IMG/VR virus record: IMGVR_UViG_3300028388_001670
Coordinates: 1 to 30,551 of that record
Direction: 5' to 3' (one strand)
Length of the DNA stretch: 30,551 nucleotides
Source of the DNA: a virus
Part shown: in pieces, positions 1 to 30,551 of the stretch
Layout of the letters: each line of letters opens with the position of its first letter
Position numbering within the stretch: position 1 is the first letter of the stretch
Program-made: the position numbers and the translations under genes
Notes under the pieces: model-generated
What the model saw: only the letters and a program-made list of their open reading frames with translations
What the model was told of the DNA's origin: nothing
Database searches by the model: none

Positions 1-99
1 AACTACTTTGACGCACGTCCTCCGGTGCCGGAGGTAGTCGGCGACTGGCCCAATGGCGTGCAGCCGCCGACGCCTGAGGTACATTGGAGCCGGCCATGA
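1..99 (+). CDS. 3' end of a truncated unknown protein
   Basis: An open frame runs in from the window edge and ends at TGA 97-99. The visible 32 residues are proline-rich (RPPVPEVVGDWPNG and QPPTPEV) and end in HWSRP. Its stop overlaps the ATG of the next gene (ATGA at 96-99), the same coupling seen downstream, which supports it as a real gene end. No family can be recognised from this tail; it could be a linker-rich C-terminus. Confidence 0.5.
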   Translation, partial: NYFDARPPVPEVVGDWPNGVQPPTPEVHWSRP

Positions 100-452
100 A
101 ACGCGCAATTGTATTCCTGCTGATTTTGCTGGCGCTGCCGGCGCTGGCGTGTGAGTGCAGCGGCGCAGAAACGGCCGTGCAGCCGACAGCGGAGCCGCGC
201 AACGAATCAAATGTGACTGTCAACGATTCGCAAGGCACGGTCGTTTGCACTGGCGACTGTGACATATCGCAGCCGAACGAATTTAGCAGCGAGCCAGTCG
301 CGTCACCTGACGCCGTGATAGGCGTGGGCTTTGGCCTGGCGGCGCTGTTCGCAGTGGTGGCTGCCTGCGTCGTTCTAATCATCTGGCTGATTGTGCAGCG
401 ACTGCGCGCCACGTCGCGCAATCCGCACGTCAGAAAAGGCAGCATGCTATGA
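96..452 (+). CDS. Small exported, membrane-anchored protein
   Basis: The 118-residue product begins with a clear signal peptide: MKRAI, then a leucine-rich core to residue 18, then C19. A polar region with Cys at 19, 21, 51 and 55 follows. Residues about 73-100 form a strong membrane helix (GVGFGLAALFAVVAACVVL), and the tail is basic. The expected topology is an exported N-terminal domain with a cytoplasmic tail. The ALAC site resembles a lipobox only loosely because position -2 is Leu, so lipidation is uncertain. I chose ATG 96 because GGAG lies at 85-88 and it forms ATGA with the preceding stop; an in-frame ATG at 84 is less well placed. The product is not recognised; superinfection exclusion or a lysis accessory role is conceivable but unsupported. 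Confidence 0.65.
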   Translation: MKRAIVFLLILLALPALACECSGAETAVQPTAEPRNESNVTVNDSQGTVVCTGDCDISQPNEFSSEPVASPDAVIGVGFGLAALFAVVAACVVLIIWLIVQRLRATSRNPHVRKGSML

Positions 453-568
453 GCGCTGAACAGATTCTAGTGATTGTGTTTATCGTGCTGTTCTTTGGTG
501 GCATTGGCGCAGTTTTTTTGTTCGCGGCCGTGCAAGAGATTATCTTGTGGATTAAAGATATTCTCTAG
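449..568 (+). CDS. 39-residue single-span membrane peptide
   Basis: ATG 449 overlaps the previous stop (ATGA). The peptide is MSAEQ, then a long hydrophobic helix from about residue 6 to 29 (ILVIVFIVLFFGGIGAVFLF), then an amphipathic tail ending IKDIL. It looks like a translationally coupled one-helix membrane protein. Family and function are not recognisable. Being encoded directly behind another membrane protein suggests a two-component membrane pair, but this is inference. Confidence 0.55.
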   Translation: MSAEQILVIVFIVLFFGGIGAVFLFAAVQEIILWIKDIL

Positions 569-607
569 CGCGACAGCGGGGGTGGGTGGGTGGTGTTCGA
601 GGTACGA

Positions 608-778
608 ATGAAAAACAAAAACTATATGTGTTTACGGTGCGGACATACGTGGCCACGCAGCAGCGCCGGGCCGAGTTGTCCACACTGCGGACAAGACACA
701 GAGGTGCGCGCCAGGCTGTTTAACGGAAAACTACCGGCGCAAAAAAGTTATGTATTACTGGCGAAGAAAAAACGTTAG
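608..778 (+). CDS. Small zinc-ribbon protein
   Basis: The 56-residue product has two CxxC knuckles, CLRC near residue 8 and CPHC near residue 25, about 13 residues apart. This is a classic zinc ribbon, followed by a basic tail ending LLAKKKR. ATG 608 is preferred over an in-frame GTG at 590 because GAGGT sits just upstream at 598-602. The Lys/Arg-rich tail would suit nucleic-acid binding. No partner is evident. Confidence 0.6.
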   Translation: MKNKNYMCLRCGHTWPRSSAGPSCPHCGQDTEVRARLFNGKLPAQKSYVLLAKKKR

Positions 779-809
779 CGGCCATTGGCCGGGGCGGGTG
801 GGTGACGAT

Positions 810-920
810 ATGCGTAATGTAATCAGAATAGCGGGCTATGTGCTCATCGCGCTTGGTGGCGTCGCCGTCCTAATCGGTGCGCTTGGCACCATCGCGCTGC
901 GATTAGGCTACATCGGATGA
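810..920 (+). CDS. 36-residue single-span membrane peptide
   Basis: ATG 810 follows a GGTGA at 801-805. The product is MRNVIRIAG, then a hydrophobic segment (YVLIALGGVAVLIGALGTIAL), then RLGYIG and a TGA. It has one predicted membrane helix with a positive N-terminus. It is the last convincing plus-strand gene before the convergent minus-strand block. Function is unknown. Confidence 0.5.
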   Translation: MRNVIRIAGYVLIALGGVAVLIGALGTIALRLGYIG

Positions 921-928
921 CACGCGCC

Positions 929-957
929 GGGGGTGGGTGGCTGCCGCCGCTCACCCC
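929..957. terminator. Possible GC-rich hairpin between convergent blocks
   Basis: GGGTG within 930-939 can pair with CACCC at 952-956 across a GC-rich loop, exactly where the plus-strand cluster ends (920) and the leftward late operon ends (957). There is no T-tract on either side, so this is at best a weak or factor-dependent terminator. Confidence 0.25.
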
Positions 958-1586
958 TACAGCGCAGCCATTGCGGTCGAGACAGCAGCGACTTCGGCGG
1001 CTGAGAGGGTCTTGTTGTACGCCGCAAACGCCGCTATTACACCATCGAACACGGCAAAAGGATAATCCCCTTTACGGCCAATCACGAGCGTATCCGTGCT
1101 CGTCGCCGTGTAATCGCCAATCGCCACGGATTGATCAACGCCATCTATGTATAAATCTGGTCCCGCAATGGCGTAAGTGGCTTCTCCACTGCTAAAATTT
1201 GGTACGTCTAAGGATCCACCGTTGCGCACAGCGCCATTTTGGCGCAGACCAACCTCAGCGCCTGAGTCCGTTCTGCCAAATAACCAGCTATTTGTATCCC
1301 AGGACACGACCCAGACAATATATGTCCAGTCCTGGTCGTCCGGTACAACGCCACCAACGTCGCCGTATTCACTACCGGTAAATTCCCACCCGTTCGCCAC
1401 CAGTGATGGTGCAGATGACGGTGAGTAGTTGTTGCTGTTGCCGCTCAAATCGGTATACGACGCCGCCAACGACGCCGCACCCTTCGGCTGGTACACGGCC
1501 ACGGCACCGCTCGCGCCGCCTGCTTCCCACCAGTTGCCGCCAGCCGCGCCAGCACTCGCCGCCATGCGCATTCGTGTCGCTAGCAT
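957..1586 (-). CDS. LamG/concanavalin-like lectin-fold virion protein
   Basis: The 209-residue product ends with the signature of LamG-type jelly-roll domains: DTLVIGRKG, then VFDGVIAAFAAYNKTLSAAE, where a short strand leads into Y-N-x-x-L-S-x-x-E. Residues about 30-195 fit one such domain, with GWEFTGSEYG and DWTYIVWV resembling its early strands. Residues 1-28 are rich in Ala and Gly. These folds bind carbohydrate in many fibre-associated proteins. The start ATG overlaps the preceding stop (TAATG), and the gene ends the late operon behind a spike gene, so a role in surface-glycan binding or fibre decoration is likely but inferred. Confidence 0.6.
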   Translation of the reverse strand: MLATRMRMAASAGAAGGNWWEAGGASGAVAVYQPKGAASLAASYTDLSGNSNNYSPSSAPSLVANGWEFTGSEYGDVGGVVPDDQDWTYIVWVVSWDTNSWLFGRTDSGAEVGLRQNGAVRNGGSLDVPNFSSGEATYAIAGPDLYIDGVDQSVAIGDYTATSTDTLVIGRKGDYPFAVFDGVIAAFAAYNKTLSAAEVAAVSTAMAAL

Positions 1587-1921
1587 TACGCCCCCGGCTC
1601 CTCATAATTCGGATTGTAGCCAGCCAGCACATTCCAATTATTTGCTACAAAATTTTGAAGCGCCGTGTCATTGATGGCGCTTTGGTCTGCCGCGTTGCTC
1701 TGTGTGGCAAGCGCGTATGCTGCCGTTGCCGCGACGTTTTGCGGATTGTTCAATGTGCGGCGTGCAAGCGATTGCCGCGACGGGTAGGCGGCCAATTCCA
1801 CCACAGTCGTAGGCGTCTCCTGAAGCACAGCAAACGCTACAGTTAGCATCGCCTGTCGTGCGCGATTAATAAACTCGCCATCTGTAGCGAGCGTATGTTG
1901 TTCAGTAAATGTGATAGCCAT
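1586..1921 (-). CDS. Small protein between spike and LamG genes
   Basis: The 111-residue product begins MAITFTEQ and is mostly helical, rich in Ala, Thr and Asn (VAATAAYALATQSNAAD), ending NYEEPGA. A strong ribosome-binding site (GGAAGGAG) lies about 8 nt upstream. Its stop overlaps the next start. I recognise no family. Its position suggests a fibre-associated structural protein or chaperone. Confidence 0.6.
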   Translation of the reverse strand: MAITFTEQHTLATDGEFINRARQAMLTVAFAVLQETPTTVVELAAYPSRQSLARRTLNNPQNVAATAAYALATQSNAADQSAINDTALQNFVANNWNVLAGYNPNYEEPGA

Positions 1922-1937
1922 TGTACTACTCCTTCCT

Positions 1938-4850
1938 CTAGCTAAAATCTAATCCTGATTCAAATACAAGATACGACGTGCCGCCGTCGTAGGTGAGCAG
2001 CGTTAGCACGTCAATCGCATTTGCGTCAGTCGTCAATGTCGGCTCCGTGCCGCCCGCGAATTTGCAAGACGCGGGCCATGTCAGCGTCCTACTGCCTGTA
2101 CCATCCTGAATTAAAATCAATGTCATGCTGCCAGCCGTGCCGCTCGTAGGCGGATTGCTGAGCGTCAGCGTGCAATTGGCAGTCAGCGTCAGCTTGTGCA
2201 CATTGCCATTCTCGAAATCGAGCGTATGCGTCGCGCCGCTGTCGGTGTCCTCATCTACAGTTTCGCCGTAATCCGTCAGCACCGGGCGTTCAATCGTTTG
2301 ATCTGCGGCGCTTAATTGTCCGCTAAGTGTCGTTGCAGCCAGCGTCTTATTGCTGAGTGTCTGCGTATCGGTTGTGCCGACAATCGCGCCGGATGGCGGC
2401 GTTGGACCGTCCACCAGGTCGCCGTCAGCATTCCAAATGGCGAGGTCGTTGGCCGTGCCCGCCGTGCCCGTGACGACTGCGGCGTCCGCGCCGGTATAGT
2501 CCCAGGCGCTTGACGCCGTGTCAATGCTGCTATCCTCATCATAGCCAAGCACCTGCCACGCTACAAATGTATTGTAGTTCGTGCTGCCCCACCGCATAAA
2601 CACACCGTTGTCATTGGCGTAGGTGTTGCGATTGCTAACAAGCGTCATACCGTCATCGGTTAGGTACAGTCGTTGCGCCCAATCGTCCGAAGCAAGATAA
2701 ATATTATCGGTATGTGTTAGCGTGCCACCGCCCGTTAGATTGATGCCTCGCGCCGTGCTTGCTCCGGTTGCGCCCATGTCAAATGTGCAGCCCGTCACCG
2801 TTAAATTGATTGAGCTGGTAGACAGCAGAATACCGCCGGTTTGGACCCAAGAGATCGTGCAATTTGTTACCGATGTTGTGCCAACCGAATCAAAAACAAC
2901 AGCCTGATTGTCTGCGTCGCTACGTGCGGTAATCGTGCAATCGGACACGCTACCCGCGTCGCGCACGCGCACGCCTCGATTAACATCAGTTAATATGCAA
3001 TACGACACAGTTAGCCCGCTATGCTCGCTTGGATCAATAGCCAATTCGATATTGTCTGCATATATTCGCGAGGCTTCGACATCGCCAAACGTGCCACTGC
3101 CCGTATGTGCAAAAAATCCCACCGCATTGCTATCGTAGGTTGTCAAACTTAAGTAGCAGTCACGTACCGTTAAATCGCCACCGCCAGCAGAAACAGCATA
3201 AATTACTAGCATCGTGAATGATTCGTTTATGTACGCCTCGACTATGTCGCAATCCAATACCGTGCTGGCATCGCCCGTAAAGACGTTGTGCTTGCTACCG
3301 AATTCACATTTGCAATGCCGAATCGTGCTGGTGTCATATAATTTAATCGAGCCGTCCTGGTGCGACTGTAATCGACTGTGTACGCCATCTGCTGTAACGC
3401 CGGTGTCATTGATCGACTTTACCGTTACACCGTGCAGGTATCGACTATATCTATAAGTGCTGCCGTTGCTGGTTGGGTCGGTGCTGCCAGTCGGATGGGT
3501 GTAGACTGTCACCGTTGTATCACCACTGCCTGTATCGACGCTAACCGTAAAACTTCCGGCGGTGCTGTCGCACGTTGCCACGTCGGCTACTCGTGTCATA
3601 TGCGCGCCATCCTCTAGCACATTGACAAATGAGTTGGAGCTATGCAATTCAATCGTTACGTCTTGTTCATATACGTTGGTTTGCCCCGCCGTCGCCGACC
3701 ATGAGCCGCTTGTAAATGTCACGCCGCAATCAATGATCGGCTTTGCTCCGCTGCCATAGCGGTACACGCCACCATTACTATCTAGCGTTACGGTGCCGGT
3801 GTAGGTTTCTCCACTGGCCAGCGCCACCACATCGCCATCATTAAGCGTTGGCAGGTCGTCCAATGCATCGAACGGCGTAGCCAATGAGCCGTCGCCACCC
3901 GCAGCCGCGCTCGCGTCCACGTAATAATCAGGTGCAACAACCGTATATGCGGCAAAGCTATCTGCCTTCGGCGGCGCTACAACAATTTTCCCGCTGTTAA
4001 CGTGTGATGCCGTGAAATATTGTAGCTCGTTCGGCTCAGCTGGATACTCCACGCCGTCGATATGCCCATCACTCCCATCCGGCCACGTCACAGTGGCCGT
4101 GATGCTAATATAGCCATGATTGCTACTATTACTGCGGTCAGTGCGTGTGATGCTGCTCATGTACGCACTGATATTAGACGCCCACGCTTTGAGCGTGCCA
4201 TCCGGCAAATTGACGCCTTCCAATTCTAGCGTCACCTTGGCGGCGTCTGCATCCGCATCGTCTACCAGCGTTGCGCCAAACGCGCTGATACCGTGCGTTT
4301 CCGTTAGCGCCGCGTGCGTGGCAATGTCGGCGTCGATGGCGCTGTCAGTGTAGGCCTTGATGCTTTGCTGTGTAGCCAAATCGGTCGCGCTATCGGATGA
4401 CATATCATCCTCATCTAGCACGCCATAGCCGCTATCCACCGTCTGCCCGCTGGCAAACTTGGCCAGATTGTCATTGGTGGCGTCGGTGTCTTTGTCCTGT
4501 TTGGCAGCCAGCAGCGTCTCCAGGCTGTTCGGCGTCTCGGTCGTCAACTCGGCAGCCAGCCAATCGGCGAGACCCAGGCTAGCAGCATCGTAGGCGAGCG
4601 TTGCTTGCACGCGCTTACCGTCTGGCAGCTCGATACGCCATGCCCACGCCGCGTCCCCCGTCGCGTCCGGGGTGGGGAGGTCGATGGTACCTTCTCCATT
4701 TTCATCAAGCGACATCGTGTACGTTAGGAGTGGAAACGTTTCTACGCCGCTAATCGCCACCGATGACAGTAGCGTAAATTCGACATCCTGACTGACGTAA
4801 TCCGGCAGATCTGCCGTTACCGTTCGTGTGTTGGTTGCGTTGCTGCTCAT
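1938..4850 (-). CDS. Tail spike/fibre with right-handed beta-helix
   Basis: This is a 970-residue candidate receptor-binding protein. Residues 1 to about 120 look like a virion-attachment region. From about residue 305 the sequence YYVDASAAAGGDGSLATPFDAL matches the entry of pectate-lyase-like parallel beta-helices, followed to about residue 770 by short imperfect coils (VSYCILTDVNRGVRVRDAG, VTNCTISWV, VTGCTFDM). Near 829-837 TQTLSNKTL is a motif typical of phage fibre proteins, and a beta-rich C-terminal domain follows. The family may bind or depolymerise surface polysaccharide; no catalytic residues can be assigned by eye. It is encoded after small membrane-protein genes and before a small protein and a LamG-like protein. 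Confidence 0.75.
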   Translation of the reverse strand: MSSNATNTRTVTADLPDYVSQDVEFTLLSSVAISGVETFPLLTYTMSLDENGEGTIDLPTPDATGDAAWAWRIELPDGKRVQATLAYDAASLGLADWLAAELTTETPNSLETLLAAKQDKDTDATNDNLAKFASGQTVDSGYGVLDEDDMSSDSATDLATQQSIKAYTDSAIDADIATHAALTETHGISAFGATLVDDADADAAKVTLELEGVNLPDGTLKAWASNISAYMSSITRTDRSNSSNHGYISITATVTWPDGSDGHIDGVEYPAEPNELQYFTASHVNSGKIVVAPPKADSFAAYTVVAPDYYVDASAAAGGDGSLATPFDALDDLPTLNDGDVVALASGETYTGTVTLDSNGGVYRYGSGAKPIIDCGVTFTSGSWSATAGQTNVYEQDVTIELHSSNSFVNVLEDGAHMTRVADVATCDSTAGSFTVSVDTGSGDTTVTVYTHPTGSTDPTSNGSTYRYSRYLHGVTVKSINDTGVTADGVHSRLQSHQDGSIKLYDTSTIRHCKCEFGSKHNVFTGDASTVLDCDIVEAYINESFTMLVIYAVSAGGGDLTVRDCYLSLTTYDSNAVGFFAHTGSGTFGDVEASRIYADNIELAIDPSEHSGLTVSYCILTDVNRGVRVRDAGSVSDCTITARSDADNQAVVFDSVGTTSVTNCTISWVQTGGILLSTSSINLTVTGCTFDMGATGASTARGINLTGGGTLTHTDNIYLASDDWAQRLYLTDDGMTLVSNRNTYANDNGVFMRWGSTNYNTFVAWQVLGYDEDSSIDTASSAWDYTGADAAVVTGTAGTANDLAIWNADGDLVDGPTPPSGAIVGTTDTQTLSNKTLAATTLSGQLSAADQTIERPVLTDYGETVDEDTDSGATHTLDFENGNVHKLTLTANCTLTLSNPPTSGTAGSMTLILIQDGTGSRTLTWPASCKFAGGTEPTLTTDANAIDVLTLLTYDGGTSYLVFESGLDFS

Positions 4851-4852
4851 AA

Positions 4853-5038
4853 TTACCAGCCTCTACCGTGTATCAATACCAATACCAGCGCCACCGGCCA
4901 TAGCAATGCCGCGACGATATACCATAGCGTGTACGCGCTGGCATCCGGTCGCACAATAAACGCCGCGACCAGGATGCCAACGCACACATAGATGATCAGG
5001 CCAATGGCCCACTCAAGGCGAAAAGTTATTGTAACCAC
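4853..5038 (-). CDS. Two-helix membrane protein, holin candidate
   Basis: The 61-residue product has two hydrophobic helices (about 10-28, IGLIIYVCVGILVAAFIV, and about 37-57, LWYIVAALLWPVALVLVLI) joined by a short polar turn and ending in HGRGW. The start overlaps the upstream gene by 13 nt. Size and topology fit a class II holin or antiholin partner, but membrane proteins this small cannot be assigned without a search. Confidence 0.5.
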   Translation of the reverse strand: MVTITFRLEWAIGLIIYVCVGILVAAFIVRPDASAYTLWYIVAALLWPVALVLVLIHGRGW

Positions 5039-5352
5039 GCATCTTCGCGCAGTTTGGAGCGTGCTTTGAAATTGTAGCGACGATCTGCCTGCGACATGGC
5101 CATAAAGATGTAAACCAGCAAGCGCACCGGATCACTTAACGTTTCCGGCGTGATGTTGCCCGCTACGATGCCCGCCAAAAATGCCGTAAGTGCGCCAAAT
5201 AGCGCCGATACGACTAAAGATACCCAATAACCAACTTCGCCCTCTAGCGACAATCCTCGCGCCTTTAGCCAGTCGATTAAGCCGGATGCGCCCCATCCTG
5301 AAAGGATAGGTAAGACAAGCCCTGCAAGTTCAACAAATATTGACCATTCCAT
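5026..5352 (-). CDS. Putative holin (two membrane helices)
   Basis: The 108-residue product has membrane helices at about 8-26 and 42-66 (VSLVVSALFGALTAFLAGIVAG) and a basic C-terminus (RRYNFKARSKLRED). GGAGAGGA lies a few nt upstream of the ATG. Of the membrane proteins in this cluster, its length and charged tail best fit a phage holin that would permeabilise the inner membrane for the endolysin. The endolysin gene is far away near 24 kb, so the assignment rests on topology and location among late genes. Confidence 0.5.
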   Translation of the reverse strand: MEWSIFVELAGLVLPILSGWGASGLIDWLKARGLSLEGEVGYWVSLVVSALFGALTAFLAGIVAGNITPETLSDPVRLLVYIFMAMSQADRRYNFKARSKLREDAWLQ

Positions 5353-5354
5353 GA

Positions 5355-5780
5355 TTATCCTCTCCTGTGTATACCACTGTCATGCTCAAATTTCTTGAGC
5401 CGTTCCGATAATTCTTGATTTTCCCTGAGCAGCGTCGCGTTATTTGCTTCGACCGATTGCATCCGCGCCGTAAGCTGTGCCAATTTCTGCTTCAGCTCTT
5501 TGTTGATGCCGCGCTCAGCAGCAAGCTCCGCCTGTAGCCGTGCGTTCTCCGTTTCCAGGTATTGCACGCGGGAACGTAGCGAGCCTATCTGACCGTACAA
5601 ATCAGATATGTCGCCTTGCATTTTGTCCGTGATACTACGCCAGCCGGCGACGGTTTCCATTTGCATCTTGCCCTCAGACGTATAATCCGTGCGGCGCCTG
5701 ACAATTAACTGCCAAGCGCCGAGCGCAAATGTCGTGGCGATGCCAGCCAGGGCTACGATGTCTGCTATATTCCAATCCAT
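5355..5780 (-). CDS. Membrane-anchored coiled-coil protein
   Basis: The 141-residue product has one N-terminal membrane helix (about 6-26, ADIVALAGIATTFALGAWQLIV) followed by RRR and then a long heptad-patterned coiled coil from about 60 to 136 (SLRSRVQYLETENARLQAEL, LTARMQSVEANNATLLRENQ). The arrangement resembles inner-membrane spanins or other lysis-cassette coiled coils, and it is flanked by putative holins. No lipoprotein partner is visible nearby, so the spanin assignment is weak. Confidence 0.5.
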   Translation of the reverse strand: MDWNIADIVALAGIATTFALGAWQLIVRRRTDYTSEGKMQMETVAGWRSITDKMQGDISDLYGQIGSLRSRVQYLETENARLQAELAAERGINKELKQKLAQLTARMQSVEANNATLLRENQELSERLKKFEHDSGIHRRG

Positions 5781-5794
5781 TACTCACCATTACA

Positions 5795-6061
5795 TTACTC
5801 TTTTCTATTGGCTGGTATACACTCAATAATACGAGGCAGGACAATGATTGTCGCTACAAACAGAATCCACGTCGCGGCTAGTCGTGATTCAATAATAGCA
5901 ATTTGTACCGGCACGCCGAGCCATGCCGTAAATCGAAAAATACCCACGGCGACCGGCACCAGCGCCAGCATCGCCAGCTCAGGCCAATCCAGGCAGAATG
6001 TCAGCGCCGCCCAAATCGCCAGCGCCAGATTAAGCCAGTCAAGCTCCGCGATTAACGTCAT
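5795..6061 (-). CDS. Polytopic small membrane protein
   Basis: The 88-residue product carries about three hydrophobic segments (LNLALAIWAALTF, ELAMLALVPVAVGIF and TWILFVATIIVL) and a basic end (IPANRKE). An AGGTG ribosome-binding site precedes the ATG. It could be another holin or antiholin. The run of membrane-protein genes from 4853 to 6061 is likely a split lysis module. Confidence 0.5.
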   Translation of the reverse strand: MTLIAELDWLNLALAIWAALTFCLDWPELAMLALVPVAVGIFRFTAWLGVPVQIAIIESRLAATWILFVATIIVLPRIIECIPANRKE

Positions 6062-6215
6062 ACTGCACCTGCTCTGCAGGTATCCCCTTCTCTTTGCCGA
6101 CCGGTTGTAGCGATTGCAGCGCGTTGATTAGGTCGTTGACCTCACGCCACGGCTGATTAGCCAGATAATTTACAAGCGCCTGCAGTACGCGCTCATTGAT
6201 ATAAAATTCTTTCAT
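6039..6215 (-). CDS. 58-residue small protein
   Basis: ATG 6215 overlaps the stop of the upstream gene (TAATG), and the 3' end overlaps the next gene by 23 nt. The product starts MKEFYINERVLQALVNYLAN and reads as one or two amphipathic helices (WREVNDLINALQSL). Tight coupling on both sides supports expression. The family is unknown. Confidence 0.55.
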   Translation of the reverse strand: MKEFYINERVLQALVNYLANQPWREVNDLINALQSLQPVGKEKGIPAEQVQYDVNRGA

Positions 6216-6445
6216 TATGCCGCCTCGCTAATTGTGATTGCCGTGTACGTCAAGTCATCCTCTTCAAGCAACCGCTGCCCCCGGTTAATGATGCGTTGGA
6301 TTTCCGCCAGCAGTTTACCGCTAACATATTCCGCCAGCGTCCCGCTATCATCGGCAGGGCGGCTGAAATAGCGAGCGATTGCGTCACGTGCGTCGCTCAG
6401 GTCGGTCTCGTCAATCTCCAGGTCAATCAGTGTCACGTTCGCCAT
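6215..6445 (-). CDS. 76-residue protein after tail-tip gene
   Basis: The product is acidic and helical (MANVTLIDLEIDETDLSDAR, then LLAEIQRIINRGQRLLEEDD). A strong AAGGAG lies about 6 nt before the ATG, inside the 3' end of the large tail gene, which it overlaps by 23 nt. No family is recognised. Conserved small proteins in this position are often tail accessory or chaperone proteins, which is inference only. Confidence 0.55.
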   Translation of the reverse strand: MANVTLIDLEIDETDLSDARDAIARYFSRPADDSGTLAEYVSGKLLAEIQRIINRGQRLLEEDDLTYTAITISEAA

Positions 6446-8972
6446 TGCGTAACTCCTTTTCTAGCTGTGCGATGCGCCGGTGTAGCTGCCAGATTGCGCC
6501 ATTGTGCAGGCGTTGTAGTTGCGTTGTGTTGATCATACGCCCGTCGCTACCCAGGATGCGCGCCGCGATTAAATCCTCTTGATTGTATTGCACGAACTTA
6601 TCGAACTCGCTTGCTATTGCTCCCCCGGTGGACAGGTCGAGTGCCCGCGCCAGCGCTACATCATCATATGCGTCATAGGTGTTCTGCGTGCCATCAATGT
6701 ATACGTCGCCATTGCCCTTCAGAATCCACTTTGTCGCGCTGTTGTTGGCCATGACAACAATATTATCATCCGTGCCCCACGAGGTGATACCTGTGCCGTT
6801 CTTTTTGTGCGTATTTAAGCGAATCGTGCCTAAATCCGACGTAGTTTCGCCCGTGGATGCGCTGACCGCAAATCCGCTCAATTGCGCGCCAACCGTGCCC
6901 TCGGACAAGCCGCGAATCAATACGCCACCGTCTGCGCCGGTCGTTTTGCAAAAAGTCGAGTAAACATCCGTATCTGCGATGGTGGTAATGCCGTGCGCGA
7001 CGTCAGACGAGATTAGTTCGATAATGTTGCCGTCGTTTGCGCTTTGATTTATCGTAAGCCCCTCACCGGCGCGTATTTCAACATCGGCAGGTGATACGAT
7101 AGTCACATTGTCCCCGGTATCTAATTCGATTGATGCTTGAGCTGTACCCGCTTGCGCAAGTAAGGTTACTCTCGAATCATTTCCAGATGGTGATATTGCG
7201 GTAACGTCAGCGCGACTATCTACGCTGGTTGTTGATTCAGTCCTTAAGGCTGTCCTATGGATTGTTGGCGAGCCTGAATCGTCAATGTATGCGCCCAAAA
7301 ACCCCAGGCGGGCGGTAGAAGTACCGAGGTCTGCTTCAGGATACCACCATACACCAGGCAGATTCGAAGCCGAATTTCTAACGGCTATATTGACATTCGG
7401 CGACTGCCCTCCGCTGGACGTTGCCGGCCCCGCGCCAAGCGTTGTAGCAACTGTACCGTTTGTCGCTAGTGCGCCAGCCAATACATCATTGCCGCTATTG
7501 CGTCGCGCTAGTTGCTCACCGAGAATGAGGCGCGTGCGTCGCACATTATCGTCACCCACGAAATGCTCGTAATCCGTGATGTATAGCCCCGTCTTGTCCA
7601 GATCAAGCCATTCATCCTCATATTCAAGCGCGACGGTCTGGCCCGGTCTTACATTTTTATGCAGCACACACACTACCTCATAGTAGCGTAGCTTTTCATT
7701 GCGTGCTTCCATCCAATTGACTGCCGTTTCTAACAGTAGATTAGCCGCTGTAATCGCATCGGCGTCAGTCGTGCCACCCGGTCGAATCCATGGAAATGTG
7801 ACAACCACCTCGCGCTGATTGGGACTAAATTCAGTCGCCAGTGAATCTTTAACCAGCAAACTCCTGCTACCTACACCTCTTGTCAGCGTATAGCCTGCGG
7901 GTGCGCTGTCTGTCGCCCGGTACAATGTCAACCGCTGACCACCTGAACCGCCACCATATGGAGTAACGTGGCTCACCCGCTCATCTCGGTATTCGCGCCG
8001 GATACTTTCAATGATGCCGTATGACGTGCTGCCAAATCGCGCCGCAAAATTCGCCTGCGTCGGCATCACCAGCGTGATACCGGTGCTGTCCGACGAAGAG
8101 CGCCACTCGATTTCTCGCAATGGCGCGACATTGCCCGCGCTGCGCTGCTTCATTCGCCAGTATTCGCCGGATGCATTGGCTGCCGCATTAAGTAATGCCA
8201 GCGTGCTACTACCATCTCCCAGGTGACTTGTGCCGTTAGTGGTGCCGTTACCACCGCCCTCGACCGTCAGCGCCCAATCTCCCGTCACGGTAGGGCGGGT
8301 CATTATTTTTGTGATGTCACTGGTAGTAGGCGTGCTGTAATCTGTTACTTGCACGTCAACCTCGGTGACGTCTGGTATGGCATTGTATAGCGGCGGTGTA
8401 ACTTCAATGTAATCACCACCTACGGTATCCACCTCGCCAATGTAAATCGGGAAAATGTCCCACCGGATAATGAAAATAGACGCACCTGTGCTAAATGCGG
8501 CGATGTCCCCGGCAGCAATGGCAATGCGCGTTGTGCCGACGGGGTAGGTGCCCGTCGTGTTGATTGATATACCTTGTTCGGTGTCCTGGTCACCAATGTC
8601 CTGCCACACGAGCCACTGCGTCAACTCGTGGCTCACCTCCGGCCCGCTGATTTTCAGTAGCGGCACATTTTCCACAACCTCGACATGGATGTCTTTGATG
8701 ATAAAGCACGCCACCTCCGCCTGGTAACTGCCTATCTGGTCCTGCTGGTAGACGCTGGCGTAATGGCCTACCTGAATAAGCGGGTATGTGTTGTCGTTCG
8801 GCGGTATGTAAAACTCGCCATGTCCAACCTGCATTAGCCCGCTGCCGCCGCGTGCGTACAACACCTCGACAAATGACACGCCGGTGGACGTGGACAGCGT
8901 GCCACCATTATCATAGAGCAGGTCGCCGTCAGCATTATAAAATGATGCGAAACAGGTTCCGTAGTTAGCCAT
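6423..8972 (-). CDS. Large tail-tip/baseplate and fibre-like protein
   Basis: The 849-residue product follows the tape measure and a small distal-tail gene, the usual place for the tail-associated hub (gp37-like, Tal). Residues 1 to about 480 are mixed alpha/beta with features typical of hub proteins (VALEYEDEWLDLDKTGLYIT, then TRLILGEQLARR). From about 500 it becomes a beta-rich, Ser/Thr/Gly-rich fibre. The C-terminus, from about 800, switches to helix (LIAARILGSDGRMINTTQLQ, then HNGAIWQLHRRIAQLEKEL), which looks like a trimeric coiled-coil end. I see no peptidase S74 catalytic motif. A hub fused to a fibre is the simplest reading. Confidence 0.65.
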   Translation of the reverse strand: MANYGTCFASFYNADGDLLYDNGGTLSTSTGVSFVEVLYARGGSGLMQVGHGEFYIPPNDNTYPLIQVGHYASVYQQDQIGSYQAEVACFIIKDIHVEVVENVPLLKISGPEVSHELTQWLVWQDIGDQDTEQGISINTTGTYPVGTTRIAIAAGDIAAFSTGASIFIIRWDIFPIYIGEVDTVGGDYIEVTPPLYNAIPDVTEVDVQVTDYSTPTTSDITKIMTRPTVTGDWALTVEGGGNGTTNGTSHLGDGSSTLALLNAAANASGEYWRMKQRSAGNVAPLREIEWRSSSDSTGITLVMPTQANFAARFGSTSYGIIESIRREYRDERVSHVTPYGGGSGGQRLTLYRATDSAPAGYTLTRGVGSRSLLVKDSLATEFSPNQREVVVTFPWIRPGGTTDADAITAANLLLETAVNWMEARNEKLRYYEVVCVLHKNVRPGQTVALEYEDEWLDLDKTGLYITDYEHFVGDDNVRRTRLILGEQLARRNSGNDVLAGALATNGTVATTLGAGPATSSGGQSPNVNIAVRNSASNLPGVWWYPEADLGTSTARLGFLGAYIDDSGSPTIHRTALRTESTTSVDSRADVTAISPSGNDSRVTLLAQAGTAQASIELDTGDNVTIVSPADVEIRAGEGLTINQSANDGNIIELISSDVAHGITTIADTDVYSTFCKTTGADGGVLIRGLSEGTVGAQLSGFAVSASTGETTSDLGTIRLNTHKKNGTGITSWGTDDNIVVMANNSATKWILKGNGDVYIDGTQNTYDAYDDVALARALDLSTGGAIASEFDKFVQYNQEDLIAARILGSDGRMINTTQLQRLHNGAIWQLHRRIAQLEKELRNGERDTD

Positions 8973-8974
8973 TT

Positions 8975-9382
8975 TTACCAGTTGTCTAGCACTTCAAATG
9001 TGGCATCAATCCAGATATAATCACGCACTGCCAAGCCCGGCGTGACATCAATGACCGCCAATAAGATCGCGTTGGCAGTAGCGGTGCCCCCATTCGCTTT
9101 TGTCAACGTCAATACGCCATAATTTCCCAATTTTGCAACAATTTGATTATAAAACGTGCGCCCGCTAGCTGTGCAAAGCAAGCCCTGCGTCATCCGGCCT
9201 GGCGTAAGCGTCGCGTCTGTCGTGCCGTTGTAGTATGCCTTGGTGCCATTTGGCAGCACGTAGATGGGCAAGTTGACGGTGGCTGCATTGGATAACGGCG
9301 TCCGCCCTGTTTTGGTGCTGTGGTCAATCAACGTCAACCCATCGAACGCCGTTAAATACCCTAGCTCGCTGTACGTAGTCAT
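8975..9382 (-). CDS. Distal tail-like small tail protein
   Basis: The 135-residue, beta-rich product lies directly between the tape measure and the tail-tip hub gene, overlapping the tape-measure stop (TAATG). Position suggests a Dit-type or tail-tip connector protein, although classical Dit proteins are usually larger. No diagnostic motif is visible (YVLPNGTKAYYNGTTDATLT and YIWIDATFEVLDNW are representative). Confidence 0.5.
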   Translation of the reverse strand: MTTYSELGYLTAFDGLTLIDHSTKTGRTPLSNAATVNLPIYVLPNGTKAYYNGTTDATLTPGRMTQGLLCTASGRTFYNQIVAKLGNYGVLTLTKANGGTATANAILLAVIDVTPGLAVRDYIWIDATFEVLDNW

Positions 9383-11082
9383 TAGTACGCCCCCGCGCGC
9401 TGAAGCGCTTCTAAAACACCGTCGCGGATTGCTGGTGTAAACTGCCTCACGCTGCTATCCACCGCGACATTAATGCTAATGTTGTAGCTATTGCCTGCGC
9501 CGTTTGGCACCACCATGCCGGATTGTGACGGCACGATTAGCTCAGGCCCGCGCTCGCCGACGATGTACGGTCGTTGCGCGCTGACTGGCCCGCCTTCGGC
9601 GCGAGGTGCCGCTGCACCCGCTGCCGTTGGGATTTCGTTAAATGTGCCAGTGGGGAATCCAGTTGCAACAATATCCACGTTGACGGTAGACCCGTCGATG
9701 CGCGCCAGAATCTCCTCAATCGTTAGCGCCTCACCTACCGCGCCTGTCAGATTGTCGTAGGCTAGCACGAGCGTATCATTCATCTGGCTTGCGCTGATTT
9801 CGCCATCTATGTACTGTTGCGCCAGCTCTCCGGCGAGCGTGTTTATCGTTTGCTGCACCAAAATCAATTTAGCCTGTTCGCTGCCAAATTGCCCCAATGC
9901 CAGCCCCGCCGCAACAATCTGCTCTGGTGTTTTTGCGAATTCTTGTACCATGCCGAAGGCGTAGCCCTGCGCATCTTGCACGCCGCCTTTAAGCGTATCA
10001 ATGTTGCCAATCAGTTCGTTGATGTTGCCAATCTCGACTTGCGTTTGCAGGCGCTCCGCTGCGAGCTGCTCTTGCATAGCCTCACGACCACGCCGCCCCA
10101 ATTCTTCAAGATTGCTCACGAATTCAGCCGCAGCGCGTTCGTTGTAAAGGTTCTCCATTGGTGAGGCTTCACGTCCCATACGCGACAGGCGCTCAAGCGA
10201 TTCTATGTAATCATCTACCGCTTCTCTTGTCTCGATAAACCGTTGCGCCGCCTCTGCACGCTCAAACGGGTCTGTATAGCGGTTAGGGTCGAAGCCTCTA
10301 TCTATGGCATCTTGTAGTATGTTAAACTCATCAGATGCTTGCCGAAAGCCCAAAATGATATTGCCAAAAAACGCGCTACCCTCACGCTTTGCCGTGTCTA
10401 TCCAGTTTTTGAATGCTGCCTCCGCCGCTCGCGTCGCCTCCTCCGTGTCGCTAATCGCGCCGCTTAATTCCTTATTGCGCTCAATTAGCAGTTGCAGCAC
10501 AGCCTCATCAAAAATATCGCCACCGTCAAAGCCCTCACGCTCAAGCTCACGGATTTTATCATTGACGCCTTCGACCGATAGTCCCAGGCTGTCAAGCCGC
10601 GCTTTTGAATTGTTGGCGAACGTGAGGATGACCTGCTGCATGTCCAGGCCTAGACCGCTGATAACCGTCGCAAGCTGTACGACTTGCTCTTCGCTGTTAG
10701 CCAGGCCCAGGCTAATGATTTCATTCGCGCTGGCGATTAGCTCTGAATCGCTGACCAGCCCGCGTGTTGCCTCGCGCAGCTTGCCGAGCATGGCGTCAGC
10801 AGTGCTGTTGACCTTCTGCGTAAGAATCTCGAATTGGTTCGCCGCCGTTTCCAGTGCAGCGCCCTCTTTGATGGCGTTATATGCGACCGCTGCACTCGCC
10901 GCAATACCACCGAGCGCCAGCGACGCCGCGCCAATGCCCTTCACGTAGTCGCCGAGCGTGCGATTGCTTTTGCGCGTGGTGCTGTCTAGCTCCCCAATGT
11001 CCTTCTTGGCACGCTTGGCACCGTCGCCCCGGTAGGTCGATTCGATGACAATATTTAAGGCTTGATTGACAGCGCCAAACAT
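9382..11082 (-). CDS. Tail tape measure protein
   Basis: The 566-residue product has the hallmarks of siphovirus tape measures. It has a long helical N-terminal half with a hydrophobic segment near residues 48-70 (GIGAASLALGGIAASAAVAY), helical repeats in the middle, and the C-terminal signature GGPVSAQRPYIVGERGPELI followed by VPSQSGMVVPNG. Tape-measure length sets tail length. At roughly 0.15 nm per residue the tail would be about 85 nm, which is an estimate. The gene starts at TAATG overlapping the GT chaperone stop, matching the conserved G-GT-tape-measure order. Confidence 0.88.
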   Translation of the reverse strand: MFGAVNQALNIVIESTYRGDGAKRAKKDIGELDSTTRKSNRTLGDYVKGIGAASLALGGIAASAAVAYNAIKEGAALETAANQFEILTQKVNSTADAMLGKLREATRGLVSDSELIASANEIISLGLANSEEQVVQLATVISGLGLDMQQVILTFANNSKARLDSLGLSVEGVNDKIRELEREGFDGGDIFDEAVLQLLIERNKELSGAISDTEEATRAAEAAFKNWIDTAKREGSAFFGNIILGFRQASDEFNILQDAIDRGFDPNRYTDPFERAEAAQRFIETREAVDDYIESLERLSRMGREASPMENLYNERAAAEFVSNLEELGRRGREAMQEQLAAERLQTQVEIGNINELIGNIDTLKGGVQDAQGYAFGMVQEFAKTPEQIVAAGLALGQFGSEQAKLILVQQTINTLAGELAQQYIDGEISASQMNDTLVLAYDNLTGAVGEALTIEEILARIDGSTVNVDIVATGFPTGTFNEIPTAAGAAAPRAEGGPVSAQRPYIVGERGPELIVPSQSGMVVPNGAGNSYNISINVAVDSSVRQFTPAIRDGVLEALQRAGAY

Positions 11083-11626
11083 TATTGCGACATCCTCAAT
11101 TCCATAACTGTATTCGCCAGTTCGCCGTGTTCGGGATTGCGCTCATACCACTCTGCGCTTTGCCCTGGCTTCATATTGCCGAATGATTTCATAGCGTTGT
11201 AGTAATTCTCCGCGACCGTAGCGCGACGGATAAGGCCCGCCGGCCAGTACATCCACCCGCGCCCCCAGGGATCACCGAACGCCCGCACGCGCCAAATAAA
11301 TGTAAGTTCATCCGGCGGCGGCTCACCGTACTGCCCGCAGTCAGCCGCCGCTAGGATAAATTTACGTCGATGCGCACCATCTCGGCGTACAGCTCATCCA
11401 GCGCGACGGCTACACGGCCGATCTCACGCGGGTCTGCGCCGTCGATGTCATCCGAAGGTACACGCTTTAGCCATTTCGACGCCAAAGCAGCGCGCACGAT
11501 TGCGCCGCGATAGTTGCTGCGACCCTCGGTGTGGCGCTTCTGGAAGTCGCGCTCGAACGATTCAAGCATCCCCTGTGTGATGCGGTCGGCAAACTCCCAC
11601 CCGTCGGGTAGTTCGGGATAGTCCAT
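11082..11626 (-). CDS. Tail assembly chaperone GT fusion made by -1 frameshift
   Basis: If ribosomes slip by -1 on A AAT TTA (11357-11363), the 90-residue G-like portion continues without a stop through ILAAADCGQYGEPPPDEL and TFIWRVRAFGDPWGRGW to the stop at 11082, giving about 181 residues. The downstream frame has no good start of its own: its earliest start is a GTG in the middle of the T domain, without a Shine-Dalgarno. That is as expected for a T domain made only as a fusion. In lambda, gpGT binds the tape measure and gpV during tail assembly. The T part ends VMELRMSQ and its stop overlaps the tape-measure start. Confidence 0.75.
11315..11363 (-). promoter_or_regulatory. Programmed -1 ribosomal frameshift signal
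   Basis: Read on the minus strand there is a slippery heptamer A AAT TTA (11357-11363) in the correct frame. A 5-nt spacer TCCTA follows, holding the first base pairs of the zero-frame stop. Then comes a perfect 9-bp stem, GCGGCGGCT (11343-11351) with AGCCGCCGC (11315-11323), around a 19-nt loop that contains a smaller ACTG/CAGT stem. Spacing and layout match classic -1 frameshift sites. Confidence 0.8.
11351..11626 (-). CDS. Tail assembly chaperone, G-like (zero frame)
   Basis: The 91-residue helical product (from MDYPELPDGW to VRIDVNLS) lies between the major tail protein and the tape measure, the place of lambda gene G. ATG 11626 overlaps the preceding stop (TAATG); the longer frame from 11662 starts inside the tail-tube gene and is not needed. 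The last codons contain the in-frame heptamer A AAT TTA, and the stop TAG follows two codons later, so this is the unshifted product of a -1 frameshift pair. Confidence 0.75.
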   Translation of the reverse strand: MDYPELPDGWEFADRITQGMLESFERDFQKRHTEGRSNYRGAIVRAALASKWLKRVPSDDIDGADPREIGRVAVALDELYAEMVRIDVNLS

Positions 11627-12033
11627 TATGTCGCTGTACCAATGGTCGGCGCGCCGTCGCACTCAAACGTCACGTCAAGCATCATAAAAGAGCTGGTCGA
11701 GCTGGATACCGTATGCGTCGATACATATGCAGTAGTCCAGTCGTATTCAAGTTGTCCGCTCTCGTCGCCTTCTGGATATGCCAGCAGCGCGCCAGAGGTG
11801 CCAACATCCAACGCACTCGGAACGGTACTCGCGGCACCATCAAGCATCAGTGTGGCGCTCACCGTCCAGTTCTCAGCGCCAGCCGCTTTGTGCGTCGTGG
11901 CGTTGCCGGTGCCGTCAGTCGAGCACTCGCCAGATATGATGTTTGCCGTGCCGTCTACACTCATTGTCGAGACACAAGCGTATGCCGTGCTGCCAAAATT
12001 GATAACAGCATTCTTGCCAGTTACTTTAGCCAT
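11626..12033 (-). CDS. Major tail (tube) protein
   Basis: The 135-residue protein has the composition of a tail-tube subunit: Thr, Ser, Ala and Gly rich and all beta, with an early pattern MAKVTGKNAVINFGSTAYAC and a central TVSATLMLDGAAS. It sits immediately upstream of the G/GT chaperone pair and tape measure, as in most siphoviruses. It is small for the family, lacking an Ig-like C-terminal domain. Confidence 0.7.
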   Translation of the reverse strand: MAKVTGKNAVINFGSTAYACVSTMSVDGTANIISGECSTDGTGNATTHKAAGAENWTVSATLMLDGAASTVPSALDVGTSGALLAYPEGDESGQLEYDWTTAYVSTHTVSSSTSSFMMLDVTFECDGAPTIGTAT

Positions 12034-12193
12034 TTTCTACCTCATCATTATTGGATTCTAAAACTGCATACTGTCCCTCTAGCAGCAGCCGCTTAATTTG
12101 GTCGTCGCTGTAGTGGCTCAGGTCCACCGTGTCACCGTAATGATACAGTTCGCCCCGCTCAATACGCGCCGAGACAATCAATACATATTCCAT
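12026..12193 (-). CDS. 55-residue protein in the tail-completion region
   Basis: The product begins MEYVLIVSARIERGELYHYG and contains TVDLSHYSDDQIKRLLLEGQ, which resembles the short beta segment plus helix of small phage proteins that pair an SH3-like strand with a D-x-x-I-x-x-L-L helix. ATG 12193 overlaps the upstream stop (TAATG); a longer frame to 12229 is unlikely. It overlaps the tail-tube gene start by 8 nt. Function is not assigned. Confidence 0.55.
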   Translation of the reverse strand: MEYVLIVSARIERGELYHYGDTVDLSHYSDDQIKRLLLEGQYAVLESNNDEVENG

Positions 12194-12594
12194 TATTCTG
12201 TTCCTTGCACCTGGGCCACGACCGCCCAATACACCGAGCCGCCCACGGCCACACCGTCGCCGCGCAGCGTGTACTCAATCAGCGGCATTACGGTCAGCGT
12301 GTCGAGTGCCGTCTCGACTGCATCCATCATGGCAATCGTGTCACTCATGTTCTGCTCGCTCGTTTCCTGGTTAAGCGGTTCCAAGCACACAACTAGCTCA
12401 CACGTTCGCACCGCGCCGGTATTGTCGCACTGGCTCGCCAGAGTAGGGAGGTTCGTGCGTCCCTGCGGCAAACGGATAAACGATGCCGGCAAGTCAGCGG
12501 TGCCGAGACTGTCCGGTGCGTAGGTGTAGGCCCGCGTCACGTTGGAGATGGTCAAGCCACTGATCGCGGCGGTGAATGCTGCGTATGTCGTCAT
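12193..12594 (-). CDS. Tail terminator/completion-like protein
   Basis: The 133-residue product starts MTTYAAFTAAISGLTISNVT and ends VYWAVVAQVQGTE, with a central VRTCELVVCLEPL strand pair. Size and gene order (connector, this gene, tail tube) match tail terminator or completion proteins of HK97/lambda-like phages (gpU or minor tail type). The start forms an ATGA overlap with the connector gene. The assignment rests on synteny more than on motifs. Confidence 0.5.
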   Translation of the reverse strand: MTTYAAFTAAISGLTISNVTRAYTYAPDSLGTADLPASFIRLPQGRTNLPTLASQCDNTGAVRTCELVVCLEPLNQETSEQNMSDTIAMMDAVETALDTLTVMPLIEYTLRGDGVAVGGSVYWAVVAQVQGTE

Positions 12595-13157
12595 AGTCTG
12601 CGATACGGTCCCAAAATGCTTTTGACGTCCGCCGGCATGGCTGGCGTGCGAATGACGGTACCCGCCTCAATCGCGGTGACGTCTGCCAATTGGCTGTCCT
12701 TCTGACGATAGTAGAATGCCGCCAGCCGGATGCACGCCTGCCTCACATCATTCGGCGCTTGCGTGCTATAGCCCCACTTGCCACTAATTTCGATGGCGTC
12801 CATCCACTCGTCGCCATACTCCCACAGCGTGTCTGAATCTGACAGCAGGCGTATGGCATAGTATGGCGTATCGTTGCGCGGTAGGGTCGTGTACTTGCTG
12901 CTAGCAATGGCGTTGCCGTCGCCGTTTGTGACGCTGTTCACCTCGCACAAGTCATCATCAAGGTACAGCACGCCATCTTTGATGTGCTCACCTATTGCAT
13001 CATAGTAGCGCGTGCTGTTGCTTGTCACCTCAAACACGCGGTTCGTGTGCGTCTCAATCGCCGCCTGCGCTGCACGGATGAGGCCATTGATTAGCGTATC
13101 GTCGCCTGAGCCGCTAATGCCGAGATAGTCTTTTACGTCGTCATCCGTCGCGTACAT
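12591..13157 (-). CDS. Head-tail connector (HK97 gp6-like)
   Basis: The 188-residue product begins MYATDDDVKDYLGISGSGDD followed by LINGLIRAAQAAIETHTNRV, the characteristic N-terminal helices of gp6/gp15-type adaptor proteins. Later there are DAIEISGKWGY and APNDVRQACIRLAAFYYRQ, also typical of the family. These proteins form the ring under the portal. It overlaps the upstream gene by 17 nt and lies where this family is expected, between capsid and tail genes. Confidence 0.8.
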   Translation of the reverse strand: MYATDDDVKDYLGISGSGDDTLINGLIRAAQAAIETHTNRVFEVTSNSTRYYDAIGEHIKDGVLYLDDDLCEVNSVTNGDGNAIASSKYTTLPRNDTPYYAIRLLSDSDTLWEYGDEWMDAIEISGKWGYSTQAPNDVRQACIRLAAFYYRQKDSQLADVTAIEAGTVIRTPAMPADVKSILGPYRRL

Positions 13158-13404
13158 TGGCTAATTCCTTGCGTAGCCTGTCGGCGCTTTGGTTGGCTCG
13201 TATGCCGTGCTCCTGCGCCAACGCCTGAAGTTCGCGATAGCTCATTGCGTCCAGGTGGCGAGTAGGTGCCGTATCCGCTACCGGCTCGACAAAGCCATTA
13301 CGGATCAGGTCGGGTAGGTTGCCGCGCCGCCGCTGCTCATCTATGTCGTCGGCGGTCATCGTCTGCCCCGGCTGATAAAAGTCGAACGCTCTAAGCACCT
13401 TCAT
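13141..13404 (-). CDS. Small head-region protein with SAP/HeH-like C-terminus
   Basis: The 87-residue product starts MKVLRAFDFYQPGQTMTADD, resembling short head-region proteins that sit beside gp6-like connectors. It ends with a helix-extension-helix pattern, MSYRELQALAQEHGIRANQS followed by ADRLRKEL, similar to SAP/HeH modules that bind DNA or protein. ATG 13404 has GAGG upstream and lies inside the last codons of the sulfotransferase gene; a longer frame from 13461 is not preferred. Function is inferred only from position. Confidence 0.6.
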   Translation of the reverse strand: MKVLRAFDFYQPGQTMTADDIDEQRRRGNLPDLIRNGFVEPVADTAPTRHLDAMSYRELQALAQEHGIRANQSADRLRKELANVRDG

Positions 13405-14200
13405 ACCCGATTGCCTCATTTGCCGCTTGTGCACCGCTATCACGCCACACTGCGGCGACATTATCTGTCCAGTATTCGCGCCATTCGCCGGTAGTGCCGC
13501 GCCGATAGGTGACTAGCTTCTGCGTCTGGCTTGCCTCTACCATGCTGGCCACAATTGCGTCATGCTGTGCCCGGTCAATCCTCATATGACGGCCCCAAAA
13601 GGCGGCGGTCTGCCCGGCTACGTATCGCAATATCAGCGAAGCCGTTTCTTCACGATTGCATAGCAAATTTTCATACCGCAGCGGTAGCGTCCATTTCTCG
13701 TCAAGCCAATCACGATACAGCGCCCATCGCTCTGCCAGCCCCGGCCATTTGCCCAATCCGTCGATGATGCCAATCAAGACATCCTCAAACGTAGCGAGCG
13801 CCTGATACTGTGCCTTGCCAGGATGTTTGAGACGGTCGCTGTCATCCTTATCTTTGCTCGTATCCAGTACGTGATGCGCCGCACTTACGGCCACATCGCG
13901 CAGATCACGATACACGAAAAGCACGCATACGCACCCGTCCCAAAGCGCCTCGCATATATCAGGATGCCGGCCACAATGACCCTTTAGATACGCGCCTTCT
14001 GGCCATTTGCCGGCAAGTTCCTGGTAACGCTGGATGTTTACCCATTGCGTGGTCCAGGCGTTACCCTCAAACGAGCCAAGCCACGGTCTATCCGTCCACG
14101 GTGCGGCAATCTGGCGTAAGTACGTCTCCGCCAGATGCGTGCCGGCTTTAGGAAAAGAGGCCAGATAAACGCGAGGAGACAACGCGCCTCTGGCCTCCAT
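13391..14200 (-). CDS. PAPS-dependent sulfotransferase
   Basis: The 269-residue product carries the full signature of P-loop sulfotransferases. The 5'-phosphosulfate loop is near residues 14-22 (ASFPKAGTH, with K18). YLKGH at 71-75 fits the family's catalytic histidine H75. The 3'-phosphate site is at 96-106 (VYRDLRDVAVS, with R98 and S106), and RRGTTGEW at 233-240 is the C-terminal PAPS loop. Such enzymes move sulfate from PAPS to a hydroxyl or amine; the acceptor here is unknown. The gene lies between a decoration-like gene and connector genes, 16 nt after the former. I chose ATG 14200; an in-frame start at 14341 would overlap the upstream gene heavily. All key motifs are present, so it should be active. 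Confidence 0.85.
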   Translation of the reverse strand: MEARGALSPRVYLASFPKAGTHLAETYLRQIAAPWTDRPWLGSFEGNAWTTQWVNIQRYQELAGKWPEGAYLKGHCGRHPDICEALWDGCVCVLFVYRDLRDVAVSAAHHVLDTSKDKDDSDRLKHPGKAQYQALATFEDVLIGIIDGLGKWPGLAERWALYRDWLDEKWTLPLRYENLLCNREETASLILRYVAGQTAAFWGRHMRIDRAQHDAIVASMVEASQTQKLVTYRRGTTGEWREYWTDNVAAVWRDSGAQAANEAIGYEGA

Positions 14201-14216
14201 ACCTGTACGCGGTTCG

Positions 14217-14639
14217 TTATCCGTTGATGATTTCTGCAACGGTGGCGAGATCGTGCTCATTGGCCGGGTTATAGCGACGTTTGGCAAGCGCGACGACGGC
14301 GACTTCACTGTTTGCCGTGCCTTGCTCCAACACGCCCGCAACGTACCGATGGCCGCTTGTCAAGCTGTCAGCGCGTACACCGACAACGACTTGCTTATCG
14401 TCATCGCTGGCCGTTAGCTGCGTGATGGCCGTAACGCTGGTCGTGATGGTGGCAGTAGCATCGCCAGAATTGACGGTAAAGTCAACCGTGCCGGTGGCAG
14501 CGACGGTCTCAGTCATGATGATAAAGACGACCTCATGGACCTCTTTCATGTCAATTGTGTCGGTCGTGCTGGTGCCGGTGGCGTCGCCCGTCGGGTCAAT
14601 GGTTGCAACGATGGCCCATTCTTCACTAAATCTGTGCAT
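14217..14639 (-). CDS. Head decoration-like protein
   Basis: The 140-residue, Thr/Val/Asp-rich beta protein lies 27 nt downstream of the capsid gene with a good GAGAGGT ribosome-binding site. Strands such as VHEVVFIIMTETVAATGTVD and ATITTSVTAITQL suggest a compact beta sandwich. Genes in this position commonly encode capsid decoration or head-fibre proteins. No diagnostic motif was recognised, so the call is positional. Confidence 0.5.
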   Translation of the reverse strand: MHRFSEEWAIVATIDPTGDATGTSTTDTIDMKEVHEVVFIIMTETVAATGTVDFTVNSGDATATITTSVTAITQLTASDDDKQVVVGVRADSLTSGHRYVAGVLEQGTANSEVAVVALAKRRYNPANEHDLATVAEIING

Positions 14640-14666
14640 GATATACCTCTCTTGTTCTCAGACTAA

Positions 14667-15863
14667 TTAGTCGTTGTGATAGACAAACGGGCTAACCGTG
14701 TAGCTGCCCTGCGGGTCTGCCAGCGTGATTGTCGATTTCAGCCACGGCATACCGTCCCAACGGCCATAAAAGCGCCAGGTGCCCATGTCGTTGGTGAACT
14801 TGGCGTGTTCGCTGAATGCAATCTCTAGGCCCTGCCGCTCAAACAGCAGGTAAGCGCCCAGGTCTGCTAAGATCACGTCGCCGGCGTTGTCATCCTGCGG
14901 GCTGTGCTCGCTGAAGACGATCTGATAGCCGAGCAACGAGCCTTGCATCACCTGACGCCACTCAACCAGGTCGGCGCCTGAGCTGGTGAAATCCTTAAAG
15001 TCGGGTAGAACGCCACGATGCATAATCCACACCGGCTCGCTCTGGAATCGCTTAAAGCGTGCCAACATGCCGAGCGCGTCTGCCTCACCGAATGCATTAT
15101 CGGCAGCCGTAGTAACAGCTACTGCAGCGGTCGAGTTGAGGATGCCGAGCGGCTGCCCCGCACCCGTGCCCCGCAAGATATAAAACTCTAGCTTGCTATT
15201 GATTGCAATGCGGAACAAGCTACTCAGCAGCGCCTCGATTGACTGCGGTGAATCCGCAATCAGTTCGTTGCTCACCTCGGTATACCCGCCGACCTTGTAC
15301 ACGCGCCATGCCAACTGCTCAAACGTCGCCTGCGTTTCAGTCAGCGCCCCGGCCTCAGCCGTTTGTGTGCTGGTGACGCCGCCGCTCATGGCAGTTTCGC
15401 CACCGCCCGCAGTGGGGGCAGCGAATACATCAAGCGCCGGATAGTACCCGCTCGGCAGGTTGACCGGAATGCGATTGACGCGGCTCACGATGGGTGAGGT
15501 TTCTGGACTGAATTGCAGCAACTGATTGGCGTACTCCTCAGGCACCAGGTAGCCACCCTGCCCACCGGCACCTTCTAGCATGTCCTTGGTCGCTCCGTAC
15601 ACGCTTGCCAGCCGGCGCACGTTGCCGCGCTTGACAGCCAGCAAATAATCACCAAATGATTTCACACCGTTGGGCTGCTCATCATCTGGCGCAACATAAC
15701 CACCGTCTTTCAATGGTGCGCTATTTTCCACACGCTCCAACAGCGCCGCCACCGCATCATTCAAGGAATTGATACCCTTGAGCTGCTCGGTCACGTCGCC
15801 CTGAAACGCTTTGAATTCATCACGGCTGATATGCTCAACCGCTTCGGGCTTTTGTTCACTCAT
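14667..15863 (-). CDS. Internal start: scaffold-capsid form without protease
   Basis: Inside the fusion gene, ATG 15863 (residue 187, MSEQKPEAVEH) is preceded by AGAGGA with about 8 nt spacing, a ribosome-binding site as good as those of true genes here. Initiation would give a 398-residue scaffold plus capsid protein lacking protease, so that capsid can outnumber protease. This parallels nested genes such as lambda C/Nu3, though there it is the scaffold that is made internally. Confidence 0.55.
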   Translation of the reverse strand: MSEQKPEAVEHISRDEFKAFQGDVTEQLKGINSLNDAVAALLERVENSAPLKDGGYVAPDDEQPNGVKSFGDYLLAVKRGNVRRLASVYGATKDMLEGAGGQGGYLVPEEYANQLLQFSPETSPIVSRVNRIPVNLPSGYYPALDVFAAPTAGGGETAMSGGVTSTQTAEAGALTETQATFEQLAWRVYKVGGYTEVSNELIADSPQSIEALLSSLFRIAINSKLEFYILRGTGAGQPLGILNSTAAVAVTTAADNAFGEADALGMLARFKRFQSEPVWIMHRGVLPDFKDFTSSGADLVEWRQVMQGSLLGYQIVFSEHSPQDDNAGDVILADLGAYLLFERQGLEIAFSEHAKFTNDMGTWRFYGRWDGMPWLKSTITLADPQGSYTVSPFVYHND

Positions 15864-16421
15864 TTCATTTTCCTCTCTACTATGATTAATTTCCTCAGCG
15901 GCTTTTTCCTCGCCGACGCTCTCTGTAGCGTCCTTTGGCAATAAATCAGCCATTGCCGGATGTTCGTTTATCAACGCCTTGAGCCGCTGCACACCAATGG
16001 TGCGCGGTTCAGCAGGCGTCGCGGTTAAGCTAAATTCGACGATAGGCCACGACTTAATAACGCCGCCCTCTCGCCGCGTCAGGTGTGCAACGCTGCCAGA
16101 TGACAGGCCTAGCGCGCCAGCCTCAACCAGTTTGAGCACCTCGCTTACGTAGGCCTCGTGCTTTTGCAATTCCGCCTCAATCCACAGGCCGGCCTCTCGC
16201 GGGTCAATCGCCTTGACGATGCCGAGTCGCTTTGCCCCGATTTTATCATTGTAGCTGTGGTCATACAGCAGCGGCTTGTGAGGCACCAAGCCCAGGTCAT
16301 AATCGGTTTCTGGCGTAAACGTCTCGCCTTCCAAATCATGACCGCCAAATACGACGCCATAGCCGCCAATAGTGGCGCTGTCATCATCCTCATGCAGTAT
16401 TTTGATTGCGAATTGATCCAT
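14667..16421 (-). CDS. HK97-type prohead protease fused to major capsid protein
   Basis: This is a single 584-residue frame. Residues 1 to about 150 are an HK97-like prohead protease: MDQFAIKILH, then GYGVVFGGHDLEGETF, the YDHS motif near H55, and GLSSGS near S107, which correspond to the family's His and Ser. A charged linker and scaffold-like delta region (about 150-250) follows. An HK97-fold capsid from about 255 contains GGQGGYLVPEEYANQLLQ and SPIVSRVNRIPV and ends SPFVYHND. The start at 16421 has AGGTG just upstream; a GTG six nt earlier is less likely. Protease-capsid fusions are known, and self-cleavage would release mature capsid. An internal start is listed separately. Confidence 0.88.
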   Translation of the reverse strand: MDQFAIKILHEDDDSATIGGYGVVFGGHDLEGETFTPETDYDLGLVPHKPLLYDHSYNDKIGAKRLGIVKAIDPREAGLWIEAELQKHEAYVSEVLKLVEAGALGLSSGSVAHLTRREGGVIKSWPIVEFSLTATPAEPRTIGVQRLKALINEHPAMADLLPKDATESVGEEKAAEEINHSREENEMSEQKPEAVEHISRDEFKAFQGDVTEQLKGINSLNDAVAALLERVENSAPLKDGGYVAPDDEQPNGVKSFGDYLLAVKRGNVRRLASVYGATKDMLEGAGGQGGYLVPEEYANQLLQFSPETSPIVSRVNRIPVNLPSGYYPALDVFAAPTAGGGETAMSGGVTSTQTAEAGALTETQATFEQLAWRVYKVGGYTEVSNELIADSPQSIEALLSSLFRIAINSKLEFYILRGTGAGQPLGILNSTAAVAVTTAADNAFGEADALGMLARFKRFQSEPVWIMHRGVLPDFKDFTSSGADLVEWRQVMQGSLLGYQIVFSEHSPQDDNAGDVILADLGAYLLFERQGLEIAFSEHAKFTNDMGTWRFYGRWDGMPWLKSTITLADPQGSYTVSPFVYHND

Positions 16422-16435
16422 AATCACCTACCAAC

Positions 16436-16479
16436 AAAAAACGGCAATGCGCGCCCGGTCGGGTCTTATCGCATTGCCG
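16436..16479 (-). terminator. Terminator-like hairpin in the capsid leader (attenuator candidate)
   Basis: On the minus strand CGGCAATGCG (16470-16479) pairs perfectly with CGCATTGCCG (16442-16451) around an 18-nt loop that holds a second CCCG/CGGG stem. Six T residues follow immediately (16436-16441). This is a canonical intrinsic terminator. It lies only about 15 nt before the capsid ATG at 16421 and downstream of a good promoter. Confidence 0.75.
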
Positions 16480-16534
16480 CTTCTCTCAATTAGAAGCCTC
16501 TGGCAATTGCAGAAGCATGTATTTAATTGTAATT

Positions 16535-16563
16535 ATTCTATCATGCGCTCTATGCCACGTCAA
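16535..16563 (-). promoter_or_regulatory. Sigma70-type promoter for the capsid operon
   Basis: Minus-strand -35 TTGACG (16558-16563), 17-bp spacer, and -10 TAGAAT (16535-16540) preceded by TGA, making an extended -10. Transcription would start near 16528, leaving a leader of roughly 105 nt before the capsid ATG. Within the leader a ten-codon frame (16486-16518, MLLQLPEASN) precedes the terminator hairpin, but it has no Shine-Dalgarno. Confidence 0.65.
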
Positions 16564-16726
16564 TCAAGCCGATGCGCCGGCAGAAGCGCCACAGCAGCCA
16601 TGCCTCATATGCCAGCGTGCCACGCAGCGGATATACCCCGGCACTGGCTGCCTCTACGATTTCACCGATACGGTGCCGGGGTATGCTCGTCTCCGCTTCG
16701 ATGTTCGCTACGATGTCGTCAAGCAC
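16550..16726 (-). CDS. Possible 58-residue protein upstream of the capsid promoter
   Basis: A minus-strand frame starting at GTG 16726 and ending at TAG 16550 gives LDDIVANIEAETSIPRHRIG, EIVEAASAGVYPLRGTLAYE and AWLLWRFCRRIGLIDVA. The residue make-up is very protein-like, and codon choice matches neighbouring genes better than the overlapping plus-strand frame does. There is no clear ribosome-binding site, and the start codon could differ. It reads in the same direction as the late genes, and its stop codon abuts the capsid promoter. Confidence 0.45.
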   Translation of the reverse strand: MLDDIVANIEAETSIPRHRIGEIVEAASAGVYPLRGTLAYEAWLLWRFCRRIGLIDVA

Positions 16727-16734
16727 AAATGGTA

Positions 16735-16740
16735 TATAAT
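16735..16740 (+). promoter_or_regulatory. Possible -10 box for the plus-strand cassette
   Basis: A perfect TATAAT lies about 60 nt before the first gene of the plus-strand unit, but no convincing -35 is found at 15-19 bp upstream. The sequence upstream also contains a 12-bp inverted repeat (16633-16644 with 16673-16684), which falls within the possible minus-strand gene. Confidence 0.3.
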
Positions 16741-16801
16741 GCAGGAAATAGAGTTAGCCAGAATCCTTCGTCTCAGACAGATATTATTTAGGAGAAATCT
16801 A

Positions 16802-17065
16802 ATGAAGAAAGTATTGCAAGAAGTTGGAAAACGGCAAAACGATTTAGAAAAATTTATTCGTCAATATGCAGAGAAAAATGACATTCTGCCCACAATACAG
16901 TGGATTGTTAAAGAGGCGCGGGCGGGGCGAGATTGGAAGTCTGGCAAATTGGCTTACGAGGCCATGTACCGAGAGGAGGTGATCGAGCCAGCCACGAAAT
17001 TATTTGAAGAAATGAACCCCAGTTCAATCGCAACTGGGGCGCAATTAGACATGGTAATATTTTAA
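16802..17065 (+). CDS. Plus-strand cassette gene 1, helical protein
   Basis: The 87-residue product starts MKKVLQEVGKRQNDLEKFIR, continues with WIVKEARAGRDWKSGKLAYE and ends GAQLDMVIF. It is almost entirely helical and charged. TAGGAG at 16789-16794 gives a strong start at 16802. The same frame is open back to 16517, but that part overlaps opposite-strand signals and lacks a ribosome-binding site. No family is recognised. The gene runs against the surrounding late genes and is coupled to the next one. Confidence 0.65.
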   Translation: MKKVLQEVGKRQNDLEKFIRQYAEKNDILPTIQWIVKEARAGRDWKSGKLAYEAMYREEVIEPATKLFEEMNPSSIATGAQLDMVIF

Positions 17066-17181
17066 TGAGTAAATCATCAATTCGCAATGCCCGCGCACGC
17101 CGGGCATTGCGAATTATCAGGGCATTAGCAATTCGTAATGTAGGAAATAGAGATAAGCAGCCGCAAGGCAAAGGAGATTAA
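17065..17181 (+). CDS. 38-residue arginine-rich peptide
   Basis: ATG 17065 overlaps the previous stop (TAATGA), and the last codons hold the AAAGGAG ribosome-binding site of the following gene, so the three genes are tightly coupled. The product begins MSKSSIRNARARRALRIIRA and continues LAIRNVGNRDKQPQGKGD, a very basic amphipathic helix that could bind RNA or DNA. A perfect 15-bp inverted repeat lies inside the coding sequence. Confidence 0.5.
   Translation: MSKSSIRNARARRALRIIRALAIRNVGNRDKQPQGKGD
17079..17115. repeat. Perfect 15-bp inverted repeat within a coding region
   Basis: AATTCGCAATGCCCG (17079-17093) is followed by a 7-nt loop and then its exact complement CGGGCATTGCGAATT (17101-17115). 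A degenerate third copy, GGGCATTAGCAATTCG, follows at about 17120-17135. There is no T-tract, so it is not an intrinsic terminator. A DNA-binding site or a stable mRNA hairpin is possible. The cores GCAATGC and GCATTGC also occur in the capsid-leader hairpin. Confidence 0.7.
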
Positions 17182-17182
17182 A

Positions 17183-17386
17183 ATGAAAGACCAAGAATGG
17201 ACAGAGGAAATGGAAAACAAGTACCAGCAAAAACTAGCAGCGTACCGTAGTAGCTTGCCGCCAATGGAAAAATTCGATCCTGAAACATGGAATGAAAGGA
17301 AAAAAATAGGGCAAAAGTTCTTTGATGAGTTAACCCCCATTGAAAAACTGCGCCACAGTGTACAAAGAGAAGCGATTATACTTTGA
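17183..17386 (+). CDS. Plus-strand cassette gene 3, charged helical protein
   Basis: The 67-residue product starts MKDQEWTEEMENKYQQKLAA and includes KFDPETWNERKKIGQKFFDE. It is Lys/Glu-rich and helical. AAAGGAG lies about 6 nt upstream of the ATG. Codon use is more A-rich than the surrounding late genes, which fits a separately acquired cassette. No family is recognised. Confidence 0.65.
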   Translation: MKDQEWTEEMENKYQQKLAAYRSSLPPMEKFDPETWNERKKIGQKFFDELTPIEKLRHSVQREAIIL

Positions 17387-17418
17387 ACACAATATCCCCA
17401 CCCGCGCCCTTTGGGGAA

Positions 17419-17462
17419 AATCGCCAAAGCGTCAAAGACGGCGGGGCAGAATCGCTAAAGCG
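17419..17462. repeat. Paired operator-like direct repeats before the RHH-like gene
   Basis: AATCGCCAAAGCG (17419-17431) and AATCGCTAAAGCG (17450-17462) match at 12 of 13 positions and begin 31 bp apart, close to three helical turns. Each contains CGC and GCG arms. They lie just upstream of the ribosome-binding site of a ribbon-helix-helix-like gene, so autoregulation is a natural hypothesis. Confidence 0.5.
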
Positions 17463-17474
17463 ATGAGGTAAACA

Positions 17475-17687
17475 ATGGACCTTGACAAATTTTTTGAAGC
17501 CGTCGCCATCCAAGAGGACACGGAACAATTCTTGTTCCGCCTAACGCCGGCCGAGCGGGCGGCATTGGGCAAGTTGGCGTCAACATACAAGATGCCGATG
17601 GCGCAGGTGCTAAAGCGCCTGCTGCGTCAAGCAGTTGTAGATTACTACCAAGACAATGAGGTCTGGGGCCTCATCAAGTATCAATAA
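17475..17687 (+). CDS. Ribbon-helix-helix-like small regulator
   Basis: The 70-residue product contains a likely short beta strand followed by two helices: FLFRLTPAERAALGKLASTY, then KMPMAQVLKRLLRQAVVDYY. This matches the CopG/Arc-type pattern of strand, helix 1, turn and helix 2, a DNA-binding dimer. GAGGT precedes ATG 17475. It is the last gene of the plus-strand unit, directly before an intrinsic terminator, with a pair of operator-like repeats just upstream. Residues 1-18 are an acidic extension. An antitoxin role is possible, but the neighbouring small genes are not recognisable toxins. Confidence 0.6.
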   Translation: MDLDKFFEAVAIQEDTEQFLFRLTPAERAALGKLASTYKMPMAQVLKRLLRQAVVDYYQDNEVWGLIKYQ

Positions 17688-17692
17688 CCCCA

Positions 17693-17717
17693 GGGCGGCT
17701 AACCACCGCCCTTTTTT
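17693..17717 (+). terminator. Rho-independent terminator of the plus-strand cassette
   Basis: GGGCGG (17693-17698), a 7-nt loop, CCGCCC (17706-17711), then six T residues (17712-17717). It ends the plus-strand unit and overlaps the 3' end of the converging gp10-like gene by two bases. It lacks a T-tract on the other strand, so leftward transcription should pass. Confidence 0.85.
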
Positions 17718-18198
17718 ATTTCGCCAGCTCCCGCCGGATGGCTGTCTGAAACTCTCGGACAATCGCCCGGCGGTTTTTTTCTGCGACCTGGCTTACGGTT
17801 GGAAAGCCGGACGCCTTGTGGAAGGGCTGCTGCGTCTCCGTGCCGTAGACCCACCGTGCCCCCGGCGCATTGTTGCCCAGGATGCCGCGCCAGCCGTCGA
17901 TTTGTGGCTGTACTTCAGCCGTCCAGCTTTTACCCGTTTGTGTGGTGCGCACGTAGCCAATGCCGTCGCGGTGGTCGATGACGCCACGGCTGACCTGCGT
18001 CCAATACGCCCGCTTCTGTCCTGGTGTGGCCAGTGATGAAAACGCCCCCGGTTTTTTACGCGGATACTGCGCAATGTCGTCCTGGAGCAGGGCGAGCGAG
18101 CGTATCATCGGCGGGGCCAGCACTGCCGCCAGTTTGTCGATGTTGTTTAGCTTACGCGCCAGGGCGTCAAGTTCGTCTTGGGGTATCTTGATTTCCAT
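17716..18198 (-). CDS. HK97 gp10-like / virion morphogenesis protein
   Basis: The 160-residue product begins MEIKIPQDELDALARKLNNI, followed by DKLAAVLAPPMIRSLALLQD, the N-terminal helix pattern of gp10-like neck and tail-completion proteins. It ends in a helix (REFQTAIRRELAK) typical of that group. GAGGT lies just upstream. In most HK97-like phages this gene is downstream of the capsid near the connectors. Here it is upstream of the capsid, separated by the plus-strand cassette. The family assignment is moderate. Confidence 0.55.
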   Translation of the reverse strand: MEIKIPQDELDALARKLNNIDKLAAVLAPPMIRSLALLQDDIAQYPRKKPGAFSSLATPGQKRAYWTQVSRGVIDHRDGIGYVRTTQTGKSWTAEVQPQIDGWRGILGNNAPGARWVYGTETQQPFHKASGFPTVSQVAEKNRRAIVREFQTAIRRELAK

Positions 18199-18322
18199 TT
18201 GACCTCATTGCTGCCGGCAAATGCCCCCAGGCGTAGCGTGCTATGGTTTTCGCCTCTTCCTCGGTGTATCCTGATTTCATCAATAGTTCAATCGCTAACT
18301 TGATTTTCTCTGCTTTTGTCAT
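18167..18322 (-). CDS. 51-residue helical protein bridging two head genes
   Basis: The product begins MTKAEKIKLAIELLMKSGYT, then EEEAKTIARYAWGHLPAAMR, which resembles a small UBA-like three-helix pattern. It starts inside the 3' end of the head morphogenesis gene (35-nt overlap) and ends inside the gp10-like gene (32-nt overlap), filling the gap between them. The ribosome-binding site is weak. Sequence quality makes it likely real. Confidence 0.5.
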   Translation of the reverse strand: MTKAEKIKLAIELLMKSGYTEEEAKTIARYAWGHLPAAMRSNGNQDTPRRT

Positions 18323-19463
18323 GGATCATAATCCGTTCGTACAATCGCCGTAGCATCATGGCATCAATGGCCTTTTGCGTCGTGTATGCCTGCACGTATT
18401 CAATAATGCCGTCCACCAGCTCCATTTTGAATGTCCAGTCGCCTTGAGGCTGGCTGGCGACCTCTATCATTGATTCGATGGCTTTGTCAAGCTGCGCTAA
18501 ACGCTCGCGCATCTCTGTCACCTCCCATGATTGCCCGGATTGACCACGATACCGCTCAAGGTTCCGTCGTGCCGTAGCACGCCATTTCATTTGCGTCTGA
18601 ATCCGGCTCACAATTCGGCGACGTGCTCGATATTCCTCACCACGCCCACGCGGCGCACGGCCGGCAGGTGGGCGAATAGCCTCAAATGGATCGTAACCCA
18701 TGCTTTCGATTAGCTCAATCTCGGCTTCTGCGTCAGTCTGCGTGATGATAACCGGCGTCACCCAGCACCTGCAATTCGGATGCGCTGGCGGCTTTTCGAT
18801 GCCGTCCCACGTCGCGTCCAGGTCCACCACTTGACGATGCAACGGTCCACAAATGGGACATACTAGCTCGTCATTGGCCGTGTTCCACCGCTTGCGCTCG
18901 ATTACGCCAGATTCGCGCCATGACGCAAGGTTGCCTTCAGCGTAGGCCCGCGTCGTCTCCGTGACAGCAATAGTGCGAGCGCGGTTGTAGCCGTAATCGG
19001 TCGATGATAGGATGCGTTCACGCAAGGCCGCGATGGGCTCGCCATTGTTTATCCAATCCGATACCAGCACTCGCACGCGGCCCAATGTCGTGTCCTGCAC
19101 TTCTCGTATCAATTCGCCGGCATAGCGACGCGCCCATTGCACCGCCGCGTTATTCGCCAGGTCCCAATCAATGCCAAAGAAATCCTTGCGCACGCCGAGC
19201 GCCTCACGCTCGACCACAAGCCGGCCAGCCACCGCACCCGCTTCAGCAATCTTCGCCAGTTCAGCCGCGAGTACGTCGGTCAGCGGTTGCCATGTTTGCA
19301 GGTTGCTAACTCGTTGCGTGATGTCGTTGGCTGTATCCGCCGTGATGCCGCGCAGGTGCCCGCGTGCCACTTTCTGTAGCGCCGCCGCGACGGCCGCCGT
19401 AAATTCGTCCTCATAATCGGCGAGTACGTCCTCATCTGGTCGCTCGTTTTTAATTGCCAGCAT
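18288..19463 (-). CDS. Minor head protein, Mu F / SPP1 gp7 family
   Basis: The 391-residue product has the family signature: TETTRAYAEGNLASWRESGV at about 168-187, then a zinc-like set CPICGPLH at 202-209 and HPNCRC at 228-233, followed by a charged helical tail. These proteins associate with the portal and are carried in the head or ejected with DNA. ATG 19463 sits in TGATG with the portal stop. The order terminase, portal, Mu F-like protein is conserved in many siphoviruses. Confidence 0.85.
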   Translation of the reverse strand: MLAIKNERPDEDVLADYEDEFTAAVAAALQKVARGHLRGITADTANDITQRVSNLQTWQPLTDVLAAELAKIAEAGAVAGRLVVEREALGVRKDFFGIDWDLANNAAVQWARRYAGELIREVQDTTLGRVRVLVSDWINNGEPIAALRERILSSTDYGYNRARTIAVTETTRAYAEGNLASWRESGVIERKRWNTANDELVCPICGPLHRQVVDLDATWDGIEKPPAHPNCRCWVTPVIITQTDAEAEIELIESMGYDPFEAIRPPAGRAPRGRGEEYRARRRIVSRIQTQMKWRATARRNLERYRGQSGQSWEVTEMRERLAQLDKAIESMIEVASQPQGDWTFKMELVDGIIEYVQAYTTQKAIDAMMLRRLYERIMIHDKSRENQVSD

Positions 19464-20875
19464 CACGGGTACGCTTCTACCATCTGACGCATCACAGCGT
19501 CAGCGACCACCAGCTTGTCAGCGTGGCTCAAAATGTCGCTATTAAATTTGCGCACGTCAGCGCCGAGCCGTTTCTGGTACCACCGCTTAAATACGCCAAT
19601 CTCCTCCGCCCGGTCAATCTCAGCGCGGCGCGTCGCCTCGTCTGGTTCGATGCCGTTGCTGGACGGGGGTGGGGGAGGCTCAGGCGCCTGGACCTCGATC
19701 ACCGGTTGCATGCTGTCGGCAATCATGGCGCGCTGCTCATCGGTCAGGTCGTATCCGAGCACCTCAAGCGCCACCATCGGCGGCAGACCAGCATTGACAA
19801 GATTTAATAGCGACTGGCTGCGCTCGTGCTCTTCCTCCTGAAGTATGCTCAATTGCTCCGGCTGGAAGCGCATCTCAAAACCCGCCGGCTTGAATACGTG
19901 ATGATTGAGCGCGTAGGCGATGCGCTCCGCACGCGGCGCAATCGTGTACATGATCCAATTCGCCGTCAGCCTGTCTAGCACGCTGCGATTATTCGCTTCG
20001 CCCGTCAGGATGCCTTTTGGCGTATCGGCGACCGCGCTTACATCCATTTGGTTGCCAGCATCTAGCGCCGTCATATCCATTTCGCTTGGCGTCGTACCGA
20101 TGCGCTCAAACGTCAGCCCGGCATTAAACACCTCGGCACGATGGGCATTGGCGCTACCCGACAGCACGCGCCGGATACGGTCAAGTACACGATCTTTTTC
20201 CGCTTCGGGCGGGTTCGTTTCAGCGCGTACAATTGTTGGCAAGATGAGTCCCTGCTCGTATAGCATGGTGAGCACCTTGTCCGATTCGCGCAGCAACGCC
20301 GCAGGCAGCGACGCCCGGCTTTCGAGCGACTGCCCCGGTCCCATCTCCGGGATGCCCAGCTCCCACAACCAGCCAAGCCAGCCCGCTGATTCGCTACGCG
20401 CCCAGATTGCCGCGTCGTCATACTCGTAATATGCATTGCCCACGCTGCGCTTAAATCCGAGCAGGCCGCGACTGCCACGCCTGTCATAGTCCGGCTGGAT
20501 GCTCGGCGGCGTAAACCAGCGCACCCGCACCGGCTGATTGTTGCGCACGCTCACACCCCAATACGCCGCCCCGTATTCATCTAGCGCCATGCTAATCTGG
20601 AAGAGTAGTGCCTTGAGCCCGCCGTACAGTGGGTTAATTTCAATGCCAATCTGCCGCTCGTCTATCGGCTCGTCGCCGCCAACGCGCATAAACGTAAACG
20701 GCAGGATGCTAGTCATTGCGGCCCGCTTCAGCTTATTGGCGTCCCAATACGCCGCGCCACCGTCGCGCTCGCTCTCGCCCCCGCTTACAATTTGCCACGC
20801 TTCGGGCGGGAGTTGTTCAAGCCTCGCGCCCTTTACGCCATTCTGCCCGTTGTGTACTTTAATGAATGCTGCCAT
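19463..20875 (-). CDS. Portal protein
   Basis: The 470-residue protein follows the large terminase and has portal-like features: an early membrane-like segment LKRAAMTSILPFTFMRVGGD, LYGGLKALLFQISMALDEYG in the wing/stem region, QMDVSAVADTPKGILTGEAN as in HK97 and SPP1-type portals, and a helical C-terminus with a proline-rich linker (EPPPPPSSNG). ATG 20875 is preferred since AAAGGA lies 9 nt upstream and it leaves a 13-nt gap after the terminase stop. It forms the dodecameric channel for DNA at one vertex. Subfamily is not resolved. Confidence 0.8.
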   Translation of the reverse strand: MAAFIKVHNGQNGVKGARLEQLPPEAWQIVSGGESERDGGAAYWDANKLKRAAMTSILPFTFMRVGGDEPIDERQIGIEINPLYGGLKALLFQISMALDEYGAAYWGVSVRNNQPVRVRWFTPPSIQPDYDRRGSRGLLGFKRSVGNAYYEYDDAAIWARSESAGWLGWLWELGIPEMGPGQSLESRASLPAALLRESDKVLTMLYEQGLILPTIVRAETNPPEAEKDRVLDRIRRVLSGSANAHRAEVFNAGLTFERIGTTPSEMDMTALDAGNQMDVSAVADTPKGILTGEANNRSVLDRLTANWIMYTIAPRAERIAYALNHHVFKPAGFEMRFQPEQLSILQEEEHERSQSLLNLVNAGLPPMVALEVLGYDLTDEQRAMIADSMQPVIEVQAPEPPPPPSSNGIEPDEATRRAEIDRAEEIGVFKRWYQKRLGADVRKFNSDILSHADKLVVADAVMRQMVEAYP

Positions 20876-20888
20876 TACATCCCATCCT

Positions 20889-22082
20889 TTACCACGTCCA
20901 CCAGCTGCTTTTTGCGCCCTGCCATGCCAGCGCCAAAGCAATCACGCAGTCGTCATGCATCCCCACCGGCGCATTGAATCGCCGTAGCCCCGTCTGCGTG
21001 CGTTCCTGCTCGTATGCTTGTAATTCGCCTATCAATACCGGGTCGTTTAGTATCGCTATATCGCCCGTCTCGAAGGCCAGCGCCAGCGCGTCAATTGCCG
21101 CTGCTTTGGTTGCGTTTGTGGTTGTAAATGCCTGAATTGGCACGCCGTCACGCTGCAATGCTTCGATGTTCGGAAGCCCAATAGAGTTGGCCTCAGCGAT
21201 GACCGTAGACGGCCGAAAACGGCGCACCAGCGCAAGTAGGCGATTGCGCTGTACGTTGTAATCTATCTGGTTAAATCGGTCCATATAGGCCAGTTTTTGT
21301 GTTGTTACATCCATCACGGCGATAACGGTAAAATCATGCTGCTGCGCCCAATCGACGCCCATCACGTACTGGTGCCCCGCTTGCGGCTCCGCTTGCTCCT
21401 CGGCCGTTGCCGCTTCGATGACGCGACGGAACACGCCGCCGGCCTCGTCCACAAACTCGGCGAGATATTCTTGCCTGAACACCATCTCAGGCAACGACCG
21501 GCGCGCCGCGTCAATCTCGGTCGGGTCAATGTACGGATTGTCTGCCGTTGGCAAGCGCCACGAACACCAGTCGTCACGGTCGCGTGCATTTTGAAATACA
21601 CGCCAAAACCAGTTACGGCCCTTCGGCGTACTGATAAATACTGCCCGACCCATACGGTCGGATAGGGCAGGGCGGATTGCCTCCGTCCACGCCGCTTCAG
21701 CAATGAACGCGCATTCATCCATCACCACGAAGTCAAGACCCTCACCGCGCAAACTGTCGGGATTGTCTGCGCTGCGTACCGCAATCTCGCCGCCATTGGG
21801 CAGGTAGATCACACGGTCTCCCCGTCGCACCTCGACGCTCGGCACCTGATGAGCAAGCCTGGTAAGCAGTCGCCAGCCGACATTTGCCACCTTGTACGAT
21901 GGCGCGACCCACCACGCCCGGCCCGCTTGATTGATTGCCGCGTCAATGCACAGCAGCGAGCCAAGCCGCGTCTTGCCCCATCGCCGGCCACACGCCAGGA
22001 CACGGAAGCGTGCCGGATGCCGTGCCGCGTTACGTTGCGACGGGTGCAGGTAGGGCGGTTTAATCCGTATCTCTGGCGTCAT
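20889..22082 (-). CDS. terL: Large terminase (ATPase and nuclease)
   Basis: The 397-residue packaging motor has all expected parts. Walker A is CGRRWGKT at 31-38 and Walker B is FVVMDE at 118-123. The coupling motif is FISTPKGRNWFW at 149-160. The RNase H-like nuclease acidic residues are D244 (MGVDWAQQHDF), E297 (TVIAEANSIG) and D377/D378 (GMHDDCVIALALAW). It is compact for the family, ending about 20 residues after the last motif. It overlaps the small terminase gene by 23 nt. DNA is translocated into the prohead and cut. Confidence 0.93.
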   Translation of the reverse strand: MTPEIRIKPPYLHPSQRNAARHPARFRVLACGRRWGKTRLGSLLCIDAAINQAGRAWWVAPSYKVANVGWRLLTRLAHQVPSVEVRRGDRVIYLPNGGEIAVRSADNPDSLRGEGLDFVVMDECAFIAEAAWTEAIRPALSDRMGRAVFISTPKGRNWFWRVFQNARDRDDWCSWRLPTADNPYIDPTEIDAARRSLPEMVFRQEYLAEFVDEAGGVFRRVIEAATAEEQAEPQAGHQYVMGVDWAQQHDFTVIAVMDVTTQKLAYMDRFNQIDYNVQRNRLLALVRRFRPSTVIAEANSIGLPNIEALQRDGVPIQAFTTTNATKAAAIDALALAFETGDIAILNDPVLIGELQAYEQERTQTGLRRFNAPVGMHDDCVIALALAWQGAKSSWWTW

Positions 22083-22482
22083 TGTCGCCCCAATCGAGAT
22101 TGATATTCATCACGTTCAGCTTGCCGTCGATTTCTTGTCGCTGCGTAGCCTTGCCCAAAATGCGGTCGATGATTTCTGAGGCGACCGCCTGCCTGACTTT
22201 CTCATCTTCACTATCTAGGCCAGACGCTTTAATCATCGCAGCCTTGCCAGCAATTGAACGGAGCACGCCCATTACCGCCGCTTCGACATCGCCACTAAAC
22301 GCGTCAACGGCTCGGTCAACCACATCAGGCCAACGGTAAACCGTATCAGGCTCAAGCCCGATAGATTCGGCTGCCTCTTTTTTGGTGGGGAATTCCTGCA
22401 TGGCAACGACGAAGCGCCGCTGGTTCCGGTTCAGTTGCGACCACAGCTCAGAAATGCCCTCAAATGTGGATTTTTCTTGCAT
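22060..22482 (-). CDS. terS: Small terminase subunit
   Basis: The 140-residue product begins MQEKSTFEGISELWSQLNRN and holds a helix-turn-helix, FPTKKEAAESIGLEPDTVYR, as in small terminases that bind packaging sites. A helical oligomerisation region follows (GKAAMIKASGLDSEDEKVRQ), then a C-terminal acidic tail likely to contact the large subunit. ATG 22482 has GGAG at a good distance; a frame extension to 22509 would need a TTG start. Confidence 0.85.
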   Translation of the reverse strand: MQEKSTFEGISELWSQLNRNQRRFVVAMQEFPTKKEAAESIGLEPDTVYRWPDVVDRAVDAFSGDVEAAVMGVLRSIAGKAAMIKASGLDSEDEKVRQAVASEIIDRILGKATQRQEIDGKLNVMNINLDWGDNDARDTD

Positions 22483-22678
22483 TACTCCGTGATTCCTTGG
22501 CAATCTCAACAGTCAATTGTAACACCTGACCACGCATACCTAGCAGCTTAATCGCTTCGCCCATGTCACTCTCTGGTACATCAAACTGCACGCGCATTCC
22601 ATCGCCGCCCGTTTTGATGCCACTCATAATAGGAGCGATGGCTGCTCTAAATGTTGCGCGTGTCAGGTCGTCAGTCAT
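22460..22678 (-). CDS. 72-residue protein preceding terminase
   Basis: The product starts MTDDLTRATFRAAIAPIMSG, contains MRVQFDVPESDMGEAIKLLG and ends KESRSNARKIHI. A beta strand followed by a helix (the EAIKLLGMRGQVLQLTVEI part) suggests a small alpha/beta fold. It overlaps the terminase small subunit start by 23 nt and is the first gene after a promoter-like region. The family is not recognised. Confidence 0.6.
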   Translation of the reverse strand: MTDDLTRATFRAAIAPIMSGIKTGGDGMRVQFDVPESDMGEAIKLLGMRGQVLQLTVEIAKESRSNARKIHI

Positions 22679-22710
22679 AGGGTAGGGCGTCCTTATCTGC
22701 CTAAAACATG

Positions 22711-22771
22711 CTTATACTTAATTTAAGCGACATTAAGCAAAGTATACCATGCCGCTTAAAATCCGGCTTAA
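22711..22771 (-). promoter_or_regulatory. Promoter/operator region for the terminase operon
   Basis: On the minus strand there are two candidate promoters: an extended -10 TGGTATACT (22741-22749), and TTGCTT (22735-22740) with 18 bp to TATAAG (22711-22716). Around them lie two TTAAGC (22723-22728, 22733-22738) and two GCTTAA (22754-22759, 22766-22771) hexamers, arranged as inverted pairs. A TATACTT/AAGTATA inverted repeat is also present. The layout suggests a regulated promoter. Confidence 0.5.
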
Positions 22772-22884
22772 TTGCGCTTTTCCTCCGCTCTGCTAATCCT
22801 GCCACTCAGTATTAGCGCCGCGATTACCGGCACCGATAACGCCAGCCAGACAACGAGCAAGCCAAGCCAGCATTGCCAGGTCAT
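22768..22884 (-). CDS. 38-residue membrane peptide behind the endolysin
   Basis: ATG 22884 overlaps the endolysin stop (ATGA). The product is MTWQCWLGLLVVWLALSVPV, then IAALILSGRISRAEEKRN: one hydrophobic helix (about 5-27) with a charged C-terminal tail. Holin, antiholin or accessory membrane factors of this size occur beside endolysins. No distinct ribosome-binding site is visible, so expression would be by coupling. Confidence 0.45.
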   Translation of the reverse strand: MTWQCWLGLLVVWLALSVPVIAALILSGRISRAEEKRN

Positions 22885-24695
22885 GTCAACAGCTCTAACG
22901 CCTTAACGCCATTGGCCCGGTTGAGGTCGATGTGATACGACTGCACGCCATAATCCTCGCCTTCCCCACGAGCGCTATATTGCCAGATGTGCCAATCATC
23001 CCACGCACGCGGCAACAGCGGCTTGCTCGCCTCTGTCCAATTTGCCACCCATAGCGGATAATTGCTGGCCCAGGTGACGCCGCGTGCGTAATCGTTCCAA
23101 TAGCCTGCCGAGGTGTAAATAACAGGCTTGTGGCCAGTGACGCGCTCCAATTCCATCAAAAAAATGAGCCACCCGCTGGCGTAATCGAGCGGCACATCAG
23201 GGTCTTCAAAATCGCCCACGAGCCGCAGCTCTCCTAGATCATCTCCCACGGTGCGCAGAAAGTTGTCAGCCTGAGCAATGGGGTCTATCTCATTCTGATA
23301 GTAATGATACGCGCCACGCCGGATGCTACGGGCGGCGGCTTCTGCCCAATTGCGCGCAAAATATCTATCGACGTTACGGCCGTTTGTGGCCCGGATGAAT
23401 GCAAAATCAACATCGGCACGCTGGCTCATTTTTTGCCAGTCAATCTCGCCTTGCCAATGTGACACGTCTACGCCATGTTTCAGCCGGATGACAGGTATAT
23501 CTAGCTGTGGCAGCTTGTCCCACTTGAGGTACGTATTCGGGTACAACTCGCCGTAATATTCGATAAACGCCGGCCTATCTTCTGGCGCGATGTCGAAAAG
23601 GACAGCGGTGTTATCCTCTTGCAACGTACCACCCGCGTCGTCGTGGCTGAATGTCAATGTGCGCAAGCCTTCGTCTTTGGCACGTACCGCGACTTCTGCC
23701 ATCTGCCAGTCCTCTGCCTCAGGCGGGATGACCCACACCACGCGCTTGTACTGCGGCGGCTCAGGCTTGGGCGGTTCGGGCGGCTCAGGTGGCTCAGGTG
23801 GGCTAGGATTAGGATAATCGTAACTAGCTACAACTTCGCCAATGCGCCGAATGTGGTCGCTATCCAACTCGTAATAATCCCATTTGCCCGTACGCCCCAC
23901 CGTAAACAATTGTGCGCCCAGGAACCGATTATCATACGCAATATTCCAGGCGCGTATATTTTCAATCTGATAACGCACAACAGCCAAATACCGGTCAAAG
24001 TCACCGGCCAGTACCGTCGGATGACGCCAGCCTTCGTACACGCCCGCATATGGTCCCGCTTCCGTACTAAGCCATTTGACGTAAATATTATGCCGCCTAA
24101 ATTCGACGTCCAGTCGTGCCCAACGGCCAGAATGCCACTCCCAATCACCGGGATCTAAGCTGCCATTGATATGATGTGTGTAGCCGTGATAGGACATGAT
24201 GCCATCATGCGCCGCGACAATTGCAGCGTATTCGACCGGTATATCGTTGCCCACCGGGGTATTACACGATACGAGCGGGATGTGTGCTAGTTCTGGCGTG
24301 GAGCGGTATTCATCCGTCCACACCTGGTTAACCGCCTCAACCCACAGTAAAAATCGCTTACGCTCTGCCGGGTCAGGATGCGCGATAATGTGCTCGTTCC
24401 ATTCCTCGATAGCATCCATGCCGAGGTATAACTTTTGATTCCAGAATGTACCGTCGATAAACTGCGCGAAAAATCGCCGCGCCTTCTCTTTGTTAGCGGC
24501 CAGCGTGTCAAGCGGCGACTGGTCCTCTTGCGTCAGGTGGCGAAAAACTACCTTCGCGCCGGGATTGTGGTGCTTAATGTCACGACACATGAATTGATCC
24601 CCGACAACTTTATGCCACACGCCAGACGGGAATGAACCAATGGCCTTGTCCCATTCGTTAATCGGTCGCTGAAAATGAATCCCTATTTCAGTCAT
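22881..24695 (-). CDS. Endolysin: GH-A-like domain plus GH25 lysozyme
   Basis: This is a 604-residue, multi-domain enzyme. Residues 1 to about 290 resemble a TIM-barrel glycosidase of the GH-A clan, with WNE at 99-101 and STEAG at 210-214 as likely acid/base and nucleophile. A proline linker (about 298-315, EPPEPPEPPKPEPP) leads to a small domain (about 317-400). From 408 a GH25 lysozyme follows: GVDVSHWQG (D410), DFAFIRAT at 430-437, AYHYY at 462-466, VGDFED at 493-498 with the DxE pair D495/E497, and DWHIWQYS near the end. GH25 cuts the N-acetylmuramyl-N-acetylglucosamine bond of peptidoglycan. There is no signal peptide, so a holin is needed. AGGGGGA lies just before the ATG. Confidence 0.85.
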   Translation of the reverse strand: MTEIGIHFQRPINEWDKAIGSFPSGVWHKVVGDQFMCRDIKHHNPGAKVVFRHLTQEDQSPLDTLAANKEKARRFFAQFIDGTFWNQKLYLGMDAIEEWNEHIIAHPDPAERKRFLLWVEAVNQVWTDEYRSTPELAHIPLVSCNTPVGNDIPVEYAAIVAAHDGIMSYHGYTHHINGSLDPGDWEWHSGRWARLDVEFRRHNIYVKWLSTEAGPYAGVYEGWRHPTVLAGDFDRYLAVVRYQIENIRAWNIAYDNRFLGAQLFTVGRTGKWDYYELDSDHIRRIGEVVASYDYPNPSPPEPPEPPEPPKPEPPQYKRVVWVIPPEAEDWQMAEVAVRAKDEGLRTLTFSHDDAGGTLQEDNTAVLFDIAPEDRPAFIEYYGELYPNTYLKWDKLPQLDIPVIRLKHGVDVSHWQGEIDWQKMSQRADVDFAFIRATNGRNVDRYFARNWAEAAARSIRRGAYHYYQNEIDPIAQADNFLRTVGDDLGELRLVGDFEDPDVPLDYASGWLIFLMELERVTGHKPVIYTSAGYWNDYARGVTWASNYPLWVANWTEASKPLLPRAWDDWHIWQYSARGEGEDYGVQSYHIDLNRANGVKALELLT

Positions 24696-24711
24696 CTATC
24701 CCCCTGCCCTA

Positions 24712-24748
24712 TTGTTGTAATGCGTCAACAACAGTCTAACAAATTATA
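24712..24748 (-). promoter_or_regulatory. Promoter with overlapping inverted repeat before the endolysin
   Basis: TATAAT (24743-24748, minus strand) has only a weak -35 upstream. An inverted repeat, TTGTTG (24726-24731) with CAACAA (24712-24717), overlaps the expected start of transcription. The site lies between the HTH gene stop and the endolysin start, so it may be an operator for that small HTH protein. Confidence 0.4.
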
Positions 24749-24761
24749 CGCTAACTGTAAA

Positions 24762-24956
24762 TCAAGCCGTCAGCGCATCCGCCAGCTTGTATCCGTTAGT
24801 TGTCACGGTCACGCCGGCAATGGTCGGGCGCTTGGTGCGCACGTGTACCAGCGTGCCATTAAACACGAGCGGGCGCATCCGCTTACGCGCCGTTTTGACC
24901 GACACGCCAAGCAGCGTCGCGATTTCCTCGGTTGTGAGCGCTTCGCTGTCGTACAC
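24762..24956 (-). CDS. Small helix-turn-helix DNA-binding protein
   Basis: The 64-residue product contains SEALTTEEIATLLGVSVKTA followed by RKRMRPLV, a standard HTH (TEEIATLLGVSVKTARKRM). Further on are strands (LVHVRTKRPTIAGVTVTTNG) like the wing of a winged helix. The start is GTG 24956 with no clear ribosome-binding site, and a TGA lies ten codons upstream in this frame. It overlaps the end of the disrupted phosphoesterase frame, so it could once have been fused to it. It is followed at once by the endolysin promoter. Confidence 0.6.
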   Translation of the reverse strand: MYDSEALTTEEIATLLGVSVKTARKRMRPLVFNGTLVHVRTKRPTIAGVTVTTNGYKLADALTA

Positions 24957-25674
24957 ATCACGCGCATCAGTAGTGGTTCATTCTCCTGTACAGGCCATTC
25001 CCAATACAATTTTTTGACTACGTAGCTTCCATTACGACAAATTACGTATGCTCCTCCAATTGGCAACCAGTCGCCACCGAGCCTATGCCCAAATGATGTA
25101 CTCAGTTGCCAGGACGGTGTGATAATCGCCCGCGTCGCCGGATGATTGTCATACGAATCCACCGGCTTGTGATTGTGACCGCGCAGCACCAGTTGAGGCG
25201 GTTGCAGCGGCTGCGCTCGATTGACGTAGCGATCAATAATCTGCGCTGCCAAACGGCCGGCATCCGCCCCTCGCGTCCAGGGACGGCCGTGTCCATGGCC
25301 AGGATGATGCGCCGCGTCGATGCGTACCCCCCCTATCACGCCGCGAAACCCCCACCACGAAGAGCGCCCGTCTGGTGCCGCCAGTGCGCCGATGTCGTGC
25401 GCTATCACCTCGTCAAGTGATGCGCTCTGCCGCGAGTGCGCCTCCGTACCCCGCGTGACGATGTAATGGTCAGCCACGTCATGCGCCGGCGACCCGTCTC
25501 GGTCTTAACCCGCTTTATTTCCTGCCAGTACTCAATCCATTTACGCCATATCCACCGCTGCGGCGCACTGGCGCGATAGGTGCCGCCATCGTCCAGCGTC
25601 ACCGCCGGGTAACACAGCGCAACGGTGCTGTTGATGTGCAGGTCGCCCGTGGCGACTAAAATCGCTTCAGTCAT
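24809..25674 (-). pseudogene. Frame-disrupted metallophosphoesterase
   Basis: The first part (25674 to about 25495) encodes MTEAILVATGDLHINSTVAL with the D-x-H metal motif at D11/H13, then QRWIWRKWIEYWQEIKRVKT. After that the homologous sequence continues in another frame from about 25505 (DGSPAHDVADHYIVTRG), through RGHNHKP, the C-terminal GHxH metal motif, to NGSYVVKKLYWEWP. The expected central NGD motif is missing at the junction, so a small deletion or frameshift is likely. The second frame also runs on past its natural end into the HTH gene. It may be a real pseudogene or a sequence error. ATG 25674 overlaps the previous stop (ATGA). Confidence 0.65.
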
Positions 25675-25844
25675 CAGAATGGCGGTGGCGTTTCGCCTAA
25701 CTCCGCCCAGGTCTCAAACTGGCATGCGGGCACCTTGATTTTAGGGTCACGCTTGAGATAATAACCCACCTGTACATCAAACATATCATATACCGGTCTC
25801 CACCCGTACATGATCATCATACCGTGCCACATTGACATTTTCAT
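25674..25844 (-). CDS. 56-residue small protein
   Basis: ATGA overlaps occur at both ends, with the 75-residue gene upstream and the phosphoesterase downstream. The product is MKMSMWHGMMIMYGWRPVYD, then MFDVQVGYYLKRDPKIKVPA, then CQFETWAELGETPPPF. It is rich in Met at the start and aromatic throughout. Function is unknown. Double coupling supports it as a gene. Confidence 0.5.
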   Translation of the reverse strand: MKMSMWHGMMIMYGWRPVYDMFDVQVGYYLKRDPKIKVPACQFETWAELGETPPPF

Positions 25845-26068
25845 CGCTCAACTCCGACCAGCTCGTAAAGCGGCGCAATAGGCCAGCCATCCCACTCGGG
25901 CCAGTTAAAATTCCACACGTCTACGCCATCCACGACAATACGTTTTGCCACGGCATTATCCCGCTTGTCATCCATCACCGCTTGATGGATGGCTTCCTCG
26001 ACTGTATCGTACTCAAACTTTAGTTGAGCATGATGCCGCATGGTTTCGAGTTTCACTTTTGCTGTCAT
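25841..26068 (-). CDS. 75-residue early protein
   Basis: The product starts MTAKVKLETMRHHAQLKFEY, then DTVEEAIHQAVMDDKRDNAV, and ends in a Trp-rich segment (VWNFNWPEWDGWPIAPLYE). Strand-helix-strand architecture is likely. It overlaps the RusA-like gene by 4 nt (ATGA). No family is recognised. Confidence 0.55.
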   Translation of the reverse strand: MTAKVKLETMRHHAQLKFEYDTVEEAIHQAVMDDKRDNAVAKRIVVDGVDVWNFNWPEWDGWPIAPLYELVGVER

Positions 26069-26415
26069 ATCCCAATCACCTCGATTTCAACGCGTGGCCG
26101 GTCGCGGTCGATTGCCGCCTCGGTCGTCACACGCCGCAAATACTGCCGCCGGTCGTCTGCCAGTAATCCAGCAGCAACCAGGCCGTCAATGTATAATTTG
26201 GCTGGTACATTGTCTGAATCGTGCGGGCGCTTGTCGTAATGCGCCGTAATGATTACGTCCACGCGCTGCCGCACCATGTCAGGCATCCCGCCGAGCGCAT
26301 CAATCACGAGCCATTTAGCCCGCTCGACTTCGTCTTGCCACTTTTTCCAGTGCAGGCGCTTAAGCGTATTCCACGATTTCGGTCGCTCATCCATGAGCAC
26401 CAGCTTTTGATACAT
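26065..26415 (-). CDS. RusA-like Holliday junction resolvase
   Basis: The 116-residue product shows the RusA active-site pattern. RPHDSDNVPAKLYIDGLVAA at about 63-82 gives D66-x-D68-N69, K73 and D77, followed by LLADDRRQY with D87/D88. A strand, VDVIITAHYDKRP, precedes it. RusA family dimers cleave four-way junctions, useful for resolving replicating or recombining phage DNA before packaging. ATG 26415 overlaps the upstream stop (TGATG); a longer frame from 26448 lies in the upstream gene. It sits between small early genes. Confidence 0.8.
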   Translation of the reverse strand: MYQKLVLMDERPKSWNTLKRLHWKKWQDEVERAKWLVIDALGGMPDMVRQRVDVIITAHYDKRPHDSDNVPAKLYIDGLVAAGLLADDRRQYLRRVTTEAAIDRDRPRVEIEVIGI

Positions 26416-26753
26416 CAATCCAACAGCCCCGCGTACACAGCCCGCCAATCATCGGACGGGTCGCCGGTTTCTTCGGCTCGCGCCGCCGCGATGTTGTCTA
26501 GTGCGCGCTTGCACGTTCGCAGCCAGGCGTCATCCCCCGCTTTTGGCTTGCTGCCCTTCGTGCCATTCAAAGATATACCCACGCCCTTGCCGTGGCACTG
26601 GCCACCGGGCGCAATCAGCTCGCGCAGCTCATCAAGCACCTGATCGGTGACGATCCACTCGCGCCCGTCGCGCTGGGCGCTTGTATTCGGCAAGTGCCGG
26701 TATATCGTCGTTTCCGAATTGCCAAGGATTTCTGCCGCTTTGTATACATTCAT
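26415..26753 (-). CDS. HTH-type small DNA-binding protein
   Basis: The 112-residue product begins MNVYKAAEILGNSETTIYRH, an N-terminal helix-turn-helix similar to excisionase or MerR-like phage proteins, then QRDGREWIVTDQVLDELREL. A Gly/Lys-rich linker follows, and a C-terminal helix (WLRTCKRALDNIAAARAEET). It starts at ATGA with the upstream gene and ends at TGATG with RusA. It could regulate early genes or act in replication; this is inference. Confidence 0.6.
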   Translation of the reverse strand: MNVYKAAEILGNSETTIYRHLPNTSAQRDGREWIVTDQVLDELRELIAPGGQCHGKGVGISLNGTKGSKPKAGDDAWLRTCKRALDNIAAARAEETGDPSDDWRAVYAGLLD

Positions 26754-26944
26754 TGCATTAAGTCTCCGTAAATCCGGCGCTTCACGATCTGCTTTTGCTG
26801 CCGCAGCATCCGCTCACAATCGCGCTTCGTGCCTGCGCTGGCGACATGCAAATTGTCGCCGTTGTGCCATAAAATGCCCATCCAACCGCGATTTTTCGTT
26901 TCCCATACGTCCACTTTGAAATTCACGTCGAATCCGTTACTCAT
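26750..26944 (-). CDS. 64-residue early protein
   Basis: The product starts MSNGFDVNFKVDVWETKNRG, continues WMGILWHNGDNLHVASAGTK and ends with a basic helix (RMLRQQKQIVKRRIYGDLMQ). The beta hairpin followed by a basic helix suggests a small nucleic-acid-binding fold. The ribosome-binding site AAAGGA lies inside the hairpin listed next. The family is unknown. Confidence 0.6.
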   Translation of the reverse strand: MSNGFDVNFKVDVWETKNRGWMGILWHNGDNLHVASAGTKRDCERMLRQQKQIVKRRIYGDLMQ

Positions 26945-26945
26945 T

Positions 26946-26982
26946 GCACACTTTCCTTTACATTCTGCTAAAGATAGTGTGC
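26946..26982 (-). promoter_or_regulatory. Leader hairpin covering a ribosome-binding site
   Basis: In the minus-strand RNA, GCACACT pairs with AGTGTGC (26976-26982 with 26946-26952), and an inner CTTTA/TAAAG stem (26969-26973 with 26956-26960) forms inside it. The inner stem includes part of the AAAGGA ribosome-binding site of the gene starting at 26944, so folding could repress translation. Confidence 0.45.
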
Positions 26983-27012
26983 CCGCCCTTCCTTAAAACT
27001 TTACTTAACGCC

Positions 27013-28026
27013 TCACCCCCCGCCGCCATGACGGGACGCCGGTCTAATCACATTACGCTTGAAATCAATCTGGCATTGCCAAGACTTGCCCGATGGTAAC
27101 CCGCCCCTCTGCTTTACAACTTTGACGAACATTAAATCTTCAGTCACATCAAACGACATCCCGCCGTGACTAATTGTCTGCCCTATCGTGTGCGTCATCT
27201 TCGGCATCCACAGTGAAACCATGCGGTCAAATCGTTGCGCGATGCTGCTAGTTTCCTCGCCGTCGTACAGACCTGGTATCTGCATATTTGGCCCTGGTGC
27301 ACCGCTCAAGGTCTGCTTCGCCTGCACGCCCACCACAACCGGGCAACCAAAATGCACCGACATCTGCCGCAGCCGGTAAACATCCTCGCGCACCTGTAGC
27401 CGCCGCTGGTGTTTCATTTCAGGCGCGCCCTTTTTTACCTCAGGGTCAATTGGCAACGCCTGCAAATAGTCTACAAATATCGCTGCCGGTCGTAACGGCT
27501 CATCTAGCAATTTGCCGTCCACCGCATACTTGATGCCCCGGTAAATATTGCTGAGGTACAGATCGGGCATGTTCTCCCGGCCCAGGCTCGCACCGATACG
27601 ATAAATGTCTATGTCAGCAATTTCCCCCGCAGCCATCATCACCTCGCGCCAGTCGCGCACATTGCCGCGTGACAAGTCGGCAACGGAGTGCGAGCTGTTG
27701 CGTGCAATCTCGTACATTGCCAGCCCCTCTATGCTGGTTTCCGTGTCAACATGGAAGATCACTTCGTTTTCACGACCGTGCAGTTTCAGATACTTTGCCA
27801 GTGAGTGCTCCCAAATATTCATAAATGTTGACTTGCCGTTACTGGATTGTGCCTGCACCGCGCATATCTCACCCGGCATCAGCGCCGCAAAATAGTTACC
27901 GATGCTGTCAATATCTAGCGGCATTGCGCGATGCTTTTGCGCTTCCATGAGCTTGATACGTTCAACGCCATAAGTACTGGTCTCAGGCGGGGTAAAAATC
28001 GCGTCGCGTGCATTAAAATCAGACAT
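27013..28026 (-). CDS. DnaB-like replicative helicase (ATPase domain only)
   Basis: The 337-residue product is a RecA-fold ATPase of the DnaB type. Walker A is SSNGKST at 61-67, Walker B is IFVDYLQAL at 183-191, and the sensor strand is VVVGVQAKQTLSG. QRGG with a following KSWQCQIDF marks the C-terminal region. It lacks the N-terminal primase-interaction domain of full DnaB, so it is a short phage form. GGAGGT precedes ATG 28026; an ATG at 28041 is possible. It is the last gene of the primase-initiator-helicase series, which supports DNA unwinding at the nearby iteron origin. Confidence 0.78.
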   Translation of the reverse strand: MSDFNARDAIFTPPETSTYGVERIKLMEAQKHRAMPLDIDSIGNYFAALMPGEICAVQAQSSNGKSTFMNIWEHSLAKYLKLHGRENEVIFHVDTETSIEGLAMYEIARNSSHSVADLSRGNVRDWREVMMAAGEIADIDIYRIGASLGRENMPDLYLSNIYRGIKYAVDGKLLDEPLRPAAIFVDYLQALPIDPEVKKGAPEMKHQRRLQVREDVYRLRQMSVHFGCPVVVGVQAKQTLSGAPGPNMQIPGLYDGEETSSIAQRFDRMVSLWMPKMTHTIGQTISHGGMSFDVTEDLMFVKVVKQRGGLPSGKSWQCQIDFKRNVIRPASRHGGGG

Positions 28027-28711
28027 ACAGACCTCCGTCATCGTCTTGCGTCACGGCATAGTTGCCGTTTCCGTTGCTGCTGAAATTCGGCTCGTATACG
28101 CTTTTCCATCCCCGCCTTGCGCTCTCCCTCACTGCCACCATTGCCCGTTGTGGCCCTATTGCCGACAAATCGTCTAGCGTAAGCCGTGCCTGGGTCTCAC
28201 TAAATGTAAGCCCACGCTCATCCACCGATTCAAGCCACACTTTCCACGCTTTGATAAAGCCTTCAGTTTTCAGATTGTCCGGCAGGCACCAGTAAGGATT
28301 GTCTCCCCCCTCCCCCTTAGTTTTATTATTTATTTTATCTTTTCTTTTTGTTAGTACGTTTCCCGTACTAGTTACCGGTACGTTTCCCGTACTGGTACCA
28401 GTACGTTTCCCGTACTGCTTATTGTCAAGTAGTACATTTGCCGCACTAGTTACGGAGTACAAAAAATGCTGCCCTAGCTTCACTCTTTTTACCCACCCAT
28501 TGTCAATTGCGTCATCTATGGCTGCCTTGATTGAGCCGCGACTGGCGATACCTGTCATTGCCTGAAATTGACTGTAGCTGATGCGGTCTTGCTCTTTTTG
28601 CCAGCCCCACGTTTTACGAGCAATGGCACACACAACCTTAAATGTCGTATATGACGCCACCGGCATCACCACATCAAATAGCCAATTGTCTACAGTCGTG
28701 TAACCGCTCAT
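28019..28711 (-). CDS. Replication initiator, lambda O-like, with iterons in gene
   Basis: The 230-residue product has an N-terminal winged-helix region (VDNWLFDVVMPVASYTTFKV, IARKTWGWQKEQDRISYSQF, SIKAAIDDAIDNGWVKRVKL) like the replication protein O N-terminal family. A low-complexity linker (about 100-140, with repeated TGTSTGNVPVT and a Lys/Asn-rich stretch) follows, then a C-terminal domain. The linker is encoded by the iterons listed separately, as in lambda O. The C-terminus would recruit the helicase encoded next. It starts one base after the primase stop. Confidence 0.75.
   Translation of the reverse strand: MSGYTTVDNWLFDVVMPVASYTTFKVVCAIARKTWGWQKEQDRISYSQFQAMTGIASRGSIKAAIDDAIDNGWVKRVKLGQHFLYSVTSAANVLLDNKQYGKRTGTSTGNVPVTSTGNVLTKRKDKINNKTKGEGGDNPYWCLPDNLKTEGFIKAWKVWLESVDERGLTFSETQARLTLDDLSAIGPQRAMVAVRESARRGWKSVYEPNFSSNGNGNYAVTQDDDGGLYV
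28317..28447. other. Probable origin of replication: iterons plus AT-rich tract
   Basis: Four 17-bp iterons lie inside the initiator gene. AGTACGTTTCCCGTACT is at 28353-28369 and 28400-28416, with a one-base variant at 28377-28393 and a degenerate copy (AGTACATTTGCCGCACT) at 28431-28447. Each is partly palindromic (AGTACG/CGTACT). Start-to-start spacing is 24, 23 and 31 bp. Immediately left is an AT-rich run (28317-28352), a likely unwinding element. The arrangement matches lambda-type origins in the initiator gene. Confidence 0.75.
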
Positions 28712-28712
28712 C

Positions 28713-29672
28713 TTAGCACCGCTTCGTTGCTCGCTTAATGTAGTTTTCTATCATCGCCGGCGTCATTCCGTATTCAACAATCAAATCATCCGGCTTGTCT
28801 GGTAACCGCACGAAGCGCGCCCGGTCGCCTAGCATCATCCCCACCCGCTGCGCTGACTGACCGTCGCTGTAAGCATCCGGGTCTAGCGTCACGTAAACCG
28901 GATCACAATTGCCCAGGCGCTCAATCAACGCGCCCGCTGGCATCTTCGACGGCACGGCGACGACCTTGTACTTGTGGCCCATGTGGGCAAAAAGCACAAT
29001 CGCCTTTTTTGCACCTTCTACCAACAGCGTCGCGCCTGCCGGTTCTTCGTCGGGGTCGGTGAGGTACAGCGGTGCGGGTAATCCGGAGGTAAATCTGTAC
29101 TTACCCGCACCGTTCGCCGGCTGCAATAGCCGATACTGCACATTCACCGCTTCCCACCCAACATCAAATACCGGTATCGTCATCGCTGGCGAATGGTGCA
29201 GGCTACCGTTGGTGCCGTAGGTGTAATCTGGCGTGTAGCCAAGCTTGAACCAGTCCTGCAGGCTGTCCGGTATGCCCTGCTCCCGCCACAGCTTGCGATG
29301 CTGCTCTTGCATAGCATCGTGCCAGCCGCGCCAGTACTCCGCCTGCTGCAATTCCTCGATGCGCGCCTTGAGCCGTCGCTGTTCACGCGCCGCCTGCTCC
29401 GCCCGCAGTTCTTCCAACTCTTTGATGCGCACCGGGTCAAGCTTGCGCCCCGGCTTGTCGTCATCGGCAAAACCCTTAAATCCACAGCGACGGCACCAGA
29501 AGTTTGACGCCTGCCCATCACGCTGCCAGATGCGGAATCGGTCAGATGGATCATTGCCGCCCCGCCCTCCCCCGCACTCTGGACACGCGCTGCTAAATTC
29601 GTTTCCTGTCTGGTGTTGAGCGTCGGGTAAATTGCCGAATCGCTCGATGATGTCGGCTGGTAGCGGGATCAT
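28713..29672 (-). CDS. Zinc-ribbon/TOPRIM DNA primase
   Basis: The 319-residue protein has a CHC2-like zinc ribbon at 30-63 (CPEC and WCRRC). A charged coiled coil follows (about 82-125, RIKELEELRAEQAAREQRRL), and then a TOPRIM-type catalytic region with LLVEGAKKA (E219) and TLDPDAYSDG (D264/D266). No helicase domain is fused. ATG 29672 is preferred; the longer frame from 29816 overlaps a zinc-ribbon gene. It is encoded directly before the initiator, so it should synthesise RNA primers at the origin. Confidence 0.8.
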   Translation of the reverse strand: MIPLPADIIERFGNLPDAQHQTGNEFSSACPECGGGRGGNDPSDRFRIWQRDGQASNFWCRRCGFKGFADDDKPGRKLDPVRIKELEELRAEQAAREQRRLKARIEELQQAEYWRGWHDAMQEQHRKLWREQGIPDSLQDWFKLGYTPDYTYGTNGSLHHSPAMTIPVFDVGWEAVNVQYRLLQPANGAGKYRFTSGLPAPLYLTDPDEEPAGATLLVEGAKKAIVLFAHMGHKYKVVAVPSKMPAGALIERLGNCDPVYVTLDPDAYSDGQSAQRVGMMLGDRARFVRLPDKPDDLIVEYGMTPAMIENYIKRATKRC

Positions 29673-29673
29673 G

Positions 29674-29835
29674 TTATTTTGTCCTATACGTTGTCCTGGC
29701 TTTACACTTGGGGCAATGCCACGTCTCCCATCCGTCCTCAGTCTCGGTGATGAGAATATTGGCGATGGCAAAACACACGGGGCATTGACGCTTAACGGTG
29801 GTTCCTTTAATAGCAATACGCTTTGTCATTGTCAT
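29674..29835 (-). CDS. 53-residue zinc-ribbon protein
   Basis: The product starts MTMTKRIAIKGTTVKRQCPV with CPVC at 18-21, then CPKC at 41-44, followed by KARTTYRTK. This is two CxxC knuckles joined by a 19-residue beta hairpin, the usual zinc ribbon. AAAGGA stands about 7 nt before ATG 29835. It ends one base before the primase start. It is probably a nucleic-acid or protein adaptor; its role is unknown. Confidence 0.6.
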   Translation of the reverse strand: MTMTKRIAIKGTTVKRQCPVCFAIANILITETEDGWETWHCPKCKARTTYRTK

Positions 29836-29870
29836 TGTTAAATCCTTTACAATTTGTCTTACGTCTACAA

Positions 29871-30050
29871 TTACAACACAAATGATGCGAAATCCGCCGG
29901 CACCACGCCAAACGGCAGCACCGGCCCGGCTTGCTGATTATGCCAGTCGATGTAGTCGCTCAGCGTCGCGTGCCGGATGCCGTGAGGCGTGACGAAGTAG
30001 TAGTAGTCTTTTCCGAGGATGGTTTTTTTGATGACGGGGTATTGCTGCAT
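29871..30050 (-). CDS. 59-residue early protein
   Basis: The product begins MQQYPVIKKTILGKDYYYFV, continues TPHGIRHATLSDYIDWHNQQ and ends in a hydrophobic tail (PADFASFVL). A GGAGAG site lies just before ATG 30050, whereas a longer frame back to 30173 lacks a ribosome-binding site. It has a beta hairpin and one helix. No family is known. A small GGCGT/ACGCC hairpin precedes its ribosome-binding site. Confidence 0.55.
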   Translation of the reverse strand: MQQYPVIKKTILGKDYYYFVTPHGIRHATLSDYIDWHNQQAGPVLPFGVVPADFASFVL

Positions 30051-30179
30051 CGTTCTCTCCGATGGCGTAAAACAAAAACGCCCTAATTCTCGTGGCTCAG
30101 AGCGGCAGAATGCCGGTTCCGGGTAGCGTCGCAATCCCTGCCACAGGATCACGCTGCCGCCCTGAGCCTCCATGACGAG
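30051..30179 (-). other. Non-coding gap between small early genes
   Basis: I see no supported gene here. There is one short hairpin, GGCGT with ACGCC around a T-rich loop, at about 30064-30082, just upstream of the 59-residue gene. It is not followed by a T-tract, so termination is not implied. Confidence 0.4.
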
Positions 30180-30365
30180 TTATCTTAAAACTTTCGTCAA
30201 GTCGTCAAACGGCAGCCGGTCAGTAATGTAAAGCTGTTTCAATGCGTCCTCTAAGTCAATCAACTTTTCAATATAGCCGCTGCCCTCGCATTTTGGGCAT
30301 CCGAAACCGTCACATTCCTGACACAGCTCTCTTGACTGTACAAAATACTTGATCTCATCCATCAT
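30180..30365 (-). CDS. Small protein with DnaJ-like CxxCxGxG motif
   Basis: The 61-residue product starts MMDEIKYFVQSRELCQECDG and contains CQECDGFGCPKCEGSGYI, two overlapping CxxCxGxG units typical of DnaJ-type zinc fingers. A helix follows (LEDALKQLYITDRLPFDDLT). GGAG lies upstream of the paired ATGs at 30365 and 30362. Isolated CxxCxGxG modules occur in small phage proteins; a chaperone-like role is inferred only from the motif. Confidence 0.6.
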   Translation of the reverse strand: MMDEIKYFVQSRELCQECDGFGCPKCEGSGYIEKLIDLEDALKQLYITDRLPFDDLTKVLR

Positions 30366-30551
30366 AATTCTCCGTAAAAAGACAACGCAGGCTGCACGCA
30401 AACTCAATCAATCGCGCATCCGTCAGCCCGCAAATGGTGCGGTCCGGTTTTGTTGCCGCCCACCGCGTGCCATACCTGACTACCTCATAGCCGCGACTTC
30501 TCAGATACGTCGCGGCCTGCTCCGCTGTTAAATTTTTGCCGGGACTGGCGA
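30355..30551 (-). CDS. Truncated unknown protein at the window edge
   Basis: A minus-strand frame enters from the right edge and stops at 30355. The visible residues include KNLTAEQAATYLRSRGYEVV and RYGTRWAATKPDRTICGLTD. LTAEQAATYLRSRGYEV could be a helix-turn-helix start, but the 5' end is missing. It overlaps the next gene by 11 nt. Confidence 0.5.
   Translation of the reverse strand, partial: ASPGKNLTAEQAATYLRSRGYEVVRYGTRWAATKPDRTICGLTDARLIEFACSLRCLFTENYDG

Follow-up and report, generated by a model that had tools for sequence, protein, structure and literature searches.

What might a sulfate-transferring enzyme do among the genes that build a phage head? The question is raised by a virus record from IMG/VR with a length of 30,551 bases, hereafter the window, for which a preliminary description proposed a PAPS sulfotransferase gene inside the head gene operon. 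We addressed it by examining the gene and its surroundings, the identity of its product, the distribution of its relatives in phages and cells, and the genes with which these relatives are associated.

Genetic Context of the Sulfotransferase Gene

The sulfotransferase gene occupies positions 13391..14200, as first described, and lies on the minus strand, where a frame of 269 codons plus a stop is open; the plus strand is interrupted by stops over the same interval. On the minus strand, the genes for the terminase, the portal, a Mu F-like head protein, a neck protein, and a fused protease/capsid protein are followed by a decoration-like gene, the sulfotransferase gene, a small gene, a connector gene, and then tail genes. 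The fused protein (14667..16427, minus strand) matches major capsid proteins of the HK97 fold (PF05065, E = 8e-44; phrog_10), with protease PHROGs matching its N-terminal part. Directly upstream of the sulfotransferase gene, with 16 bp between its end and the start codon, is the decoration-like gene (14217..14639, minus strand), recognized by its position and by phrog_28483, annotated as "unknown function." On the other side, a small gene encoding a Rho_N-like C-terminus (13141..13404, minus strand), whose start is most likely at 13404, overlaps the end of the sulfotransferase gene by 14 bp, and the head–tail connector (Ad1) gene (12591..13157, minus strand; PF05135, phrog_442) forms the downstream border of the slot. 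PHROGs and Pfam assignments bear out the head-operon placement, between a decoration-like and a connector gene, and the coordinates bear out the tight spacing on either side that had been noticed from the sequence.

By consensus scan, a promoter-like site (16535..16563, minus strand) is found upstream of the capsid gene and a terminator-like site (16516–16496, minus strand) just ahead of it. The same scan revealed no promoter-like site or terminator on the minus strand from the start of the capsid gene to the end of the sulfotransferase gene, nor in the sulfotransferase flanks between the capsid and connector genes. As the sulfotransferase gene is tightly spaced and apparently lacks a separate promoter or terminator, and as the nearest upstream promoter-like site precedes the capsid gene, it is predicted to be part of the capsid transcript and to be expressed with the capsid. 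Its GC content (0.563) is the same as that of the capsid and decoration genes. Classical morons have their own promoter and terminator and a foreign composition, neither of which characterizes the window gene; it shares with them presence or absence between close relatives, being absent from the related record L002.

Several other regions of the window deserve mention. Between the capsid and neck genes (16428–17715), about 1.2 kb is of lower GC content (down to 41%) and includes a plus-strand ORF of 182 aa (16517–17065) with no Pfam or PHROG match. Two overlapping frames (24809–25477 and 25405–25674) appear by eye to be one split metallophosphoesterase, a relative of which is encoded just upstream of a sulfotransferase gene in L191 (6795–7622). 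Possible tail-end adhesins are a protein of 970 aa that contains a beta-helix region (1938–4850) and a laminin-G-like protein encoded near it (957–1586).

Identity of the Enzyme

Residues 10–250 of the window protein match Pfam PF00685 (Sulfotransfer_1; E = 4.5e-7, 30 bits for a cut-off of 22). It matched nothing in PHROGs, NCBIfam, or single-sequence PDB searches and is therefore a divergent member. Profiles of its relatives match solved sulfotransferases with E-values down to 7.7e-19 for a profile rich in cellular sequences and 1.2e-15 for the phage profile; no P-loop family other than the sulfotransferases was matched. An AlphaFold2 model (pLDDT 83, pTM 0.85) was compared with the PDB, and all 50 matches listed, with TM of about 0.5–0.6, are structures of the PAPS sulfotransferase family, among them SULT7A1 (5x2b) and SULT1A1. 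The identity proposed in the preliminary description is therefore upheld: judging from motifs, profiles, and predicted fold, the protein almost certainly belongs to the PAPS sulfotransferase family.

All the motif positions named at the outset are found in the sequence. The 5'-phosphosulfate-binding loop YLASFPKAGTHLA (residues 12–24; 14129..14167, minus strand) contains K18 within SFPKAGTH, and K18 is present in 41/41 covered phage rows of the alignment. The catalytic histidine H75 (13976..13978, minus strand) is conserved in 42/42 covered rows. The 3'-phosphate-binding motif RDLRDVAVS, from R98 to S106 (13883..13909, minus strand; YRDLRDVAVS with the preceding residue), keeps both end residues in 43/43 rows, and the C-terminal PAPS motif RRGTTGEW, from R233 to W240 (13481..13504, minus strand), keeps R233 in 43/43 and W240 in 42/42 covered rows. 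These six residues are thus retained in every covered row among the 43 other phage-clade rows, as well as in almost all cellular relatives; the PAPS loop residues, whose loss in all relatives would have spoken against the assignment, are kept.

The window protein shares with the cytosolic-type enzymes of PF00685 the fold, the 5'-phosphosulfate-binding loop, the catalytic histidine, the 3'-phosphate-binding motif, and the RxGxxGxW motif. Unlike them, it carries the phage-clade loop W40-LGSFEGNA-W49 (14054..14083, minus strand), together with H110 and R158-W159, and is encoded in a capsid operon. In the alignments, most phage members retain W40 and W49, whereas the cellular relatives do not.

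A Phage Clade Linked to the Capsid Gene

Single-sequence searches of viral contigs, genome contigs, and INPHARED retrieved no relative of the window sulfotransferase, and relatives in phages were recovered by profile scans only. A first scan of IMG/VR yielded sulfotransferases on phage contigs with 30–42% identity to that of the window, and rescanning with these sequences brought the total up to 56 loci. After removal of near-duplicates and more distant members, 43 records, including the window, were kept. When cellular and plasmid sequences were placed in one tree with them, by a quick method and with a midpoint root, 44 phage rows, the window among them, formed one group (SH-aLRT 93) whose signatures in the alignment include H110, R158-W159, and the W40/W49 loop. 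The clade members tested had no match in PHROGs, and the four members compared with 50,697 INPHARED phage records had none there. One record, L196, encodes two clade sulfotransferases in a single head module (2704–3744 and 6188–7066). The low-scoring matches L181–L186 and L235 were set aside as other sulfotransferases with no recognized head genes within their flanks.

The preliminary description had suggested surveying related phages for the same gene position, and the position proves common to many divergent phages. Neighbors were called with profiles that were built from the head genes of the window and iterated. Of the 43 records, 28 (the window and 27 others) have a major capsid gene upstream of the sulfotransferase, in the same orientation and no more than 6 kb away, and nine more have another morphogenesis or packaging gene (head or tail genes) within 8 kb. 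In the remaining six, several of which are cut by contig ends, no such gene was recognized. Among the 18 contigs longer than 20 kb, capsid linkage was observed in 11 for 1.6 expected, with a tail probability of roughly 3e-8, in an approximate calculation that assumes a uniform distribution of gene positions. Decoration-protein relatives precede the sulfotransferase in eight records: the full order capsid–decoration–sulfotransferase–connector is also that of L171, L176, and L210, where some neighboring genes are separated by a few bases, and the window order up to the sulfotransferase is found in L173, L174, L197, L219, and L221.

Pairwise distances of the sulfotransferases and of the capsid proteins are correlated (Mantel r = 0.65, 0/5000 permutations), indicating that the two genes have largely been inherited together, though not in every case. 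The sulfotransferases of the window and L188 are 42% identical and their capsid proteins 13%, indicating that horizontal transfer also occurs. L002, the closest record by capsid (48%), has 46 bp between its decoration and connector genes and no sulfotransferase, which shows that the enzyme is dispensable.

Genes Sharing the Slot and the Candidate Acceptors

In the phages carrying a sulfotransferase, the slot between the capsid and connector genes also holds repeat-containing fibre-like proteins. Several of these phages encode there, in addition, a GT2 enzyme (L225), a GNT-I-like enzyme (L215), a sialyltransferase-like protein (L187, phrog_4603), or a methyltransferase (L209). A further slot family, in L194, L195, and L198, has no Pfam match; its model (pLDDT 86) resembles GT-A glycosyltransferases, including collagen galactosyltransferase, STIV A197, and Mimivirus R699, so that protein glycosyltransferases and viral enzymes are both among the top fold matches. 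This GT-A-like head-slot family, found in L195, L198, L194, L022, L092, and L223, partly matches phrog_1574 ("unknown function"), and in L022 and L092 it occurs in relatives without the sulfotransferase. Head-slot glycosyltransferases were counted in 8/27 records with and 2/16 without the sulfotransferase, which, with biased seeds, does not amount to a clear association. In the slot of the window phage, no glycosyltransferase was recognized. Two genes of L002 (309–1259 and 6493–7698) belong to a family that is represented in the head slots of L209, L216, and L218 as well; this family has no Pfam match and possibly transfers sugars, and L002 itself has no sulfotransferase.

The candidate acceptors in the window are the decoration-like protein and the fused capsid protein. 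Tyrosine had been offered as an example of a sulfated virion residue, which the decoration-protein alignment does not support: among sulfotransferase-carrying phages, no tyrosine is conserved. L002 has Phe and His where the window decoration protein has Tyr, and many carriers of the enzyme likewise lack these tyrosines, leading us to reject a conserved acceptor tyrosine in this protein. The gene context of the relatives points more to glycans than to tyrosine as the acceptor.

Proposed Sulfation of the Virion

We give about an even chance to a late sulfation of the virion, on a glycan or protein of the head, decoration, or fibre. A cytosolic PAPS-dependent sulfotransferase would be made late in infection alongside the capsid proteins and would draw its PAPS from the host. 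The acceptor would belong to the virion and would most probably be a sugar or a hydroxyl group of the decoration protein, a head fibre, or the capsid, so that the released particles would be sulfated and negatively charged at their surface. In several relatives, glycosyltransferases encoded in the same slot could place the sugar to be sulfated. Since none was recognized in the slot of the window phage, sulfate would there be received by a protein side chain or by a glycan that the host makes. The broader proposition, that tailed phages spanning lineages build sulfated virions by means of a dedicated capsid-operon sulfotransferase, some with glycosyltransferases and fibre-like proteins, which would place the sulfate on the surface of the head, is put forward more tentatively, at somewhat less than even chances.

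The computed support comprises the enzyme family, its motifs and fold, the position in the capsid transcript, and the conservation of this position in a phage-specific clade. Counted against virion sulfation are the dispensability of the gene in L002, the horizontal transfer seen between the window and L188, the lack of a conserved acceptor tyrosine, the slot glycosyltransferases occurring without a sulfotransferase, and the surface-polysaccharide context of the cellular relatives.

Host, Cellular Relatives, and Alternative Roles

Terminase relatives in assembled genomes are mostly from Chloroflexota, the best being from Anaerolineae (62%), and the host is probably a Chloroflexota bacterium. 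Most of the Chloroflexota genomes reached through the terminase carry several PF00685 genes, which makes a host supply of PAPS plausible. The window protein matched 32/396 Anaerolineae genomes at about 30% identity, and the phage profile matched the same family in 21/400 Chloroflexota genomes, with E-values down to 8.5e-47. No integrated phage copy was recognized in these 396 and 400 genomes, the matches being a chromosomal capsule-cluster family and more distant cellular sulfotransferases. The nearest cellular relatives found, in a search by profile or tblastn of Chloroflexota chromosomes and plasmids that leaves room for closer ones elsewhere, are sulfotransferases of Anaerolineae capsule and nonulosonate clusters (L123–L143 and L236–L247), with 25–29% full-length identity. 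Unlike the window gene, they are chromosomal, lie in glycan clusters where examined, and are mostly devoid of the phage-clade signatures.

In the Anaerolineae clusters examined, the sulfotransferase gene is beside NeuB, cytidylyltransferase, Capsule_synth, glycosyltransferase, or mannosyltransferase genes, and the plasmid relatives in Priestia sit among glycosyltransferase genes. By this context, the Anaerolineae enzymes would act in surface-polysaccharide clusters, which would also fit, for the phage enzyme, a late sulfation of a host surface glycan such as a capsule, a nonulosonic acid polymer, or a teichoic-like polymer. Phage-encoded O-antigen modifiers mask receptors likewise. Masking of receptors would let progeny avoid re-adsorbing to debris or infected cells, and the head operon would be merely a convenient site for late expression, in a slot that tolerates insertions and losses. 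However, such a modifier needs neither coupling to the capsid over deep divergence nor a shared phylogeny, the promoter and terminator of classical morons were not found, and no membrane glycan machinery was recognized beside the gene in the window. We therefore rate a host-surface role as the second possibility, a rather unlikely one, and, because of the position of the gene, its co-inheritance with the capsid, and the slot mates, give most weight to virion sulfation.

Sulfation of a small molecule or a defence signal, for counter-defence or detoxification, seems improbable. Small phenols and steroids are frequent substrates of SULT-fold enzymes, and the best PDB matches are enzymes of this kind, but the PDB is biased toward mammalian SULTs, the closest sequence relatives are in polysaccharide gene clusters, and the late head-operon position and tight capsid linkage do not suit such a substrate. 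The absence of the gene from L002 and the lack of any sulfotransferase match in 50 TerL-related records, many of them fragments, had raised the idea of a one-off insertion, abandoned once the clade appeared. The same absences would fit a chance passenger without selected function, a role made very improbable by catalytic residues that do not vary among the roughly 43 divergent clade members and by the conserved position. A contribution to hypermodification of phage DNA bases, although sulfation has been mentioned in phage nucleotide modification (PMC10829341), is the least credible role, as the gene lies in the head operon, away from replication genes, and no base-modification genes were recognized near it in the window.

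Comparison with Known Phage Systems

Sulfotransferases are already known in phages, where their role has been described as unclear (PMC10580990). Synechococcus phages S-SRM01 and S-SCSM1 and OM43 phages share the PAPS sulfotransferase fold with the clade described here; the S-SCSM1 protein came up as a BFVD match, and the OM43 proteins, assigned to PF13469, resemble that of S-SRM01 (PMC10580990). Unlike in our clade, no linkage of these genes to a capsid module was reported in the literature searched. The genes annotated as PAPS sulfotransferases in Psychrobacter phage Y8A and phage CSP3 encode in fact CysH-type PAPS reductases, a different family. Neither a capsid-linked sulfotransferase family nor a sulfated phage virion was described in the literature searched, which covered few subscription journals. 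A parallel is virion glycosylation, which is established in mycobacteriophages: phage-encoded transferases of Che8, Corndog, and Myrna modify capsid or tail proteins and produce a glycan shield (PMC12363180, PMC11256854). There, the group transferred is a sugar instead of sulfate, and the hosts and enzymes differ; in the present system the modification is a prediction from the genes.

Among the auxiliary metabolic genes listed for phage genomes, sulfotransferases have so far had no clear function. A phage-specific clade tied to the capsid genes turns this into a testable hypothesis, namely that phages sulfate their particles or what these particles display. If this is true, sulfate would join glycosylation as a surface chemistry of virions, their adsorption, aggregation, stability, and recognition would be affected, and phage enzymes would be on offer for sulfating proteins or glycans.
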